Assembly (NCBI RefSeq): GCF_018343775.1
Contig: NZ_CP074349.1
Location: forward strand, 4,206,001 to 4,270,000
DNA: 64,000 nt
Source: Pseudomonas cichorii
GTDB taxonomy: Bacteria > Pseudomonadota > Gammaproteobacteria > Pseudomonadales > Pseudomonadaceae
Reading direction: 5' to 3'
Shown here: positions 1 through 64,000 of the stretch, in pieces
Position numbering within the stretch: the stretch's first letter is position 1
How the letters are laid out: each line of letters begins with the position of its first letter
Made by a program: the position numbers and the translations under genes
The notes under the pieces: generated by a model
What the model saw: the letters and a program-made list of their open reading frames with translations, nothing else
Told to the model about the DNA's origin: nothing
Database searches by the model: none

Positions 1-212
1 GACTCGGCTTTAACACCTTTAACACTTTTAACAGTGCTGCCCAGGGCTTCCAGCTTATGCAGCTCGGCAATGACATCAGGGTCTTTTGCCAGACGAGAAC
101 CGGCTGCCGAGGCCGTTTTCTCTGGGCATCCAGCCTCAATAGCCGCATCTCGATTGGACGCACCTCTCCTCACGGCGTCGATGAACGCGCGCTTTCGAGG
201 TGTTAAAGCCAT
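1..212 (-). CDS. terminase small subunit, partial
   Basis: The gene starts at an ATG whose complement is at 210-212 and runs off the left edge of the window; about 70 residues are visible. The N-terminus (MALTPRKRAFIDAV, then GASNRDAAIEAGC and SRLAKDPDV) matches the helix-turn-helix DNA-binding part of the Terminase_2 small-subunit family, which recognises the packaging site and presents DNA to the large subunit. Its place just downstream of an HNH endonuclease gene is usual in HK97-like phages. The large subunit should follow to the left. The family call rests on the N-terminal third only. Confidence 0.75.
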   Translation of the reverse strand, partial: MALTPRKRAFIDAVRRGASNRDAAIEAGCPEKTASAAGSRLAKDPDVIAELHKLEALGSTVKSVKGVKAE

Positions 213-369
213 TTAACAAAAATCCTGTGGGGGAAAAAAATCTGTACGTGGGATCGAAGGCGGTCTAGCTAGATGAGAATTACTATATTTTAGCCTCCCC
301 CCACCCTTTGCAGCACGTCACCGGCGTGCCTGTCGGCCTCGGCCCGGACTCAACGCCGGTTTCCCGACG

Positions 370-708
370 TCAGCCAGCAAGGCCTGCTGCTTCCTCTGCC
401 TGCTTCACCGAGTCATGGCAGGGTTTGCACAGCGACTGCCAGTTGTCCTGACTCCAGAACAGATCCTGATCACCTCGATGCGGGATCTTGTGGTCAACCA
501 CGCTGGCAGCAACGGTCAGCCCTTGTCGCTCGCAATACACGCAGACCGGATGATCGAGAAGGTAGCGCTCACGCGCCTTTTGCCACTTGTAGCCATACCC
601 ACGCTGCGAGCTGGTCATGCCGCTTCGCCAACTGCCGGGCGTAACGACATTCACCCTTGAGGTGGATGACTCTTTGATCCTGGAACCGAGCGTCTTTAGC
701 CTGGGCAT
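370..708 (-). CDS. phage HNH endonuclease
   Basis: A 112-residue protein with the zinc-binding HNH fold: CVYC at about residues 55-58, then VVDHKIPHRGD with the catalytic histidine region, then NWQSLCKPCHD, in which CKPC supplies the second cysteine pair. HNH proteins of this size sit beside the terminase genes of many long-tailed phages and take part in DNA packaging, probably by helping nick or cleave DNA at the packaging site. It starts 3 nt from the end of the Rz1-like gene and lies upstream of the small terminase gene, in the same leftward late operon. The family is clear; the specific role is inferred from context. Confidence 0.88.
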   Translation of the reverse strand: MPRLKTLGSRIKESSTSRVNVVTPGSWRSGMTSSQRGYGYKWQKARERYLLDHPVCVYCERQGLTVAASVVDHKIPHRGDQDLFWSQDNWQSLCKPCHDSVKQAEEAAGLAG

Positions 709-710
709 CG

Positions 711-983
711 TTACCTCGACTGACTGCGCTTTATCTGAGCGTCCACTTGGTCAGCGCACGTGTCGAGCAGGTTGACCGCTCGATCCTTGAGCGCCCAAAG
801 ATCACCGTTCACAACAACGTCTTCATCGCTTTCGCTGATGCGCTCACAGGGCACAAGCTCAGGGGGCTCCAGCCTTACCGCTGTTGTCTTTACTGGCACT
901 GGCGGGCTTGCCGCGCAGGCCGTCAGGCAAAGGCTGATCAGCCCACTTACGAACAGCCGGACTCTTACGCTTGAGGTCTTCAA
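711..983 (-). CDS. Rz1-like outer-membrane spanin lipoprotein
   Basis: A 90-residue protein with a lipoprotein signal: basic start, hydrophobic stretch and lipobox LTAC with the lipidated cysteine at residue 23, followed by a proline-rich segment (AASPPVPVK). This is the pattern of o-spanins such as lambda Rz1, which join with the inner-membrane Rz to fuse the inner and outer membranes in the last step of lysis. Its first ~125 nt overlap the 3' end of the Rz-like gene in another reading frame, the overlapped architecture typical of spanin pairs. No catalytic role is expected. Confidence 0.82.
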   Translation of the reverse strand: MKTSSVRVRLFVSGLISLCLTACAASPPVPVKTTAVRLEPPELVPCERISESDEDVVVNGDLWALKDRAVNLLDTCADQVDAQIKRSQSR

Positions 984-1281
984 AGTCTTTCCTTGCCTTG
1001 AGGGCTTTCTGTTCGCTGGCCTTGAGCCGCCTGCTCAGATCTGCTTGATAGTCAGCATTGCGCTTGGCCTCGGCTCGCAGTGTTGTGATCGTGGCCTGGC
1101 TTTCAGCGTTGGCCGCCATGGCCTTCTGCGTGTTCTCAGTCTCGACCGCGAGACTGCCTTGCAGAGTGACGACCCGCACCTGCTGGACAGCTATCAACAA
1201 GGCCATGACGATCGTGATGATCACAGCAACAGCAATGATCCGCATGACCGTGCCCGCTTTTGCTACTGACTCAATGCTCAT
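859..1281 (-). CDS. Rz-like inner-membrane spanin
   Basis: A 140-residue protein with one N-terminal membrane segment (about residues 14-32, IIAVAVIITIVMALLIAV) followed by a long charged periplasmic region with coiled-coil character (repeated A/E/K/R/Q, about residues 45-115). This is the layout of i-spanins such as Rz. The ATG at 1281 was chosen because it overlaps the stop of the holin gene as ATGA; an in-frame extension upstream would run through the holin gene. With the embedded Rz1-like gene (711-983) it should form the complex that disrupts the outer membrane at lysis. Confidence 0.8.
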   Translation of the reverse strand: MSIESVAKAGTVMRIIAVAVIITIVMALLIAVQQVRVVTLQGSLAVETENTQKAMAANAESQATITTLRAEAKRNADYQADLSRRLKASEQKALKARKDFEDLKRKSPAVRKWADQPLPDGLRGKPASASKDNSGKAGAP

Positions 1282-1592
1282 ACCGAATCTGCCTTGCGAT
1301 TGATGATCCGGAGCATCAGCTCGCGGATAGCCGCTACACCCAGAAAGCCGATAGCACCACCAGCGGCCACGGAAAGACTTGCAGGCCATTCCAACCACTC
1401 AATGATGGTCGAGGCCACCAGGCTCAAGCAGCCACAGATCAGAGACTCAAGGATGATCCGCCAAGGCTTGGTTTCCCTGGCGTCGTACAGCACGCGCAAG
1501 AACGAGATGACTGCGGCCATGATTACGCCCTGCCATAACGGATCAGAGAGAGCCAGGTAGAAACGGGCCCAGGTGTCTGGTTTATCAGGCAT
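1278..1592 (-). CDS. phage holin, lambda class III-like
   Basis: About 104 residues starting MPDKPDTWARFYLALSDP, with three hydrophobic segments (about residues 23-40, 51-66 and 72-90) and a basic C-terminus. Size, topology and the WARFYLALSD-type N-terminus fit the Phage_holin_3 (lambda-type) family, which forms lesions in the inner membrane to time lysis. The ATG at 1592 gives the family's usual N-terminus; an upstream in-frame ATG would add 19 residues of different character. It is immediately followed by the Rz-like gene (ATGA overlap). No endolysin gene is visible between holin and Rz; it may lie elsewhere in the phage. Confidence 0.78.
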   Translation of the reverse strand: MPDKPDTWARFYLALSDPLWQGVIMAAVISFLRVLYDARETKPWRIILESLICGCLSLVASTIIEWLEWPASLSVAAGGAIGFLGVAAIRELMLRIINRKADSV

Positions 1593-1657
1593 ATGAGCAC
1601 CCGGCTTACGAGGATTGTTGAATAAAAGGGACCGATCGGAGTCGGCCAAAGGAGCAT

Positions 1658-2077
1658 TTAGGCGCGGCGATACAGCAGGCCGCCAGGGCGAAGCTCTTCA
1701 CGGAGAATCTTGCGAACCACATCAGCTACCGACTCGGCATCAGTTGCAACCTGATCTGCACTTGCGTGGCCCTGAGGGCCTATGCCGCAGACGATGTGGC
1801 GCCCATTGAGCAAAGCAGTTTTGACCGACCAACCCTGCACAAGCTCCGATTTGGAGCCCATGTCGCACTCAACCTCAGCGTCGCGGATCAAAGTTACACC
1901 GCCAACGACGATGAATAGTGATGGGGCAGGAGTCTGAGGCTCGGTCTTGGGAGACAGCGCTTTATCCAAATCCCCGATGCGTACAGGCCCCTGTGGGCCA
2001 CAGTGGAATTCAACAAAATCTTTGCCGAATTTAACCTTATATCCGGAGACGCCCGGCACGTAGACGCTGCTCTGCAT
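1658..2077 (-). CDS. phage protein of unknown function, possibly tail-associated
   Basis: A 139-residue protein. The start MQSSVYVPGVSGYKVKFGKD resembles the short VPGVSGYK-type segments seen near the C-terminus of phage tail-tip (J-like, DUF1983) proteins, which is only a weak hint. The rest has a beta-rich middle (APSLFIVVGGVTLIRDAEV) and an alanine/glutamate-rich end. There is no signal peptide. The ATG at 2077 follows a terminator hairpin (2100-2121), so the gene probably begins a unit leading into holin and spanins, or is read through under Q antitermination. Function is not known. Confidence 0.55.
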   Translation of the reverse strand: MQSSVYVPGVSGYKVKFGKDFVEFHCGPQGPVRIGDLDKALSPKTEPQTPAPSLFIVVGGVTLIRDAEVECDMGSKSELVQGWSVKTALLNGRHIVCGIGPQGHASADQVATDAESVADVVRKILREELRPGGLLYRRA

Positions 2078-2099
2078 TGTTGAACTCCAGATACGAAAA

Positions 2100-2121
2100 A
2101 GCCCCAGCAAATGCCAGGGCT
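2100..2121 (-). terminator. rho-independent terminator, leftward
   Basis: Read leftwards, a 10-bp stem with two G-U pairs closes a 2-nt loop and is followed directly by five T residues. It lies between the hypothetical genes at 2506-3057 and 1658-2077. If active it would need Q-dependent antitermination to be crossed for late expression. Confidence 0.7.
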
Positions 2122-2179
2122 CGAAATAAGGGTGCAGAGGGCCGGTGCTTACCCCGGCTTACTGGGCTGGATCGCTGGG

Positions 2180-2281
2180 TCACATACCCCAGCCTCTCAT
2201 CGCGTAGTCGATCAGGGAGCGCACGGCTTTGATCAACGCCACTACCGACTTAGCGCATCTGCCTGCGCACGTCATCTGCAT
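2180..2281 (-). CDS. possible 33-residue small protein
   Basis: An ATG-initiated frame of 33 codons ending in TGA fills most of the otherwise empty stretch between two terminator-like hairpins (2100-2121 and 2290-2312). The product is basic, with a short amphipathic helix (KSVVALIKAVRSLIDYAM) and two N-terminal cysteines. No good ribosome-binding site is visible, because the start follows directly on the T-run of the upstream hairpin. It could equally be part of an untranslated RNA. Recorded as a small candidate gene only. Confidence 0.25.
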   Translation of the reverse strand: MQMTCAGRCAKSVVALIKAVRSLIDYAMRGWGM

Positions 2282-2289
2282 AAAACAAA

Positions 2290-2312
2290 AAACCCAGCAC
2301 TTGGCTGGGTTT
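2290..2312. terminator. hairpin terminator
   Basis: A perfect 9-bp stem (AAACCCAGC / GCTGGGTTT) with a 5-nt loop. The flanking A-run on the plus strand gives a T-run on the leftward transcript, so it should stop leftward transcription before the small ORF at 2180-2281. The same GCCCAG/CTGGGC theme recurs at 3114-3139. Confidence 0.7.
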
Positions 2313-2505
2313 GATCCCGCGCCGCCTTTGCAGAGGTTGATCGGTACGGGCTTGAATTATTAACCAATCACGAGGGCGGTCGCCACAGAGTGATTACAGC
2401 CGCTACCAGTGGCTCCAGGTTCAAACCGGATTGCCCACCACAGGGAGCCACCTTCCAGAAACAAAAAGCCCAGCTCGGTGGCTGAGCTCTTCGTCAGGGA
2501 TTGTG

Positions 2506-3057
2506 CTAGGAGCTCAAATCATCCATATCGGACTCAACGAGTTCCAGTTGTCCCGCACTCTTGTATCCGAATTTTAGAACGCCAATTTGTGCATCGCGAA
2601 GCCCTAGGAGCAAGAGCGACAAAGAACTCTTCTCCACACCAACGTGAAATCGAAGCGCATCGAGTTTTCGCCGCTGCTCTGGCTGGTTGAAGAACTGCGC
2701 CAGATCGTGGGCACAGCGTTCGTCGGCGGCCTTAAAATACCAGCATGACTCGCCCTCTACATCCACATACCATCCCAACGGGGTTTCTTCGGCTTCGTAC
2801 CGCTTGAGGAAATGTACGTGGAAATATCCAGCTTGGTCTTCATCCTGTGCGCGCGCCAGCACAACCACCGGCACCGTCCCTCTAGCAACGGCAGAAAGTT
2901 TTTCCTGAAGCCTCAACCGGATTTCTTCGGTCTGCTCGGCCGTAAGAGAGCCACAAAGGGGGAGACCTTTTGTTACCCCCTCCAGTTCGCCCCCTTCAAG
3001 CATCCATGTTAGAGCTTCAAACAGCGTCTGAACTTCATCAGCAATTCCGTGATTCAT
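2506..3057 (-). CDS. hypothetical phage protein
   Basis: A 183-residue soluble, acidic protein starting MNHGIADEVQTLFEALTWM. I recognise no family. Visible features are a helical N-terminal half, a central beta-rich stretch (GTVPVVVLARAQDEDQAGYF, then WYVDVEGESCWYF) and a C-terminus rich in leucine and acidic residues. It is bounded by hairpin terminators on both sides (3114-3139 upstream, 2290-2312 downstream), so it seems to be its own transcription unit between the early genes ending with the Q-like gene and the late lysis genes. That position is common for accessory (moron-like) genes, but no function can be read from the sequence. Confidence 0.6.
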   Translation of the reverse strand: MNHGIADEVQTLFEALTWMLEGGELEGVTKGLPLCGSLTAEQTEEIRLRLQEKLSAVARGTVPVVVLARAQDEDQAGYFHVHFLKRYEAEETPLGWYVDVEGESCWYFKAADERCAHDLAQFFNQPEQRRKLDALRFHVGVEKSSLSLLLLGLRDAQIGVLKFGYKSAGQLELVESDMDDLSS

Positions 3058-3113
3058 CTATAGGCACTCGATCCATTGAGCCTAAAGAATGATTTGTCAC
3101 AAACCAAAATGCA

Positions 3114-3139
3114 AAACCCCAGCGCGATGGCTGGGGTTT
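3114..3139. terminator. hairpin terminator after Q-like gene
   Basis: A perfect 10-bp stem (AAACCCCAGC / GCTGGGGTTT) with a 6-nt loop, lying 75 nt past the stop of the Q-like gene. On the leftward transcript the hairpin is followed by TTTTGC. It probably marks the end of the early leftward operon and is a candidate target for antitermination. Confidence 0.75.
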
Positions 3140-3214
3140 CTGTCTGGGTGTCGCGCTGAATGCGTTGAACACCGTGCCATGAAAACAGGTGTTTATCCGG
3201 CCTGAAAGAACTTT

Positions 3215-3601
3215 TTACGCTGCCGCGCAAATATCTCCCAAAGCACCATCAACCCATGACACTCCCTGGCGAATCACCTCTCGGGCAGATCGCTCCGACA
3301 TTTTGTGAGCCTCACCAATCCGGACCATCGTCCACTTAGCCCCGAAGTACCACCAGACGAAATCCCCCATCTGCTGATTGCGCTTGATCAGCCTCGCGAT
3401 AACTGCATCCACCAGCATTGCCCTCTCATCGGTAATCACATAAGTCATGGCGCTCGACTCAGGGCAGCACTGGTTTATCAGCGCCGAAAGTGGTGAGACG
3501 TAGCGCGGCACACCCATGCCAGACATCCGCCAGGAGCCCCATTGCTCCAACAGGTATTCGGTATCACCCAACGGCTTGTCTGTGTACGTTCGCTTTTTCA
3601 T
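3215..3601 (-). CDS. phage antitermination protein Q-like
   Basis: A 128-residue protein with the features of the Phage_antitermQ family: an N-terminal LEQWGSWRMSGMGVPRYVSPL segment, then a predicted helical core and the C-terminal KMSERSAREVIRQGVSWVDGAL, which looks like a helix-turn-helix. Proteins of this family load on RNA polymerase at the late promoter and let it pass terminators, turning on lysis and structural genes. Location fits: it is the last gene of the leftward early operon and is followed by terminators and then the lysis genes. Its ATG overlaps the stop of the gene at 3598-3882 (ATGA). Confidence 0.75.
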   Translation of the reverse strand: MKKRTYTDKPLGDTEYLLEQWGSWRMSGMGVPRYVSPLSALINQCCPESSAMTYVITDERAMLVDAVIARLIKRNQQMGDFVWWYFGAKWTMVRIGEAHKMSERSAREVIRQGVSWVDGALGDICAAA

Positions 3602-3882
3602 GCCGCTTTCCTCGGGCCTGGTTTATTCATGCCGAAGAGCTCTTTCAGCAGTTTGGTGGCTATGGTGCTCTTGGCGTTGCCCTCGGTTATCCATGCCTTG
3701 GCGAACGCTTCAAAACCTACATTCGCTCGGGATTCGTGCCAGTCGGCGACGATATCCATCAAGGCGGCTGAAGCCATGCGGCCGTTGTTGACCTCAAGCA
3801 ATTGCCGGTTACCGATCTTGAGGAATTTGCACTCAATCGCAGTCAGACTTTTGCGCGGCAGTGCCGCCGTGACGTTACTCAT
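3598..3882 (-). CDS. hypothetical phage protein
   Basis: A 94-residue basic protein starting MSNVTAALPRKSLTAIECKF. The ATG at 3882 lies 8 nt inside the end of the recombinase gene; in-frame codons further upstream overlap that gene heavily and do not look coding. The stop overlaps the start of the Q-like gene. The middle (NNGRMASAALMDIVADWHES) and the C-terminus (TIATKLLKELFGM) look helical. No family recognised; the tight coupling suggests co-translation with the recombinase and the Q-like protein. Confidence 0.6.
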   Translation of the reverse strand: MSNVTAALPRKSLTAIECKFLKIGNRQLLEVNNGRMASAALMDIVADWHESRANVGFEAFAKAWITEGNAKSTIATKLLKELFGMNKPGPRKAA

Positions 3883-5215
3883 GGGATTCTCCTGGCTGGG
3901 AATTCTGGTTTGGCATCCTCCCTTGGGATGGATGCGAAAAATGGCTGGAAGCTTTGATTTCAGAGGGCTGCACGGCATCAGCGCCGATTTCCTGTCTCGC
4001 ATATGTCCCACCGTGCAGATTCTGGAATCCGTGCAGGTCAAGGTGCTCATGCCAGCGCTGCAAGGCCTGACGTTTGAGGCCTTCGGCAGTGGTGTGGATG
4101 TAGGTCGCGTCCAAGTCCTTCATGGCGTGGTTCAACAGCATCTCGCCCACCATGTAATCGACGCCCAGATCAGCCCAGGCCGTGCGGGCCACCTTGCGCA
4201 GATCATGGCTCGACCACTCACCACGCCCCAGCGAACGGAACAAGGTGCTGGCCTGTGTGGCGCTCACGGCAACCCCGGCGCGGCCAGGGAAAACGTATGG
4301 CCCGGTGTAGCCGGTCGCCCGCTGCAAAGTCCGGTACCGCTCGATCAACGCTTGCACCTGCCCAGTGATAGGCAGGATGTGCTCGGCCTTGGTCTTGGTA
4401 TCCGGCGCAGGAATGAACCACTGTCGTGTGCCCAGGTTGATGTTTTTCCAGCGGGCCAGCCGTGTCTCGCCCAGCCGTGTCCCGTGGCAGAGCATCATCA
4501 GGGCCAGCATGCATTCCAGCGGAGCGCGGTCGAAGCGCTCGTCCAAGTCCACCAGCAAGCCTGGAAGGTCATCGCCGCGCAACCGCGCTGACTTGGGCCT
4601 GATCCGGGTCTGCACAAAGTCGGTGTACTTGAGGCTGGCCATAGGGTTGACGCTCAACAGCGCCAGCCGGGAGGCCTGGCGGAAGGCGACGGCGAGCACG
4701 CCATAGACCGACCGCACGAATGACAGCGCGTATTGCTCCTGCAGGGGCCACATCAGCAACCGATCCAGAGTTTCACGATTGAGCTGGGTCAGCGCCACCG
4801 CTTGCAGTCGGGGCACCAAGTGGCAGCGCAGGGCCGATTGCGCACTGGCCTTGCGTTTCTCGGACAACCCACGATCCCGGCTCATGCGCTCGGTGTACCA
4901 GGTCAACACGTCCCCTACGCTTTTCCAGGCCGTTGTCGTTGAAGGGGCATCCGGGTCGGCAGATCGGCGCGCGAGGATGGCAGGCAGCGTGGCCTGCATC
5001 AGCTTGGCATTGATGCCAGGGTAATTGCCGGCCTTGCCCCACTTGCCACGGACAACGACATGCCACGCCCCTTTGCGCCGATCTGCCGTGGAGTAGCGGA
5101 AATGCAGCTCTGGATGGCGTGCATCGCGCAGTGCCCGCACATGCAGGCGCTCGGCGTGCCGGCGGATCTCGGCATCGCTCATGATGACGGTCAGGGTCTT
5201 CACCAGGTCGCTCAT
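3875..5215 (-). CDS. tyrosine recombinase inside the early operon
   Basis: A 446-residue site-specific recombinase. The N-terminal ~90 residues look like an arm-type DNA-binding domain (RYSTADRRKGAWHVVVRGKW), followed by a core-binding helical domain and the catalytic domain. Visible active-site residues are the first arginine in CHGTRLGETRLARW, HDLRK with the H-x-x-R pair, the histidine in LLNHAM and the nucleophile tyrosine in DATYIH. It is a second tyrosine recombinase in this prophage, besides the integrase at 16499-17689, and sits between replication genes and Q rather than beside an attachment site. It may act on concatemers, on another site, or in control of an inversion; which is not visible. 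The ATG at 5215 overlaps the stop of the mini-ORF before it. Confidence 0.85.
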   Translation of the reverse strand: MSDLVKTLTVIMSDAEIRRHAERLHVRALRDARHPELHFRYSTADRRKGAWHVVVRGKWGKAGNYPGINAKLMQATLPAILARRSADPDAPSTTTAWKSVGDVLTWYTERMSRDRGLSEKRKASAQSALRCHLVPRLQAVALTQLNRETLDRLLMWPLQEQYALSFVRSVYGVLAVAFRQASRLALLSVNPMASLKYTDFVQTRIRPKSARLRGDDLPGLLVDLDERFDRAPLECMLALMMLCHGTRLGETRLARWKNINLGTRQWFIPAPDTKTKAEHILPITGQVQALIERYRTLQRATGYTGPYVFPGRAGVAVSATQASTLFRSLGRGEWSSHDLRKVARTAWADLGVDYMVGEMLLNHAMKDLDATYIHTTAEGLKRQALQRWHEHLDLHGFQNLHGGTYARQEIGADAVQPSEIKASSHFSHPSQGRMPNQNSQPGESHE

Positions 5216-5283
5216 GCTGCTGGCCCCCCCTTCCCATACTGGCGATGTGCAGCCCGAATTTGCTTTGCCTTCACATCAGTCAT
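5212..5283 (-). CDS. possible 23-residue coupled mini-protein
   Basis: A 23-codon frame (MTDVKAKQIRAAHRQYGKG and so on) bridges the gap between the gene at 5276-6079, which it overlaps by 8 nt, and the recombinase, with which it shares an ATGA overlap. A GGGAGCGGG ribosome-binding-like stretch lies a few bases before its ATG. In an operon where nearly every junction overlaps, this frame restores translational coupling across the only gap. It may be a real basic micro-protein or only a coupling leader. Confidence 0.35.
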   Translation of the reverse strand: MTDVKAKQIRAAHRQYGKGGPAA

Positions 5284-6079
5284 CGGACCCGCTCCCATCG
5301 GTCAATTCTTTTACTTTGACGCTATGCGCAAGCTTCAGCCCACTGAGATGGCGGCGCTCTGCACGAAGCTCGCGCAAGCGTTTGGCTTGTGCATCACGAC
5401 GGCTTTTCTGCAGGTCTGACCTGAGCTTCTGCCAGCGGACACGGTTGGCTTCGGTGGGCTGCACGACAGTGCCGGTCAGAAGCCCAGCAATGGCTTGGCC
5501 GTCTTGGCAGATTGGCGCTATGCGAAGGTCAGCCAGGTACTGCTGGCCCGCTTCTTGGGTGATCAACTTCGAGCGGACGGCTGATTCAATAGCGGCTATC
5601 CGGCGACCAGCATCGAACCCAAGGGACACGCTCCAACTCACAGGGCGGGCTTCGGCGCGGGCCTGGGCAACTAAGCGCTCGTAGGCACTCAGGAACGCCA
5701 TGCGCGCACCCACCTTGTCCCGGCCAGCCAGAATCGGCTGCGCGGCGGTCATGGCCTGACGGATCTCGGCGGTCATCACCACGGTGTCGCTCTCATCGCC
5801 AGCGGCCAGCGCGATTGACCACGCCTCATCCTTGCCCGGACGGCCATCTGCGGCGTGGACGCGCTGCATGATTGCTCCGGTTGTCAGCTTGCCTGTCAAC
5901 TCCAGGCGACAGGATTTCAGGGCAGTAGCCACGACATTGGCCGGGAAGCCAGACAGGTCATCAGCCATCAGCTCAGCGGCGTCAGCACTCAGGGTGTGGC
6001 CCAGTGATTCGGCAGTCGCGCAGATTGCCAAGGCCAGTCGGGCGACCTGCTCAGGGCCCATACGGTCAGAGGAATTCAT
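5276..6079 (-). CDS. phage protein in the position of a replication-associated (P-like) gene
   Basis: A 267-residue protein of unknown family. The N-terminal ~80 residues form a helical domain (GPEQVARLALAICATAESL, later ALKSCRLELTGKLTTGAIM) of the kind seen in phage replication accessory proteins that recruit helicase. The C-terminal ~70 residues are highly basic and helical (RWQKLRSDLQKSRRDAQAKR), suggesting nucleic-acid binding. It overlaps the end of the O-like gene by 14 nt, as lambda P follows O. The helicase-loader idea rests on position alone. Confidence 0.5.
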   Translation of the reverse strand: MNSSDRMGPEQVARLALAICATAESLGHTLSADAAELMADDLSGFPANVVATALKSCRLELTGKLTTGAIMQRVHAADGRPGKDEAWSIALAAGDESDTVVMTAEIRQAMTAAQPILAGRDKVGARMAFLSAYERLVAQARAEARPVSWSVSLGFDAGRRIAAIESAVRSKLITQEAGQQYLADLRIAPICQDGQAIAGLLTGTVVQPTEANRVRWQKLRSDLQKSRRDAQAKRLRELRAERRHLSGLKLAHSVKVKELTDGSGSDD

Positions 6080-6974
6080 TAGCCTGCCCCCCTGCCCGTT
6101 GCCGGATGCGGTCAGCCGCTTCCTGTCCTGCGCTCAGGTTTGCCTGCTTGCGCTCCATCTGCTGGGCGGTTGTTGTGGTCATCTGGCGGTTGGTAGCCCA
6201 TTGCGTGTGATAAGCCTCAGCCTTGGCCAGCAGGTCGCCAATGCCATGGCAGCCACGGATCAGGCCCGAGTCGTTGATTCCCACGAAGTACGCAGCGACG
6301 TGATGGGCTACGTCGATCCCCAAGCGGTCGATCAGTTGGCCAAGCTGTCCGCCAACCTTCGCGTTCCAGACCGGCCACGCTTGGTACCGCTTGCGGTAGG
6401 CCATTGCGTAGTTCGCCCAGGCCTTGAAGGTTTTGCAGGACCGATCCTTGGGGCCGGGCATATCCGATGGGATTTCACAGCGCGGTTGCTGAGAAGCGAA
6501 TTGCACCACCTGCCCCGCCGCGACCGTGGCGCAAGCCTGGGTCGCAATAGGTTCAATGACTGGTTCATTGACTGATTCAGAAGAGTGACTGGTTCTGGGT
6601 GCAGCTCCTGCACTACCCCCTAGTGAATCTCCTGCACTAGGGGGTGAATCTGCTGCACTACCCTGGTGAATATCCTTCACTACCCCTGGTGCAGGAGGTG
6701 CACCACCATCCAGGGTCAAGTAATAGACGTTGGACGAGTTTCCTTTTGGTCCGCCCTTACGGATTTCTTTGCGAAGCAGGCCTGAAGCACAAAGAGATGC
6801 GATGTGACTCATTACGGAGCGCTTACTGATTTCACACTGGTCAGCGATGTGCTGATAAGACGGCCAGCACTCCCCCATATCATTGGCGTTGTCGGCCAGC
6901 TTGATCAGCACCAGCTTGCGCAATGGATTGCCAACCTTGGTTTCCAGGGCCTTGACCATCAAATTCATGCTCAC
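6066..6974 (-). CDS. phage helix-turn-helix replication protein (O-like)
   Basis: A 302-residue protein whose first ~95 residues form a winged-helix domain: LVLIKLADNANDMGECWPSY, then QHIADQCEISKRSVMSHIASL as the helix-turn-helix and a wing up to SSNVYYLTL. Phage proteins with this N-terminus, a low-complexity linker (residues 95-150, rich in P, S, A and G) and a basic C-terminal domain act as origin-binding initiators or related regulators. The start is a GTG giving MSMNLMVKA, which fits the usual N-terminus of such proteins; an ATG at 6968 is the alternative. The repeated CTGCACTA motifs at 6606-6661 lie in its linker region and could act as iteron-like origin repeats, which is inference. 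Confidence 0.72.
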   Translation of the reverse strand: MSMNLMVKALETKVGNPLRKLVLIKLADNANDMGECWPSYQHIADQCEISKRSVMSHIASLCASGLLRKEIRKGGPKGNSSNVYYLTLDGGAPPAPGVVKDIHQGSAADSPPSAGDSLGGSAGAAPRTSHSSESVNEPVIEPIATQACATVAAGQVVQFASQQPRCEIPSDMPGPKDRSCKTFKAWANYAMAYRKRYQAWPVWNAKVGGQLGQLIDRLGIDVAHHVAAYFVGINDSGLIRGCHGIGDLLAKAEAYHTQWATNRQMTTTTAQQMERKQANLSAGQEAADRIRQRAGGQANEFL

Positions 6975-6977
6975 AGG

Positions 6978-7208
6978 TCAAATCTCCAACTCATTGCATA
7001 CACACCAGACGAAGTCGTCATAGGGTTCAAGCATGGTCACACCCCTGTCTTCCAGCGCCAGCCGACCAGTCTTGGCGAGCGAGTAAATCTCCCAACGCTC
7101 GCGCTCCGGCAGATGTCGGAAGTTGGCATAGCTTGGCCAGGGTCCGGCCACGATTGAGGCTCCAGCGGGCTGCTGGGGCGTATGGGGGGGGGTAGACGGT
7201 CTGCTCAT
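6978..7208 (-). CDS. hypothetical phage protein
   Basis: A 76-residue protein, MSRPSTPPHTPQQPAGAS at the start and a structured C-terminal part (LPERERWEIYSLAKTGRL, FVWCVCNELEI). The ATG at 7208 overlaps the stop of the preceding gene (ATGA) and the gene ends 4 nt before the O-like gene. A proline-rich leader and a compact helical end are all that can be seen. No family recognised. Confidence 0.5.
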   Translation of the reverse strand: MSRPSTPPHTPQQPAGASIVAGPWPSYANFRHLPERERWEIYSLAKTGRLALEDRGVTMLEPYDDFVWCVCNELEI

Positions 7209-7582
7209 TGCAGCGTCTCCCCGCAAGCGGTGGTGCGCCTGACCGCTACCGGCATCGGTGCTTTCACTGTGTCACCAGTGGCGGACATCAGCGCACGCAC
7301 CGCAGTCTCAAGCCGGCGCTTTGCGCTACCCTTCGCACGCCTGGCCTTCTGCAATTGCTCGTAGGTCTGGCTGGTGAAGTTGATGACTGGCGCATAAGCA
7401 GGGTCGTCAGGGTTGATTCGGCGAAAGTTCGGCTCAGGCTCTCCGTGCGCACGGAAAAACTGCTGATACTCGTTGTTGAGCAACTGCCGTACATCCCGGA
7501 CGAGTGCCTGAGCGTGGTACCAGTCAACACTCAGGGCTGCCACGCGCTCAACAAGCTGCTGATGGGTTGGTTTCTTGCTCAT
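7205..7582 (-). CDS. hypothetical phage protein
   Basis: A 125-residue, mainly helical basic protein: MSKKPTHQQLVERVAALSVD, later YEQLQKARRAKGSAKRRLET. It overlaps its neighbours by 4 nt on both sides. The N-terminal half resembles a coiled coil and the C-terminal half is arginine/lysine rich. I recognise no family. Position between the Rha-like regulator and the replication genes suggests an early DNA-metabolism or regulatory role, which is inference. Confidence 0.5.
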   Translation of the reverse strand: MSKKPTHQQLVERVAALSVDWYHAQALVRDVRQLLNNEYQQFFRAHGEPEPNFRRINPDDPAYAPVINFTSQTYEQLQKARRAKGSAKRRLETAVRALMSATGDTVKAPMPVAVRRTTACGETLQ

Positions 7583-8304
7583 GCGAGCCTCGGCTTGATC
7601 TTGAACCGTCCTTGGGGGATTTCCGGGTGGGTGGCGCGCTCACTGGTCTCGTAGGTGCATTCGCTCACGAACCGGTCAAAGCGCTGGGTGATGGCCGGTT
7701 TGGGCCATATAGCGAAGGGCTGCCCACCATCATCTGCGTGCTTGCTGCGTACCATCGCGAATGGAAGTGGCGCGCCAGTCACCTCGCGCATAACGGCGTT
7801 GATCACCCAAGGCGGCAAGCCGTGACGCCGGTTGATCCGGTCGCGAATGTTGGTGATGGTCTCGAATCCACTGGGCACGGAATCCATGTAGCGGATCTGC
7901 TCCAGTCGTGCGGTTCGGCTTTCGACCCGCGCCAGCGCCTGTTGCTGCTCGGCCTGCTGGCGTTCGATCTGCACCAGTTGGTTGGCGCTGGCTGCAATAA
8001 GCTCGGCCGGGGTCATCGGGCGATAGGCTTTCTCTTCCAGTTCCTGCCAGCGGTCCACCAAGGCAGCGGTGAACTCGGGCGAGAGCTGAGCTACGACGAT
8101 GAAGCTGTCTCGCTTGTTGACCAGATATTCCTGAACAACGACGCCGTTACCGGACTTAGGGCCACCCTGCATTGCAGGTTGGGAAATCACGCCTCTGGCC
8201 ACAAGCCGGTCAATCGCGATCTTCACATTGTCGTGGCGGGAGCCGACCAGATCGGCGATTTCTTGGGATGACATAGTTGGGGCGTTGTTGGTGATCAGAT
8301 TCAT
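7579..8304 (-). CDS. Rha family phage regulatory protein
   Basis: A 241-residue protein. The N-terminal domain (TMSSQEIADLVGSRHDNVKI, AIDRLVARGVI, then VNKRDSFIVVAQLSPEFTAAL) is characteristic of the Rha family of phage regulators, and a coiled coil follows at about residues 130-160 (QLVQIERQQAEQQQALARVE). Rha proteins of lambdoid phages interfere with growth in some hosts and are thought to regulate phage or host genes. The C-terminal 90 residues contain an RINRRHGLPPWVINAVMREV segment seen in ORF6N-type or similar phage regulators. The stop and start overlap both neighbours by 4 nt. Confidence 0.8.
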   Translation of the reverse strand: MNLITNNAPTMSSQEIADLVGSRHDNVKIAIDRLVARGVISQPAMQGGPKSGNGVVVQEYLVNKRDSFIVVAQLSPEFTAALVDRWQELEEKAYRPMTPAELIAASANQLVQIERQQAEQQQALARVESRTARLEQIRYMDSVPSGFETITNIRDRINRRHGLPPWVINAVMREVTGAPLPFAMVRSKHADDGGQPFAIWPKPAITQRFDRFVSECTYETSERATHPEIPQGRFKIKPRLA

Positions 8305-8588
8305 TGATCGCCCTCCTTTTCCGCGCCACGATTTGCGAGGTCGGCGTTTTGTGGCGCGGCCAGTTCAGTCAGGCGGGCCTCAAGCCTTTCCTCTGCGCAC
8401 TCAGCATTGGAGCCCATGCTTTCGCAGGTGGAATAGCCAAGGTCCAACAGGCGACGACATAGAGAATGCTCGGCACAATGCGGCTTGGCAGACTCAAACA
8501 AGGCGCACATCTGCTGCAGAACAGCTCGGGTTACCGAAAGCTCAGAGAGAGCATCTTCGGCTATCAATTGGTGAGGGGATTTGCTCAT
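8301..8588 (-). CDS. hypothetical phage protein
   Basis: A 95-residue acidic helical protein (MSKSPHQLIAEDALSELSVT) with five cysteines in the middle (CALFESAKPHCAEHSLCRR and onwards), which could bind a metal, though no standard zinc pattern is clear. Overlaps its neighbours by 4 nt on each side in the leftward early operon. No family recognised. Confidence 0.5.
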   Translation of the reverse strand: MSKSPHQLIAEDALSELSVTRAVLQQMCALFESAKPHCAEHSLCRRLLDLGYSTCESMGSNAECAEERLEARLTELAAPQNADLANRGAEKEGDQ

Positions 8589-8860
8589 GCCGCACCTCCC
8601 TTTTCTGTTGCCGCCTCAGCACCTGCCTGGCTTGCGTAAACCAAAGCCAGAGCCGATTCGGCGGCGTAGAAAGCAAGGGTTGCCTGCTGGGATACGGCAC
8701 TGACGTTCATCAAGTCTTTCAGGGCTTCAACCACTGACTCAAGGCGATCTGTCGCAGCGTTGAGCGCTTCTACAACAGAAACATCACCAGCAACAGTGAA
8801 CAGGAATTGCTCACCACGCACGCAATACGGGAGTTCAACAGTACGGATATGGGCTTTCAT
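8585..8860 (-). CDS. DUF3077 family protein
   Basis: A 91-residue protein matching the pattern of the Pseudomonas DUF3077 family: an N-terminal beta stretch (EQFLFTVAGDVSVVEALNAA) and a helical end with FYAAESALALVYASQAGA. These small proteins occur in Pseudomonas prophages and chromosomes, and their function is not established. It resembles the protein encoded at 9096-9416 (LFTV/LFIV, then GDV, EA/ET), so the two are probably diverged paralogues within one operon. Confidence 0.65.
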   Translation of the reverse strand: MKAHIRTVELPYCVRGEQFLFTVAGDVSVVEALNAATDRLESVVEALKDLMNVSAVSQQATLAFYAAESALALVYASQAGAEAATEKGGAA

Positions 8861-9099
8861 TGGCTGGCCCCCACTTCGGGACTGCCCTGCAGATCAGCAG
8901 CCTGATGTTCGAGATGGATGTAGAGTTCTTCGGCGATATGCTCGGCAGCCAACAGCAGTCCGTGCTGGTCTCTCACACTCAACGGCGCGCCACCGGGCAT
9001 GTCGATGAAATCAATGTTTTCGCGGAGTACCCGTGTGAGGGCAAACAAAGCCAGCCCTGCATGATGCAGGCGGGTTGCTTCTTTTGATGACAGGCTCAT
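8857..9099 (-). CDS. hypothetical phage protein
   Basis: An 80-residue helical protein (MSLSSKEATRLHHAGLALFA, then SVRDQHGLLLAAEHIAEELYI). It lies between two DUF3077-like genes with 4-nt overlaps and has a similar C-terminal helix arrangement, so it may be a shortened relative. Function unknown. Confidence 0.5.
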   Translation of the reverse strand: MSLSSKEATRLHHAGLALFALTRVLRENIDFIDMPGGAPLSVRDQHGLLLAAEHIAEELYIHLEHQAADLQGSPEVGASQ

Positions 9100-9416
9100 T
9101 GGTTGGCCTCCTGCTGGCGCAGAGTGTCTGTCGCGGAGCGAGCCAGAGCCCGTACGGTCTGACTCAGGAATGCGAGAGCCTTGATTTCGCCGAGGTAAAG
9201 GGTTTCGCCTAAATTCACCGCATTGTGTTGGCGCATCAGCAACTGCGTCAGGCCTTCGGCCAGGTCAGAAGCAGTTTCAACTGCTTGAGCCACGTCGCCT
9301 CCCTCCTCTACGATAAAAAGCTGACTGGTGTGCTCCATGAGCGGATCGCCAAAGGAAGTTCTGGCCAGAGTTGGTTGTTGCGTTACTTCTGCCGCGGTGC
9401 TATTTTTTGAGTGCAT
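9096..9416 (-). CDS. DUF3077-like protein
   Basis: A 106-residue protein, first gene after the terminator-like hairpins that follow cro. SQLFIVEEGGDVAQAVETAS corresponds to the DUF3077 core, followed by a helical end (LGEIKALAFLSQTVRALARS). It starts the run of overlapping early genes. Function unknown; the resemblance to the gene at 8585-8860 suggests duplication. Confidence 0.55.
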   Translation of the reverse strand: MHSKNSTAAEVTQQPTLARTSFGDPLMEHTSQLFIVEEGGDVAQAVETASDLAEGLTQLLMRQHNAVNLGETLYLGEIKALAFLSQTVRALARSATDTLRQQEANQ

Positions 9417-9448
9417 GAAATCGTCCTCTAGAACGAAAATTCAAGAAG

Positions 9449-9494
9449 GTCCCTTGCAGGGGACTAGTTAAGAAACCCGCTTGCAGGCGGGTTT
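9449..9494 (-). terminator. tandem hairpins between cro and the early operon
   Basis: Two adjacent hairpins: stems 9473-9480/9487-9494 (AAACCCGC / GCGGGTTT) and 9449-9453/9460-9464 (GTCCC / GGGAC). On the leftward transcript the first is followed by TTTCTT. Their place, between cro and the next early gene, is that of the lambda tR1 terminator, a point where early transcription is throttled. Confidence 0.65.
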
Positions 9495-9548
9495 TTTATT
9501 GCCTGGAAGAAAGTCAGCCAGACAACAAAAACTGATAAACGCAGATCC

Positions 9549-9842
9549 TCATCCGAGAGCCTGCGAGATACTGGATGGATGATCAGCCCTACTAAGGGGC
9601 TGTGCGATGGGCGCTATGACAGACACAATTGAGTCAAGGTCAAGGCGACTTTTGCTCTCGCCGCCGGAAGGAAAGCCTCTCAGCTCAACTGCCTCAAACG
9701 CTCCGCAAGGCTTTTTCTGGACAAAAATATGTCGACCTGACCTTGCGGCTTTACTAATGGCGGCCTGAGTTGCGCCCAGAGCTTTGGCGGCCTCGGATTG
9801 GCCGTGCGTCGACACAAACTCAGCCAACGGTACTGGAGACAT
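9549..9842 (-). CDS. Cro-like repressor
   Basis: A 97-residue DNA-binding protein, MSPVPLAEFVSTHGQSEAAK followed by ALGATQAAISKAARSGRHIF: a helix-turn-helix in which GQSEAAKALGATQAAISKA matches the Cro/YdaS-type pattern. It is transcribed away from the cI-type gene across a 106-bp region with three operator-like repeats, which is the classic immunity layout. Cro proteins bind the same operators as CI with another order of preference and favour lytic growth. The C-terminal 40 residues look disordered. Confidence 0.82.
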   Translation of the reverse strand: MSPVPLAEFVSTHGQSEAAKALGATQAAISKAARSGRHIFVQKKPCGAFEAVELRGFPSGGESKSRLDLDSIVSVIAPIAQPLSRADHPSSISQALG

Positions 9843-9875
9843 TTGATCACCTGAATCTGGCTATTACGCAAAAAT

Positions 9876-9937
9876 ATAACCATCAGTATATATCATGTCA
9901 ATACTAAAGGTTTTTTGAATTACATAACCATTAGTTT
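9876..9937. promoter_or_regulatory. three operator-like repeats between cro and cI
   Basis: Three copies of a 14-bp element related to ATACTAATGGTTAT: 9876-9889 (reverse orientation, ATAACCATCAGTAT), 9901-9914 (forward, ATACTAAAGGTTTT) and 9924-9937 (reverse, ATAACCATTAGTTT). Centres are 25 and 23 bp apart. This mimics the three-site right operator of lambdoid phages, and the divergent cro and cI promoters must lie in the same stretch. Two further copies lie at 12208-12247. Confidence 0.75.
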
Positions 9938-9948
9938 AGGATGAGCCT

Positions 9949-10683
9949 ATGGCCAAAAAACGCACCCTCACCCCTGAGCAAGACGCAGAATGCGAGCACC
10001 TGAAGAGCATCTATAAGGTTCGGGCCAAGACTGCCGGAATAAATCAGATGGATGTCGCCGATGAACTGGGGATTACTCAAGCTGCCGTATCCCACTACCT
10101 GAACGGAGTGAACCCGCTCAATGCGCGGGTAGCTGCAGTTTTTGCCAAGCTTCTTGGTATGCCGGTACGGTCGTTCAGCCCGAGACTGGCTGACGAAATC
10201 GAAGCGACAACCGAGGCGGCCCGACTCGGCCAAGCCGGGCTTGAGCCGGAAAGCAATGTTCGCCCCACACCTCAACCCAACCTCATGTACCGCTACCCAG
10301 TAATCAGTTGGGTAGCTGCCGGTGCCTGGGCTGAAGCCGTGGAACCCTTCCCGCCAGGCTTTTCTGACCGCTACGAGCTGTCCGAGTACGAAGCCAAGGG
10401 CCCGGCGTTCTGGCTTGAAGTGAAAGGCGACTCGATGACCTCCCCTGCAGGCCAAAGTATTACTGAAGGAACGCTGATCCTGGTCGATACAGAGGTTGAC
10501 GCATTCCATGGCAAGTTGGTGATCGCGAAGCTAGGCAACAGCAATGAGGCCACGTTCAAGAAGCTGGTCGAGGATGGCGGACGGAAATTTCTGAAGCCTC
10601 TGAACCCAGCGTATCCAACCGAGATGTGCACTGAGGACTGTCGAATCGTAGGCGTTGTGGTGCGCGCGTTGATGAAGCTATAG
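9949..10683 (+). CDS. CI-type repressor, XRE HTH plus S24 autoprotease
   Basis: A 244-residue phage repressor. Residues ~15-70 form an XRE helix-turn-helix (MDVADELGITQAAVSHYLNG). Residues ~115-244 form a LexA/CI-like S24 domain: cleavage site Ala124-Gly125 in SWVAAGAWAEA, catalytic serine 162 in GDSM, and the lysine in the ATFKKL segment at about 204. Such repressors keep the prophage silent and cut themselves when RecA is activated by DNA damage. The gene diverges from cro over the operator repeats. The C-terminal FLKPLNPAYP and DCRIVGVVV segments closely follow lambda CI. Confidence 0.93.
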   Translation: MAKKRTLTPEQDAECEHLKSIYKVRAKTAGINQMDVADELGITQAAVSHYLNGVNPLNARVAAVFAKLLGMPVRSFSPRLADEIEATTEAARLGQAGLEPESNVRPTPQPNLMYRYPVISWVAAGAWAEAVEPFPPGFSDRYELSEYEAKGPAFWLEVKGDSMTSPAGQSITEGTLILVDTEVDAFHGKLVIAKLGNSNEATFKKLVEDGGRKFLKPLNPAYPTEMCTEDCRIVGVVVRALMKL

Positions 10684-10837
10684 TCAATCCGACAGGTTGA
10701 TGCGGTGGGGGGGATATGACAGAACGGGCATTTTTTAGATTCAAGGCTCGCTCATGAGAACTCTTTTGAAGGTTTTTCCACTAATACTCAAGAAAAAATG
10801 CAACCTGCATGGAGCTTGAGTCCTGTCAATCTTGAAC

Positions 10838-10846
10838 TTATCCACA
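10838..10846 (+). promoter_or_regulatory. DnaA box in prophage spacer
   Basis: A perfect TTATCCACA DnaA box within the 480-bp region between cI and the DUF4760 gene. A single box may be chance; no iterons are seen around it. Confidence 0.35.
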
Positions 10847-10905
10847 GGTTTTTGTACAAATATAGTGAAAGCGCTAAGTGAGCGCGGAACAGGGAGGATG
10901 AAAGA

Positions 10906-10974
10906 ATGATGAATTCTATGACAATGCATCAGGATGAATGCAAGGCGCCCGAGCTGGGTACGCTGCAGCCTTAG
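10906..10974 (+). CDS. possible 22-residue small protein
   Basis: The stretch from 10684 to 11163 has no recognisable larger gene. Within it, a 22-codon frame (MMNSMTMHQDECKAPELGTL) starts 7-8 nt after a good GGGAGG ribosome-binding site and ends in TAG. A second tiny frame of 12 codons starts at 11048. The small frame could be a leader peptide or chance. A strong terminator follows at 11109-11134. Confidence 0.3.
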   Translation: MMNSMTMHQDECKAPELGTLQP

Positions 10975-11108
10975 AAGACAGGCGTAACCTGCTGCGGCTC
11001 TCTCAGCCTTTCAGCAGGTAAAAAACGTAAAATGTGTGGAGCCAGCGATGAATATCCGTAAGAAAGACGAGCACGATGACCTTTAGCTAGGTCATTCCAC
11101 CATCATCT

Positions 11109-11134
11109 AGAAAGGAGGCAGAGGCCTCCTTTCT
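11109..11134. terminator. terminator before the DUF4760 gene
   Basis: A long perfect hairpin: AGAAAGGAGGC pairs with GCCTCCTTTCT over a short loop. It would end transcripts coming from cI and separates the DUF4760 gene from the repressor unit. Confidence 0.75.
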
Positions 11135-11163
11135 GGCATCTGCAATTAGGACAGCAAAACCAT

Positions 11164-11718
11164 ATGGAAGCACCTGCACAGGCATGTGATCTGATCTGCC
11201 GTTTTTTCTCGGCGGCAGCGATAAACAATATAATTCTCTTCTGCGGCGTTGTTGCCACCGTCATGGCCATAAGAAGCGCCAAGGTCGCTACCGTTGAAAC
11301 GATCTCTCATACGAGGGAAATCGCCAAGCAGACGGAAACCGCACTTTTTATGTTCAACTCAAGATCGGATCGAAATCTGACAGATGGATACCAGACGATC
11401 CGCTCAATCCACAGCTCAGATTCTGACAACATCGTAAGCTATGCTACGAACGATGAAAAACGAAAGTCTCCAGAGGCTGAAAAGATCCGTTACGCTCTGA
11501 ACTTTTGGGAGAGGGTGGCCGTGTGCGTTAGCCATGGCATTTATTGCGAGAAAATCATCAAAGACAGCATGTATACAACGGTCACTGATGTGTTTCAGCG
11601 TGCCCAGCCATACATCAACGCTGTAAGAGAGCAGAAGCACTCGCAAACTCCTTACCAAGATTTTGAGACGATGGCTCGGCGGTGGCTCGCAGAACCTCTC
11701 AAGAGTAAACACTCCTAG
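11164..11718 (+). CDS. DUF4760 family membrane protein, moron candidate
   Basis: A 184-residue protein with one hydrophobic segment near the N-terminus (about residues 17-36, AAAINNIILFCGVVATVMAI) and a cytosolic helical domain: TREIAKQTETALFMFNSRSD, later YALNFWERVAVCVSHGIYCE and DFETMARRWLAEPL. This order fits the DUF4760 family, small membrane-anchored proteins found in phages and bacteria with no assigned role. The gene is flanked by terminators on both sides, is visibly richer in A and T than its neighbours, and is read with cI rather than with lytic genes, so it should be expressed in the lysogen. A function such as superinfection exclusion is possible but unproven. Confidence 0.7.
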   Translation: MEAPAQACDLICRFFSAAAINNIILFCGVVATVMAIRSAKVATVETISHTREIAKQTETALFMFNSRSDRNLTDGYQTIRSIHSSDSDNIVSYATNDEKRKSPEAEKIRYALNFWERVAVCVSHGIYCEKIIKDSMYTTVTDVFQRAQPYINAVREQKHSQTPYQDFETMARRWLAEPLKSKHS

Positions 11719-11726
11719 ATTAATCA

Positions 11727-11747
11727 AGCCCGGCTCAACACCGGGCT
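11727..11747 (+). terminator. terminator after the DUF4760 gene
   Basis: A perfect 7-bp stem (AGCCCGG / CCGGGCT) with a 7-nt loop, starting 9 nt after the stop codon and followed by TTCCC, so the T-run is weak. It closes the DUF4760 transcription unit. Confidence 0.65.
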
Positions 11748-11900
11748 TTCCCTCGCCACCTAGAACACATCTTTCGCCAGCCCCTCCCGCAGCCCTAAAA
11801 CGCTACATTTCCTCAAGCATCACCTGCCGCAAAATCGCTGACCTCACCAGGCTAACAGATTTCAAAACGCCACCCTTGCCATTCGTCCGCCCTCTAAATA

Positions 11901-11916
11901 CTGTACATAAATACAG
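11901..11916 (+). promoter_or_regulatory. LexA (SOS) box
   Basis: CTGTACATAAATACAG is a perfect CTGT-N8-ACAG LexA site with an AT-rich centre, 19 nt before the ATG of the DUF1654 gene. LexA bound here would silence the gene until DNA damage, so it should be induced together with the prophage. Confidence 0.8.
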
Positions 11917-11935
11917 AAATCGCTAGGGATACGAC

Positions 11936-12187
11936 ATGCGAACCAGCCCATCCTTCTCCACCACACCCCCTCACACCTATGAGCGGATCGGTCATCGCCT
12001 ACGCGATCTGGTGTCTGCCCCAAAGGCTCAGCGCCTGCAGTGCGTCACTGTCCGACGCCTGAAAGAGGAAGATCCAGCCGACTGGCGCAGGGTGATCAAT
12101 GAGATTGCTGGCACCGCCGGGGTCAAGGTGGAGGACCTGGGTAACGAGGCGTACCGGATAGCCTGGAGCGACTACTGCGACTATTGA
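11936..12187 (+). CDS. DUF1654 family protein, SOS-controlled
   Basis: An 83-residue protein with the full DUF1654 pattern: TYERIGHRLRDLVSAPKAQR, then VRRLKEEDPADWRRVINEIA and a short beta end (YRIAWSDY). DUF1654 proteins are almost confined to Pseudomonas and its phages and have no established function. The LexA box just upstream makes this a DNA-damage-induced gene lying between the repressor region and a second operator pair. There is no signal peptide or membrane segment. Confidence 0.82.
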   Translation: MRTSPSFSTTPPHTYERIGHRLRDLVSAPKAQRLQCVTVRRLKEEDPADWRRVINEIAGTAGVKVEDLGNEAYRIAWSDYCDY

Positions 12188-12207
12188 GCGAAAAAATAAA
12201 ATATTTT

Positions 12208-12247
12208 ATAACCATTAGTATTGCATAAAAAATATAACTGATAGTAT
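12208..12247. promoter_or_regulatory. second pair of CI-type operators (left operator-like)
   Basis: Two 14-bp elements, ATAACCATTAGTAT at 12208-12221 and ATAACTGATAGTAT at 12234-12247, centres 26 bp apart, match the repeats between cro and cI. They lie 37 nt before the rightward accessory operon starting at 12284, in the position of the lambda left operator, so CI probably silences that operon in the lysogen. Confidence 0.72.
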
Positions 12248-12283
12248 ATTTTAGTCATTCACAGGCCAGGCAGGCACCCCACC

Positions 12284-12658
12284 ATGACAATCACTATCGG
12301 TAGCTGGACAGGAATCACCAACGGACCGCTTGCGCCACGCGAGCTTGAAGGTGTCTTGCATTGCGCCAACAGCCTCACAGTAAAGGAGGCTGCGAGGCTG
12401 ATGAATATCAGTCCGGACACCCTCAAGAAACGACTCGAGTCGGCGCGACTCAAGCTCAGCGCGCCCAGTATCCGTGCGCTGGTGCTGGAAGCCTTCAAGC
12501 GCCAGATCATCTCCCCCGCTGCCGCCCTCGCCATCCTGCTGGCCGCCCACGGTGCGCTTGCTGATGATCCCATGGCCAGAGTTCGTCGTGGCAGTAGCGA
12601 GAAGAAGATCGAATACCGAGTAGCTGCCCGGCGAGCCGAAACAGCACTGACGGCATAA
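12284..12658 (+). CDS. LuxR-type helix-turn-helix phage regulator
   Basis: A 124-residue protein. The segment LTVKEAARLMNISPDTLKKR followed by LESARLKLSAPSIRALVLEA is the typical LuxR/GerE helix-turn-helix, here without any sensor or receiver domain. It is the first gene of the rightward early operon and lies right behind the second operator pair. Short LuxR-like proteins in this place are common in Pseudomonas prophages and may regulate the operon or host genes; the targets are unknown. The C-terminal 35 residues are basic (ARVRRGSSEKKIEYRVAARR). Confidence 0.72.
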   Translation: MTITIGSWTGITNGPLAPRELEGVLHCANSLTVKEAARLMNISPDTLKKRLESARLKLSAPSIRALVLEAFKRQIISPAAALAILLAAHGALADDPMARVRRGSSEKKIEYRVAARRAETALTA

Positions 12659-12729
12659 CCCAACCCTGAAATTTGCGAAAGCCAACAATCGCGGCAGGCC
12701 CTCGGCCGGCCTGAAGAAAGGAGAAACAC

Positions 12730-13038
12730 ATGCTCATCCTCACCCGAAAGCTCGGCGAAACCCTGTGCATTGGTGAAGACATCACCGTAACCGTGATAGG
12801 CGTCCATGGTATGCAGGTGCGCATCGGCATCAGCGCACCGAAGGATGTGCCGGTTGATCGCGAAGAGATCGCCATCCGCAAGGCTGGTGGCGCACACAAG
12901 CCTGTTGTTGCGCCGACGACTGACGAACCTCTGTACGCCAACCGCACTGAACAGGAGTGGCGCGAGTTACTGGCTGCAGAAAAAGAAGCAGAGCAAGTCA
13001 GCTCGCGCACCGAGGGTGGCCGTCATGTCAGCAAATGA
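12730..13038 (+). CDS. csrA: phage-encoded CsrA/RsmA-like RNA-binding regulator
   Basis: A 102-residue protein whose first ~60 residues are a CsrA domain: [20 protein letters not shown], then [20 protein letters not shown] and EEI. CsrA binds GGA motifs in mRNA leaders and blocks or stabilises translation. The RNA-contact residues Leu4, Arg6 and the VxVDREE-type end are kept. About 40 extra residues follow, longer than the host copies (the other CsrA here at 22897 has 67). A good AAGAAAGGAG ribosome-binding site precedes the ATG. Carried in an early phage operon, it could let the phage change host post-transcriptional control, or regulate its own mRNAs; this is inference. Confidence 0.9.
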
Positions 13039-13648
13039 TCGCATCAGCATAGTGCTGTCCGCCCCCAAAGGAACCACGTTGGACGCCATCCGCAAGCTCG
13101 CCCGCCTTGGCGACACCGTGGATATCGGCGGACTGGAGGCAGTGATCGAGGCGGCCTGCAATGGCAGTGCAATTGGTCAGCTTGCAGCGGCTGAGAACCG
13201 GTTGATTTCGGCTGACGCAGATCGTGTCAACCAAATTGCCTGGGAAGTCGAAAGCGTCAACCAGCCACAAAACGAACAGCAGAATATTCCACGAATTATT
13301 CCTGCCAACTGGAGTGACGCCCAGGTGCTCGACTTCTGCTCGGTCGCTTTCCGGCATGTGGTCGTTGAAGGCGATCTGAAGTTCAGCGATATCAACGACG
13401 CGCTGCGCTACATGGCGGACAAGGGCGAACCAGCATTCTTGCGTGAGTTCGACATGGACGAGCACGCCCGTATGGCCGCCGATGCACGCCGATACCGCTG
13501 GTTACGTGATCGTGATCGTATCGAAGATGTCGACAGTGACCTGATGGTCCTGCGCGGAGATACCTACTTAACCGGTGCCGAGTTGGACAAAGAGGTCGAC
13601 GACGCAATTCGCCTTGATGTGTTGGAGGCCGAACCATGCAAGCCTTGA
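13025..13648 (+). CDS. hypothetical phage protein
   Basis: A 207-residue acidic protein starting [20 protein letters not shown]. The ATG at 13025 overlaps the end of the csrA-like gene by 14 nt. The first ~60 residues are unfamiliar; the C-terminal part has [20 protein letters not shown], a motif common in small phage and prophage proteins of unknown role, and an acidic end. Early accessory-operon protein; no family assigned with confidence. Confidence 0.55.
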
Positions 13649-14376
13649 AGCGTCGCGCCATTTCCCCTGCCGCCCTGCCCGCCATTGGCCAGCCTCTTGA
13701 CGGAGGTTTCTACGCTGGCCGAGTGTTCTTCGATGGGGTCGAGCACGCGCTGATTGATGCAGGCCGAGACTTTCAGGTTGAAGCCCAGTGGTGGGATCGC
13801 ACCGGGCCGAGGCCCAGTATCAGTGGCGCAAAGTCCTTTGATGACGGGCTTTTGAATACCCACGCCATGGCTGAAGCGGGTAGCGCGATTGCCCAGAAAG
13901 TCCTGCGGATGATCATTCGCGGAACCGGATGCTGGCACATTCCGTCGATTCGCCAGCTCGAAGCCATGCGCACAACGCTGTTGCAGCTCGAAGAGTGGGA
14001 TTACAGCCACGATACCGATGCCAAGCAATCTCTCGCCTGCATGCATAGCTACTGGTCCAGCACGGCTAACTCCGCTGGCTCCGCATGGAATCTGACCATG
14101 AGGCCTTGGTGCACGCCAACTACAAACTGGGGCAAGGACGTGAAGATGGTCCGCCCGGTCAAGACACTGGCGATCAAGGCGAGCTGCTTCGTGCATGAGC
14201 CAGCAACCGATGCTGCTGTGAGCGCAGCCGTCACCAGCCTGGGCGGAATCACCGCGAGCCCGGCGGTGTCCGAGGTTCTTGGCCAGTTCATCAACGAGGA
14301 CACCGGGCGCTTCTACGGGCGCACGCAGGATCTGCTGATCCAGTTGGCGGCTATTGCCGGGGAGAATCGTGCATGA
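13636..14376 (+). CDS. DUF1566/Lcl-C-like phage protein
   Basis: A 246-residue protein. The centre contains CWHIPSIRQLEAM, then the distinctive YWSSTANSAGSAWNLTM and VKMVRPVKTL segments. These are hallmarks of the DUF1566 (Lcl C-terminal-like) fold, also seen in many phage proteins of unknown role. The C-terminal ~50 residues end in TGRFYGRTQDLLIQLAAIAG. It overlaps the preceding gene by 13 nt and the following phosphatase by 4 nt. No signal peptide is visible, so the protein is probably cytosolic. Confidence 0.6.
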   Translation: MQALKRRAISPAALPAIGQPLDGGFYAGRVFFDGVEHALIDAGRDFQVEAQWWDRTGPRPSISGAKSFDDGLLNTHAMAEAGSAIAQKVLRMIIRGTGCWHIPSIRQLEAMRTTLLQLEEWDYSHDTDAKQSLACMHSYWSSTANSAGSAWNLTMRPWCTPTTNWGKDVKMVRPVKTLAIKASCFVHEPATDAAVSAAVTSLGGITASPAVSEVLGQFINEDTGRFYGRTQDLLIQLAAIAGENRA

Positions 14377-15113
14377 ATCAGATAAAGCGCTTCGGAATCA
14401 ACCCATCGGGCCGGGACTTTGCCGTCGGCGATCTCCACGGGCACTTCACAAAGCTGCAGGCCGCGCTGGATGCTGTTTCATTCGAGCCAAAAGTGGATCG
14501 ATTGTTCAGTGTCGGGGATCTGGTCGACCGCGGGCCAGAGTCGGATCAGGTGGACACCTGGCTGGCAAAGCCGTGGTTTCATGCGGTGCGCGGCAACCAC
14601 GAGCAGATGGCGATCGTGGCTTATCGCTGCGATCCCGATGGTCGCGCCGCAGGCTGTCACCTACATAACGGCGGGGCTTGGCTGTATGCCCGATCCTCTG
14701 TAGAGCAAGGTTGCTATGTCTCACTGCTGGCCGATCTGCCACTGATCATCGAGGTGGAAACGCCTGAGGGGCTGGTTGGGATTGTGCACGCCGACTGCCC
14801 ATACCTGAGCTGGCAGGAGTTTGCCTGGGCTGTCGAAAACGGAGGCCCGGCAGAGTCAGCCCATGTCGCCGACATGGCGCAATGGTCGCGCAAGCGTGTT
14901 ACGGAGCAGCTTATGACGCCAGTTGAAGGTGTTCGCGCCGTAGTGGTCGGCCACACGCCTGTGCGCCAGCCTGCAATCCTCGGCAACGTCTACCACATCG
15001 ACACCGGTGCCTGGATGGGTGGCCACTTCACATTGATAAATCTGCAAACCCTGGTTTGCACGCCGCCGGTCAACCCAAAAATGCACTGGGATTGGGAGGA
15101 TCAGCAGCCATGA
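14373..15113 (+). CDS. phage serine/threonine-type metallophosphatase
   Basis: A 246-residue calcineurin-like phosphatase of the lambda phosphatase (PP2A-like) group. Metal-binding motifs are complete: GDLHGH (about residues 19-24), GDLVDRGPE (48-56) and RGNHEQ (about 72-77), followed by the histidines in VHADCPYLSWQEF and VVVGHTPVRQP, and the closing DTGAWMGG. Such enzymes remove phosphate from Ser/Thr, and sometimes Tyr or His, in proteins using two metal ions. Lambda carries a similar gene (ninI) in a different place. The target in this phage is unknown. Confidence 0.88.
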   Translation: MNQIKRFGINPSGRDFAVGDLHGHFTKLQAALDAVSFEPKVDRLFSVGDLVDRGPESDQVDTWLAKPWFHAVRGNHEQMAIVAYRCDPDGRAAGCHLHNGGAWLYARSSVEQGCYVSLLADLPLIIEVETPEGLVGIVHADCPYLSWQEFAWAVENGGPAESAHVADMAQWSRKRVTEQLMTPVEGVRAVVVGHTPVRQPAILGNVYHIDTGAWMGGHFTLINLQTLVCTPPVNPKMHWDWEDQQP

Positions 15114-15274
15114 ACCGCCACCGTAACGGCCCAGTAGGGCAGGCATTGGTCGCGCTGTACGAGCTGTTGCAGCGCCGAGAAACAACCTTTGGTGAAGTGC
15201 TGAGCCTTTCTGCCACTTGCGGCCTGGATGGGCGGCGGGTGCTGGCTGATCACTTCAAGGGAGGCGTGCGATGA
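15110..15274 (+). CDS. small hypothetical phage protein
   Basis: A 54-residue basic protein, MNRHRNGPVGQALVALYELL and onwards. Its ATG overlaps the stop of the phosphatase gene (ATGA) and its stop overlaps the next start. It is helical with an arginine-rich end. No family recognised; the tight packing supports it as real. Confidence 0.5.
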   Translation: MNRHRNGPVGQALVALYELLQRRETTFGEVLSLSATCGLDGRRVLADHFKGGVR

Positions 15275-15561
15275 GCAGTCTCGCTGAACAAGCAGTGGAG
15301 CACGCCCGCCTGCACAAGGCTGGCCAGCCTCCCAAAACGCCTACATCTGCGGTGCCAAAAATTAGCACGCCCACCGGCCCAATCAGTCGACACCTTTTTC
15401 TGGAAGGTCGAGCTTGGGCCGTCGATATGGTCGCATCCCTGAAATCCGAACCGGCCGCGAAAATGATCGAGCGCCTTGCAGGTGCAACGGCAGGAAAACC
15501 AGCCAGCTACGTGGCGGGCGTTCACGCGGTTATTCAGGCGCTGCAGGAGGCATCAGCATGA
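15271..15561 (+). CDS. hypothetical phage protein
   Basis: A 96-residue protein (MSSLAEQAVEHARLHKAGQP), proline/threonine-rich in the middle, with a helical end (PASYVAGVHAVIQALQEASA). It overlaps both neighbours by 4 nt in the rightward accessory operon. No family recognised. Confidence 0.5.
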   Translation: MSSLAEQAVEHARLHKAGQPPKTPTSAVPKISTPTGPISRHLFLEGRAWAVDMVASLKSEPAAKMIERLAGATAGKPASYVAGVHAVIQALQEASA

Positions 15562-16256
15562 TCATGAAGCCTGAATTTGTCCGGCGTCTGGTGGATCTGT
15601 CTCTTCGTGGCAATAACTCGCCAGCGATCTCTGTGATCATCGCCCGCCGCTTTGCACGCTACCTACGCGATGAAGGCGAAGCCAAGCGCCAATACTTCAA
15701 GACTGAAATCGCAACAGCCAAGGCCGCCCTGCCCTTTACTGCAACCCGCCTCAAAGATCTGGAGTTGCAACAGGAAACAACCCGAGATATCCGTAAAAAG
15801 AACCTTCTCGGCATCGCCAATTGGCTGCGACGAAACGATGACTTGCTGGTTGAGCTGTATGGCTTCGCCGGTATCTGTGACCTGCTGAACGTCAATCCCG
15901 TGCACCGCGCCGAGGCCTTGGAGTACGCAGACGAATCCAGTGGGACCGTCACGACAATCGCGTTCATTTGCGGGCTTGAGGACAGCGCCAGCATCAACTC
16001 CGGCCGAAAGCGGAAGGACTGGAATGACGGGCCGCTGTTCTGGGCGTACCACACCCAGATGATGCAAATCATGATCGACAACCCTAGAGCAATGCCAGAC
16101 CCGTTCGCCCCTGGTGGCCCGTTCTACGGTATGCCGACCTACTACCAGCAACCTGACGGAACTATGGCCCGGCAGAGCGCACCGCTGACGGTGCATGACG
16201 CCCAGGGCAGCCGCGTGGTTAAGCGCAAGATCGAGGTGCCCCGAAATGGCTCTTGA
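15558..16256 (+). CDS. hypothetical phage protein
   Basis: A 232-residue protein starting MIMKPEFVRRLVDLSLRGNN. The ATG at 15558 overlaps the stop of the preceding gene; earlier in-frame codons lie within that gene. The N-terminal half is basic and helical, the middle holds an LLVELYGFAGICDLLNVNP stretch, and the C-terminus is rich in P, G and M (PDPFAPGGPFYGMPTYYQQP). I recognise no family. It is the last accessory gene before the excisionase-like gene, 57 nt away. Confidence 0.5.
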   Translation: MIMKPEFVRRLVDLSLRGNNSPAISVIIARRFARYLRDEGEAKRQYFKTEIATAKAALPFTATRLKDLELQQETTRDIRKKNLLGIANWLRRNDDLLVELYGFAGICDLLNVNPVHRAEALEYADESSGTVTTIAFICGLEDSASINSGRKRKDWNDGPLFWAYHTQMMQIMIDNPRAMPDPFAPGGPFYGMPTYYQQPDGTMARQSAPLTVHDAQGSRVVKRKIEVPRNGS

Positions 16257-16313
16257 ACCTGTCGTGACAAATCTGCGTGGCAATCAAAACCTGACGAGTC
16301 AGGAGGCATAGCC

Positions 16314-16658
16314 ATGGCAACAGCCGAAAACCTGCATGAAGATGCCGCGCACGACAAGGTCACCGAAAAGCGGATGGCCGAACTGGTGGGATGCACTGCG
16401 AAGGCGCTGCAACGTAAGCGCGAGAAGGGAATCATCCCCAAATGGGTATGGATGAAGATCGATGGGCGAATCATGTACAGCAAACGGAGATATGAGGAAT
16501 GGATAGAAAGCCTGTGGACCTGCCGACCGGGGTCGAGCTTGTCGGGCGATCAATCCGAATTCGCTTCTCCTGGAACAAGAGGCGCTGCTGCGAGACGCTC
16601 CCCCTCCCCCAGACCGCGAAAGGAATTGCAGCAGCAGCGAGTTTACGTGCTCAAGTAA
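16314..16658 (+). CDS. excisionase-like small DNA-binding protein
   Basis: A 114-residue protein. KRMAELVGCTAKALQRKREK followed by GIIPKWVWMKIDGRIMYSKR is a MerR/excisionase-type winged helix-turn-helix, of the group found directly before phage integrases. Excisionases bend attachment-site DNA and push the integrase towards excision. A GGAGG ribosome-binding site precedes the ATG. The last ~50 residues, low in complexity, are encoded in the region that overlaps the start of the integrase gene by 160 nt in another frame, so the functional part is probably the first ~65 residues. Confidence 0.72.
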   Translation: MATAENLHEDAAHDKVTEKRMAELVGCTAKALQRKREKGIIPKWVWMKIDGRIMYSKRRYEEWIESLWTCRPGSSLSGDQSEFASPGTRGAAARRSPSPRPRKELQQQRVYVLK

Positions 16659-17689
16659 AGGGGCTGGACAGGCTCGGCGCACTTAGCGCAGAGAAGTATG
16701 CTGAGCTGTTCCCCAATACACGCAGTGAGGCCGTGCAGGACCAAGCCGTACCAATTTTCTTTGACTATGCACAGGACTGGCTGAACAGTCTCCAGATCGT
16801 TGAAGGCACACGCAACAACTACAGGTCAGCCTTGCAGGTTTACTGGGTTCCGCACCTGGCCAAGATGCCCATCGACACCATCACATCCGTTCGACTGCGC
16901 AAGATCATGAACGAAATCGAATGGACGTCTCCAGCTCGGCGCAAGGGCGTTGTCGGCTTGCTCGTTTCGATATTCCAGCAGGCCATAGTTGATGAGCTGA
17001 TCACTCGAAACCCGGCACTTTCTATCCCTGGCGCGAAAGTGCCCAAGCGTGATGTAGATCCGTTCACGAAGACCGAGGCGGATCTAATCATTGCTCATCT
17101 GTACAAAACGACGAGTGGTTTAACCGCGATCTACGCGGCCTATTTTGAGTTCTGTTTCTACACCGGAATGCGTCCCGGAGAGGTGATGGCTCTGCGCTGG
17201 AGCGAGATAGATAAGCGCAAGAAGACGGTCAATGTTTGCCGCATTCAAATACGCGGAGTGATACAGGAGAGAACCAAAACAAAGAAGCCGAGATACGTTT
17301 TATTGAACGATCGCGCTTTACATGCACTCGAAAAAGCCAGACCACTCACAGAGGCGCGATCTGATTATGTATTCGCGCCAAGTGGAACAGGTGAGAGATC
17401 GGAGTTGTTTATACGCTCTGAGACTGGTCAAAAACGTTACTGGCTTACTGCTTTGCGGAAATTAGGAATTAGGCGACGCAGGATGTACGACACACGCCAT
17501 ACCTACGCAACAATGTGCTTGATGGCCGGCATGAACCCGGCATTCATCGCCGCGCAACTTGGGCATAGCGTACAGGTGCTGCTTTCCACGTATGCCAAGT
17601 GGATCAATTCGCCAAATGATTGGGCGGAGCTTGAGAAGCTGAAAATGTTGGAAAGCGGTACAAGAGTGGTACAAGCAAAAAGCCAGTGA
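16499..17689 (+). CDS. prophage integrase, tyrosine recombinase
   Basis: A 396-residue integrase. The N-terminal ~55 residues (MDRKPVDLPTGVELVGRSIR and SWNKRRCCETLPLPQTAKGI) match the DUF3596-type arm DNA-binding domain, a core-binding domain follows (about 85-175), then the catalytic domain with arginine in GMRPGEVMALRW, YDTRHTYATM carrying the second arginine, LGHS and the nucleophile tyrosine in STYAKW. Tyr replaces the first His of the H-x-x-R motif, which is usual in this subgroup. It should insert and, with the excisionase-like protein, remove the prophage. Its stop is 36 bp from the first host gene, so the attachment site is nearby. Confidence 0.92.
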   Translation: MDRKPVDLPTGVELVGRSIRIRFSWNKRRCCETLPLPQTAKGIAAAASLRAQVKGLDRLGALSAEKYAELFPNTRSEAVQDQAVPIFFDYAQDWLNSLQIVEGTRNNYRSALQVYWVPHLAKMPIDTITSVRLRKIMNEIEWTSPARRKGVVGLLVSIFQQAIVDELITRNPALSIPGAKVPKRDVDPFTKTEADLIIAHLYKTTSGLTAIYAAYFEFCFYTGMRPGEVMALRWSEIDKRKKTVNVCRIQIRGVIQERTKTKKPRYVLLNDRALHALEKARPLTEARSDYVFAPSGTGERSELFIRSETGQKRYWLTALRKLGIRRRRMYDTRHTYATMCLMAGMNPAFIAAQLGHSVQVLLSTYAKWINSPNDWAELEKLKMLESGTRVVQAKSQ

Positions 17690-17725
17690 CGCCGAGTGTG
17701 CCGAAACACATAGGGTTCAAGCAAT

Positions 17726-19498
17726 ATGTGCGGATTAGCAGGTGAATTACGTTTCGACCAACAACCAGCGGATCTGGCCGCTGTTGAACGCATAACCCAC
17801 AATCTGGCGCCTCGCGGCCCGGATGCCTGGGGCTTTCACAGTCAGGGGCCGATTGCCCTGGGCCATCGACGACTGAAAATCATGGACCTGTCCGACGGTT
17901 CGGCGCAGCCCATGATCGATAGCCATCTGGGCCTGTCCATGGCCTTCAATGGTGCCATCTACAACTTCCCCGAATTGCGGGCCGAGCTGGAAGGTCTGGG
18001 TTACCAGTTCCATTCCGGTGGTGACACCGAGGTGTTGCTCAAGGGCTACCATGCCTGGGGCGCGGATATGCTGCCCAAGCTCAATGGTATGTTCGCGTTT
18101 GCCATCTGGGAGCGCGACACTCAGCAACTGTTCATTGCCCGTGATCGTCTTGGCGTGAAGCCGCTGTATCTGTCGCACACCGACAAGCGCCTGCGCTTTG
18201 CATCGACGCTGCCAGCCCTGCTCAAGGGTGGCGATATCAGCCCGATGCTCGACCCGATTGCCCTCAATCACTACCTGAACTTCCATGCCGTGGTGCCTGC
18301 ACCGCGTACGTTGCTGGCCGGTGTCGAGAAACTGCCGCCCGCCACCTGGATGCGTGTCTACGCCAACGGCACGATCGAGCAGCAGACCTGGTGGACCCTG
18401 CCTTATGGTCCTCATGACGACGAGAAGCACCTGACGCTGGAAGACTGGCGCGACCGCGTGCTGGACAGCACCCGTGAAGCGGTAGCAATTCGTCAGCGCG
18501 CTGCGGTGGATGTAGGCGTGTTGCTTTCCGGCGGTGTCGATTCAAGCATGCTGGTGGGGCTGTTGCGTGAAGTCGGGGTCGAAGACCTGTCGACCTTTTC
18601 CATCGGCTTCCAGGATGCCGGTGGCGAACGTGGCGACGAGTTCCAGTATTCGGATCTGATCGCCAGGCATTACGGCACCCGTCACCATCAGTTGCGCATT
18701 CAGGAAAGCGAGATCATCGAGCAACTGCCTGCGGCCTTCCGAGCCATGAGCGAGCCGATGGTGAGTCACGACTGCATCGCGTTCTATCTGTTGTCACGGG
18801 AAGTAGCCAAGCACTGCAAGGTGGTGCAGAGCGGCCAGGGCGCGGACGAGCTGTTTGCCGGTTATCACTGGTATCCGCAAGTCGATGGCGCCAGCGATCC
18901 CGTGGCGGCCTATCGTGCAGCGTTCGTAGACCGCAGCTACGACGAATACACCGCCACCGTACAAGCCAAATGGCTGACCGCCACTGACGCGGCAGGCGAT
19001 TTCGTACGCGATCATTTTGCCCAGCCCGGCGCAACGGCTGCCGTGGACAAGGCTCTGCGCCTGGACAGCACCGTGATGCTGGTTGAAGACCCGGTCAAAC
19101 GAGTGGACAACATGACAATGGCCTGGGGCCTGGAGGCTCGTACACCGTTCCTCGACTATCGTCTGGTCGAGTTGTCTGCACGCATTCCCGGTCAGTTCAA
19201 ACTGCCGGATGGCGGCAAGCATGTCCTGAAGGAAGCAGCACGTCTGGTCATCCCTTCCGAGGTGATCGACCGCAAGAAAGGCTACTTCCCGGTGCCGGGC
19301 CTCAAGCATTTGCAGGGCGACACCCTCAACTGGGTGCGCGACTTGCTGCTGGACCCAAGCCAGGATCGAGGCCTGTTCAACCCGTCGATGATCGACACAC
19401 TGTTGACCAACCCTCAAGGCCAACTCACGCCGTTACGCGGCTCCAAGCTGTGGCAGTTGGCAGCGCTGAATCTGTGGCTCAGCGAACAAGGACTCTGA
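17726..19498 (+). CDS. asnO: N-acetylglutaminylglutamine amidotransferase
   Basis: A 590-residue asparagine-synthase-like enzyme of the NAGGN pathway. Cys2 (MCGLAGEL) is the class II glutaminase nucleophile; the RGPDAWG, GHRRLKIMDLS and FNGAIYN motifs complete the glutaminase half. The synthetase half has the PP-loop LLSGGVDSSML (about residue 265). It turns N-acetylglutaminylglutamine into the amide, a compatible solute made under osmotic stress in Pseudomonas and other bacteria. The next gene, ngg, makes the precursor and follows after 3 nt. The prophage integrase ends only 36 bp upstream, so the native promoter may have been replaced or moved. Confidence 0.95.
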   Translation: MCGLAGELRFDQQPADLAAVERITHNLAPRGPDAWGFHSQGPIALGHRRLKIMDLSDGSAQPMIDSHLGLSMAFNGAIYNFPELRAELEGLGYQFHSGGDTEVLLKGYHAWGADMLPKLNGMFAFAIWERDTQQLFIARDRLGVKPLYLSHTDKRLRFASTLPALLKGGDISPMLDPIALNHYLNFHAVVPAPRTLLAGVEKLPPATWMRVYANGTIEQQTWWTLPYGPHDDEKHLTLEDWRDRVLDSTREAVAIRQRAAVDVGVLLSGGVDSSMLVGLLREVGVEDLSTFSIGFQDAGGERGDEFQYSDLIARHYGTRHHQLRIQESEIIEQLPAAFRAMSEPMVSHDCIAFYLLSREVAKHCKVVQSGQGADELFAGYHWYPQVDGASDPVAAYRAAFVDRSYDEYTATVQAKWLTATDAAGDFVRDHFAQPGATAAVDKALRLDSTVMLVEDPVKRVDNMTMAWGLEARTPFLDYRLVELSARIPGQFKLPDGGKHVLKEAARLVIPSEVIDRKKGYFPVPGLKHLQGDTLNWVRDLLLDPSQDRGLFNPSMIDTLLTNPQGQLTPLRGSKLWQLAALNLWLSEQGL

Positions 19499-19501
19499 TC
19501 G

Positions 19502-21250
19502 ATGAAACACAATGCGACGGCTTACAGCCAACGATTGTTGCGCACACAGTCGCCCTCCTATGAACGTCTGCAAGCGCGCTTCGCCGAAGACGGCAGTCAG
19601 CCGGACAACGAGCAATTGGCGTTGCACTGCGGCTGGGGCCGCTTGTTGATCGGTCATACCTACCCCGACGCCGCTGCACTGGCTCAGGAGCTGCTCAACG
19701 AAAAAACCGGTGAACGCGACATCGCGCTGTACGTGGCGGCGCCCCAGCAAGTGCTGGCGCAGTCACCGCAGCAGTTGTTCCTCGATCCGTCCGATACGCT
19801 GCGCCTGTGGTTCAGCGATTATCGTCCGGCGCAGCGGGTCTTCCGGGGCTTTCGCATCCGTCGTGCCCAGAACGAAGCCGACTGGCAAGCCATCAACAAC
19901 CTTTATCTGGCGCGGGGCATGCTGCCCATCGATCCGGCCTTGCTGACACCACGTCATCAAGGCGGGCCGGTCTACTGGCTGGCAGAAGATGAACGCAGCA
20001 ATGCGGTGATCGGCAGTGTCATGGGCCTGAATCACCAGAAGGCGTTCAATGACCCGGAAAACGGCAGCAGCCTGTGGTGCCTGGCGGTTGATCCGCAATG
20101 CACACGCCCCGGTGTGGGTGAAGTGCTGGTGCGTCACCTGATCGAGCACTTCATGAGCCGAGGCTTGAGCTATCTCGACCTGTCCGTGCTGCATGACAAC
20201 GAACAGGCCAAGGCGCTGTATGCCAAGCTGGGGTTTCGCAACCTGCCGACCTTCGCCATCAAGCGCAAGAACGGCATCAATGAATCGCTGTTTCTGGGGC
20301 CTGGGCCTCAGGCGGACTTCAACCCTTATGCGCGGATCATCGTCGAAGAGGCACATCGTCGCGGCATTGATGTGCAGGTCGATGATGCCGATGCGGGCCT
20401 GTTCACGCTGAGTTACGGCGGACGCCGCATTCGCTGCCGTGAATCACTGAGCGACCTGACCAGCGCGGTCAGCATGACCCTGTGCCAGGACAAGAGCCTG
20501 ACCCACAAGGCCCTCAAGGCCGCTGGCCTGCATGTGCCTGCCCAACAACGTGTGGGCAATGCCGACGACAATCTGGCGTTTCTCGAAAAACACGGGCGGA
20601 TCGTGGTCAAGCCGCTGGATGGTGAGCAAGGCAACGGTGTGGCCGTGGATCTGTGCACCTTCGATGAAGTGCAGAACGCTATCGAGTGTGCCCGTCAGTT
20701 CGACAGCCGGGTGATTCTGGAAAGCTTCCACGAAGGCCTGGACCTGCGCATCGTGGTCATCGGTTTTGAAGTGGTGGCGGCTGCGATTCGCCACCCTGCC
20801 GAGATCATTGGCAACGGTCGCCATACCATCCGCCAGTTGATCGAAGCTCAAAGCCGTCGTCGCTCTGCTGCCACCGATGGTGAAAGCAAGATCCCGATGG
20901 ATGAAGAAACCGAACGTACGGTCCGCGACGCGGGCTATGACTATTCAAGCATCCTGCCAATGGACCAGCGCCTGGCCGTGCGCCGCACCGCCAACCTGCA
21001 CACCGGCGGCTGCCTTGAAGACGTCACCGCAACGCTGCACCCGGTCCTCACCGACGCCGCCGTGCGTGCCGCCCGGGCGCTGGACATTCCGGTGGTTGGC
21101 CTGGACCTGATGGTGCCTGCCGCCGACCAGCCGGAATACGTGTTCATCGAGGCCAATGAACGTGTCGGCCTCGCCAACCACGAACCTCAACCCACTGCCG
21201 AACGCTTTGTCGATCTATTGTTTCCGCACAGCCTGCCTGTGCATGGGTGA
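19502..21250 (+). CDS. ngg: N-acetylglutaminylglutamine synthetase
   Basis: A 582-residue two-domain enzyme. Residues ~110-265 form a GNAT acetyltransferase domain (WCLAVDPQCTRPGVGEVLVR, then LYAKLGFRNL), and residues ~290-580 an ATP-grasp ligase domain (GRIVVKPLDGEQGNGVAVDL, VFIEANERVGLANH). This combination makes the dipeptide N-acetylglutaminylglutamine from glutamine. It starts 3 nt after the asnO stop. The window shows the usual three-gene NAGGN cluster: amidotransferase, synthetase, M42 peptidase. Confidence 0.95.
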   Translation: MKHNATAYSQRLLRTQSPSYERLQARFAEDGSQPDNEQLALHCGWGRLLIGHTYPDAAALAQELLNEKTGERDIALYVAAPQQVLAQSPQQLFLDPSDTLRLWFSDYRPAQRVFRGFRIRRAQNEADWQAINNLYLARGMLPIDPALLTPRHQGGPVYWLAEDERSNAVIGSVMGLNHQKAFNDPENGSSLWCLAVDPQCTRPGVGEVLVRHLIEHFMSRGLSYLDLSVLHDNEQAKALYAKLGFRNLPTFAIKRKNGINESLFLGPGPQADFNPYARIIVEEAHRRGIDVQVDDADAGLFTLSYGGRRIRCRESLSDLTSAVSMTLCQDKSLTHKALKAAGLHVPAQQRVGNADDNLAFLEKHGRIVVKPLDGEQGNGVAVDLCTFDEVQNAIECARQFDSRVILESFHEGLDLRIVVIGFEVVAAAIRHPAEIIGNGRHTIRQLIEAQSRRRSAATDGESKIPMDEETERTVRDAGYDYSSILPMDQRLAVRRTANLHTGGCLEDVTATLHPVLTDAAVRAARALDIPVVGLDLMVPAADQPEYVFIEANERVGLANHEPQPTAERFVDLLFPHSLPVHG

Positions 21251-21270
21251 ACCGTAGCTGCAAGCTTTAA

Positions 21271-21330
21271 GCCTCAAGCTACAAGCTGCAAACAGATCAC
21301 TGTCTGACCTTGCAGCTTATGGCTTGGGGC
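21271..21330. repeat. imperfect 21-bp inverted repeat between ngg and the peptidase gene
   Basis: Arms 21271-21291 and 21310-21330 match at 18 of 21 positions when one is reverse complemented, with an 18-nt loop. The arms are built from the AAGCTGCAA / TTGCAGCTT words common in Pseudomonas intergenic DNA; a related tandem lies at 29493-29516. The hairpin could attenuate transcription or protect the upstream mRNA end. Confidence 0.6.
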
Positions 21331-21356
21331 GTGTAACTACTCCAAGGAGCCCCTCC

Positions 21357-22553
21357 ATGCCTGTTGAAAAAATTCCCGATCCGGATCTGAACTACCTGCA
21401 GAAAGTCCTGCTGGAAATGCTGGCCATTCCGAGCCCTACGGGTTTTACCGACACTATCGTGCGCTATGTCGCCGAACGCCTGGAAGAGCTGGGCATTCCG
21501 TTTGAACTCACTCGACGCGGCACCATTCGCGCCACGCTCAAAGGCAAGCAGAGCAGCCCCGACCGGGCCGTCTCGGCTCATCTGGACACCATTGGCGCCA
21601 GTGTTCGCGAGGTCAAGGATAACGGGCGCCTGGCGCTGTCGGCTGTGGGTTGCTGGTCCAGCCGTTTTGCCGAAGGCAGCCGGGTCAGTGTATTCACCGA
21701 TACCGGCGTGATCCGTGGCAGCGTGTTGCCGCTGATGGCCTCCGGTCATGCGTTCAATACCGCCGTGGATGAAATGCCCATCAGTTGGGAGCATGTCGAA
21801 CTGCGCCTGGATGCCTATTGCACGACCCGCGCCGACTGCGAATCTTTGGGCATCAATATCGGAGACTTCGTGGCTTTTGACCCGCTGCCGGAGTTCACTG
21901 AAAGCGGCCATATCAGCGCCCGCCACCTGGATGACAAAGCCGGTGTCGCAGCCTTGCTGGCGGCGCTCAAGTCGATTGTCGAGAGTGGTGCGGAACCTCT
22001 GATCGATTGTCACCCGCTGTTCACCATCACCGAGGAAACCGGCACCGGTGCAGCAGGCGTATTGCCCTGGGATGTGAGCGAGTTCGTCGGCATCGACATC
22101 GCTCCGGTCGCAGTCGGCCAGCACTCCAGCGAACATGCGGTGAGCGTGGCGATGCAGGATTCGGGCGGACCTTACGACTATCACTTGTCCCGGCATCTGC
22201 TGCGCCTGGGTATCGACAACGAATTGCCCGTGCGCCGCGATATCTTTCGCTATTACTACAGCGATGCCCATTCGGCGGTGACATCAGGCAATGATATCCG
22301 CACCGCGCTGCTGGCCTTTGGTTGCGATGCCACCCATGGTTATGAGCGCACCCATATCGATAGCCTTGCGGCCCTGAGCAAACTGCTCGGTGCCTATATG
22401 CTCAGCCCACCGGTATTCGCCAGCGACGCCAAACCGGCCCAGACTTCACTGGAGCGGTTCAGTCATCAGATTGAACATGACACCCAGATGGAGTCCGACA
22501 CCCGCGTGCCGTCCGTGGATAGCCTGCTGGGGCAGAATCGCGAAGAGATTTGA
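21357..22553 (+). CDS. NAGGN-system M42 family peptidase
   Basis: A 398-residue metallopeptidase, MPVEKIPDPDLNYLQKVLLE at the start. Zinc-binding residues are recognisable in VSAHLDTIGA, ARHLDDKAGVAALL (bridging aspartate) and TITEETGTGAAG (catalytic and metal-binding glutamates), with a late DATHGYERTHID segment. Members next to ngg form a subfamily linked to the NAGGN osmolyte; they probably hydrolyse it or its dipeptide, though this is not proven. The ATG at 21357 follows an AAGGAG site at 7 nt; an in-frame ATG at 21324 has no such site and lies in the inverted repeat. Confidence 0.9.
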   Translation: MPVEKIPDPDLNYLQKVLLEMLAIPSPTGFTDTIVRYVAERLEELGIPFELTRRGTIRATLKGKQSSPDRAVSAHLDTIGASVREVKDNGRLALSAVGCWSSRFAEGSRVSVFTDTGVIRGSVLPLMASGHAFNTAVDEMPISWEHVELRLDAYCTTRADCESLGINIGDFVAFDPLPEFTESGHISARHLDDKAGVAALLAALKSIVESGAEPLIDCHPLFTITEETGTGAAGVLPWDVSEFVGIDIAPVAVGQHSSEHAVSVAMQDSGGPYDYHLSRHLLRLGIDNELPVRRDIFRYYYSDAHSAVTSGNDIRTALLAFGCDATHGYERTHIDSLAALSKLLGAYMLSPPVFASDAKPAQTSLERFSHQIEHDTQMESDTRVPSVDSLLGQNREEI

Positions 22554-22569
22554 GGTTCCTGGTGTTGGC

Positions 22570-22630
22570 CTTTCGCGAATGAATTCGCTCCTACCACGGT
22601 ATGCGTAGGAGCGACTTCAGTCGCGAAGAG
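22570..22630. repeat. Pseudomonas REP-type element
   Basis: Inverted repeat with arms 22570-22594 and 22605-22630 (core TTCGCGAATGAATTCGC / GCGACTTCAGTCGCGAA) and GGAGC/GCTCC words. This is the short extragenic palindrome of P. syringae/fluorescens-type genomes. Relatives occur at 38475-38526, 39882-39914 and 54510-54546. Confidence 0.75.
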
Positions 22631-22665
22631 GCCTATCATCGCGGGCTACCGATACGAGAACCAGC

Positions 22666-22893
22666 ATGCTGATCCCTTACGACCAACTCGAACCTGACAC
22701 CCTCACCCGCCTGATCGAAGATTTCGTGACCCGCGATGGCACGGACAATGGCGACGAAACGCCTCTGCAAACCCGCGTGCTTCGGGTGCGTCATGCCTTG
22801 AGCAAAGGTCAGGCAGTGATTTTCTTCGACCTTGAAAGCCAGCAATGCCAGTTGATGCCAAAGCACGATGTGCCCAAAGAATATTTCGACTAA
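22666..22893 (+). CDS. YheU/UPF0270 family protein
   Basis: A 75-residue protein starting MLIPYDQLEPDTLTRLIEDF, with the family's RDGTDNGDETPLQTRVLRVR and KGQAVIFFDLESQQCQL segments. UPF0270 (YheU) proteins are widespread in gamma-proteobacteria, small and of unknown function. It stands alone after a REP element and converges with the csrA gene, whose stop lies 4 nt away on the other strand. Confidence 0.9.
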   Translation: MLIPYDQLEPDTLTRLIEDFVTRDGTDNGDETPLQTRVLRVRHALSKGQAVIFFDLESQQCQLMPKHDVPKEYFD

Positions 22894-22896
22894 GGC

Positions 22897-23100
22897 TCAG
22901 GCTGCTGGCGACTCGGGAGCGGCGGCCTGCTGCGAGAGCTTTCGGGCAATGCGTCGGAACACTTCGGCGCGATGGATCTTGATGTCTTTGGGGGCATCGA
23001 TTCCGAGCCTGACCTGATTGCCGTTCACCCCGAGAATCTGCACGGTGATGTTGTCACCGATGGAAAACGATTCGCCAATTTCCCGCGTTAGTACCAGCAT
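22897..23100 (-). CDS. csrA: CsrA/RsmA family carbon storage regulator (host copy)
   Basis: A 67-residue CsrA protein: [47 protein letters not shown]. It binds GGA motifs in mRNA leaders and represses translation, controlling virulence, motility and secondary metabolism in Pseudomonas, countered by Rsm small RNAs. A GAGAGG ribosome-binding site precedes the ATG. P. syringae genomes carry several csrA copies; this is one of the chromosomal ones, distinct from the longer phage copy at 12730. Confidence 0.93.
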
Positions 23101-23267
23101 TTTCTGCCTCTCTTGTTATTGCAAAGAGTGCAGAGTGCGCCCACGAAAAGGTCGCTTCAATGAGGCGGCGGCAAATCAGTAACGCCCTTCAAGCTCGCCA
23201 GAACACACTGTCGGAAACGTCTTACTTGCAGACCAAACGAGTAGGAAAACTGCCATATCCCCGGCGT

Positions 23268-23600
23268 TCAGGACGCCGACCAGCGTGGCCCCAACAGGAT
23301 GATTGTCGCGCCGATGACGCAAAAGGCGACACCCAGCCAGTCGCTGCTCAAGGGCCTGGCCCGCTCGACCACGCCCAGCCAGGCAATCGACGCAATGATG
23401 TAAATCCCGCCATAAGCCGCATAAGCACGGCCTGCGTAGGCCGACTCGATCCGGGTCAGCAACAGGGCGAAGATCGTCAGGCTGATGAGTGCCGGAATGA
23501 CCCACAAGGCACTCTTGCCCTGACGCAGCCACAGCCAGAAGGCATAACAGCCGAATATCTCGAACAGGGCCGCAAGGAAGAACCAGAGGTAATTGAGCAC
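23268..23600 (-). CDS. YnfA/UPF0060 family membrane protein
   Basis: A 110-residue inner-membrane protein with four hydrophobic segments (about residues 2-22, 31-48, 61-78 and 87-106). [28 protein letters not shown] and a final LLGPR are typical of the UPF0060 (YnfA) family, which is related in fold to small multidrug-resistance transporters; its natural substrate is uncertain. It stands alone between csrA and the dehydrogenase gene. Confidence 0.9.
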
Positions 23601-23691
23601 GCCAGTCTCGTCAGTCAGAGTTTGAATGGCCGAACCCTATCAGAAAAAGACTTTCCTGACTCCGGCCTTCAAACCCTGACAGGGCAACGGG

Positions 23692-24507
23692 TCAGGCCTT
23701 CGTCTGCCGGGCCTTGGCGCGCATCTTGGCGCACATGGTGGTCATCTCGTCATAGAGCGCCTGGGGATGCTTGCGTTTCAAGGTCCAGGCATCACGCCCC
23801 TGCTCATGGGGCAGGATCATGAACTCGCCCTTGGCGACTTCGTCGAAGATGTAATCGGCAATGTCGCTGGCGCTGATGGGCGAGCTTTCCAGCAGCTTGC
23901 CGACCTGGGCTTTCATCGCAGGCGTCGGGCCGCGGAAGGAGTCCAGCAGGTTGCTCTGAAAGAACGACGGACAGACCACATGCACGCCGACGCCCTGCTC
24001 GGTCAGCTCAACCAGGAGACTTTCCGACAGCGCCACCACACCCGCCTTGGCGACGTTGTAATTGCTCATGGCCGGCCCCTGCATCAAGGCCGCCATGGAA
24101 GCGATATTGATGATCTTGCCTTTGCTGGCCTCCAGCAGCGGCAGGAATGCCTTGCAGCCTTTGACCACGCCCATGAGGTTGATTGCGATCTGCCAGTCCC
24201 AATCTTCCAGCGACAACTCGCTGAAGAAACCGCCCGAAGCCACACCGGCGTTATTGACAATGATATCGATGCCGCCAAAGCGTTCTTCGCAGGCTTGCGC
24301 CAGGGCCATGAGTTGGCTGTAGTCGCGCACATCGCAGCGCTGGGTAAAGCCTTCGCCACCGGCTTCGCGCACCATGGCCAGGGTTTCCTGCAAACCGGCA
24401 TCGTTGACGTCGGACAGTGCCAGGCGCCAACCTTCGCGAGCCCAGCGAAGTGCAATTTCACGGCCCAGACCAGAGCCTGCGCCAGTAATCATGATGCGAT
24501 TTTGCAT
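23692..24507 (-). CDS. short-chain dehydrogenase/reductase (SDR)
   Basis: A 271-residue classical SDR. The nucleotide-binding TGAGSGLG lies at about residues 8-15, NNAGVASGG at about 87-95, the catalytic serine in IINIASMAAL, and Y-x-x-x-K in YNVAKAG at about 149-155. An aspartate (LSDVND) after the second strand suggests NAD(H), although an arginine in the same region leaves cofactor choice open. The substrate cannot be read. The longer C-terminus with LKRKHPQALYDEM suits a subgroup annotated as SDR family oxidoreductases in Pseudomonas. Confidence 0.88.
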   Translation of the reverse strand: MQNRIMITGAGSGLGREIALRWAREGWRLALSDVNDAGLQETLAMVREAGGEGFTQRCDVRDYSQLMALAQACEERFGGIDIIVNNAGVASGGFFSELSLEDWDWQIAINLMGVVKGCKAFLPLLEASKGKIINIASMAALMQGPAMSNYNVAKAGVVALSESLLVELTEQGVGVHVVCPSFFQSNLLDSFRGPTPAMKAQVGKLLESSPISASDIADYIFDEVAKGEFMILPHEQGRDAWTLKRKHPQALYDEMTTMCAKMRAKARQTKA

Positions 24508-24600
24508 AGAGAGTGCCTTGTGGTTTGCAGGACGTTGGCTGGAGTGTAATCACAGCTGGCGGTTTCTAATGCCACCATCAAGACGCTGAATGCCGGCCCC

Positions 24601-24978
24601 TCATGTCTGCCTGATACGACGCACGAAGCGGATCAGCAGCCAGCCATAGATCGCGGCATTGATCGATACAACGACTGCGCCCAGCCACACCTGGATCTGC
24701 GGTGTCAGCGCTGGCGGATAAATCAGCGGAATCAGGTAATGCTCGATGAAGCCGCCCTCATACCCCTGCTGACCGGCCTTCTGGCGCAGGGCGTTTTCCA
24801 GGGGCGTCAGCGGGCAATACAGGTGAAAGAACTCCACCGAAGCCCCCCACACCATGGCCGGGACATGCAGAAACCCGATCCAGGGTCTGCGCAGTACCAG
24901 CAGCCCGCCAAACAGCACGAATAGAATAAACAGCAGATGAAATACCACCACGGCATCCGCAGCGAATCGATAAGGCAT
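24601..24978 (-). CDS. DUF2784 family membrane protein
   Basis: A 125-residue inner-membrane protein starting MPYRFAADAVVVFHLLFILF, with four hydrophobic segments, CPLTPLENALRQKAGQQGYE between the second and third, and a basic C-terminus (LIRFVRRIRQT). This is the DUF2784 pattern; function unknown. The ATG at 24978 follows an AGGAT site; upstream in-frame starts would add ~31 residues unlike the family. Confidence 0.85.
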   Translation of the reverse strand: MPYRFAADAVVVFHLLFILFVLFGGLLVLRRPWIGFLHVPAMVWGASVEFFHLYCPLTPLENALRQKAGQQGYEGGFIEHYLIPLIYPPALTPQIQVWLGAVVVSINAAIYGWLLIRFVRRIRQT

Positions 24979-25174
24979 GGTGCAATCCTGTGTAAAAGTT
25001 CCATTGTTTTCAGGTCGATCATTCAGCCATGGAACAGGAGAAGGCGTCATATAAACCCTGAAAAAGTTCAATAAATATCACCGGTAAAAATCAGGTATCA
25101 GGCACCCCGTAAAAAATATAAACCATTGATATAAATGAAATTTTTAAACAAATTAAAAACCCGTGAAATATTTA

Positions 25175-25202
25175 GAACCTTTCAAGATTCGCAACAGTCG
25201 GA
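25175..25202 (+). promoter_or_regulatory. possible AlgU (extracytoplasmic sigma) promoter
   Basis: The 311-bp AT-rich gap between DUF2784 and DUF3309 contains GAACCT, a 17-bp spacer, and TCGGA, close to the AlgU consensus GAACTT-N16/17-TCTGA. It would start transcription about 80 nt before the DUF3309 gene. No other feature is evident in the gap. Confidence 0.4.
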
Positions 25203-25289
25203 TAATTCAAGCAGCGAAAATCATATACCTGCTGAACATTGCTTTAACTGCAAACGCCATTCGACACTGACGAAAAGAAGGAACTCATC

Positions 25290-25448
25290 ATGGGCATAAG
25301 CACGATTCTTATCATCGTACTGATTCTGATTCTGATCGGTGGTCTGCCGGTCTTCCCGCACTCCCGCAACTGGGGCTACGGTCCTTCGGGTGTAGTGGGC
25401 ACGATCCTGGTCATTCTGTTGGTGCTGGTATTGCTTGGCAGGATATGA
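25290..25448 (+). CDS. DUF3309 family small membrane protein
   Basis: A 52-residue protein, MGISTILIIVLILILIGGLP then PHSRNWGYGPSGVVGTILVI and a hydrophobic end: two membrane segments around a short PHSRNWGYGPSG turn, the diagnostic pattern of DUF3309. Function is unknown; relatives are often stress-induced. A GAAGGA ribosome-binding site lies before the ATG, a possible AlgU promoter upstream, and a strong terminator follows. Confidence 0.9.
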   Translation: MGISTILIIVLILILIGGLPVFPHSRNWGYGPSGVVGTILVILLVLVLLGRI

Positions 25449-25472
25449 CCTTATCGGTCGCCCAATGAAAAA

Positions 25473-25496
25473 GCAGCCCCGAGGGGCTGCTTTTTT
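25473..25496. terminator. bidirectional terminator between DUF3309 and actP
   Basis: The perfect palindrome GCAGCCCCGAGGGGCTGC (25473-25490) is preceded by an A-run and followed by TTTTTT, so it can end transcripts from both converging genes. Confidence 0.9.
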
Positions 25497-25517
25497 ATTG
25501 CCGGTCAAACATGCTGC

Positions 25518-27176
25518 TTAGTGTGACGATGCACCGCTGGCACCCAGACCAGTCTGCGAACGTACGAATTGCGGGTAGAACAGCGCACGTTCGTCGTCTG
25601 TAGCCTTGGACTTGTCGGTGATGGAGAAGAACCAGATACCGACGAAGGCGATGATGATGGAGAACAGCGCCGGGTACTCGTACGGGAAGATGGCTTTAGG
25701 GTTGTGCAGGATCTGCACCCAGATGGTCGGACCCAGCACCATCAGGACTACAGCACTGATCAGCCCCATCCAGCCGCCAATCATGGCGCCACGGGTGGTC
25801 AGGTTTTTCCAGTACATCGAGAGCAGCAGAACAGGGAAGTTACAGCTGGCCGCGATGGAGAACGCCAGGCCGACCATGAACGCGATGTTCTGGCTCTCGA
25901 AGGCGATACCCAACAGGATGGCTACGACCGCCAGGGCGATAGTCGTCATCTTGGAAACGCGGATCTCGTCTTTCTCGTTGGCCTTGCCTTTCTTGATCAC
26001 GCTGGCATACAGGTCATGGGACACTGCCGACGCACCGGCCAGAGTCAGGCCCGCAACCACCGCCAGGATGGTCGCGAACGCCACCGCCGAGATGAAGCCC
26101 AGGAACAGACTGCCACCTACCGCGTTGGACAGATGCACCGCTGCCATGTTGTTGCCGCCGATCAAGGCGCCTGCTGCATCCTTGAACGCCGGGTTGGTGC
26201 TGACCAGCAGGATCGCGCCAAAACCGATGATGAAGGTCAGGATGTAGAAGTAGCCGATGAAACCGGTGGCGTAGAACACCGACTTACGGGCTTCCTTGGC
26301 ATCGCTCACCGTGAAGAAGCGCATCAGGATGTGCGGCAGACCCGCAGTACCGAACATCAGGGCCAGACCGAGGGAGAACGCCGAGATCGGGTCTTTCACC
26401 AGACCACCTGGGCTCATGATCGCTTCACCTTTAGGGTGAACGGCAACAGCCTGGGCGAACAGTTGGTTGAAGTCGAAGTTGACGTGCTTCATGACCATCA
26501 GCGCCATGAACGAGGCACCCGACAGCAGCATCACGGCCTTGATGATCTGTACCCAGGTAGTCGCCAGCATGCCGCCGAACAGCACATACAGGCACATCAG
26601 GATACCGACCAGGATCACCGCAACGGTATAGTCCAGACCGAACAGCAACTGGATCAGTTTGCCTGCACCTACCATCTGGGCAATCAGGTAGAACGCCACC
26701 ACCACAAGCGAACCGCAGGCGGACAGGGTGCGAATCTCTTTCTGCTTCAGGCGATAGGAGGCCACGTCGGCGAAGGTGTACTTGCCCAGGTTACGCAGGC
26801 GTTCGGCGATCAGGAACAGAATGATCGGCCAGCCCACCAGAAAGCCGATCGAGTAGATCAGGCCATCGTAGCCGGAGGTGTAAACCAGTGCGGAAATACC
26901 CAGGAAGGACGCCGCCGACATGTAGTCGCCTGCAATCGCAAGACCGTTCTGGAAACCGGTGATCTTGCCGCCTGCCGCGTAGTAGTCGGACGCCGAGTTG
27001 TTTTTCTTGGATGCCCAGTAGGTGATGTAGAGGGTGAACGCCACGAACATGACGAACATGATGATCGCCGCTACGTTCAAAGGCTGCTTCTGCACCGCCC
27101 CGGTAAGGGCGTCAGCTGCCATGAGAGCGGGTGCGAATGCTGCAAGGCCCAAGGCCGCGGAGAGACGACGGATCAT
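25518..27176 (-). CDS. actP: cation/acetate symporter ActP
   Basis: A 552-residue sodium:solute symporter. An N-terminal signal-like segment ([20 protein letters not shown]) is followed by about 13 membrane segments; [20 protein letters not shown] and [12 protein letters not shown] are the conserved ActP/SSS signature near segment 2, and [15 protein letters not shown] lies mid-protein. It imports acetate and other short carboxylates with a cation. Its start overlaps the end of the DUF485 gene by 4 nt, the usual yjcH-actP pair. In many bacteria acs lies near; it is not in this window. Confidence 0.95.
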
Positions 27177-27484
27177 TGCTGAATCTCCTTGAGAATTGCA
27201 TTGTTCAGTTCGTCGAACTCACTGTTGGCACGGCGTACGTAGACCCCCGTCAGAATGAACGCCGAGATGATCAGGCCGACCCCTATCGGCATGCCCCACG
27301 TAATGGTTGAAGTCGCACTGATCTTGGCTCCCAGAATATGAGGTCCATACGCAATCAAGAGAATGAATGCGGCATAGAGCCCGAGCATGATCGCCGAAAG
27401 AATCCAGGCGAACCGCTCTCTTTTGGAAACCAGCTCCTTGAAGCGCGGGCTGTTTTGAATCGAGAGGTAAATGCTGTCGTTCAT
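27173..27484 (-). CDS. DUF485 (YjcH-like) membrane protein
   Basis: A 103-residue protein with two membrane segments (about residues 28-48 and 62-85) and [20 protein letters not shown] near the N-terminus, the DUF485 hallmark. It is encoded just before actP with a 4-nt overlap, and the two are co-expressed across proteobacteria; it may help ActP assembly or activity, but this is not established. It is preceded by a 200-bp promoter region. Confidence 0.92.
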
Positions 27485-27636
27485 TGTTTTTGTCCTCGCA
27501 GCACAGATGAGTTGTCACGCCTTCAACTTTAGTCAGGTCCGGCACGTACTCCAGACGACCTTAGTATTAGAACGACATTAATCATTGAAGCACTTCAAGG
27601 GACTTTTGCAGGTTCACATCAAACCCTGATAAACAA

Positions 27637-27668
27637 AAGGCCATCTGCCAGAGGTGGCAGATGGCCTT
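27637..27668 (-). terminator. terminator of the betaine-binding protein gene
   Basis: A perfect 14-bp stem (AAGGCCATCTGCCA / TGGCAGATGGCCTT) with a 4-nt loop; on the leftward transcript the stem runs into TTTTGTTT. It ends 28 nt past the stop codon of the substrate-binding protein gene. Confidence 0.9.
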
Positions 27669-27695
27669 GAACCATGCGATACAGAGGCTTCGCTG

Positions 27696-28553
27696 TTATT
27701 TAGCGGTCCATGCGGCTACACGCTCAGGGTGCTTGGCCACCCACTCCTTCGCCGCGACATCAGGTTTGGCGCCATCCTGAATCGCCAGCATCACTTCACC
27801 GATTTCATCCTTGGATTCCCACTGGAATTTTTTCAGGAAGGCAACGACGTCAGGCGCTTTCTTCTCCAGGCTCAGGCTGGCAACGTTGTCGACGGTTTCA
27901 GCAGCGCCGTATACGCTTTTCGGGTCTTCAAGAAAACGCAGTTTCCACTTGGCAAACATCCAGTGCGGCACCCAGCCGGTGACCACGATGGACTCCTTGC
28001 GTTTCTCGGCACGGGTCAGCTCGGCAATCATCCCGGCTCCCGAACTGGCCTGCAGCTTGTAACCGTCAAGGCCGTAGTCCTTGATGGCCTGGTCGGTCTT
28101 GAGCATCACACCCGAGCCGGCATCGATCCCGGTGATCTTCTTCTTGAAGGAATCATCGGTCTTGAGGTCTTCGATGGTCTGGGCCTTGACGTACTCCGGC
28201 ACGATCAGGCCGATCTTGGCGTCCTTGAAGTTCGGGCCGTAGTTCACGACCTGATCCTTGTATTTGGTGTAGTACTCACCATGAGTGCCGGGCAACCAGG
28301 CCGACAGCATCATGTCCAGCTTGTCGGTGGCTACTGCCTGCCACATGATCCCGGCTGCAACGGATTGCAACTTGACGTCATAGCCCAGTTTTTCCTTGAG
28401 CACTTCGGCGGCTACGTGGGTCGTGGCGACACTGTCGGACCAGCCTTCGACGTAGCCGATGGTCAATGTCTTGGTTTCAGCAATGGCCAGCGTGGAGCTG
28501 GCGGCCAGTACCAGCGCGGCACCTGCCCCCAGAATTTTTCGCATATTCATCAT
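27696..28553 (-). CDS. glycine betaine/choline-type ABC substrate-binding protein (orphan)
   Basis: A 285-residue periplasmic protein of the OpuAC family. A signal peptide (MRKILGAGAALVLAASSTLA) ends near AIA-ETK. TIGYVEGWSDSVATTHVAAE and MLSAWLPGTHGEYY carry the aromatic residues that box quaternary ammonium ligands, and GWVPHWMFAKWKLRFLEDP the second set. Pseudomonas has several such orphan binding proteins (CbcX, CaiX, BetX types) that share one CbcWV transporter; no permease or ATPase gene is near, which fits. The start ATG (28553) follows GGGGAC; alternatives at 28550 and 28544 are in frame. The exact ligand is not known. Confidence 0.88.
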   Translation of the reverse strand: MMNMRKILGAGAALVLAASSTLAIAETKTLTIGYVEGWSDSVATTHVAAEVLKEKLGYDVKLQSVAAGIMWQAVATDKLDMMLSAWLPGTHGEYYTKYKDQVVNYGPNFKDAKIGLIVPEYVKAQTIEDLKTDDSFKKKITGIDAGSGVMLKTDQAIKDYGLDGYKLQASSGAGMIAELTRAEKRKESIVVTGWVPHWMFAKWKLRFLEDPKSVYGAAETVDNVASLSLEKKAPDVVAFLKKFQWESKDEIGEVMLAIQDGAKPDVAAKEWVAKHPERVAAWTAK

Positions 28554-28927
28554 CACGTCCCCGGAAGTTGCGCGCCGACGGATGTCGGGCTGCATTAACG
28601 TTGTTTTTCAGAGTCGCCCGTCATGCCCGGCTTTGGGGCAGACGGTGCCCTTCACGTTTCAGTCGTGCTCGCCCGCCATGACAGGCATCACATCAACTTC
28701 TCGATAATCAACCGGCCTGCAGATCGGACATGCTCTGTCAGCGACACGGAGGAACCGGGAAACGACATCACACAGCCATCAGCGACAATCCCCACGAAAA
28801 GCGTCGGCAAAGCCGTCTGGTTTTTGCATGAAACAAAACATGCGATCCCCCTCGCCCCCTTGCAGGGCCGGGAGTGCGGGATGGGCCTCTGCCCTGTTCT
28901 GGTTCACTCGGGGCCGGGAAACAGAAT

Positions 28928-28970
28928 GTGTTACCGCCTATGACCAGTTGCCACTCAAGACGGGTAACAC
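28928..28970 (+). promoter_or_regulatory. dyad upstream activating site, CbrB-type candidate
   Basis: A perfect 8-bp inverted repeat, GTGTTACC (28928-28935) and GGTAACAC (28963-28970), separated by 27 bp and ~110-150 bp upstream of the predicted start of the small RNA. TGTTAC/GTAACA half sites are those I recall for the response regulator CbrB. The spacing from the sigma-54 promoter suits an enhancer-binding protein. Confidence 0.6.
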
Positions 28971-29051
28971 GGAAACAATCGCATTACCTTTCGCCCTTGG
29001 TTTTTGCCGAAGTATTTTTCAAGCCGCTGTTTTTAAAGGACTTTTAAAAGT

Positions 29052-29067
29052 TGGCACAGCTTCTGCT
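29052..29067 (+). promoter_or_regulatory. sigma-54 (RpoN) promoter
   Basis: TGGCACAGCTTCTGCT: the GG of the -24 element and the GC of the -12 element are at the required distance (consensus TGGCAC-N5-TTGCW, one mismatch). Predicted start near 29078, at the beginning of the CrcZ-like RNA. Confidence 0.82.
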
Positions 29068-29077
29068 ATCTCTCTGG

Positions 29078-29475
29078 CACAACAAGAATAAAAACACGTA
29101 GCAAACCAACAAGAACAACACGAAACGGCTCTGACATAACAAGAACAACACGGACAGAGGCGCAGCTAACAGATTTTTTTGGAGTGGATAGGCTTTACAG
29201 GGACCTCTTGAACGAGAGGCCTCGCAACCGGACAGAGAACAATAAAACTACCTTCAGGTAGCTTCCCGTACCGGCTGGACCATGACGTTGTGCAGACCCA
29301 TGGTTAAAGTGAATCAGCGCTCAAAAAAATACGTTTGCTCTTGATCCCGGATGGGGATCACACAAGAACGCAGTAAAGGGACTGGTCGCCAAAAACAAGA
29401 ACAGACCGCCCTATAAAAATAAAAAGAGCAGGCAAGACACATTGAAGGAGAGCCCAGGCTCTCCTTTCGTGTTTT
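29078..29475 (+). ncRNA. CrcZ/CrcX-family small RNA
   Basis: The region has no coding gene but every mark of the Crc/Hfq-titrating RNAs of Pseudomonas: a sigma-54 promoter, a CbrB-like dyad upstream, a predicted length near 400 nt, six AAnAAnAA catabolite-activity motifs (29081, 29108, 29138, 29238, 29394 and 29415; four are AACAAGAA), and a strong terminator at 29445-29466. These RNAs bind Hfq and Crc when good carbon sources are lacking and lift catabolite repression. It is not between cbrB and pcnB, where crcZ lies, so it is more likely the second copy (CrcX in P. syringae, CrcY in P. putida). Ends are predicted, not measured. Confidence 0.82.
29445..29466 (+). terminator. terminator of the CrcZ-like RNA
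   Basis: A perfect 10-bp stem, AAGGAGAGCC / GGCTCTCCTT, with a 2-nt loop, followed by TCGTGTTTTT. Confidence 0.88.
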
Positions 29476-29492
29476 TGGCTTCTGGGCTTTCT

Positions 29493-29516
29493 AAGCTGCA
29501 AGCTGCAAGCTGCAAG
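29493..29516. repeat. tandem 7-bp repeat AAGCTGC
   Basis: Three head-to-tail copies of AAGCTGC followed by a partial one (29493-29516), in the spacer between the small RNA and the hydrolase gene. The same word occurs in the 21271-21330 hairpin and at 46245-46255. No function can be assigned. Confidence 0.6.
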
Positions 29517-29708
29517 ACAAACACGCCACGCCCCCCTTTCCGACATTAAAAACAACAAAAAAGCACGGACGCACATTCCAGACTCCACAGAACGTGTATT
29601 GTTTCGCTGGATTTACAAAGGTTCGTTCGCTCATAGGGCACTTTGGCACTACGCCGGTGGTCATAGGCTGCATACCTCACCAGCACTTCTTTCCCAAGGG
29701 ATTTAGTC

Positions 29709-31007
29709 ATGCTCCGTTTTCTGCGCTTCGCTACCGTTTTAGGTGGCTTATGTTTGAGTGCGTCCGCTCTGGCGACCAACATTGATCCCGCCACCTATGG
29801 TTATCCGCTGACTAACCCGTTTGAAGCGACCATTGCGACCACTCCACCGGACATGCGCCCTGAACTGCCTGACGATGAAGATATCGATCAGGACGTCTAC
29901 ACGCTCAATCTGCACCCGGAACGCGAATTCATCCTGCCGGACAATTTCTGGGCGGTAAAAAAGCTGAGCTATCGCCTGGCCAGGCAAGACCATGCAGCAC
30001 CTCTGATTTTCCTGATTGCCGGAACCGGCGCGCCTTATAACAGTACCCTCAATGAATTCCTGAAGAAGCTGTATTACGGCGCGGGTTATCACGTCGTGCA
30101 GTTGTCCTCGCCCACCAGCTACGACTTCATGAGTTCCGCTTCGCGTTTTGCCACGCCAGGGATCTCCACGGAGGATGCCGAAGACCTGTACCGGGTGATG
30201 CAAGCCATACGCGCCCAGCAGGCAGACTTGCCGGTGACCGAGTATTACCTGACCGGTTATAGCCTCGGCGCACTCAATGCGGCCTTCGTCAGCAAGCTGG
30301 ACGAAACCCGTCGCAGCTTCAACTTCAAGAAAGTCCTGCTGCTCAACCCGCCGGTCAACCTCTATACGTCCATCAGCAACCTGGACAAGCTGGTGCAGAC
30401 CAACGTCAAGGGCATCAACGACACCACCACGTTCTATGAACTGGTACTGGCCAAGCTGACCCGCTACTTCCGCCAGAGAGGCTACATCGACCTCAACGAT
30501 GCGTTGCTCTATGACTTTCAGCAGTCCAAGCAGCACCTGACCAATGAACAGATGGCGATGCTGATCGGCACCTCGTTCCGTTTTTCGTCGGCCGACATTG
30601 CGTTCACTTCCGACCTGATCAACCGTCGCGGCCTGATCACCCCGCCCAAGTTTCCGATTACCGAAGGCACCAGCCTGACGCCGTTCCTCAAACGCGCCAT
30701 GCAATGCGACTTCGACTGCTACCTGACAGAGCAAGTCATCCCCATGTGGCGTGCCCGCACCGATGGTGGCAGCCTGTTGCAACTCGTGGATCAGGTCAGC
30801 CTGTATGCACTCAAGGATTACCTGCACACCAGCACCAAGATCTCGGTCATGCATAACGCCGATGACGTGATTCTGGGCTCGGGTGACTTGGGCTTCCTGC
30901 GCAAGACCTTCGGTGATCGCCTGACCGTTTACCCATACGGTGGCCATTGCGGCAACATCAATTACCGCGTCAACAGTGACGCCATGCTGGAGTTCTTCCG
31001 TGGCTAA
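29709..31007 (+). CDS. secreted alpha/beta-hydrolase coupled to mlaA
   Basis: A 432-residue protein with a signal peptide (MLRFLRFATVLGGLCLSASA, cleavage near ALA-TNI). The fold is alpha/beta hydrolase: oxyanion-loop region IFLIAGTGAPYN at about residues 98-109, nucleophile elbow GYSLGAL at about 180, candidate acid in HNADD and histidine in YGGHCG near the C-terminus. It should be a periplasmic esterase, lipase or thioesterase-like enzyme of unknown substrate. Its stop lies 8 nt inside the mlaA gene, so the two are co-translated, which links it to outer-membrane lipid handling. Confidence 0.8.
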   Translation: MLRFLRFATVLGGLCLSASALATNIDPATYGYPLTNPFEATIATTPPDMRPELPDDEDIDQDVYTLNLHPEREFILPDNFWAVKKLSYRLARQDHAAPLIFLIAGTGAPYNSTLNEFLKKLYYGAGYHVVQLSSPTSYDFMSSASRFATPGISTEDAEDLYRVMQAIRAQQADLPVTEYYLTGYSLGALNAAFVSKLDETRRSFNFKKVLLLNPPVNLYTSISNLDKLVQTNVKGINDTTTFYELVLAKLTRYFRQRGYIDLNDALLYDFQQSKQHLTNEQMAMLIGTSFRFSSADIAFTSDLINRRGLITPPKFPITEGTSLTPFLKRAMQCDFDCYLTEQVIPMWRARTDGGSLLQLVDQVSLYALKDYLHTSTKISVMHNADDVILGSGDLGFLRKTFGDRLTVYPYGGHCGNINYRVNSDAMLEFFRG

Positions 31008-31812
31008 ACGTCTTCTACTCCTTGCCGCCGTATTGTGCGCAGGTACTGTCCACGCCGCTGACGCGGACACCAGCAACAAAGCCCAGCATCCGGCCACCGT
31101 GGTGCGCAACCTTGATGCCGATGGTTTTACCCAGCCGTTGAAGTCCCTGCAATTCAACCCGGGCCTGGACCAGCGCGAATTCGAGCGCGCCTCCATCAAT
31201 GCCCTGGAAGTCTACGACCCGCTGGAATCCTGGAACCGCCGGGTCTACCACTTCAACTACCGTTTCGATGAGTGGGTCTTCCTGCCGACGGTCAACGGAT
31301 ACCGCTACATCACACCGGGTTTCGTGCGCAGCGGCGTCAGTAACTTCTTCAGCAACCTGGGCGATGTGTCCAACCTGCTGAACAGCCTGTTGCAGTTCAA
31401 AGGCCAGCGCTCCATGCAAACCACGGGGCGTCTGCTGCTCAATACCACAATCGGCATCGCCGGCCTGTGGGATCCGGCCACCATGATGGGTCTGCCGCGT
31501 CAGACCGAAGACTTCGGCCAGACACTGGGCTTCTATGGCGTGCCTTCAGGTCCTTATCTGGTGCTGCCACTGTTCGGCCCGTCGAACCTGCGTGACACCG
31601 GTGGCCTGGTATTCGACTACGCCGCAGAAACCCAGATCAACTTCCTGAACGTGGCCGAAGTCAGCAGCGACCACCCGGAAATCACCCTGCTGCGCGCCAT
31701 CGACCGCCGCTATGTCACCAGCTTCCGTTACGGACAGCTGAACTCGCCGTTCGAGTACGAGAAAGTGCGTTACGTCTACACCGAGTCGCGCAAGTTGCAG
31801 ATTGCCGAGTAA
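31000..31812 (+). CDS. mlaA: MlaA/VacJ-type outer-membrane lipid asymmetry protein
   Basis: A 270-residue protein of the MlaA family: YDPLESWNRRVYHFNYRFDE, then FVRSGVSNFFSNLGDVSNLL, GLPRQTEDFGQTLGFYGVPS and YLVLPLFGPSNLRDT are family hallmarks. MlaA removes misplaced phospholipids from the outer leaflet of the outer membrane and passes them to MlaC. The start is a GTG at 31000, overlapping the hydrolase stop, giving MAKRLLLLAAVLCAGTVHA. Residue before the only early cysteine is leucine, so no good lipobox is present, unlike E. coli MlaA. A terminator follows at 31827. Confidence 0.92.
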   Translation: MAKRLLLLAAVLCAGTVHAADADTSNKAQHPATVVRNLDADGFTQPLKSLQFNPGLDQREFERASINALEVYDPLESWNRRVYHFNYRFDEWVFLPTVNGYRYITPGFVRSGVSNFFSNLGDVSNLLNSLLQFKGQRSMQTTGRLLLNTTIGIAGLWDPATMMGLPRQTEDFGQTLGFYGVPSGPYLVLPLFGPSNLRDTGGLVFDYAAETQINFLNVAEVSSDHPEITLLRAIDRRYVTSFRYGQLNSPFEYEKVRYVYTESRKLQIAE

Positions 31813-31826
31813 CAAATGCGGCAATC

Positions 31827-31865
31827 AAAAACGCCCGGCCCGGGTTACCGGGTCGGGCGTTTTTC
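31827..31865. terminator. terminator after mlaA, shared with the DUF805 gene
   Basis: A 17-bp stem with one G-U pair; arms AAAAACGCCCGGCCCGG and CCGGGTCGGGCGTTTTT. With A-run before and T-run after, it works in both directions between the converging genes. Confidence 0.9.
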
Positions 31866-31881
31866 ATAACACCTTCAAACT

Positions 31882-32241
31882 TCAGTGAGGTGCCGGACCG
31901 TAGTCGTTCACACCGTCGGTGCCCGGCAAAAACAACAAGGATATCTGAGCCAGCGGGCCCACAATTGGAATAAGGCCGACCAGCACGAACCAGCCGCTGA
32001 GATTGATGTCGTGCAGCCTTCTGACGCTCAAAGAGAGATTGCTCATGAACATGGCCACTATCAGGAAAGCGGTCGCGCCGCCGATGCCTGTCTCCGGATC
32101 AAACCAGTCGTTACTGAGATCAATCACCACTGCCACCGCGAGCAGCGCACAAAAAAGCAGACCGAAGATGAATAATTCCATCCTTGACGCCCGGCCACTG
32201 AAATCGAATGTTTTTGCAAACCCGTTATACAGATGATTCAT
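31882..32241 (-). CDS. DUF805 family membrane protein
   Basis: A 119-residue protein: MNHLYNGFAKTFDFSGRASR with the FxGRASRxE signature, then three hydrophobic segments, RRLHDINLSGW in the second loop and FLPGTDGVNDYGPAP at the end, all standard for DUF805 (YhaH-like) inner-membrane proteins of unknown function. The ATG at 32241 was chosen for family fit and an AGGA site; an in-frame ATG at 32274 gives an 11-residue longer product. Confidence 0.9.
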   Translation of the reverse strand: MNHLYNGFAKTFDFSGRASRMELFIFGLLFCALLAVAVVIDLSNDWFDPETGIGGATAFLIVAMFMSNLSLSVRRLHDINLSGWFVLVGLIPIVGPLAQISLLFLPGTDGVNDYGPAPH

Positions 32242-32538
32242 TCCTACATCTCTTCTTGATGGCTGTATTGGCATACCCAGTCAACGACTGACCACGCCCC
32301 TTCCTGGCGGCGACCAATCTAGCGATTTAAAAAAATAGGGATGCAGTCACCCTCCGAAACATCCGTAGGAAAATTCAACAGAACCAAGATTCTTCACTCT
32401 TCGGACGCCATCGAAAGCCCACGGTGATTGTTTCAATCATCAAAAAATCAGATTTATATGTGGCAAAAATCAACCCCATCAATCGAAGCATTCACACTAA
32501 GATGGCGCCATTCTCACCTGAACAGGAGTGCCCTTTTC

Positions 32539-33393
32539 ATGGCTCAATTTCGTAAAGTGCTGTCGATTCAAGCTGGCCAACCGACTTCAGACGGGGCCGG
32601 TGTGCGCCTGACGCGGGTATTTGGCGGCCAGGGTGTCGAGCAGTTCGATCCGTTTCTGATGCTCGATGAGTTCGGTTCGGACAAGCCGGACGACTACATT
32701 GCCGGCTTCCCGCCGCACCCGCATCGCGGTTTTGAAACCGTGACGTACATGCTTGAAGGCCGCATGCGCCATGAAGATCACATGGGCAATGTCGGCCTGT
32801 TGCAGAGCGGCGGCGTGCAGTGGATGACGGCGGCACGCGGCATCATTCACAGCGAGATGCCGGAGCAGGAAGAAGGTGTAATGCGCGGTTTCCAGTTGTG
32901 GCTGAATCTGCCGGGCAAGAACAAGTTGATGGACGCCAGTTATCGTGACATCCAGCCGCAAGACATCCCGCGCCTGACCACCGAAGCCGGTGTGGAGGTG
33001 GTGGTGATTGCAGGCCGGTTTGACGATGGCCAGGTTCAACAGGATGGCGCCGTCCAACGGCCGGATACCGAGCCGCAGTATTTCGACTTTCATCTGCCAG
33101 CAGGCCGCAGCATCAGCCCGCTCATCCCGGCAGGACATCGGGCGTTGCTTTATGTGTACGAGGGCGCCATTGAGGTTGAAGGTTGCCCGCAAACCGTTGG
33201 CGCAAGCCGTCTGGTACGGTTGGCCGATGACGGCGAGTTGCAGATCAACAGTGCGAATGGTGCGCGAGTGCTGTTGATTGCGGGCAAACCCTTGCGCGAG
33301 CCTGTGGTGCAATACGGGCCATTCGTGATGAATACCCGCGAAGAGATCGAACAGGCATTGCGGGATTTCAGGGATGATCGGTTGACGGCGTGA
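32539..33393 (+). CDS. pirin family protein
   Basis: A 284-residue bicupin. The N-terminal domain carries metal-ligand motifs FPPHPHRGFETVTYMLEGR (histidines), HEDHMG and the conserved AARGIIHSEMPE. The C-terminal cupin ends with LLYVYEGAIEVEG. Pirins are iron-binding proteins; some have quercetinase activity, others bind partner proteins. The ATG at 32539 follows AGGAG at 11 nt; an in-frame start at 32428 would add 37 residues foreign to the family. It stands alone. Confidence 0.9.
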   Translation: MAQFRKVLSIQAGQPTSDGAGVRLTRVFGGQGVEQFDPFLMLDEFGSDKPDDYIAGFPPHPHRGFETVTYMLEGRMRHEDHMGNVGLLQSGGVQWMTAARGIIHSEMPEQEEGVMRGFQLWLNLPGKNKLMDASYRDIQPQDIPRLTTEAGVEVVVIAGRFDDGQVQQDGAVQRPDTEPQYFDFHLPAGRSISPLIPAGHRALLYVYEGAIEVEGCPQTVGASRLVRLADDGELQINSANGARVLLIAGKPLREPVVQYGPFVMNTREEIEQALRDFRDDRLTA

Positions 33394-33426
33394 TGTGAAG
33401 TGTCTTCGCTCATTCGCGAAAAACGA

Positions 33427-34611
33427 TTACTCCAACCGCAAGAACCGCTTCAACTCCTCCCGCTGGGCCATGGCATCGCGACGACCAAGGTCGATCAGTT
33501 CGCTGCAATAGCCCGCCTCGAACAGCAGGTAGCTCAAGACGCTGGCGCCACTGGTTTTGGTCGCCCCCGGCCCGCGCAGGAAGGTGCGCAGTGCCGGTGG
33601 CAGTTCATGGCGGTGGCGGGCCGCGATCTCGTCCAGAGGCTGGCTCGGGGAAATCACCAGCACGTCGACCGGCGCCATGCCGGGTTGGCGTCTGGCCTGC
33701 TCGTCAGCCAGCAGTGAACTCATCAGGTTCAGTCGCTCAAGCAATTCAATATCGCTTTCCAGGTTGTCGATGAAGGTGCTGTTGAGCATGTGGCCACTGA
33801 TTTGCGCCAGGCTCGGTTGAATGCCGCTGGTGGCCCGATGGATCTGCTTGTTGGGCTGCACGCCTCGCGGGTTGCCGCTGACACCCACCACCAGCACGCG
33901 ATTGGCCCCCAGATGCAACGCAGGACTGATGGGGGCCGACTGCCGCACCGCGCCATCGCCGAAATATTCATGTCCGATTTTCACCGGCTCGAACAGCAGC
34001 GGGATCGCCGAACTGGCCAACAAGTGGTCCACGGTCAATGCTGTCGGCAGGCCGATACGTCGATGGCGCAACCAGGGTTCGATGGTGCCGCCGCCCTGAT
34101 AGAAGGTCACCGCCTGCCCGGACTCGTAGCCAAAGGCTGTTACCGCTACAGCCCGCAAATGATTGCTGTCGATGGCAGCATCGATGCCCGACAGATCAAG
34201 CCGCTCGCCGAGCAGGTCGCGCAAGGGCGAACTGTTGAGCAACGCGACAGGAAGGTCACGGCCCAGCCCGGTCAGGCTGCGCCCGAAAAAACGCCCCGCC
34301 TGGCGAATCACGCCAGGCCAGTCGCTGCGCAGCACCTGGTGGCTGCGAAATGACTGCCAGAACTCCGTCAACTGGCGGATCGCGATACGAAAGTGCAACG
34401 CGCCACTGGCCAGTTTCACGGCATTGATAGCGCCCGCCGAGGTGCCAACGATCACTGGAAACGGGTTGGCGGCGCCTGCAGGCAGAAGATCGGCAATCCC
34501 CGCCAGTACACCGACCTGATAAGCAGCTCGAGCGCCACCTCCTGACAGGATCAAACCGGTAACCGACTCTTTCTCGTTCACTGCATTTGTCACTACTGCA
34601 CGCTCTGGCAT
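33427..34611 (-). CDS. patatin-like phospholipase
   Basis: A 394-residue protein with the patatin catalytic dyad: oxyanion motif SGGGARAAYQVGVL at about residues 23-36, nucleophile GTSAG (serine ~57) and the aspartate in FGDGAVRQ at about 220. No signal peptide is visible, so it probably acts in the cytosol or is exported some other way. It is expected to hydrolyse acyl-ester bonds in lipids. A DUF3336 domain is absent. Its neighbour on the same strand, 33 bp upstream, is a lipid A acyltransferase gene, suggesting a link with envelope lipids. Confidence 0.88.
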   Translation of the reverse strand: MPERAVVTNAVNEKESVTGLILSGGGARAAYQVGVLAGIADLLPAGAANPFPVIVGTSAGAINAVKLASGALHFRIAIRQLTEFWQSFRSHQVLRSDWPGVIRQAGRFFGRSLTGLGRDLPVALLNSSPLRDLLGERLDLSGIDAAIDSNHLRAVAVTAFGYESGQAVTFYQGGGTIEPWLRHRRIGLPTALTVDHLLASSAIPLLFEPVKIGHEYFGDGAVRQSAPISPALHLGANRVLVVGVSGNPRGVQPNKQIHRATSGIQPSLAQISGHMLNSTFIDNLESDIELLERLNLMSSLLADEQARRQPGMAPVDVLVISPSQPLDEIAARHRHELPPALRTFLRGPGATKTSGASVLSYLLFEAGYCSELIDLGRRDAMAQREELKRFLRLE

Positions 34612-34644
34612 CTACAACGGACCTCAGTGAACAACCATTTCTTT

Positions 34645-35577
34645 TTATTTATGTTTTTTGTATAGCTTCGGTTCATCCTCCGGTCGACTTTTAAAACGTC
34701 GATGCGCCCAGAGATATTGCTCCGGACATTCAGTGATGGCAATTTCAATCCACTGATTGATGCGCAAACAATCCTCTTCATCGCTCTGGCCGGGGAAATC
34801 CGTCAGCGGCGGATGAATCACCAGCTTGTAACCACTGCCGTCTGCAAGGCGTTGCTGGGTGAAAGGCACGACCTGGGCGCGCCCCAACTTGGCGAACTTG
34901 CTGGTGGCCGTCACTGTAGCGGCCTGAATGCCGAACAGCGGCACGAACACACTCTGCTTGGCACCGTAGTCCTGATCCGGTGCATACCAGATGGCACGGC
35001 CGGAACGCAGCAGCTTGAGCATGCCACGCACGTCTTCGCGCTCGACGGCCAGTGAATCGAGGTTGTGCCGCTCGCGACCACGACGCTGGACGAAATCGAA
35101 CAACGGGTTCTTGTGTTCGCGATACATGCCATCGATGGTGTGTTGCTGGCCCAGCAAAGCTGCACCGACCTCAAGGGTGGTGAAATGCAGGGCCATGAGA
35201 ATCACGCCCTCGCCCTTCTGCTGGGCATGCTGCAAATGCTCCAGCCCTTCGATGTGGGCAAGCTTTGCCAAACGGCCCCTTGACCACCACCAGCTCATGG
35301 CCATTTCGAAGAAGGCAATGCCCGTGGAGGCAAAGTTTTCCTTGAGCAACTGCTTGCGCTGAGCGGCGGACAAATGCGGGAAACACAGCTCAAGGTTGCG
35401 CGAAGCGATATATTTTCGATCAGTGGCCACGCAGTACATCGCCGCGCCCAGCAGACGACCAATCACCAGCAGCGCTCGAAACGGTAACTGGACAATCAGC
35501 CACAAGAGCCCCAACCCCAGCCACAGCGGCCAGAAACGGGGGTGAAGAAAACTGGCTTTAAAACGCGGGCGATCCAT
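34645..35577 (-). CDS. lipid A biosynthesis lauroyl acyltransferase (LpxL/HtrB family)
   Basis: A 310-residue membrane-anchored acyltransferase. The N-terminus holds a hydrophobic anchor (WPLWLGLGLLWLIVQLPF), the catalytic H-x4-E motif is HFTTLE (about residues 128-133), and the late WYAPDQDYG and AHRRFKSRPE segments are typical. The family transfers lauroyl, or a related acyl group, to Kdo2-lipid IVA in the inner membrane. It diverges from minC with a 120-bp gap. Pseudomonas has more than one htrB-type gene, so the chain position acylated is uncertain. Confidence 0.9.
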   Translation of the reverse strand: MDRPRFKASFLHPRFWPLWLGLGLLWLIVQLPFRALLVIGRLLGAAMYCVATDRKYIASRNLELCFPHLSAAQRKQLLKENFASTGIAFFEMAMSWWWSRGRLAKLAHIEGLEHLQHAQQKGEGVILMALHFTTLEVGAALLGQQHTIDGMYREHKNPLFDFVQRRGRERHNLDSLAVEREDVRGMLKLLRSGRAIWYAPDQDYGAKQSVFVPLFGIQAATVTATSKFAKLGRAQVVPFTQQRLADGSGYKLVIHPPLTDFPGQSDEEDCLRINQWIEIAITECPEQYLWAHRRFKSRPEDEPKLYKKHK

Positions 35578-35698
35578 TTAAGCTTCCGTCAGGACAAAGG
35601 CTGCGCATTCTACATCGGTTCGACCCGGCTTGCGGCCCGAGGGCGTTCTCGTTATAAGTCTCGGCACTTTTAGCGACAAGCTGTTGTGTATCCCGACC

Positions 35699-36439
35699 AT
35701 GAGCCAGATCGAATCGCAAAACCCGGACCCAGTGTTTCAGCTCAAAGGCAGCATGCTTGCCATTACCGTCATGGAGCTGGCCCGGAACAACCTCGACGCC
35801 CTGGACCGTCAATTGGCGGCCAAGGTTGCCCAGGCCCCCAATTTTTTCAGCAATACACCGCTGATCCTGGCACTGGACAAACTCTCGCCCAATGAAGGGA
35901 ACGTGGATCTGCCCGGTCTGATGCGCGTCTGCCGTCAGCATGGCCTGCGCACCCTGGCGATACGGGCCAACCGCATCGAAGACATTGCCGCCGCCATCGC
36001 CGTCGATCTTCCCGTGCTGCCGCCATCCGGCGCCCGGGAACGTGTGCTGGAGCCTGTCGAAGCAGAGGCGCCGAAAAAGATTCCCGAGAAACCGCCAGAG
36101 CCAACCGTCAAGCCAACGCGCGTGATAACCGCTCCAGTCCGCGGCGGACAGCAGATTTATGCCCAGGGCGGCGATCTGGTGGTCGTGGCACCAGTGAGCC
36201 CCGGTGCGGAACTTCTGGCCGATGGCAACATCCATGTTTACGGCCCAATGCGCGGCAGGGCACTGGCAGGCATCAAGGGCGACACCAAGGCACGGATCTT
36301 TTGCCAACAACTGGGCGCCGAGCTGATTTCGATTGCCGGGCAATACAAGGTTTCCGAAGACTTGCGCAGGGATCCTCTCTGGGGTGCTGCGGTACAAGTC
36401 AGCCTGTCCGGTGACGTGTTGAACATCATTCGTCTTTAA
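35699..36439 (+). CDS. minC: septum site-determining protein MinC
   Basis: A 246-residue inhibitor of FtsZ polymerisation. The N-terminal domain ([20 protein letters not shown]) and the C-terminal beta-helix ([20 protein letters not shown], then [18 protein letters not shown]) match MinC; a proline/glutamate linker separates them at about residues 118-138. It works with MinD and MinE, encoded downstream, to prevent division at cell poles. The ATG at 35699 gives the usual N-terminus; an upstream in-frame start adds 23 residues. Confidence 0.96.
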
Positions 36440-36669
36440 CGGATACTGCCGCAATTTTCAAAGCATCTCTGATTCGTCGCGAAAACGTAGTAAAGGTTGT
36501 AGGAAATCCGGAGAAACACCTGTTTCTCGATGGTTACACTCATCGAAGTAATGGCTCATAGCCATCTTTGAAGGCGAGCTTCCGTGATTTCCGTCATTCT
36601 TCGATTAACGTCGCTTCAAGGGATGCTCTTCAGGGACTAACTGTCCTTTTCCTCTAGGGGTGATACACC

Positions 36670-37482
36670 TTGGCCAAGATTCTCGTGGTTACATCCGGCA
36701 AGGGTGGTGTGGGCAAGACCACCACCAGCGCCGCCATCGGCACAGGCCTCGCTCTGCGTGGTCATAAAACAGTGATCGTCGACTTCGACGTCGGCTTGCG
36801 TAACCTGGACCTGATCATGGGTTGCGAGCGCCGCGTGGTGTACGACTTCGTCAACGTCGTCAACGGCGAAGCGACACTCACTCAGGCCCTGATCAAAGAC
36901 AAGCGCCTGGAAAACCTCTACGTGCTTGCAGCGAGCCAGACCCGCGACAAGGATGCGCTGACCGTCGAAGGCGTCGAGAAGATCCTCGATGAGCTGAGAG
37001 AAAACTTCGAGTTCGTGATCTGCGACTCCCCTGCTGGTATCGAAAAAGGCGCCCATCTGGCCATGTACTTCGCTGATGAAGCGATCGTCGTGACCAACCC
37101 GGAAGTCTCTTCGGTACGTGACTCGGACCGCATGCTGGGCCTGCTGGCCAGCAAGTCGCGCCGCGCAGAGCGCAACGAAGACCCGATCAAGGAACACCTG
37201 CTGCTGACCCGCTACAATCCTGAGCGCGTTACCAAAGGTGAAATGCTGGGCGTCGAAGACGTCGAAGAAATCCTCTCGATCCGTCTGCTGGGTGTGATCC
37301 CGGAATCCCAGGCGGTCCTGAAGGCTTCCAACCAGGGTATCCCGGTCATTCTCGACGACCAGAGCGACGCCGGTCAGGCGTACAGCGATGCGGTCGATCG
37401 CTTGCTGGGCAAGGACGTTGCTCATCGTTTCGTCGATGTGCAGAAGAAAGGATGGTTCGAGCGTCTTTTTGGAGGCCGCTAA
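36670..37482 (+). CDS. minD: septum site-determining ATPase MinD
   Basis: A 270-residue ParA-type ATPase: deviant Walker A GKGGVGKTT at residues 10-18, then DFDVGLRNLDLIMGCERRVV and the C-terminal amphipathic membrane-binding helix KKGWFERLFGG. MinD recruits MinC to the membrane and oscillates with MinE. The start codon is TTG at 36670, giving the (M)AKILVVTSGKGG N-terminus; AGGGGTG 6-8 nt before it supports the choice. No ATG upstream fits. The 230-bp gap after minC probably holds its own promoter. Confidence 0.96.
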   Translation: MAKILVVTSGKGGVGKTTTSAAIGTGLALRGHKTVIVDFDVGLRNLDLIMGCERRVVYDFVNVVNGEATLTQALIKDKRLENLYVLAASQTRDKDALTVEGVEKILDELRENFEFVICDSPAGIEKGAHLAMYFADEAIVVTNPEVSSVRDSDRMLGLLASKSRRAERNEDPIKEHLLLTRYNPERVTKGEMLGVEDVEEILSIRLLGVIPESQAVLKASNQGIPVILDDQSDAGQAYSDAVDRLLGKDVAHRFVDVQKKGWFERLFGGR

Positions 37483-37743
37483 ATGAATATTTTTGACTTC
37501 TTTCGTGACCGCAAAAAAGAAAGCACGGCCTCGGTAGCGAAAGAGCGTCTACAGATCATCGTGGCGCACGAACGCGGCCAGCGGAGCACACCGACACCAG
37601 ACTATCTTCCTGCCCTGCAGAAAGAACTGGTGGAAGTGATCCGCAAATACGTCAACATCGAGTCAGACCAGGTACAGGTCGCTCTGGAGAACCAGGGCAG
37701 CTGTTCGATCCTGGAACTCAACATCACCCTGCCAGATCGCTGA
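37483..37743 (+). CDS. minE: cell division topological specificity factor MinE
   Basis: An 86-residue protein starting [20 protein letters not shown] (membrane-targeting and MinD-binding part) with [14 protein letters not shown] and a C-terminal dimerisation domain. It stimulates the ATPase of MinD and drives pole-to-pole oscillation, keeping the mid-cell free of MinCD. It starts right after the minD stop, so both are co-translated. Confidence 0.97.
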
Positions 37744-37834
37744 TCCGGCAGTTGTCCACGGCGGTATGGGTGGCACCTCTTTCGGAGTGCCGCGCATACC
37801 GCCGTTGGCGTTTACAGCGTTTCGAGGCCGTTGC

Positions 37835-38470
37835 ATGCCGTTGTCGAACATCCGCATCATCCACCAGGACGCCGCCGTTCTGGTCATCGATAAACCCACA
37901 TTACTGCTTTCAGTCCCTGGTCGTGCCGACGACAACAAGGACTGCCTGATTACCCGCCTGCAGGAAAACGGCTACCCCGAAGCCCGAATCGTGCACCGAC
38001 TGGACTGGGAAACCTCCGGCATCATCCTGCTCGCCCGGGATGCCGATACCCACCGCGAGCTGTCTCGCCAGTTCCATGACCGCGAAACCGAGAAGGCTTA
38101 CACCGCCCTGTGCTGGGGTCAGCCAACCCTGGACAGCGGCAGCATCGACCTGCCCCTGCGCTACGACCCGCCGACCAAGCCCCGGCATGTGGTGGATCAT
38201 GAAGCCGGGAAGCACGCGCTGACCTTCTGGAAGATCGTGGAGCGCTACGACACTCACTGTCGCGTGGAACTCACGCCGATCACCGGTCGCTCCCATCAGT
38301 TGCGGGTACACATGCTGTCCATCGGGCATCCGCTGCTGGGTGATGGTTTGTACGCCCATCCAGAGGCGTTAGCGGCCTATCCGCGCCTGTGCCTGCATGC
38401 AAGCATGCTGAGCTTCACTCATCCGGTCAGTGGCGAGCGGTTGAAATTCGAGTGTGCGGCGCCGTTTTGA
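37835..38470 (+). CDS. rluA: RluA-type pseudouridine synthase
   Basis: A 211-residue enzyme without an S4 domain. The catalytic motif [14 protein letters not shown] carries the active aspartate (about residue 66), with [11 protein letters not shown] before it and [10 protein letters not shown] and LGDGLYA later. Size and motif match E. coli RluA, which modifies U746 in 23S rRNA and U32 in certain tRNAs. The ATG at 37835 gives the family start ([20 protein letters not shown]); an in-frame ATG at 37766 is unlikely. It follows minE after ~90 bp, as in other Pseudomonas. Confidence 0.88.
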
Positions 38471-38474
38471 AGAG

Positions 38475-38526
38475 TTCGCGAATAAATTCGCTCCCACACG
38501 GGGTTGTGTGCGAATTCATTCGCGAA
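38475..38526. repeat. REP-type element
   Basis: Inverted repeat: TTCGCGAATAAATTCGC (38475-38491) and GCGAATTCATTCGCGAA (38510-38526), the same family as at 22570. It sits between rluA and the aminopeptidase gene. Confidence 0.75.
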
Positions 38527-38582
38527 AAAGCACTACTGAGGCCAATACGGTAAACTCGCGCCATTGCTGTCTGGAGCTACCT

Positions 38583-39872
38583 ATGCGCGAAGAGCTGAAC
38601 AAAGGCCTGATCGACTTTCTCAAGGCCTCCCCTACCCCGTTCCATGCCACTGCAACCCTTGTAAATCACCTCGAAGCGGCCGGTTTCCAGCGTCTGGACG
38701 AGCGCGAAACCTGGGCGATCGAAACTGGCGGGCGTTATTACGTCACTCGCAATGATTCCTCCATCGTCGCGTTCAGAATGGGCCGCCAATCGCCACTGAC
38801 CGGCGGTATCCGCATGGTCGGCGCCCACACCGACAGCCCGTGCCTGCGGGTCAAGCCGCAGCCGGAGCTGCAGCGTCAGGGCTTCTGGCAACTGGGCGTG
38901 GAAGTCTACGGCGGCGCGCTGCTGGCCCCCTGGTTCGACCGTGACCTGTCGCTGGCCGGGCGTGTGACCTTCCGCCGTGATGGCAAGGTCGAAAGCCAGT
39001 TGATCGATTTCAAGCTGCCTATCGCGATCATTCCCAACCTGGCCATCCACCTCAATCGCACCGCCAATGAAGGTTGGGCAATCAATGCCCAGAACGAACT
39101 GCCGCCGATCCTGGCCCAGGTGGCCGGTGACGAACGCGCCGACTTCCGCGCCCTGCTCACCGAGCAACTGGCCCGTGAACATGACCTGAACGCAGACGTG
39201 GTGCTCGATTACGAGCTGAGTTTCTACGACACCCAGAGCGCAGCCGTGGTCGGCCTCAATGGCGACTTCATTGCCGGTGCCCGTCTGGACAACCTGCTGT
39301 CCTGTTTCGCAGGCTTGCAGGCGCTGCTCAATAGCGACACCGATGAAACCGCTCTGCTGGTGTGTACCGATCATGAAGAAGTCGGCTCCTCGTCGACCTG
39401 CGGCGCAGACGGCCCGATGCTGGAGCAGATCATCCAGCGCCTGCTGCCCAACGGCGAAGACTATGTGCGTACCATCCAGAAATCGCTGCTGATTTCTGCG
39501 GACAACGCCCATGGCGTGCACCCCAACTACGCCGAAAAGCACGACGCCAACCACGGCCCGAAACTCAATGCCGGGCCGGTCATCAAGGTCAACAGCAACC
39601 AGCGCTACGCCACCAACAGCGAAACCGCAGGGTTCTTCCGCCACCTGTGCATGGCCGAAGAAGTCCCGGTGCAAAGCTTCGTGGTACGCAGCGACATGGC
39701 TTGCGGCTCGACCATCGGCCCGATCACAGCAAGCCACCTGGGCATTCGTACCGTGGATATCGGCCTGCCGACCTTTGCCATGCACTCGATCCGAGAACTG
39801 GCCGGCAGCCATGACCTTTCCCATCTGGTGAAAGTGTTGAGTGCGTTCTACGCCAGTCACGAGCTGCCGTAG
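38583..39872 (+). CDS. apeB: M18 family aminopeptidase
   Basis: A 429-residue zinc aminopeptidase. [16 protein letters not shown] supplies the first zinc histidine and aspartate, [19 protein letters not shown] the catalytic glutamate and further ligands, and [12 protein letters not shown] the last histidine. The family removes acidic (aspartyl) N-terminal residues from peptides in the cytosol. The ATG at 38583 matches the family start ([20 protein letters not shown]) and length. Confidence 0.94.
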
Positions 39873-39881
39873 TTTCCCTTC

Positions 39882-39914
39882 TTCGCGAATGAATTCGCTA
39901 TCGCGGATTCATTC
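39882..39914. repeat. degenerate REP-type element
   Basis: TTCGCGAATGAATTCGC directly after the aminopeptidase stop, followed by a damaged second arm. The rest of the 259-bp gap up to 40132 shows no clear feature beyond AT-rich promoter-like DNA. Confidence 0.55.
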
Positions 39915-40131
39915 CCCTCAGAATGCTTCAAGCGCAATGCCGAAGCCTTCATTGCTTCGTGTCGACTAAAAACAGTTGACAGCAACTAACAAACTCCTAT
40001 TCGCTGCTATTCAACCTCAAGAAATAATCTTGAGTGGGTTCAATCAACAGAAATGACACATAGATCACAAGGCGTCAGGAGTGCCTATATAAGGCCTCCA
40101 TGAAGACAATAAAAAAATAAGGAAATTAATC

Positions 40132-40473
40132 ATGAACACACCAACGCAAAAGACATTGCCACCCCCTTCGTTACCTCAACTAAATGACGACGGGGCATTG
40201 AGCCTGGCGCAGCTTCGTGGAAGCGGTATCAAGGTCGTTGTGCCCGTTTACCCTGCCATGAAAGCTGGCGACATGATTTCAGTCCCATGGGAAGGTACGC
40301 CTCAGGAATCAGAGCTTACTTTTCCGCAGATTCATACTGTTCAGCAGGTACAAGAGCTAACCCTCAAGATCCCCTATTCGTCAGTTCATTCAGGATGGAA
40401 AAAGCTGAAGATTTATTACCACGTCAAGGACGTTGGTGATTCCGGGTCGGTGGAAGTTGATATCGTTCCCTGA
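40132..40473 (+). CDS. small single-domain Ig-like protein
   Basis: A 113-residue protein with no signal peptide or membrane segment. The core (KVVVPVYPAMKAGDMISVPW, then VQELTLKIPYSS and KLKIYYHVKDVGDSGSVEVD) has the repeating pattern of the Ig-like domains of the 614-residue protein at 48378 (VVVAYRGM..DDIRIRW, LELIYVVTRD). It looks like one free-standing copy of that domain. Related multi-domain proteins in Pseudomonas are of unknown function. A clear AAGGAAATTA site precedes the ATG. Confidence 0.6.
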   Translation: MNTPTQKTLPPPSLPQLNDDGALSLAQLRGSGIKVVVPVYPAMKAGDMISVPWEGTPQESELTFPQIHTVQQVQELTLKIPYSSVHSGWKKLKIYYHVKDVGDSGSVEVDIVP

Positions 40474-40498
40474 AGGATAGCAGTGGTTTACATAATAC

Positions 40499-41305
40499 TT
40501 AGTTCAATAGTGGTTCGCCTCCCGGGCTCACTTGGCCCAGAGGCGAAACACTCTCTTTGAGGTCGCCGACAACCGGCAGACTGGACAGAAAATCTCCCGC
40601 CACTGCACTGACATGAATAGCGTCATGCCGCCAATATTCCAGGTCGCAGTCAATCAGGCGACCGCGTTGATCGTAGTTGACCCTGGCAATGCACAAGCCC
40701 GGGCTTCCCACTGAAACCTTGAGCGCCGCGCAGGCATCGGCATGCAGCGCAGTGGGCACGATTTCGAAATGCACCTGGCCGTAGGTCAGATCGTAGCGAC
40801 TGGCGTACAGCTCGGTGAGTGACTGGCTGAAATCGCAATCGAGAATGCCGGGAAAGTATTCAGGGTTCAGGTAATGCTCCACATACAGCACCAGGCGCTG
40901 GTCGATACGCCTCGCCCGGCAGATCTGGATCACACTGGAAAGGGCCGGCAACTGGAGCTTCTCACAGATCTTCGCCGAAGCCGGCTGCAGCCGGGCAGAA
41001 ATGACCTGGGTTTCGGCCACCCGCCCCTGGGCCTGAACCATTGCATGAAAATGGCTGCGGCGGATCAGGTCATAGGCCAGACGCGGTGGCGAGACAAACC
41101 AGCCGCGACGCTCCTCACGGTAGATCAACCCCTGGGCTTCCAGTTGCACCAGGGCTTCACGCAGGGTGATACGGGTCGTATCAAATACTTCACTGAGCTT
41201 GCGCTCGGCAGGCAGTTTGCTACCCGACGGTAACAAACCGTGCTCGATCTGCTCCTGCAGGGCATTGCAGATGGTGGTTACCGCTCGTGGTACATCTTCG
41301 CGCAT
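40499..41305 (-). CDS. GntR-family regulator with UTRA domain (PhnF/PhnR-like)
   Basis: A 268-residue transcription factor. The N-terminal winged helix (KLPAERKLSEVFDTTRITLR then EALVQLEAQGLIYREERRGW) is GntR-type, and residues ~90-240 are a UTRA ligand-binding domain (ICRARRIDQRLVLYVEHYLN). It diverges from an ABC importer operon with phosphate-ester or phosphonate features, and operator-like TGGTCTAGACCA near-palindromes lie before both genes, so it probably represses the operon until the ligand appears. The ATG at 41305 was preferred to one at 41347, which lies on the far side of the first operator. Confidence 0.85.
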   Translation of the reverse strand: MREDVPRAVTTICNALQEQIEHGLLPSGSKLPAERKLSEVFDTTRITLREALVQLEAQGLIYREERRGWFVSPPRLAYDLIRRSHFHAMVQAQGRVAETQVISARLQPASAKICEKLQLPALSSVIQICRARRIDQRLVLYVEHYLNPEYFPGILDCDFSQSLTELYASRYDLTYGQVHFEIVPTALHADACAALKVSVGSPGLCIARVNYDQRGRLIDCDLEYWRHDAIHVSAVAGDFLSSLPVVGDLKESVSPLGQVSPGGEPLLN

Positions 41306-41318
41306 CAGGATACCTGGC

Positions 41319-41330
41319 TGGACTAGACCA
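41319..41330. promoter_or_regulatory. PhnF-like operator before the regulator gene
   Basis: TGGACTAGACCA, one mismatch from the palindrome TGGTCTAGACCA, 14 nt before the regulator's start. A near-identical site lies at 41597-41608, so the regulator probably controls itself and the importer operon. Confidence 0.68.
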
Positions 41331-41596
41331 GCTCCATTAAAGGGCACGCTTCGAGACTTGAGCCCTCATTGAAAGTGCTTTCAAGCCTAGGTCGCATATA
41401 TGACCGTCATGTGACAAATCGCTTCACAATCCATGCCAATGGTCGCTTCAATACCGGGAAAGCCCTTGGAGAACAGGCTATTCAGGATGGTCTACGCTTA
41501 GCCTTCAGCGCAGCTCACAGGCTCTGACCATAGGACAGAAAACACCACTCGACACAAAAATGTCATGCAAGAAGCCTAACTTGGCTCAGGTATTGC

Positions 41597-41608
41597 TGAT
41601 CTAGACCA
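41597..41608. promoter_or_regulatory. PhnF-like operator before the importer operon
   Basis: TGATCTAGACCA, one mismatch from TGGTCTAGACCA, 48 nt before the binding-protein gene at 41656. It shares the CTAGACCA half with the site at 41319. It is close to the operator I recall for mycobacterial PhnF, TGGTATAGACCA. Confidence 0.68.
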
Positions 41609-41655
41609 ACCATCCGCAACGAACGCTTCCTGAAGAAGTGCAAAAGGAGATTTGA

Positions 41656-42723
41656 ATGAAACACCTATTGTTGGCATCACTCCTCGGTTCCGCCATCGCC
41701 CTGAGTACCTCGGTTATGGCAGCGGACACAGACCTCAAGACGCTGGAAGCCGCAGCCAGAACCGAAGGCGCGGTCAATAGCGTCGGCATGCCGGATGACT
41801 GGGCAAACTGGAAAGCCACCTGGGCCGACCTGGAAAGCAAGTACGGCCTCAAGCACATGGACACTGACATGAGCTCGGCTCAGGAAGTGGCCAAGTTCGA
41901 TGCGGAAAAAGACAACGCCAGCGCCGACATCGGCGACGTGGGTGCAGCCTTCGGCCCGATTGCCGTTGCCAAGGGCGTCACCCAGCCCTATAAACCAAGC
42001 ACCTGGGAACAGGTTCCGGACTGGGCCAAGGACAAGGACGGTCACTGGGCACTGGCTTACACCGGCACCATCGCCTTCATCGTCAACAAAAAGCTGCTGC
42101 ACGGTTCTGAAGTACCGACCAAATGGTCCGACCTCAAGAGCGGCAAATACATGGTCACCATCGGTGACGTGAGCACCGCCGCCCAGGCCGCCAACGGTGT
42201 ACTGGCGGCTTCCATCGCCATGAAAGGCGACGAGAGCAACATCGCTCCAGGCCTGCAACTGTTCACCGAGCTGGCCAGGCAGAAACGCCTGGCACTCAAC
42301 AATCCGAATATCCAGAGCATGGAGAAAGGTGAAGTCGAAGTCGGTATCGTCTGGGACTTCAACGGCCTGAGCTACAAGGCCAAGATGACCAACCCGGACG
42401 ATTACGTGGTGCTGATCCCGTCCGATGGCTCGGTGATTTCCGGCTACACCACCATCATCAACAAATACGCCAAACACCCGAACGCGGCCAAACTGGCGCG
42501 TGAATACATCTTCAGCGACGCTGGCCAGATCAACCTGGCCAAAGGCAACGCACGTCCGATTCGTGCCGAGCACCTGACCCTGCCGGCAGAAGTCCAGGCC
42601 AAACTGCTGCCAAACGAGCAGTACAAGGGCGTGACGCCAATCAAGAATGCTGCGGCGTGGGAAGCGACTTCCAAGAAGCTGCCACAGATGTGGAACGAGC
42701 AAGTCATCGTCGAAATGAACTGA
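41656..42723 (+). CDS. ABC transporter substrate-binding protein, phosphonate/organophosphate-type operon
   Basis: A 355-residue periplasmic protein with a signal peptide (MKHLLLASLLGSAIALSTSV, cleavage near VMA-ADT). It belongs to the extracellular solute-binding family used for polyamines, iron and 2-aminoethylphosphonate (DIGDVGAAFGPIAVAKGVTQ, VEVGIVWDFNGLSYKAKM). Operon order (binding protein, phosphatase-superfamily enzyme, two permeases, ATPase, HAD phosphatase) and the PhnF-like regulator point to uptake of a phosphorus-containing organic compound. The ligand is not visible. An AAAAGGAGA ribosome-binding site precedes the ATG. Confidence 0.82.
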   Translation: MKHLLLASLLGSAIALSTSVMAADTDLKTLEAAARTEGAVNSVGMPDDWANWKATWADLESKYGLKHMDTDMSSAQEVAKFDAEKDNASADIGDVGAAFGPIAVAKGVTQPYKPSTWEQVPDWAKDKDGHWALAYTGTIAFIVNKKLLHGSEVPTKWSDLKSGKYMVTIGDVSTAAQAANGVLAASIAMKGDESNIAPGLQLFTELARQKRLALNNPNIQSMEKGEVEVGIVWDFNGLSYKAKMTNPDDYVVLIPSDGSVISGYTTIINKYAKHPNAAKLAREYIFSDAGQINLAKGNARPIRAEHLTLPAEVQAKLLPNEQYKGVTPIKNAAAWEATSKKLPQMWNEQVIVEMN

Positions 42724-42814
42724 TCCGACACACGCTTGAGGGCGAGTCAGCCTGGCTGCTCGCCCGTTTCCCCCGTAACACCCTTGTATCAATTGCAGTT
42801 GGAGCGACCCGCTC

Positions 42815-43621
42815 ATGAAACACAATGTCATCCTCATCGTGCTCGATGGCCTCAACTACGAAGTGGCAAGGCATGCGATGGGTCATCTCCAGGCTTACAG
42901 CAGTGCAGGACGGGCCGCGCTGTACAAGCTTGAATCCGAGTTGCCGGCGCTGTCGCGCCCTTTGTACGAATGCATTCTGACCGGGGTCACGCCCCTCGAA
43001 AGCGGCATTGTGCACAACCAGGTTTCACGCCTGTCCAACCAGCGCAGCATGTTCCACTACGCCACCGATGCCGGGCTCACCACGGCAGCGGCGGCTTATC
43101 ACTGGGTCAGCGAGCTGTATAACCGAACGCCGTTCAACGCCGCCCGCGACCGTCATACCGACAACCTGGCGCTGCCGATTCAGCACGGGCACTTTTACTA
43201 CGCCGACCATTACCCCGATTCGCACCTGTTTGCCGACGCCGAAAGCCTGCGGGTCAAGCACGCACCGAATCTGTTGTTGATCCACCCCATGAATATCGAC
43301 GACGCCGGCCACAAGCACGGCCTCGACAGCCCGCAATACCGTAACAGCGCACGCAGCGCCGACATCCTGATTGCCGATTACCTGCAACGCTGGCTCGATG
43401 CCGGTTATCAGGTACTGGTCACCGCCGATCACGGCATGAACAACGATCGATCACATAACGGGCTACTCCCCGAAGAACGTGAAGTACCGCTGTTCGTGCT
43501 GGGCGATGCATTCAGCCTCGATGCCCAGGCAGCCCCCAGACAAACCGAGCTATGCGGCACTGTCTGCGAACTGCTAGGCGTGCCCCACGACAAACCGGTA
43601 TGCCGGGAGATCCTCAATTGA
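42815..43621 (+). CDS. alkaline-phosphatase-superfamily hydrolase
   Basis: A 268-residue protein of the nucleotide pyrophosphatase/phosphodiesterase-like branch. Metal ligands are in ILIVLDGLNYE (aspartate ~11), NIDDAGHKHG (aspartate and histidine) and TADHGMNND (aspartate-histidine). The nucleophile region is ALSRPLYECILTG, where Ser47-type serine replaces the usual threonine. No signal peptide is present, so it acts in the cytosol, after import. It probably splits a phosphodiester, phosphomonoester or phosphonate brought in by the ABC transporter whose genes surround it. Confidence 0.82.
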   Translation: MKHNVILIVLDGLNYEVARHAMGHLQAYSSAGRAALYKLESELPALSRPLYECILTGVTPLESGIVHNQVSRLSNQRSMFHYATDAGLTTAAAAYHWVSELYNRTPFNAARDRHTDNLALPIQHGHFYYADHYPDSHLFADAESLRVKHAPNLLLIHPMNIDDAGHKHGLDSPQYRNSARSADILIADYLQRWLDAGYQVLVTADHGMNNDRSHNGLLPEEREVPLFVLGDAFSLDAQAAPRQTELCGTVCELLGVPHDKPVCREILN

Positions 43622-44460
43622 CTACCAACAATCGTGGTAAATGGCTCGGGCTGCTATGCCTGCTGCCGTTTGCCCTGTTCTTCATCGTGTTTCAAATTGC
43701 GCCGCTGGCCTGGGTGGCGATCAACAGCCTGCACTCCGAAACAGGCTGGGGGTTTGACAACTTCGCCAAGGCATTCAATTCCCGCTTCTATCGCCAGGCC
43801 ATTCAGTTCAGCCTGGAGATCAGTTTCTGGTCCAGCCTGTTCGGCATCGTGATCGCGGTACTGGGCAGCCACTCGCTGCGCAACGTGGATTCGCGGCTGC
43901 GGGATTTCGTCAACTCCTTCGCCAACATGACCAGCAACTTCTCGGGTGTGCCCCTGGCCTTTGCATTCATCATCCTGCTGGGTTTCAACGGGGCCGTGAC
44001 GTTGATGCTCAAGAAGGCCGGGATCATTGAAGACTTCAACCTGTATTCCAAAACCGGCCTGATCATTCTCTACACCTATTTCCAGATCCCGCTGGGCGTA
44101 TTGCTGCTCTACCCGGCCTTCGATGCCTTGCGCGAAGACTGGCGCGAGTCCTCGGCCTTGCTCGGTGCCAGCAGCTTCCAGTACTGGCGCTATATCGGCC
44201 TGCCGGTCCTGGCGCCTGCGCTGCTGGGAACCTTCGTGATTCTGCTGGCCAATGCCTTGGGGGCTTATGCCACCGTTTACGCCTTGACCACCGGCAACTT
44301 CAACGTGCTGCCCATCCGCATCGCAGCCATGGTTTCCGGGGATATCAGCCTTGATCCGAACATGGCCAGTGCCCTGGCAATGATTCTGGTCGGGCTGATG
44401 ACGCTGGTCACGGTCGTTCATCAATGGTTGCTGAAGAGGAGCTACCATGTCTCGCGCTGA
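43618..44460 (+). CDS. ABC transporter permease
   Basis: A 280-residue inner-membrane protein with about six membrane segments and the binding-protein-dependent transport signature ESSALLGASSFQYWRYIGLP (EAA loop contacting the ATPase). A TTG start at 43618 is preferred: it overlaps the previous stop as TTGA and follows a GGGAG site at 8 nt; an ATG at 43600 is the alternative. It pairs with the permease at 44447. Confidence 0.88.
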   Translation: MTTNNRGKWLGLLCLLPFALFFIVFQIAPLAWVAINSLHSETGWGFDNFAKAFNSRFYRQAIQFSLEISFWSSLFGIVIAVLGSHSLRNVDSRLRDFVNSFANMTSNFSGVPLAFAFIILLGFNGAVTLMLKKAGIIEDFNLYSKTGLIILYTYFQIPLGVLLLYPAFDALREDWRESSALLGASSFQYWRYIGLPVLAPALLGTFVILLANALGAYATVYALTTGNFNVLPIRIAAMVSGDISLDPNMASALAMILVGLMTLVTVVHQWLLKRSYHVSR

Positions 44461-45244
44461 AAGAGGTCCCGCCGGGATCTACCACCGCTTCGTGGTGTAT
44501 GTCCTGTTCCTGATCCTGCTGCTGCCACTGGCTGGCACGCTGCTGTATTCACTGTCCACCAGTTGGTCGGCGAGCATTCTGCCCAGCGGCCTGACCTTCA
44601 AGTGGTACATCGCACTGTGGAGCGACCCGCGCTTTCTCACTGCATTCGGTCAGTCGCTGCTGGTCTGTGTGGGCGCCCTGATTCTGTCGGTGGTGCTGAT
44701 CCTGCCGCTGCTGTTCGTGGTGCATTACCACTTCCCGCGCCTGGATGCGCTGATGAACATCCTGATTCTGCTGCCCTTCGCCGTGCCACCCGTGGCCTCG
44801 GCCGTGGGCTTGCTGCAACTCTATGGCTCCGGGCCGTTTGCCATGGTCGGCACGCCCTGGATTCTGATTGGCTGCTACTTCACCGTCGCACTGCCGTTCA
44901 TGTATCGGGCCATCAGCAACAACTTGCAGGCGATCAACCTCACCGACCTGATGGACGCCGCCCAGTTGCTGGGCGCCAATACCTGGCAGGCGGCTTTCAT
45001 GGTGGTGCTGCCCAACCTGCGCAAAGGCCTGCTGGTCGCGTTGCTGCTGTCGTTCTCCTTCCTGTTCGGCGAGTTCGTATTCGCCAACCTGCTGGTCGGC
45101 ACTCGCTATGAAACCCTGCAGGTGTACCTCAACAACATGCGCAACAGCAGCGGGCACTTCAACAGTGCGCTGGTGATCTCTTATTTCCTCTTCGTGCTGG
45201 TGCTGACCTGGGCCGCCAACCGACTGAACAAGGACAAAGACTGA
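44447..45244 (+). CDS. ABC transporter permease
   Basis: A 265-residue inner-membrane protein with six predicted segments and the EAA-type loop MDAAQLLGANTWQAAFMVVL followed by LPNLRKG. It overlaps the first permease gene by 14 nt and is followed after 1 nt by the ATPase gene. The two permeases form the channel for the substrate delivered by the binding protein at 41656. Confidence 0.88.
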   Translation: MSRAERGPAGIYHRFVVYVLFLILLLPLAGTLLYSLSTSWSASILPSGLTFKWYIALWSDPRFLTAFGQSLLVCVGALILSVVLILPLLFVVHYHFPRLDALMNILILLPFAVPPVASAVGLLQLYGSGPFAMVGTPWILIGCYFTVALPFMYRAISNNLQAINLTDLMDAAQLLGANTWQAAFMVVLPNLRKGLLVALLLSFSFLFGEFVFANLLVGTRYETLQVYLNNMRNSSGHFNSALVISYFLFVLVLTWAANRLNKDKD

Positions 45245-45245
45245 T

Positions 45246-46235
45246 ATGAGTTTTGTCAGTATCGAAAACCTGCAGAAAAGCTACGCAAGCACAGCGGTGT
45301 TCAGTGACATCAACTGCACGATCGAACGCGGTGAATTCGTTACCCTGCTCGGCCCGTCGGGCTGCGGCAAGTCGACCCTGCTGCGTTGCATCGCCGGGCT
45401 GACGTCAGTGAACAGCGGTAGCATCCTGCTCGATGGTCAGGACCTGGTGCCGCTTACTCCGCAAAAGCGCAACATCGGCATGGTGTTCCAGAGCTATGCG
45501 CTGTTCCCCAACATGACTGTGGAGCAAAACGTAGCGTTCGGCCTGCGCATCCAGAAGGTCAACGCCGACGACACTCACAAGCGGGTCGCCGACGTGCTGA
45601 AGCTGGTCGAGCTGACCGACTTCGCCAGCCGCTACCCGCACCAGATGTCCGGCGGCCAGTGCCAGCGCGTCGCTCTGGCCCGCTCGCTGGTCACTCGCCC
45701 TCGCCTGCTGCTGCTCGACGAGCCGCTGTCGGCGCTGGATGCGCGGATTCGCAAACACCTGCGCGAACAGATCCGCGCCATCCAGCGCGAACTGGGCCTG
45801 ACCACGATTTTCGTCACCCACGACCAGGAAGAAGCGCTGACCCTGTCAGACCGCATTTTCCTGATGAACCAGGGTCGAATCGTCCAGAGCGGCGATGCCG
45901 AAACCCTCTACACCGCGCCGGCAGACGTCTTTGCCGCGGGCTTCATCGGCAACTACAACCTGCTTGAACCCGATGACGCCTCCCGCCTGATGCAGCGCCC
46001 GATCAACAGCCGCGTCGCGATCCGCCCTGAAGCCATCCAGCTCAGCCTGACCGGCGCACTGGAAGGCGAAGTTCTCAGTCACAGCCTGCTGGGTAACGTG
46101 ATCCGCTATCGTGTCCAGGCACGAGACGTGGAACTGGTGGTCGACGTACTCAACCGCAGTGCAGAAGATCTACACCCCGATGGGCGACGCGTGAGCCTCA
46201 AGATAGAGCTTTCGGCGTTATGTGAGGTGGCTTGA
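45246..46235 (+). CDS. ABC transporter ATP-binding protein
   Basis: A 329-residue ATPase of the PotA/FbpC type: Walker A GPSGCGKST (about residues 36-44), Q-loop MVFQSYALFP, signature MSGGQCQRVALARSL (C in place of the more usual Q after SGGQ), Walker B LLLLDEPLSALD, and H-loop FVTHDQEEA. A C-terminal TOBE-like domain (RVAIRPEAIQLSLTG) follows at about residue 255. It energises import through the two permeases. Confidence 0.93.
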   Translation: MSFVSIENLQKSYASTAVFSDINCTIERGEFVTLLGPSGCGKSTLLRCIAGLTSVNSGSILLDGQDLVPLTPQKRNIGMVFQSYALFPNMTVEQNVAFGLRIQKVNADDTHKRVADVLKLVELTDFASRYPHQMSGGQCQRVALARSLVTRPRLLLLDEPLSALDARIRKHLREQIRAIQRELGLTTIFVTHDQEEALTLSDRIFLMNQGRIVQSGDAETLYTAPADVFAAGFIGNYNLLEPDDASRLMQRPINSRVAIRPEAIQLSLTGALEGEVLSHSLLGNVIRYRVQARDVELVVDVLNRSAEDLHPDGRRVSLKIELSALCEVA

Positions 46236-46294
46236 AGGCAGCGGCAAGCTGCAAGCCCCCCACTCACCCGAACAACAAACCTAAGGAGGCGTGC

Positions 46295-46948
46295 ATGCCT
46301 TTAGCAATTTTCGATCTGGACGAAACCCTGATCGGCGGCGACTGCGCCAGTTTGTGGAGCGAACAGATGGGCCGCCTGGGCTGGGTCGATCCCGAGTCTT
46401 TCATGCAACGCAACAATGAACTGATGGCCGCCTATAGCGCGGGCAATCTGGCCATGGAAGATTACATGGCGTTCAGCTTGGAGCCTATGGCAGGCCGTAC
46501 GCCAGAGGAAGTCGATCATCTGGTCGGCCCCTGGGTGGAAGACGTCATTGAACCGATCATCTACAGCGACGCCTGCAAATGCATCGCGCAGCATCGGGCC
46601 AAAGGCGACCGCATTCTGGTGATCTCTGCGTCTGGCGTACACCTGGTCAAACCCATTGCCGAGCGTCTGGGCATCGATGAAGTGCTGGGGATCGAGCTGG
46701 ATGTGCAGAACGGCGTCTACAGCGGTGCAACCGTCGGCGTGCTGACCTACCGCGAAGGCAAGATCACCCGCCTGATGGACTGGCTGGACGCCGAAGGTGA
46801 AAACCTCGAAGGTGCCAGTTTCTACTCCGACTCACGCAACGACCTGCCATTGCTGCTCAAGGTTGACTATCCCAATGTGGTCAACCCTGATGCCGTGCTG
46901 CGTGAACATGCCGAAAAGGCTGGCTGGCCGGTGCATGACTGGAAGTAA
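46295..46948 (+). CDS. HAD-IB family phosphatase
   Basis: A 217-residue haloacid-dehalogenase-type phosphatase. The nucleophile motif is IFDLDETLIGGDC (aspartate ~7), the second motif ILVISASG, and the late YSDSRNDLPLL gives the third and fourth motifs. It resembles phosphoserine phosphatase (SerB-like subclass IB) but has a different cap. An AAGGAGG site precedes the ATG at 46295. As the last gene of the importer operon it may remove phosphate from the imported compound or a product of the upstream hydrolase. Confidence 0.85.
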   Translation: MPLAIFDLDETLIGGDCASLWSEQMGRLGWVDPESFMQRNNELMAAYSAGNLAMEDYMAFSLEPMAGRTPEEVDHLVGPWVEDVIEPIIYSDACKCIAQHRAKGDRILVISASGVHLVKPIAERLGIDEVLGIELDVQNGVYSGATVGVLTYREGKITRLMDWLDAEGENLEGASFYSDSRNDLPLLLKVDYPNVVNPDAVLREHAEKAGWPVHDWK

Positions 46949-47065
46949 TCCCGTCATGCATTAAAACGCCGTGCAGGATTCATTCACGAATATATTCGCC
47001 CCTGCACACGATGAGTGAGGGCGCCGCAGAACGCGACGTGGGTGATCTCCTGCACGGCAATGGAG

Positions 47066-48028
47066 CTAAACGAGGCTCTCGTCGATCACCAGCACAATCT
47101 TGCCCGACACCTGATTGGTCGCCAGCTCCGCAAAGGCAGCTTCGGCGTCCTTGATCGGGAAGGTCCTGGCCAGTTGCGGCTTGAGGCGTCCTTCAGTGAA
47201 TAACGGCCAGACGTGCTGGCCCAGGTCACTGAGCAGGTCCGCCTTGAACTGCTCGCCACGGCTGCGCAAGGTCGACCCGAGAACCTGGATACGCTTGCCC
47301 AACACTTGAGCCAGGTCTACCTGTGCCTCGCGCCCGCCCATCAGGCCGATCAGCACCCAGCGACCATCGAGCCCCAGCAGCTTGACGTTCAGGGCCGCGT
47401 AATTGGCGCCGACCGGGTCGAGGATTACATCGAAGGGGGCGAAGTCATTCAGGCTTTCCAGACTGTCGCTGCGCACGACACCACCCTGGGCACCCAGTTC
47501 GACACAATACGCCAGACGCTCGGTGGAGCCGACGCTGACCCATACCGGGCTGCCAAACGCCTTGCAGAGCTGAATGCCAGCAGAACCGACGCCACTTGCT
47601 CCGGCGTGCAGCAAGACTTTTTCACCAGGCTTCAGGCCTGCCAGTTGAAACAGATTCAGCCATGCCGTGGCATAGACTTCCGGGATCGCGGCGGCTTCAT
47701 GCAGCGACAGCCCCTCGGGCACGGGCAGCACATGACGCGCGTCGACCACCACCTCTTCAGCCATGGCACCGCCCGCCAACAACGCGCAGACGCGGTCTCC
47801 GACCTGCCAGGAAGTGCCCGGCCCGACTTCGTCGATCACACCCGAGCACTCAAGCCCCAGAACCGAGCTAACGCCTGGGGGTGGCGGATACAGCCCGGCA
47901 CGCTGCAACAAATCGGCCCGATTCAGGCCCGCAGCGGCCACTTTGATACGAACCTGCCCCACATCAAGAGCCGGACTTGGCTCTTCGACCCATTCCACAC
48001 GTCCTTCAACGCCTTGTAATACCTTCAC
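47066..48028 (-). CDS. NAD(P)H-quinone oxidoreductase, zinc-free MDR family
   Basis: A 320-residue enzyme of the quinone-oxidoreductase (PIG3/QorA) type: GLNRADLLQRAGLYPPPPGV near the N-terminus, dinucleotide-binding LLHAGASGVGSAGIQLCKAF at about 140-160, and GGREAQVDLAQVLGKRIQVL. It reduces quinones with NADPH. A GTG start at 48028 is chosen because GGAGG lies 5 nt before it; an in-frame ATG further upstream lacks this. Its first ~25 bp and its upstream region are repeated at 50376-50489, which shows local duplication. Confidence 0.85.
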   Translation of the reverse strand: MKVLQGVEGRVEWVEEPSPALDVGQVRIKVAAAGLNRADLLQRAGLYPPPPGVSSVLGLECSGVIDEVGPGTSWQVGDRVCALLAGGAMAEEVVVDARHVLPVPEGLSLHEAAAIPEVYATAWLNLFQLAGLKPGEKVLLHAGASGVGSAGIQLCKAFGSPVWVSVGSTERLAYCVELGAQGGVVRSDSLESLNDFAPFDVILDPVGANYAALNVKLLGLDGRWVLIGLMGGREAQVDLAQVLGKRIQVLGSTLRSRGEQFKADLLSDLGQHVWPLFTEGRLKPQLARTFPIKDAEAAFAELATNQVSGKIVLVIDESLV

Positions 48029-48116
48029 AGTGCCTCCGTCGTGAGTCAGAACTGAGCCCAAGGCAGCCACCCCGGGCTTTTGCATTATGCGACCGTGTCC
48101 ACGAACGGGCGACCTT
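48004..48116. repeat. direct repeat, copy 1 (start of quinone oxidoreductase gene and upstream DNA)
   Basis: This segment is about 80% identical to 50376-50489 in the same orientation; shared words include CCTTCACAGTGCCTCC, ACTGAGCCC and GGGCTTTTGCATTATGCG. The two copies flank the Ig-like gene and its small upstream ORF. Confidence 0.8.
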
Positions 48117-48237
48117 TAATCTGCCCGACTGTCCGGCACTGTCATTTCTGACAGTGACATGCAGATTCATCGGTTAAATACTCCCACGACACTGTCGCAT
48201 CGCAGGACTCCGGAAAGGATTTTGGAGGATTCAAGCC

Positions 48238-48360
48238 ATGGCCAGCACTCATCTGAAACACACGGCGTTCGATTGCATCGCCACGGCCTGCTCCCATCTC
48301 CAGCCCGCTACTCAATCGGCGGGTATCGCTGCGGTGTACCCACCTTCAAGGAAGTCATGA
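48238..48360 (+). CDS. possible 40-residue small protein
   Basis: In the 350-bp gap between the quinone oxidoreductase and the Ig-like gene, a 40-codon frame (MASTHLKHTAFDCIATACSH) follows a good GGAGG site. It ends 17 nt before the next ATG. The product has a few cysteines and no membrane segment. It may be a real small gene co-expressed with the Ig-like gene, or chance. Confidence 0.3.
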   Translation: MASTHLKHTAFDCIATACSHLQPATQSAGIAAVYPPSRKS

Positions 48361-48377
48361 CATAGCAGGAGCCATTC

Positions 48378-50222
48378 ATGAATACATCCTTTACCTCACT
48401 CAGCCAACAACCCGGGCAATTGCCCGCTCTGCAGATCCCGTCAATCGACCTCGGCGGAAACGATGGGTTGGGCTGGGTCCAACTCAAGGATCCGCAAAAA
48501 GGCGTAGCGCTGTTTGCGTTCACGCCAGTCGGTACGGCCAAAGGCGACCTCATCGAATTGTGGTGGAACGGCAAGGTCATCCAGAGCCTGCTCGCAAACC
48601 CTGATCGGGCCTCCATCGACTTTTCGGCGCTGCCTCAGGACATTCCCGATGAGCCGGAAGTTTGCGAGGTGTTCTACCGGATCACACCTGCTGCAGGCGG
48701 TACACCCGAGGATTCTCCCGTGCGCCAGGTACGGGTCAAACGCAGCGTACCTGGTGGCCTTGATACGGATAACCACACGCCCTACATCAATGACACTCTG
48801 GCACCTGTAGAAAATCTGCCCTCGAATATCGAGGTGCCAACAGACCTGCCGCTGACCATCCCCGCCTGGGACAACATGCAGGAAGGCGACGTTCTCCGTC
48901 TCTTCTGGGCGAGCAACGAATTCTTCGTCGAAAACCCGCCGCTGCCTGCGGACCAGACAGGCAAACCGCAAACCATCATCGTGAGCGCCGCGCTGCAGAA
49001 GGCTGCTGGCAACGGTAGCAATCTGGCGGTCTATTACGAGATCCGCGACGGGGTCAGCAACTGGTCGGGCTATTCGCTGGCTACGTTCACCCATGTCGAT
49101 ATCCTGGTGCTGCCTGCACCCAGCGTGCGCGAAGCGCCTGAAGGGGTACTGGATCCACTCCAGGCCGTGGCAGGCGCAACCGTGGTGGTAGCGTACCGCG
49201 GCATGCTCGACACCGATGATATCCGCATACGCTGGGACGGCCACGAGGATGCTACCGACCCTGTTTCGCAGCCCGGCAATCCGACCGGGAGTGTCGAGTT
49301 TACTGTCACGCCGGCTGCCATTGCCCCCACCCTGGGGAGCACACTGGAACTCATCTATGTCGTGACCCGTGATGCGGCCGAACTGGAGTCAGATGCCTTG
49401 CCTCTGACAGTAGAGACATTACCCGAATCGTCTCTGCCGACACCGAAAATCACCCAAGCCACGTACCCCAGCAAGGTACTGAAGGTCTTCGAATTAAATG
49501 ATGATGCCGATCTGACCGTCGCGGCCTGGCCGCTCATCGCATCAGGTCAGCGCATATGGCTGCGTTTTGAAGGCATCGCCCGCGATGGCTCGGACTATAA
49601 ATGGAATCACCCGGTCTGGCAGGACTTCGCGATCACCCATGATGCGGAGCAGAGCACTCAGGTGGCGTTGAGTGAACTGCAAAAACTCAAGAACAATAGC
49701 TACTTGCGACTGATCATGGAGGTATCGTTCGACAGCGGACTTACCAGAACACCGTTTCCGATCAATAGCCTGACAATTGTCTCTTATTACCCGGTAAGCG
49801 GTTCGGAGAACTGGGAAAGTTTTAACTTCCAGGAATTGCCTGTTGGACAAATAGTGAGGTGTTCGGATGACATGACTCTTTTGATCCGTCTAAGCCCGAT
49901 CCTGATTGCAGACCTCAGTGCAGCTCATCCTGCCTTCGGTAATCGCACCCTACAGGTCACAGGATATAACCAGTGCATACTCAACTTTTCCGGGTTGATC
50001 AAAACCCTGACGCTGTCTTACGTTGGCGCAGATCCAGTCACGGATCACATCACGTTCTACGACGCCAATAACAATTTTATCGTTGATGCACCACTGCAAT
50101 CCGCCTCAGGCACCGCTACCCGGACAATTCACCTTAGCCAGCCATGCCTTCATTGCACGGTATATATAGGCCAGCACACAGTACTCCTGGACAACCTGAG
50201 CTGGACGGAATGGGCCCCTTGA
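48378..50222 (+). CDS. 614-residue multi-domain Ig-like protein of unknown function
   Basis: A protein with at least four successive beta-sandwich repeats of ~105 residues (about 20-125, 130-235, 240-345 and 350-455), each with a W-x-G or W-x-N strand and a YxV/YxI strand (LIELWWNGKVIQSLL; VLRLFWASNEFF; DIRIRWDGHEDATD; IWLRFEGIARDG), and a C-terminal domain of a different kind (ENWESFNFQELPVGQIVRCS to LDNLSWTEW) that may bind carbohydrate. No signal peptide is visible. AGGAG precedes the ATG. The gene lies between two copies of a direct repeat. The protein at 40132 is a single-domain relative. Function is unknown. Confidence 0.7.
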   Translation: MNTSFTSLSQQPGQLPALQIPSIDLGGNDGLGWVQLKDPQKGVALFAFTPVGTAKGDLIELWWNGKVIQSLLANPDRASIDFSALPQDIPDEPEVCEVFYRITPAAGGTPEDSPVRQVRVKRSVPGGLDTDNHTPYINDTLAPVENLPSNIEVPTDLPLTIPAWDNMQEGDVLRLFWASNEFFVENPPLPADQTGKPQTIIVSAALQKAAGNGSNLAVYYEIRDGVSNWSGYSLATFTHVDILVLPAPSVREAPEGVLDPLQAVAGATVVVAYRGMLDTDDIRIRWDGHEDATDPVSQPGNPTGSVEFTVTPAAIAPTLGSTLELIYVVTRDAAELESDALPLTVETLPESSLPTPKITQATYPSKVLKVFELNDDADLTVAAWPLIASGQRIWLRFEGIARDGSDYKWNHPVWQDFAITHDAEQSTQVALSELQKLKNNSYLRLIMEVSFDSGLTRTPFPINSLTIVSYYPVSGSENWESFNFQELPVGQIVRCSDDMTLLIRLSPILIADLSAAHPAFGNRTLQVTGYNQCILNFSGLIKTLTLSYVGADPVTDHITFYDANNNFIVDAPLQSASGTATRTIHLSQPCLHCTVYIGQHTVLLDNLSWTEWAP

Positions 50223-50375
50223 GCCGGCGCCCGCCTCTGAAACGTTCGGAGGCGGGCCTCCACCAGAATCCGGCGGGACGTTGATGACATACATCTGTCC
50301 CGCCTCGTGCGCTGAGCCAAAGCTGAATGCTGGCTGAATCAACCCTGCCTGATGCGCTCAGCCCCGGCACATATG

Positions 50376-50489
50376 CTTCGACGCCTTGCAATGCCTTCAC
50401 AGTGCCTCCATAGTGAGTCCAGACTGAGCCCGTAGCTGTTTAGCCGGGCTTTTGCATTATGCGGCCGGGTCCGAAGGAACCGGCGACCT
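50376..50489. repeat. direct repeat, copy 2
   Basis: Second copy of the segment at 48004-48116. The gap 50223-50537 also holds, on the minus strand, a decayed frame whose first residues (KALQGVEAYV) match the start of the quinone oxidoreductase (KVLQGVEGRV) and then diverge, so it is a duplicated gene fragment rather than a gene. Confidence 0.8.
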
Positions 50490-50537
50490 CAAAGACGGCC
50501 TAATATGCGTTCTCACTTGTCACTGCGTCGAATCAGC

Positions 50538-52619
50538 ATGAAGCACTTACTCCCAAGCACCGCCCTCGCACTGTCTATCGGCCTGAGCCTGTTGCCGATG
50601 TCAGCCAGCACTTTTGCCGCCAACAGCTGGGATAATCTTCAGCCGGACCGCGACGAAGTGGTTGCCAGTCTCAACGTGGTCGAGCTGCTCAAGCGGCATC
50701 ACTACAGCAAACCGCCGCTGGATGACAAACGCTCGGTCATCATCTATCAGAGCTACCTGAAGCTTCTGGACCCGGCCCGCAGCTATTTCACGGCCAGCGA
50801 TATCACAGAATTCGACAAGTGGCAGACCCAGTTCGACGACTTCCTCAAGAGCGGCGACCTGAACCCTGGCTTCATCATCTACAAGCGTTATCTGGATCGC
50901 GTCAAGGCGCGTATGGACTTCGTTCTGGCAGAGTTGAACAAGGGTGTCGACAAGCTCGACTTCAATGCCAAGGAAACCCTGCTGGTCGACCGCAAGGACG
51001 CCGCATGGCCCAAGAACGAAGCCGAACTCGACGAGCTGTGGCGCAAACGCGTCAAGGATGAAGTCCTGCGTCTGAAGATCGCTGGCAAGGATCCGTCGAA
51101 GATCCAGGAAACCCTGACCAAGCGTTACAAGAATCAACTGGCGCGCCTGGGCCAGACCCGCGCTGAAGATATCTTCCAGGCGTACATCAACACCTTCGCC
51201 ATGTCCTACGATCCGCACACCAACTACCTGTCTCCCGACAGCGCGGAAAACTTCGACATCAACATGAGCCTGTCGCTGGAAGGCATCGGCGCCGTGTTGC
51301 AGAGCGACAGCGACAACGTGAAGATCGTGCGTCTGGTACCGGCAGGCCCGGCAGCCAAGACCAAGCAGGTCGCTCCGGCCGACAAGATCGTCGGTGTCGC
51401 CCAGGGCGACAAGGAAATGGTCGATGTGATCGGCTGGCGCCTGGACGAAGTGGTCAAACTGATTCGCGGGCCAAAAGGCTCGGTGGTACGCCTGGAAGTC
51501 ATTCCTGCCAGCAATGCCCCGAACGACCAGACCAGCAAAATCGTTTCCATCACCCGCGAAGCGGTCAAGCTTGAAGAGCAGGCGGCGAAGAAGTCGATCC
51601 TGCACCTGAATCAGGATGGCAAGGACTACAAGCTCGGCGTCATCGAGATTCCAGCCTTCTATCTGGACTTCAAGGCCTACCGTGCTGGCGACCCGCAGTA
51701 CAAGAGCACCACCCGCGACGTCAAGAAACTGCTGACCGAGCTCAAGGCAGAGAATGTCGATGGCGTCGTGCTGGACCTGCGTAACAACGGCGGCGGCTCC
51801 CTGCAGGAAGCCACCGAGCTGACCAGCCTGTTCATCGAACAAGGCCCGACCGTTCTGGTGCGTAATGCCGACGGCAAGGTCGATGTCCTCGAAGACGAAG
51901 CCAAAGGTGCCTTCTACAAAGGCCCGATGGCGTTGCTGGTCAACCGCTTGTCAGCATCGGCTTCGGAGATTTTCGCAGGCGCCATGCAGGACTATCACCG
52001 CGCACTGGTGATCGGCGGGCAGACCTTCGGTAAAGGCACCGTTCAAACCATTCAGCCGCTCAACCATGGCGAGCTGAAACTGACACTGGCCAAGTTCTAC
52101 CGGGTATCCGGTCAGAGCACCCAGCATCAGGGCGTGGTGCCGGACATCACTTACCCGTCGCTGATCGACACCAAGGAAATCGGCGAAAGTGCCCTGCCCG
52201 AGGCCATGCCATGGGACAGCATCAAGCCGGCGATCAAGCCTGCCATCGATCCGTTCAAGCCATTTCTGGCGCAGTTGCAGTCGCGACATGAAGCCCGCAC
52301 GGCCAAGAACGCCGAGTTTGTCTTCATCGAAGACCGCCTGGCCCTGGCCAAGAAGCTGATGAGCGAAAAAACCGTCAGCCTCAACGAAGCGGATCGTCGT
52401 GCCGAACACACCTCGATTGAAAACAAGCAGCTGGCTCTGGAAAACACCCGCCGCAAGGCCAAAGGTGAGGAACCGCTCAAGGAGCTGAAAAAAGAGGATG
52501 AGGATGCTCTGCCGGTAGAAAACGAGAAGACCAAACCCGAGGATGATGCCTACCTGGCGGAAACCGGGCGCATTCTGATCGACTACCTGGGTCTGAGCGG
52601 TTCGGTCGCCAGGAAATGA
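50538..52619 (+). CDS. prc: carboxy-terminal processing (tail-specific) protease Prc
   Basis: A 693-residue periplasmic serine protease. The signal peptide MKHLLPSTALALSIGLSLLP is followed by a large N-terminal domain, a PDZ domain at about 230-330 (FDINMSLSLEGIGAVLQSDS) and the S41 catalytic domain with the serine in NRLSASASEIFAGAMQDY and lysine in GKGTVQTIQPL. Prc trims membrane and periplasmic proteins, including cell-wall hydrolases and anti-sigma factors. An in-frame ATG at 50505 would add 11 residues; 50538 gives the canonical signal peptide, but no strong ribosome-binding site separates the two. Confidence 0.93.
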   Translation: MKHLLPSTALALSIGLSLLPMSASTFAANSWDNLQPDRDEVVASLNVVELLKRHHYSKPPLDDKRSVIIYQSYLKLLDPARSYFTASDITEFDKWQTQFDDFLKSGDLNPGFIIYKRYLDRVKARMDFVLAELNKGVDKLDFNAKETLLVDRKDAAWPKNEAELDELWRKRVKDEVLRLKIAGKDPSKIQETLTKRYKNQLARLGQTRAEDIFQAYINTFAMSYDPHTNYLSPDSAENFDINMSLSLEGIGAVLQSDSDNVKIVRLVPAGPAAKTKQVAPADKIVGVAQGDKEMVDVIGWRLDEVVKLIRGPKGSVVRLEVIPASNAPNDQTSKIVSITREAVKLEEQAAKKSILHLNQDGKDYKLGVIEIPAFYLDFKAYRAGDPQYKSTTRDVKKLLTELKAENVDGVVLDLRNNGGGSLQEATELTSLFIEQGPTVLVRNADGKVDVLEDEAKGAFYKGPMALLVNRLSASASEIFAGAMQDYHRALVIGGQTFGKGTVQTIQPLNHGELKLTLAKFYRVSGQSTQHQGVVPDITYPSLIDTKEIGESALPEAMPWDSIKPAIKPAIDPFKPFLAQLQSRHEARTAKNAEFVFIEDRLALAKKLMSEKTVSLNEADRRAEHTSIENKQLALENTRRKAKGEEPLKELKKEDEDALPVENEKTKPEDDAYLAETGRILIDYLGLSGSVARK

Positions 52620-52684
52620 CCACTTATCGTTAATGGCCAAATAATGGCATCTGTCATTAAACGGTCATTGATCTGTAGTGTAAT

Positions 52685-52717
52685 AAGGGGCTGAGCGTAA
52701 GCGCGTTCAGCCCCTTT
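52685..52717 (+). terminator. terminator after prc
   Basis: A stem of about 13 bp (AAGGGGCTGA.. / ..TTCAGCCCCTT) with TTTTTT after it, 66 nt past the prc stop. It separates prc from the cyclic-di-GMP gene. Confidence 0.9.
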
Positions 52718-52736
52718 TTTATATCCAGAGACAGCC

Positions 52737-54509
52737 ATGACGATGAATGAGCAGTTGAGTGCACTGAGTTCTATTCTGGCTCGTAGTGATTTGCACAGCT
52801 TGTTCCAACCCATCGTTTCGCTCTCGGGACGCAGCATCCTGGGCTATGAAGCCCTGACGCGAGGCCCGTCCAACAGCAAGCTGCACTCCCCCATCAATCT
52901 GTTTTCCGTGGCACGCAAGGCAGGTCGTCTCAGCGAGCTGGAACTGACCTGCCGCGACGGCGCCTGTCGTCGCTTCAGCCAGCAGAAGCTGCCGGGCAAG
53001 CTGTTTCTCAATGTCTCCCCCGAATCGCTGTTGGAAGCCTCCCATCCACCGGGTCGCACCCTTGAAATGCTGCAACGCTACGGTATCGCCCCGAAAGATG
53101 TGGTGATCGAACTGACCGAGCAGATGCCCACCGATGATTTCGAGCTGCTGTACAACGCGCTGCACCATTACCGCGACATGGGGTTTTCCATCGCACTGGA
53201 TGATCTGGGTGCCGGTTACTCCAGCCTGAGGCTGTGGTCGGAACTGCGCCCCGATTACGTGAAGATCGACCGCCACTTCATCGACGGCATTCATCAGGAT
53301 GCGGTCAAGCGCGAGTTTGTCGGCTCGATGCTGCAAATGGCCAAGGCTTCACGAGCCACAGTGATCGCCGAAGGCATCGAACTGCAGGAAGAACTCGCGG
53401 CGCTGACCGAAATGGGCGTGGACCTGGTGCAGGGGTATCTCCTGGCCCGCCCTCAGGAACGCCCATCGCGGGACGTGAGGGTCATGCTGCCCAAGACCGA
53501 AGTGGTCACCACATCCCTGAACGAAGAAGCCTCGGATCTGAGCGCCCTGCTCAACCCGCAACCCTCGGTCAATAAGGAAACCCCGACCGCCGACGTGCTC
53601 GAAGCCTTCCGCAAACAGGCAAACCTCAATTCACTGGCCGTGCTGGACGAGAACTTCCGGCCCTGCGGCATCGTCCATCGCCACTCATTGTCCGAAGTGC
53701 TGCTCAAGCCGTTCGGCACCGAGCTGTTTGCCCGCAAACCCATCAGCCGCCTGATGAGCGATGACTTCCTGGCCGTGGAAGTGAACCAGTCCCTGCAACA
53801 GGTCAGCCGCCTGCTGACCAGCCGCGCACGTCAGCGTATCGAAGAAGATTTCATCATCACCAGCAACGGCATCTACATTGGCCTGGGCCGGGTGATCGAT
53901 GTTCTGAAACTGATTACCGAGTTGAAGATCCAGCAGGCCCGCTACGCCAACCCGCTGACCCTGCTGCCGGGCAATGTGCCGATTCAGCAATGCCTGACGC
54001 GCCTGTTGCAGCAAGGACGCGAATCGATGATCTGCTATGTCGATATCGACAGCTTCAAGCCTTTCAACGATATCTACGGCTACGCCCGTGGCGACGAGGT
54101 GTTGCTGTGTCTGGCCCAATGCCTGAACGATCGTATTGACCCGAGCCGTGATTTTGTCGGGCATATTGGCGGCGATGACTTTCTGATGGTGCTGGGCTTC
54201 GAGGAGTGGGAGAAACGCCTGCAGTCCCTGCTCGATGACTTCCAGAACCAGTGCCGACGTTTCTACAGGGCCGAACACCTGCAATCCGGCTGCTTCACGG
54301 CCCTGAACCGCCAGGGTCAGCGTCAGGAGTTTCCACTGCTGTCGCTATCCATTGGCGTCGTGCACCTGCGCGAAGAAAGCTGCTCGCAAGTGGACGCCAG
54401 CCAGTTGGCCGACCTGGCCTCCCAGGCAAAACACTTCGCCAAGGATGTCGCGGGTGCCAGCGTGCATGTGATCGATTCGTTGCGGCTGGATCTGTTGTCC
54501 AACGCCTGA
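52737..54509 (+). CDS. EAL-CBS-GGDEF cyclic-di-GMP protein
   Basis: A 590-residue protein without membrane segments. The EAL phosphodiesterase domain (about 15-255) keeps the motifs GYEALTRG, NVSPE, VIELTEQ and DDLGAGYSSL with KIDRHFIDG and EGIE, so it is likely active. Two CBS-type repeats (about 275-395) can bind adenine nucleotides. The GGDEF domain (about 415-560) has YVDIDSFKPFNDIYGYARGD and GGDDF where GGDEF is usual; activity is possible but uncertain. The homologue next to prc in other pseudomonads has the same layout. It likely tunes biofilm or motility. Confidence 0.9.
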   Translation: MTMNEQLSALSSILARSDLHSLFQPIVSLSGRSILGYEALTRGPSNSKLHSPINLFSVARKAGRLSELELTCRDGACRRFSQQKLPGKLFLNVSPESLLEASHPPGRTLEMLQRYGIAPKDVVIELTEQMPTDDFELLYNALHHYRDMGFSIALDDLGAGYSSLRLWSELRPDYVKIDRHFIDGIHQDAVKREFVGSMLQMAKASRATVIAEGIELQEELAALTEMGVDLVQGYLLARPQERPSRDVRVMLPKTEVVTTSLNEEASDLSALLNPQPSVNKETPTADVLEAFRKQANLNSLAVLDENFRPCGIVHRHSLSEVLLKPFGTELFARKPISRLMSDDFLAVEVNQSLQQVSRLLTSRARQRIEEDFIITSNGIYIGLGRVIDVLKLITELKIQQARYANPLTLLPGNVPIQQCLTRLLQQGRESMICYVDIDSFKPFNDIYGYARGDEVLLCLAQCLNDRIDPSRDFVGHIGGDDFLMVLGFEEWEKRLQSLLDDFQNQCRRFYRAEHLQSGCFTALNRQGQRQEFPLLSLSIGVVHLREESCSQVDASQLADLASQAKHFAKDVAGASVHVIDSLRLDLLSNA

Positions 54510-54546
54510 GAATTCGCTCCTACAGTGGTTCGGGGTAGGAGAACTC
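54510..54546. repeat. degenerate REP-type element
   Basis: GAATTCGCTCCTAC (54510-54523) and GTAGGAGAACTC (54535-54546) form the core of a REP between two converging genes; the stop codon of the gene at 54520 lies within it. Confidence 0.55.
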
Positions 54547-54885
54547 GAACACTCGCACCACTTCCGAGGCATGCCAGGCGGCAGCGGCTACGCCGTCGGA
54601 GGGGCCGGAGAATCTGCCCAGCCGTTCTACACACTCGAAGAAGCCGGGACGCGGTAAACGACTCGCGCCCTGGCTGATGACCAGCGAGCTGCGCAACGGC
54701 TGTTCGGCGCGCACGTCCAGAGCGGCAAGATGCTCAAGGGCGGCGGTGAGGGTCTGCATGGCCGGGCTGGGTAATTTCAGACGCTCCAGCAAGGCCCTGT
54801 AGGTCACCAGATGACGCTGGCGGCGCGCATCGTCCAGTTCGCTCAACAGTCCATCCCAATGCTGACGACTGATGCGCACACTCAT
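54520..54885 (-). CDS. hypothetical protein paired with an HTH protein
   Basis: A 121-residue protein starting MSVRISRQHWDGLLSELDDA, with LVTYRALLERLKLPSPAMQT forming a winged-helix-like N-terminal half and RPGFFECVERLGRFSGPSDG at the end. It overlaps the stop of the HTH gene at 54882 (ATGA), so both are translated together. I recognise no named family. Possible readings are a small DNA-binding partner or a toxin-like effector; none is supported by a motif. Confidence 0.6.
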   Translation of the reverse strand: MSVRISRQHWDGLLSELDDARRQRHLVTYRALLERLKLPSPAMQTLTAALEHLAALDVRAEQPLRSSLVISQGASRLPRPGFFECVERLGRFSGPSDGVAAAAWHASEVVRVFEFSYPEPL

Positions 54886-55223
54886 GACTCGCTTCTCCAG
54901 CCTGGAAGTCCCAGCTCCCATGCCAGGCTGCGCTTGATCGCGGCATCGGGTTCACGGGTTCCGTTTTCGATCAGCTCCAGATAGGACGGGCTGATACCCA
55001 CTGCCCGTGCCAGCTTCGCGGCTTCAAGCCCCTTGGCTTCGCGCAGGGCAGCCAACTGGTCAAAAGCCGGGTAATCGGCACTGGAAGCTTCGCTGGATGC
55101 CTGAACAGGCTCCGTACGTGTCTTTTCCGCAAAGCCTGCGGCTTTCAGGAGCGCCTGATACTGAGCCCACGGCAGAACTGCATATTCCGGCTCTCCATCA
55201 CGAGAAATCACTTGAAGATCCAT
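54882..55223 (-). CDS. XRE-type helix-turn-helix protein
   Basis: A 113-residue protein. The first ~30 residues (MDLQVISRDGEPEYAVLPWA then QYQALLKAAG) look like the N-terminus of Phd/YefM-type antitoxins, and residues ~55-110 are an XRE helix-turn-helix (LAALREAKGLEAAKLARAVG, ISPSYLELIENGTREP). The ATG at 55223 follows a GGGGGG-rich site. With the overlapping downstream gene it makes a two-gene module reminiscent of toxin-antitoxin pairs, but no toxin family is recognised. Confidence 0.75.
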   Translation of the reverse strand: MDLQVISRDGEPEYAVLPWAQYQALLKAAGFAEKTRTEPVQASSEASSADYPAFDQLAALREAKGLEAAKLARAVGISPSYLELIENGTREPDAAIKRSLAWELGLPGWRSES

Positions 55224-55324
55224 ACACCCCCCTGTAGGACAAAAACACATTTTGTATAGGCTTGCTCCAGATGCAGGCATAGTAACAGCGGATTGATACA
55301 GCTGGTGTAACAGTTCTGAAACGG

Positions 55325-55777
55325 TCAGAGCTTGCCGCCTTCCCTTTCCAGCGCTGCCTGAGTTTCGGGCAGCCGTTCAACCACAATGAGCTTCTCGGGT
55401 GACTGACGCTCGCGCCAGGCACGAAAGGCGTCCAGTTCGTCGGTCAGGTGTTTCATGATCCAGGCCAGAACCGCAATGTCATCGAACATCCCCAGGCCCG
55501 GGATCCAGTCGGGAATCGCGTCCAGGGGGCTCAGGAAGTACATCAGCCCCGCCACGATGGACAGAATGGCCTTGGGACTGATGTCACGGTATTCGCCGCG
55601 CCAGTAGGCCAGGCAGAGCGCCTGCAACAGACGCAGGTCTTCCTTGATACGTCCCAGCCGGCTGCCCTCGGTCGAACCTTTGCGCGCCACGGCAAACAAC
55701 AGGCCCGGCAATCTGCCAGCGGCCAGCAGGCGGCGGGCTCCGGGCAGGTAACGAATGAAGTTCCAGGGTGCTTTCAT
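55325..55777 (-). CDS. DUF1232 (YkvA-like) membrane protein
   Basis: A 150-residue protein. The DUF1232 core AGLMYFLSPLDAIPDWIPGL with the YxxxPxDxIPD pattern lies at about residues 76-95, then GMFDDIAVLAWIMKHLTDEL. Function unknown. The ATG at 55777 follows GGGAG at about 7 nt; a GTG two codons earlier is possible. Confidence 0.9.
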   Translation of the reverse strand: MKAPWNFIRYLPGARRLLAAGRLPGLLFAVARKGSTEGSRLGRIKEDLRLLQALCLAYWRGEYRDISPKAILSIVAGLMYFLSPLDAIPDWIPGLGMFDDIAVLAWIMKHLTDELDAFRAWRERQSPEKLIVVERLPETQAALEREGGKL

Positions 55778-55835
55778 GTTCACTCCCGCTCAATGAGGTG
55801 ATGTCGGTAAACAAGCTCCAGCCTGCTGTCCGTTT

Positions 55836-55870
55836 ACAAGGTTATCCACATAAGCTGTGGATAACCTTGT
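55836..55870. repeat. perfect 15-bp inverted repeat holding two DnaA boxes
   Basis: Arms ACAAGGTTATCCACA (55836-55850) and TGTGGATAACCTTGT (55856-55870) flank a 5-nt loop. Each arm carries a consensus DnaA box (TTATCCACA), facing each other. The surrounding gap 55778-56134 has no gene. The structure could be a DnaA-binding or titrating site, or a hairpin at a transcript end. Confidence 0.8.
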
Positions 55871-56087
55871 GAACAGCATCCGTTTTCATGCCTGAGCGCC
55901 CCGTTCTACGGGGGTCCAGCTTAAATCGGGCATTTTTTACTCACATAAAAAAGCCCATAAAATCGTTGACTTACAGGTTTAACGCGACTAATCCCGTGCA
56001 ATCGTGACGTACTGTCAGACAATCTTCATCGCGCCATGATACTGGGACTGTACGGGTAGCGAAGCGTTCGGGAAATACGCCAGATAC

Positions 56088-56115
56088 AAAAACGCCCTGT
56101 CGAGACAGGGCGTTT
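56088..56115 (-). terminator. terminator of the FKBP gene
   Basis: Hairpin AAACGCCCTGTC / GACAGGGCGTTT around a GA loop, about 20 nt past the stop codon (minus strand), with TTTTTGT after it on the leftward transcript. Confidence 0.88.
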
Positions 56116-56134
56116 GGAAAAACCGGGCCAGATA

Positions 56135-56884
56135 TTACTTCTTGGCCTTGGCCGGAGCCGGTTCTTCTTCAGCTTCAGGTGCCGCAGCAGCCGGGTCCTT
56201 GATGCCGAGCAGTTCCAGATCGAAGACCAGAACCGAGTTGGCAGGGATTGCCGGGCTCGGGCTCTGTGCGCCGTAGGCCAGGTCGCTAGGGATGAAGAGT
56301 TTGACTTTCTCGCCAACGTGCATCAGTTGCAGGCCTTCGACCCAGCCTGGAATCACGCCGCCGACAGGCAGATCGATCGGGCTGCCGCGCTCGACGGAGC
56401 TGTCGAACACCTTGCCGTCGGTCAGTTTGCCTTCGTAATGAACAGTTACAACATCAGTCGGCTTTGGCTGAGGGCCATCGGCTTTCTTGACGATTTCATA
56501 CTGCAGGCCGGAAGCAGTGGTGACGACACCCGGTTTCTTGCCGTTTTCTTCGAGGAATTTCTTGCCGGCAGCCGCCGACTCTTCGCTCAGCTTGGCCATA
56601 CGCTCTTCGGCACGCTTTTGCAGCGCAGCGAAGGCTTCAACCAGCTCTTCGTCTTTCAGTTTCTGATCTTTCTTGCCGACGGCATCTTCGATACCCAGGG
56701 CCACAGCCTTGGAATCCAGATCGTCCATACCTTCCTGAGCCAGGCTTTTGCCCATGTTCAGACCAATACCATACGACGCTTTTTGTGCCGGGGTTTTCAG
56801 CTCTACAGTGCTGGCTTGCTTGTCACAACCTGCGAGTACCAGACCGACCAGGGCAATCGCCGCTGCCAACCGATGCTGTTTCAT
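56135..56884 (-). CDS. FKBP-type peptidyl-prolyl isomerase lipoprotein
   Basis: A 249-residue protein. The signal MKQHRLAAAIALVGLVLAGC has a lipobox LAGC, so it is lipid-anchored in the envelope. An N-terminal dimerisation domain (SYGIGLNMGKSLAQEGMDDL) precedes the FKBP domain at about 140-230 (VHYEGKLTDGKVFDSSVERG, PSDLAYG, LVFDLELLGI), and an alanine/glutamate/lysine tail. This is the FkpA/Mip pattern: a periplasmic chaperone and prolyl isomerase. The ATG at 56884 follows AAGGAA. A terminator follows. Confidence 0.92.
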   Translation of the reverse strand: MKQHRLAAAIALVGLVLAGCDKQASTVELKTPAQKASYGIGLNMGKSLAQEGMDDLDSKAVALGIEDAVGKKDQKLKDEELVEAFAALQKRAEERMAKLSEESAAAGKKFLEENGKKPGVVTTASGLQYEIVKKADGPQPKPTDVVTVHYEGKLTDGKVFDSSVERGSPIDLPVGGVIPGWVEGLQLMHVGEKVKLFIPSDLAYGAQSPSPAIPANSVLVFDLELLGIKDPAAAAPEAEEEPAPAKAKK

Positions 56885-57043
56885 GCTAATTCCTTGTTCA
56901 TGCGCCAATAGGGCAAACGAGTAAAGCCGCGAGCTTATCAGGCCGCCGCGATCAATGGCTACCGGCATGAGAGGCGCGCAAGCTCGATAAGTTCAGGTAA
57001 ATAAAGGTTTTCTCAGGTTTACACGGCACCGTTCAGTCGCAGT

Positions 57044-58444
57044 TCAGTTTCCCGGTTGCGATACAGGCGGGACAACCACACCCGCTGTCGGCCAGTTTTG
57101 GCTGCGGTTTATCACCCGCAGCCGCCCCGCCTGCGCCACCCGGCGTACAAAGTCAGTCCATCCAAGTGTGCCGGCAGCCAGTTGCGCCTGTATCGACTCG
57201 CTTCCCGAATAAACCCGCGAAAGCTGCCTGAGCAACTGATATTCAAGGGCCGAATGACTGGGCGTATAGCCCAGCAAGGCCCCATCGGGGGACGAGAAGT
57301 AAACCTCGGACATCGTGAAGCCATAGCGCACCGGCACCCATTTCGAGCGACGGGGCGGTATATAGCGATACTCAAACATGCGGTGCAGATCATCCGGCTG
57401 AAAGAAGTTGCGCCTTTCAAGCCGCTCGCCCTCGGCAATCACGGTATCGGGCGAAAAATACATGCCACAGATACGATAACCTTCAGGCAGCGGTGGTCGG
57501 TAGTAGGCGTCGGGATGGAATGCCGAACAAGGCGCGTAGACCATGCTCCCGTCTTCCAGCCGCGGGGCCGCCGCCCGGTACACGCCCCGCTGCGGATCGA
57601 TCAGCAAAAAACCGATGGCCTGTGAATGAGCCCGGGGCCCGATCCGGCCATGCACATAGCGTGCAGCTTCATCGGCACTGGGGAATTCCGGGCTCAGGAG
57701 CAACGGCTTCAGCGGCCAGACCGTCTCGCAGACAGCAGGCGCAGGCATTGGCGGATAAGGCTGCCAGTCATGGGCTACCCTGCCCGGCTTGCCCCATAGG
57801 CGACTGGTCACTACCACGTGCAAATCTCCGGCCTGGGCCAGCATCCGGACCAGATCGCTGGGCATGAGAGTTTGCGCCTGCAATCCCCTGTGTACGTCGC
57901 TGAGCACGCATTGGTGAGGCCTGTCAGCCGGACCGGACACCCTCCTGAAAAGGGCCTGCTCCGCTTCGGAATGCGACAGGGTGTATTTGATCAGCGAGCC
58001 ATCCGGCCCGGACAGATAGGTCACTGAACAGACTTCATGATCATCGATCACCGCATGGATATCGGCCACGGAAAGGCTGTTCGGGTAGGTGGCCTTTTCA
58101 CTTTCAGACCACTCATTGAGGCCGGCAAACAGCGAAGGGTGAGAGTGATAGATCGCATAATCGGAATACCCCGCCGGATAAAGGACATACCCCTCCTGCC
58201 CAGCGCTTGGAAAGACCTCATTGGGATTGAACTCAAAGGTATTGCCGGCCATGGGTTCGGTGGCGACGTACTTGCCATCGTTACGCACAAGAATGAAACC
58301 GCCGTATTCCCGATCACGCCTGTTACCGATGACTTCATGGACATAGCGCGCCACATCATCGGGATGATCGAAGGGCTCGCTGAGCGCAGGCATGCGTGGA
58401 TGAGAAGCAATAGACCGCCTGGTGCGTCGTAGTCTGGGTTGCAT
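57044..58444 (-). CDS. tandem-repeat protein, DUF4329-like domains
   Basis: A 466-residue protein with two related halves: residues ~25-225 (HPDDVARYVHEVIGNRRDRE then YGGFILVRNDGKYVATEPM) and ~235-450 (SADEAARYVHGRIGPRAHSQ then IGFLLIDPQRGVYRAAAPR), each with later PDGSLIKYTLSHSEAE / PDGALLGYTPSHSALE blocks. The pattern resembles DUF4329-type domains found alone or fused to toxins. YHSHPS in the first half recalls a metal motif but the second half lacks it. No signal peptide. AAGGAG precedes the ATG at 58444. Function unknown. Confidence 0.62.
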   Translation of the reverse strand: MQPRLRRTRRSIASHPRMPALSEPFDHPDDVARYVHEVIGNRRDREYGGFILVRNDGKYVATEPMAGNTFEFNPNEVFPSAGQEGYVLYPAGYSDYAIYHSHPSLFAGLNEWSESEKATYPNSLSVADIHAVIDDHEVCSVTYLSGPDGSLIKYTLSHSEAEQALFRRVSGPADRPHQCVLSDVHRGLQAQTLMPSDLVRMLAQAGDLHVVVTSRLWGKPGRVAHDWQPYPPMPAPAVCETVWPLKPLLLSPEFPSADEAARYVHGRIGPRAHSQAIGFLLIDPQRGVYRAAAPRLEDGSMVYAPCSAFHPDAYYRPPLPEGYRICGMYFSPDTVIAEGERLERRNFFQPDDLHRMFEYRYIPPRRSKWVPVRYGFTMSEVYFSSPDGALLGYTPSHSALEYQLLRQLSRVYSGSESIQAQLAAGTLGWTDFVRRVAQAGRLRVINRSQNWPTAGVVVPPVSQPGN

Positions 58445-58541
58445 ATGAAAGCTCCTTGATAGCCCGGGACTGAGTGAGTCCAAAGCGTAAGGAGCTCCTA
58501 AGGAAGAGATGACATATTCGGATATGACATCGAGCGCTTGT

Positions 58542-59780
58542 TTACAGCCCGGCCTGCTGCGGCTGGCCCGCATCCTGCGCCGCCTGAAGAACCCGCAGCA
58601 GGTTCTCGCCCCAGATATTGGCAAGGTCCTTCTCGGTATAACCCGCTCGCAGCAGGCGCTCACTGATTTTCGGCAACAGGCTGACATCTTCCAGCCCCAC
58701 CACCCCGCCACCGCCATCCCAGTCAGCACCGATGCCCACATGTTCAGGCCCCACCACATCGAGGATATGCAGCAGGTGTTTCATGAACACGTCAAAGTCG
58801 GGCTTGGCCGGCCCGTAACGCTTTTTGATCGCAGCGACTTCGCTGTGCAATTCCTTGACCTGATCGGACGACAGGGCTGCCAGGTTCCGATAACGGGCAT
58901 AGAGCGGTGCCAGTGCCTTCTGCCGCTCGGGATCGACCTTCTGGGGTATCAGATAATCGCCGTAGCTGTTGACCTGCACCACACCACCCTTGGCCGCCAG
59001 TTGTCGCAGCCTCTCATCGTCAAGGTTGCGTGGGTGCGCGTTGACCGCCTTGCTGCTGGTGTGGGAAGCGATGACGGGCGCCTTCGAGGTGGCCAATACC
59101 TGATCGAACACCGCGTCCGACGCATGGGAAACATCCAGCAGAATCCCCAGACGATTGGCCGCAGCGACCAGATCACGCCCTTTGGGGCTCAGGCCGTTCC
59201 ACTCGGGCAAGGCCGTGGCCGAATCGGCAATCTCATTGGTGCTGAAATGCACCAGGCCCAGCATGCGCAGGCCTTGTCGGTAATAGGTCTGGATCAGTTG
59301 CGGGTCCGTCCCCAACGGGTCGGCGTTTTCCATGCTGATAAACACCACGCGCTTGCCTTGCGCAGCAATGCGTCGGGCATCGGCGGCGGTCAGGGCCAGC
59401 TCGAACGTGTCCGGGGAGCGATTGGCCAGGTCGCGAATCCGCGCCAGCATGGCAAGGCCGTAGTGGCTGGCATAGGCCCGGCCCTCTTCGGTGCGAGGGC
59501 CGGGTGCGGTGTAGATCACCCAGAAGCCACCATCCAGGCCACCATCGATCATGCGTGGCAGATCCACCTGGCTGCCATCTTCACGGTAAGTGTGCCGGGC
59601 CAGAATGTCCCAGCCGGGCCGCGAAAGCTGCATCGGTGTATCCAGATGGCTGTCGAGCACCAGCAGGCGTTTGTGCAGTTCCAGGGTGCTGGCGCGCACT
59701 TCATCGTCAGCAAAGGCGGCTTGAGACGCGATGACCAGCGCCAGAGGGGCCAGGCAAGACAGAAAACGTTTGCAGGTCAT
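58542..59780 (-). CDS. membrane dipeptidase, M19 family
   Basis: A 412-residue secreted metallopeptidase. The signal peptide is MTCKRFLSCLAPLALVIASQ, cleaved near AFA-DDE. LVLDSHLDTPMQL supplies the first zinc ligands, SMENADPLG the bridging glutamate, and DVSHASDAVF and IASHTSSKAVNAHPRNLDD the later histidines and arginine, as in renal dipeptidase. It cleaves dipeptides or, in related enzymes, modifies siderophore precursors. It ends a run of three same-strand genes: RidA, TonB receptor, dipeptidase (3-nt gap to the receptor). Confidence 0.9.
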   Translation of the reverse strand: MTCKRFLSCLAPLALVIASQAAFADDEVRASTLELHKRLLVLDSHLDTPMQLSRPGWDILARHTYREDGSQVDLPRMIDGGLDGGFWVIYTAPGPRTEEGRAYASHYGLAMLARIRDLANRSPDTFELALTAADARRIAAQGKRVVFISMENADPLGTDPQLIQTYYRQGLRMLGLVHFSTNEIADSATALPEWNGLSPKGRDLVAAANRLGILLDVSHASDAVFDQVLATSKAPVIASHTSSKAVNAHPRNLDDERLRQLAAKGGVVQVNSYGDYLIPQKVDPERQKALAPLYARYRNLAALSSDQVKELHSEVAAIKKRYGPAKPDFDVFMKHLLHILDVVGPEHVGIGADWDGGGGVVGLEDVSLLPKISERLLRAGYTEKDLANIWGENLLRVLQAAQDAGQPQQAGL

Positions 59781-59783
59781 GGC

Positions 59784-62120
59784 TCAGAACTCCGCACTCA
59801 GGGTGGTCTGGAAGGTGCGGGGCGAGCCGGGTCGATAGAAAGCAGGCCCGCTGGTGCTGGTCAGGATGTAGCCCAGATAATCCTTGTCGAACAGGTTGTC
59901 GATGTTGAAGCGCAGCTTGACGCTCTTGAGCGGCCCGTAACGCAGGTTGTCGCCCCCCAGGTCCAGATAGGCGTTGTAGAGCGTGTAGCCCGGCACCGAC
60001 TCGGTATTGGTGAAATTGCTGTAGCGCGAACCGATATGGCGGGCCGAAAAATTCAGCACGGCCCACGGCTGCAATTCGTAGGTTACACCCGCCTGCGCCA
60101 GCCAGCGAGGGCTGTCGGGGATGTCATTGTCACGCAGGGCAAAACCGGCGGCATCGTCCTTGAAGCGGGCAATGTTGTAGGTCAGGTTGCCGTTGAGCAC
60201 GACCTTGTTCGCCAGAACCGGTGGCTTCCATTGCCCGCTGAGCTCCGTGCCATAGGCCTCTGCCTTGCCGACATTCTGGAAGAACGTTTCCACCGTGCTG
60301 CTGCCCGCCACCGGCGAGGCAAAGGCTTGCAGGCGGTTATCGAACTCGGTGCGATAAAAGGCCCAGGAAGCGTTGAAGGTCGGCCGGTTGAGGCGATAAC
60401 CCACTTCGTAGTTTTTCGAGGTTTCGGCTTCAGGTGCCGGAGCGTTCGGGCTGGCAGCGCGAAATACATCATCGGCACCACGGGGTAGCGCCATGTTTTC
60501 CGAATAGGACGCAAACACCTGAGAGTTGGCCGTCACGTCATAGACAAACCCCACCTGCGGCAGGAAGTGATCGTTCCATGACGTGCTCAGGCGCGGTTGC
60601 CGGTTGGCGATGTAATCACCCGCATTGCGATAGCCTTCGATGCGGTAATCCAGTTCCAGGCGTTTGAAACCGTATTGCAACCTCAGCCGGTCATCGAGCA
60701 GGGTCCAGGTGTCCTTGAGGTGGAACTGCACAGAGTCACGGGTCGAACTGAAATCCCCTTGCAAGTGCACCGGCTCGTTGCGCAACACCGTACCTGCCGG
60801 GCTGCCATCCACCAGGTTGTAACGCGCCTGCAAGCGATTGAAGACATCCTTTTCAACCCAGACGCCGGTTTCGATGGCATGGTTGCCCACATGCCAGGTC
60901 AGGCTGCTGAGTGCGCCATAACGATGGCCACTGAGGGCGGAAAGCCCGTACTGCACGCCACGCGGCGCAACCAGTCCCGCCACGCTGCCGCTCTGGGCGT
61001 TATGCAGAGCCAGCGACGTGGCATAGGCTTCAGGTGAAACCCCATAACCTTTCTTGGCCTCGTAATAGACGCTGGTGCGGCTTTCCAGATCCGGGTTGAG
61101 CTGGAAATTGCCGGTCAGGCTGTAGAGCGTATCCCGGCGCTGGTTGATCGCCTGTTTGTAATACTGGTTGTAGCCGGCGTTGCTGTAAGGCACGCCCGCG
61201 GCCGTTTCCGGTAGATCGGGAAGCTCGCCCAGATAAGCGAAGTCGCGGCCGGATCGACCGAACTCGTCATTGGCGGTGCCGTTGTACTGCGCCAGATTCA
61301 CATACGGCGAGTCGTAGTCGAAAAAGTCGTTATGCACAGCACGGAACAACAATTCATGCCCGTCGCCGAACTCATAGCGAACCTTGCCTTCAAGGTGTTC
61401 GCGGTCGATGGTGCCGGGGCCGCGCCATAAATCACCGTCGATTTTCGAGCGGCTGAAATAGGCTGAAAGCCCTTGGTACTCGCCGGTTTCCAGCTTGATG
61501 AAACTGCGTCGCAGGCTGTCGCTGCCCAGCGTGTAGGACGTGCTGATCCCGCTTTCGCGAGCCGGGTTGGACGAGACGTAATCAACGTAAGGCCCAAGCG
61601 AGGTATAGCCCGGCTGCGAGACATCGCCCGCGCCGGTGGAAGCGGTCACCCGTTGGGTATTTTCGTTATCCACATAGCGATAGATCGGGCTGCCGCCAAA
61701 CTGGTCGCTGCGCCCCAGCGGCACGCCGTCGATGGAGAAACCGATCTGCTGAAAGTTGAAGGCCCTTACGAACACCGAGTTACCGAACTCGTACAAACCC
61801 AGCGCATCGTTGACCTGCACGTTGAAGCCCGGCAAGGCTTCGAGCATCTTCAGGCCGGAAGTTCCCGCTGGCGCCGACAGCAAGGCCTGATGGGAAATGG
61901 ACAAGGTATTGCTGATCTGGTCGGTGCCGATGGCCTCGTCCGCCTGGGTCACTCGTGCGCCCACCACTTCGACCTTTTCCAGCCGGGCATCCTGTGATGC
62001 CTGGGTACTGGCTTCCTGCGCCAGAACCGATTCGCCCGCCAGCCCGATCATCAGCAAGCCACTCAACCATGACTGCCTTTGCACACTGCCACTCTGTAAC
62101 GCTGCACGCTGATGAGTCAT
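59784..62120 (-). CDS. TonB-dependent outer-membrane receptor
   Basis: A 778-residue protein. A signal-like N-terminus (SWLSGLLMIGLAGESVLAQE) is followed by a plug domain (VEVVGARVTQADEAIGTDQI, then FNVQVNDALGLYEFGNSVFV, residues ~50-170) and a beta-barrel ending in FYRPGSPRTFQTTLSAEF with a C-terminal aromatic. It takes up a large ligand, probably an iron complex or peptide, using TonB energy. No FecA-type signalling domain is present. It lies 3 nt from the dipeptidase gene and may be co-expressed with the M19, RidA and FAD-oxidase genes. Confidence 0.9.
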   Translation of the reverse strand: MTHQRAALQSGSVQRQSWLSGLLMIGLAGESVLAQEASTQASQDARLEKVEVVGARVTQADEAIGTDQISNTLSISHQALLSAPAGTSGLKMLEALPGFNVQVNDALGLYEFGNSVFVRAFNFQQIGFSIDGVPLGRSDQFGGSPIYRYVDNENTQRVTASTGAGDVSQPGYTSLGPYVDYVSSNPARESGISTSYTLGSDSLRRSFIKLETGEYQGLSAYFSRSKIDGDLWRGPGTIDREHLEGKVRYEFGDGHELLFRAVHNDFFDYDSPYVNLAQYNGTANDEFGRSGRDFAYLGELPDLPETAAGVPYSNAGYNQYYKQAINQRRDTLYSLTGNFQLNPDLESRTSVYYEAKKGYGVSPEAYATSLALHNAQSGSVAGLVAPRGVQYGLSALSGHRYGALSSLTWHVGNHAIETGVWVEKDVFNRLQARYNLVDGSPAGTVLRNEPVHLQGDFSSTRDSVQFHLKDTWTLLDDRLRLQYGFKRLELDYRIEGYRNAGDYIANRQPRLSTSWNDHFLPQVGFVYDVTANSQVFASYSENMALPRGADDVFRAASPNAPAPEAETSKNYEVGYRLNRPTFNASWAFYRTEFDNRLQAFASPVAGSSTVETFFQNVGKAEAYGTELSGQWKPPVLANKVVLNGNLTYNIARFKDDAAGFALRDNDIPDSPRWLAQAGVTYELQPWAVLNFSARHIGSRYSNFTNTESVPGYTLYNAYLDLGGDNLRYGPLKSVKLRFNIDNLFDKDYLGYILTSTSGPAFYRPGSPRTFQTTLSAEF

Positions 62121-62241
62121 CGTTCATCCTTGTCGGCATTTCGCAGGCACGCAAAGCCCCGCCAGGGTTTGAGCGCTACGCGCCCGAACCCCGGTATCCG
62201 ATGTGTTGGGTTTGAAAAAATCCGGGAAAAAGCGTGAAGCC

Positions 62242-62676
62242 TTACGCTGTTCTGGCAGCGATGGCCTCGATTTCCACCAGAGCGCCCGGCAATGGCAGGG
62301 CGACGACTTGCAGCGCAGTGCGCGCCGGTTTGTTGGGCTGTTCAGCCGTGCCGAAAAACTGCGTGTAGCCCGCCTGCAAACCGGCGAAATCCAGCTTGCC
62401 GCCGGTTTCCTCAGCGCCCACCAGAAACACCCGCAATTGCACGATATCGCCCAGATCCAGGTCCTGTTGCCGGAGGATATTGCGGATCTTGTTAAACACC
62501 GAAACGGTCTGGGTTTCGGTATTGCCGAACGCTGCCGGCGTGCCCTTGGGGGCTTGCGGGTCGGCGACATCCGGCAAGGTGCCGCTGACGAATATCAGGC
62601 TGGCCGATGCCGGAACGGTCACAGTCTGCGAGATGGGAAAGTCACCGACACTGGTGCGTTTGATCTGGTCGCTCAT
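62242..62676 (-). CDS. RidA family protein
   Basis: A 144-residue protein of the YjgF/YER057c/UK114 (RidA) family: LIFVSGTLPDVADPQAPKGT, then LDLGDIVQLRVFLVGAEET and ARTALQVVALPLPGALVEIE. The ARTALQV arginine and the C-terminal glutamate are those used in the enamine/imine deaminase site. Here it follows an FAD amine oxidase gene, which fits removal of imines formed by that oxidase. The N-terminal part is longer than the usual 128 residues. Confidence 0.88.
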   Translation of the reverse strand: MSDQIKRTSVGDFPISQTVTVPASASLIFVSGTLPDVADPQAPKGTPAAFGNTETQTVSVFNKIRNILRQQDLDLGDIVQLRVFLVGAEETGGKLDFAGLQAGYTQFFGTAEQPNKPARTALQVVALPLPGALVEIEAIAARTA

Positions 62677-62700
62677 GGTTGTTGCTCCTTCAATGGATAG

Positions 62701-64000
62701 TCATGCGTCGATAGCGGCTTTCTGTCGCTGCTGGATAACCCGTTCGCCCAATTGCGCCACCACATGGCGTGCCGAGTTGGCTGCCGATTCCTGCCAGATG
62801 CCAACCCCGCTTTGCACAAGCCCGTCGCCTGCGAAATACACCCGGCCATGGGCCTCTTCCAGCAAGGCGCTGGCCCGGGCCGGAAACAGTTCGCGCTGCA
62901 ACCACGGGCCTTCGCTGTAGGGGATCTGCTCCCAGGACACTGCCAGTGGATTGCGCAACTGCTGCGAATAACCGGGGTGAAGTAATTCCACCGCTTCACG
63001 GGAGGTCGCAAACTGGGTGTCGAGAGGCTGGGTGCCGAAAGTATCGGCCCCCTCGCCCGTGACGTAGCCGGCCACCAGCAGACCCTCGCGGGTATTGAGG
63101 TCATTGCTGGGATACCAGAGCAGTCGCGCTGGATGCTCGACCCAGGAAATCCCGCCATAGGTGCGGTACTCGCTTTCCCAGAAGCGCGGTGACTGCCAGG
63201 CCACCTTGGTTGCGTGGCCATTGTGAGTGCTGAGCAGCGCGGCCTTGACCGGATCACTGAAATCCGTGTCGAGCCTGGCTAGCAGTGGCAGCGGCAAGGT
63301 GGATACCAGATAGTCGGCACGTACTACTTGCTCACGGCCGCTGTGCTGATCGTGATAAGTGACCGCCACACCGTCCTCAAGCTGGCGGATGCGACGCACC
63401 TGTGCGCCCAGTTGCACCTGATCGGTCAGGCGACTGTAGAACGCGTCAGTGATGCGATCCATGCCGCCCACCGGCTGAAACATAGTGGCCGAGAACTCGG
63501 GAAACTCGGAATGCAGTAACGCGCCCCACAGCTCGGGATGCAGCAGTCGATCCAGCGTTACCGGTGCCAGACTCCCCGGCAAGGCACCCGGATGGCTGGG
63601 TGAGTCCTGATGGCCGGAGCGAATGCTGCCTTCGTAGGCCAGTTCCTGAGACAGGTCGCCATAGACCTGCAAAAACGCCAGCAGACGGGTTCGTTCTTCA
63701 GCGCTCAAGACATCGTCCAGTGCATCACGCTGCACCGCCTTGGCCAGCAATCCGGACAGATGCCCGCGAGCATCGTTGAGCGCCTGCCCTACCGTGAAAG
63801 CAGGCCGCTCCAGATCAGGACGCACTTGCGCGCCATGACTGGTGTTGACCAGCACTTCCAGAGGCACCCCCAGTTCGCTGCAATAGTCGAGCAAGGTCCG
63901 GTGCTGACTCGGAATCCGCGCAGGCCCGGCATTGAAATACAGCCCCTGATCGAACTGTGCGGTTTGCGTGCGGCCATCGAGGTAATCGACCTTATCGCCG
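62701..64000 (-). CDS. FAD-dependent amine oxidase, partial (5' end beyond window)
   Basis: About 433 codons are visible, the 5' end being cut by the right edge; the frame stays open to base 64000 (GDKVDYLDGRTQTAQFDQGL). The visible part has features of flavin monoamine oxidases: YFNAGPARIPSQHRTLLDYC, QPVGGMDRITDAFYSRLTDQ, DYLVSTLPLPLLARL, and a C-terminal VYFAGDGLVQSGVGIWQESA that matches the FAD-pyrophosphate-proximal end of the family. It would oxidise an amine or amino acid to an imine. RidA follows 24 nt downstream. Confidence 0.85.
   Translation of the reverse strand, partial: GDKVDYLDGRTQTAQFDQGLYFNAGPARIPSQHRTLLDYCSELGVPLEVLVNTSHGAQVRPDLERPAFTVGQALNDARGHLSGLLAKAVQRDALDDVLSAEERTRLLAFLQVYGDLSQELAYEGSIRSGHQDSPSHPGALPGSLAPVTLDRLLHPELWGALLHSEFPEFSATMFQPVGGMDRITDAFYSRLTDQVQLGAQVRRIRQLEDGVAVTYHDQHSGREQVVRADYLVSTLPLPLLARLDTDFSDPVKAALLSTHNGHATKVAWQSPRFWESEYRTYGGISWVEHPARLLWYPSNDLNTREGLLVAGYVTGEGADTFGTQPLDTQFATSREAVELLHPGYSQQLRNPLAVSWEQIPYSEGPWLQRELFPARASALLEEAHGRVYFAGDGLVQSGVGIWQESAANSARHVVAQLGERVIQQRQKAAIDA

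Follow-up and report, generated by a model that had tools for sequence, protein, structure and literature searches.

A predicted CbrB- and sigma-54-controlled Hfq/Crc sponge RNA, very likely crcX, as the third CrcZ-family gene of a Pseudomonas cichorii/capsici-like genome

The intergenic region between a betaine-binding protein gene (betX) and a hydrolase-like gene in a P. cichorii/P. capsici-like genome carries a CrcZ-family small RNA gene that, by position and lineage, is very likely the orthologue of P. syringae crcX. We hold the overall account with high confidence: crcX would be the third CrcZ-family gene of this genome, a CbrB- and sigma-54-driven sponge for Hfq and Crc that most likely arose as a duplicate of crcY and lacks a read-through source. 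In the window, the whole 64-kb stretch of DNA that was analysed, the only Rfam match above cut-off was to RF01675 (CrcZ), at 29079-29500 on the plus strand. The match spans the full covariance model (1-398 of 398) and scores 298.3 bits against a curated cut-off of 95 bits. This was the search proposed with the original prediction of a CrcZ/CrcX-type RNA in the gap, and together with the conserved promoter and boxes and the covarying structure it bears that prediction out. The gap, put at about 1.15 kb, measures 1113 bp when the betaine-protein ORF is taken at its longest (start 28595) and the hydrolase from its ATG at 29709, or 1155 bp if the protein begins at its likely start, 28553. The hydrolase-like gene had no match in Pfam or NCBIfam (Table 1).

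Table 1. Features at and around the crcX locus (window coordinates)
Feature	Position	Strand	Basis or remark
Catabolite-activity motif AAAAACAA at yjcH-actP start	27484..27491	-	not part of crcX
Betaine/choline-type binding protein gene (betX)	27696-28595	-	Pfam OpuAC
CbrB-type box F (TGTTAC, forward), about -149	28927..28937	+	exact hexamer, at 28929
CbrB-type boxes R (GTAACA, about -114) and R' (GAAACA, about -106)	28961..28978	+	conserved block
IHF-like site, between boxes and promoter	29020..29032	-	1 mismatch to consensus
Sigma-54 (RpoN) promoter, TGGCAC-N5-CTGCT	29052..29067	+	1 mismatch; predicted start about 29078
crcX small RNA (predicted), about 400 nt	29078..29478	+	RF01675 match, fold z -3.88, conservation drop
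AAnAAnAA (Hfq/Crc-type) clusters 1-3	29081-29094, 29108-29118, 29138-29148	+	motif scan
Long-range helix closing central domain, 5' side	29168..29184	+	predicted to pair with 29318-29335
AAnAAnAA (Hfq/Crc-type) clusters 4-6	29238-29245, 29391-29401, 29415-29425	+	motif scan
26-nt core	29318..29343	+	invariant in 49 crcX copies
Intrinsic terminator, 10-bp hairpin and T run	29445..29476	+	arms 29445-29454/29457-29466, T run 29472-29476
Hydrolase-like gene	29709-31007	+	name from the original prediction

The genome, a single contig of 5.98 Mb, encodes three CrcZ-family copies. One, crcZ, is flanked by pcnB on one side and by the response-regulator gene of the cbrB site on the other; a second, crcY, lies directly 3' of mvaB and in the same direction; by synteny the window copy is at neither the cbrB-pcnB nor the mvaB position. 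Given the presence of both crcZ and crcY, the window copy is the third member of the family and not, as had been suggested, the second. Hfq and RpoN are also encoded, as is a Crc homologue that matches a PDB entry titled 'Catabolite repression control protein' at E 8.4e-159, its top match (1.6e-171) being titled Exodeoxyribonuclease III. The cbrAB site holds genes for a response regulator and a 984-aa sensor kinase, named CbrB and CbrA here by position, as all 25 NCBIfam matches listed for each fall below the curated cut-offs.

The promoter region was compared across distinct sequences only (49 crcX, 35 crcY, 34 or 35 crcZ and 3 unplaced copies; one crcZ row was left out of the promoter counts as its upstream sequence was too short). 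The sigma-54 site, TGGCACAGCTTCTGCT at 29052, has one mismatch to the consensus and the correct GG-N10-GC spacing, as originally read. Counting both strands, the window has 3 sites that differ from the consensus at no more than one position and 36 at no more than two, and a GG-N10-GC site with one or two mismatches is kept in 49/49 crcX copies. The start predicted from the site, at about 29078, agrees with the Rfam model start at 29079.

Upstream, the perfect 8-bp dyad of the original prediction is present where it was placed (GTGTTACC at 28928 and GGTAACAC at 28963), but it is better read as two CbrB subsites followed by a weaker third, which lies 8 bp beyond the second and near -106 in nearly all copies. 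Perfect 8-bp dyads are common, the window containing 136 with spacers of 0-40; this one stands out because its arms are kept across the 49 crcX copies, not because of its rarity. The first arm (28928-28935, in box F) does not vary and the second hardly does, whereas neither the spacer nor the sequence around the dyad is conserved. Exact TGTTAC and GTAACA hexamers start 34-36 bp apart in 45 of the 49 distinct crcX copies and 31 of the 35 crcY copies, and 19-21 bp apart in 33 of 34 for crcZ. The conserved TGTTAC/GTAACA subsites thus support, at the level of sequence, the proposed CbrB-like enhancer. In P. putida, the CbrB subsites are reported as F1, R1 and R2, with an extra R' at crcY, and the subsite sequence here is as published, the correspondence between those subsites and our boxes being general rather than base-by-base (PMC6296734). 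In three related crcX rows (G136, G176 and L073) both boxes are displaced together by about 10 bp, one helical turn, which fits helical phase mattering. Between boxes and promoter, the IHF-like site was scored against what we take to be the IHF consensus, WATCARNNNNTTR. Perfect matches to it within -100 to -26 occur in 29/49 crcX, 17/35 crcY and 2/35 crcZ copies, counts made without a shuffled control, and the best IHF-like sites are at -58 or -55 in 40 of the 49 crcX copies. Transcription of crcX would, on these elements, probably depend on both CbrB and RpoN.

The predicted RNA contains 12 overlapping AAnAAnAA sites in six clusters, the six motifs over about 340 nt noted originally, which run across 29081..29425. 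Dinucleotide shuffles gave means of 1.08 sites and 0.87 clusters, with 0/2000 as high. Of the 34 such sites on the plus strand of the window 12 are in this RNA, and its antisense strand has none. The predicted fold (-114.6 kcal/mol, z -3.88 against 100 shuffles) leaves 56 of the 66 motif-cluster bases unpaired, versus 183 of 401 for all bases. Across 122 distinct family rows RNAalifold predicted 84 pairs; for 18 of these, pairing is kept in at least 90% of rows and 3 or more rows show both-sided changes. Pairs of the long-range helix are kept in 120-122 of the 122 rows, with the exception of 29176-29327 (88/122). The first 18 bases of the 26-nt core are the 3' side of this helix, facing 29168-29184 with small bulges, so that the helix accounts for the first part of the invariant core. 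A candidate extra helix, 29336-29342/29424-29430, pairs in 98-121 of the 122 rows (29339-29427 in 118/118); no both-sided change was found in those rows, and one side is nearly invariant. The 10-bp terminator hairpin followed by its T run is as first described, its columns (29444-29467) being paired in 111-122 of the 122 rows with both-sided changes. Soon after the terminator, in unconserved sequence, three tandem AAGCTGC units occupy 29493-29513. As far as sequence can tell, the architecture is that of a Crc/Hfq-titrating RNA.

Over the 49 distinct crcX copies conservation peaks at 28927-28937, at 28961-28978, at the sigma-54 site and over the RNA, and collapses after about 29478. This pattern bears on two other readings of the locus. 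Since crcX duplicates a gene still present and has the lowest model score of the three copies (298 bits, versus 333 and 355), it might be a silent, non-functional crcY copy left from the duplication; we regard this as extremely improbable, as the boxes, promoter, motif clusters and paired columns are kept in the 49 copies while the flanks are not. Alternatively, the boxes and promoter could be real and the transcript mainly a leader that places the hydrolase gene under CbrB control, a reading that draws on the hydrolase being co-directional, with its ATG 232 bp past the terminator T run. It too is very unlikely: a conserved terminator with a covarying hairpin stands between the two, conservation collapses past that terminator, and 37 of 80 hydrolase loci (the best 80 of 538) keep the hydrolase with no crcX in the upstream sequence.

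How widely the third copy occurs was judged from several genome sets. In a survey of 57 genomes with stricter filters, the 36 genomes of the same genus, its own included, comprised 5 with three copies, 25 with two and 6 with one; CrcZ-family matches turned up in 4 of 21 genomes from other families, in one of them (G036) above cut-off. A further 26 genomes, chosen for strong or third copies so that their copy numbers are not rates, comprised 23 with three copies, 2 with two and one (G172) with four. In 22 of the 23 three-copy genomes there is one copy at each of the crcZ, crcY and crcX sites. The exception, G202, has a divergent crcY-like copy (L204) with neither mvaB nor ivd recognised alongside; it seems to have been relocated, or its neighbours may have been replaced. 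Two of the four copies in G172 are crcY-like and without a recognised neighbour (L216 and L218). In L216 no GG-N10-GC site was found, as GA stands in place of the GG, and this copy's own promoter may no longer work.

Among named genomes, crcX was found upstream of the hydrolase in 41 of the 80 loci examined (the best 80 of 538), always between the hydrolase and the binding-protein gene. The loci nearest to ours within those 80 are from P. capsici (99%) and P. cichorii (98%), and the crcX-bearing ones belong mostly to the P. syringae group and its relatives. Their titles include P. syringae, cichorii, capsici, viridiflava, asturiensis, floridensis, cerasi and congelans, and further ovata, maioricensis, graminis, petrae, bohemica, abietaniphila and UMAB-08. 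The other 39 loci are without crcX, absence here applying to these 80; for two of them (L071 and L117) the upstream sequence is too short for a decision, and the remaining 37 include protegens, chlororaphis, gingeri, jessenii, rhodesiae, salomonii and marginalis. Record titles are a poor guide to species, as L123 and L125, titled "P. viridiflava", are without crcX and L114, titled "P. putida", has it. In 27 of the 41 crcX loci the gap is 1.05-1.31 kb, like here; in the other 14 the binding-protein gene and hydrolase are about 3.1-3.4 kb apart, and the three of these whose ORFs were listed (L098, L111 and L040, the last from G022) have a co-directional ORF of 544-599 aa upstream of crcX.

As to the origin of crcX, the likeliest course is a duplication of crcY that predates the split of the P. 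syringae group and its near relatives. Within this genome crcX shares 78.5% identity with crcY and 60.8% with crcZ; between related species, crcZ is the least variable of the three. A 137-row tree places crcZ in a single clade (100/100) and every one of the 64 crcX rows within the crcY side, grouped with the crcY of crcX-bearing genomes (96/85). The window copy clusters there with the third copies of named species from the syringae complex (DC3000 was not identified among the genomes). One duplication of crcY would be the simplest reading, and a second copying of crcY, or gene conversion, is quite possible. In the latter scenario crcY was copied twice independently, giving a syringae-type and a UMAB-08-type crcX, or crcX was converted by crcY, in the same neighbourhood either way. 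The best 137-row tree unites 58 crcX rows and sets the other 6, from UMAB-08 and relatives, as sister to crcY rows; one change is forced and 4% of bootstrap trees unite all crcX, with long-branch warnings. A 96-row tree with 23 crcX rows has well-supported branches that force two changes, and 1% of its bootstraps unite crcX. However, crcX shares the same betX and hydrolase flanks throughout, and a single clade of all 64 rows costs 5.56 log-likelihood units and is not rejected (p-AU 0.34). We consider repeated copying or conversion a rather unlikely explanation, though one to be kept in mind beside the single duplication. In the accessible parts of the literature searched we found no statement of a crcY origin; the main crcX paper lies outside that literature and may contain one.

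In P. syringae, RpoN and CbrB are reported to act on crcZ and crcX (PMC8657755). CrcZ of relatives titrates Hfq, relieving repression (PMC4063720). By analogy, when carbon supply is poor CbrB would occupy boxes F, R and R' (near -149, -114 and -106) and drive the sigma-54 promoter of crcX, probably through looping assisted by IHF. The resulting RNA of about 400 nt would expose six A-rich clusters, spaced by conserved helices, to which Hfq (and Crc) would bind, freeing catabolic mRNAs from translational repression. Transcription, Hfq/Crc binding and physiology in this strain are predicted rather than observed. Read-through transcripts, cbrB-crcZ and mvaB-crcY, have been described in P. putida (PMC6292655). 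Here crcX diverges from its upstream neighbour; as that gene points away there is no evident read-through source, and judging from gene orientation crcX should be purely inducible. Lacking basal RNA from read-through, it would be an inducible addition to the sponge. More tentatively, and less likely than not, crcX may be a sub-functionalised crcY duplicate, a purely CbrB-switched addition without basal read-through. If so, the P. syringae lineage would have a steeper on/off switch of catabolite repression than pseudomonads with two sponges.

The adjacency of crcX and its neighbours is probably coincidence. The original prediction held the flanking betaine and acetate uptake genes to be plausibly catabolite-controlled, which is borne out in part, for the acetate permease. 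Motif AAAAACAA lies 7 bases before yjcH-actP, ending on the first base of the start codon, and was found in 74/74 loci with a readable start, whether crcX is present or absent; yjcH-actP is therefore a possible direct target of Hfq/Crc. Such a motif was found in 0/75 loci at betX and in 0/78 at the hydrolase. With the yjcH-actP motif independent of crcX and none at betX or the hydrolase, we rejected a cis link as the main idea. Nor do the CbrB boxes appear to serve the divergent betX, as the sole minus-strand GG-N10-GC site with at most 4 mismatches in 28400-28990 has 4.

A role of the core as an antisense seed was likewise considered and set aside. Besides all three crc genes, its 12-mer CGTTTGCTCTTG is present at 3 further positions in this genome, two of which (L230 and L231, at genome positions 1862426 and 1972567) are in the pairing sense near a gene start. 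These two are perfect complements, one just 5' of a short gene and the other early in another gene, presumably ccoQ-like and sugar-permease-like, respectively, as named by eye. Over 22 relatives, selected for carrying crcX, there were 95 matches, 65 of them in crc genes; the remaining 30 compare with 15 for the reversed control, a weak excess, and many are probably shared by descent.

For this plant-associated Pseudomonas lineage the analysis identifies the third Hfq/Crc sponge RNA and indicates where it likely came from. It also points to testable differences between the paralogues, in box spacing and the missing read-through source, and bears on why pseudomonads retain one, two or three sponge RNAs. 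CrcX itself is a known kind of RNA, previously described in P. syringae; that of P. syringae pv. tomato DC3000 is said, in papers citing the work, to have been described by Filiatrault in 2013. The DC3000 RNA belongs to the same family and has the same RpoN and CbrB promoter type, the difference being the P. cichorii/P. capsici-like host here; we infer that DC3000 crcX occupies the same site. That P. syringae has three such RNAs has already been stated (PMC6296734). CrcY of P. putida and relatives shares with crcX the 34-36 bp box spacing and the six motif clusters, but crcY lies co-directionally 3' of mvaB, where read-through is possible, whereas crcX here diverges from the gene upstream. CrcZ, at cbrB-pcnB, shares the full-length RF01675 match, the promoter type and the six motif clusters, and differs from crcX in its sequence, the more distant of the two paralogues here, and in its shorter box spacing.
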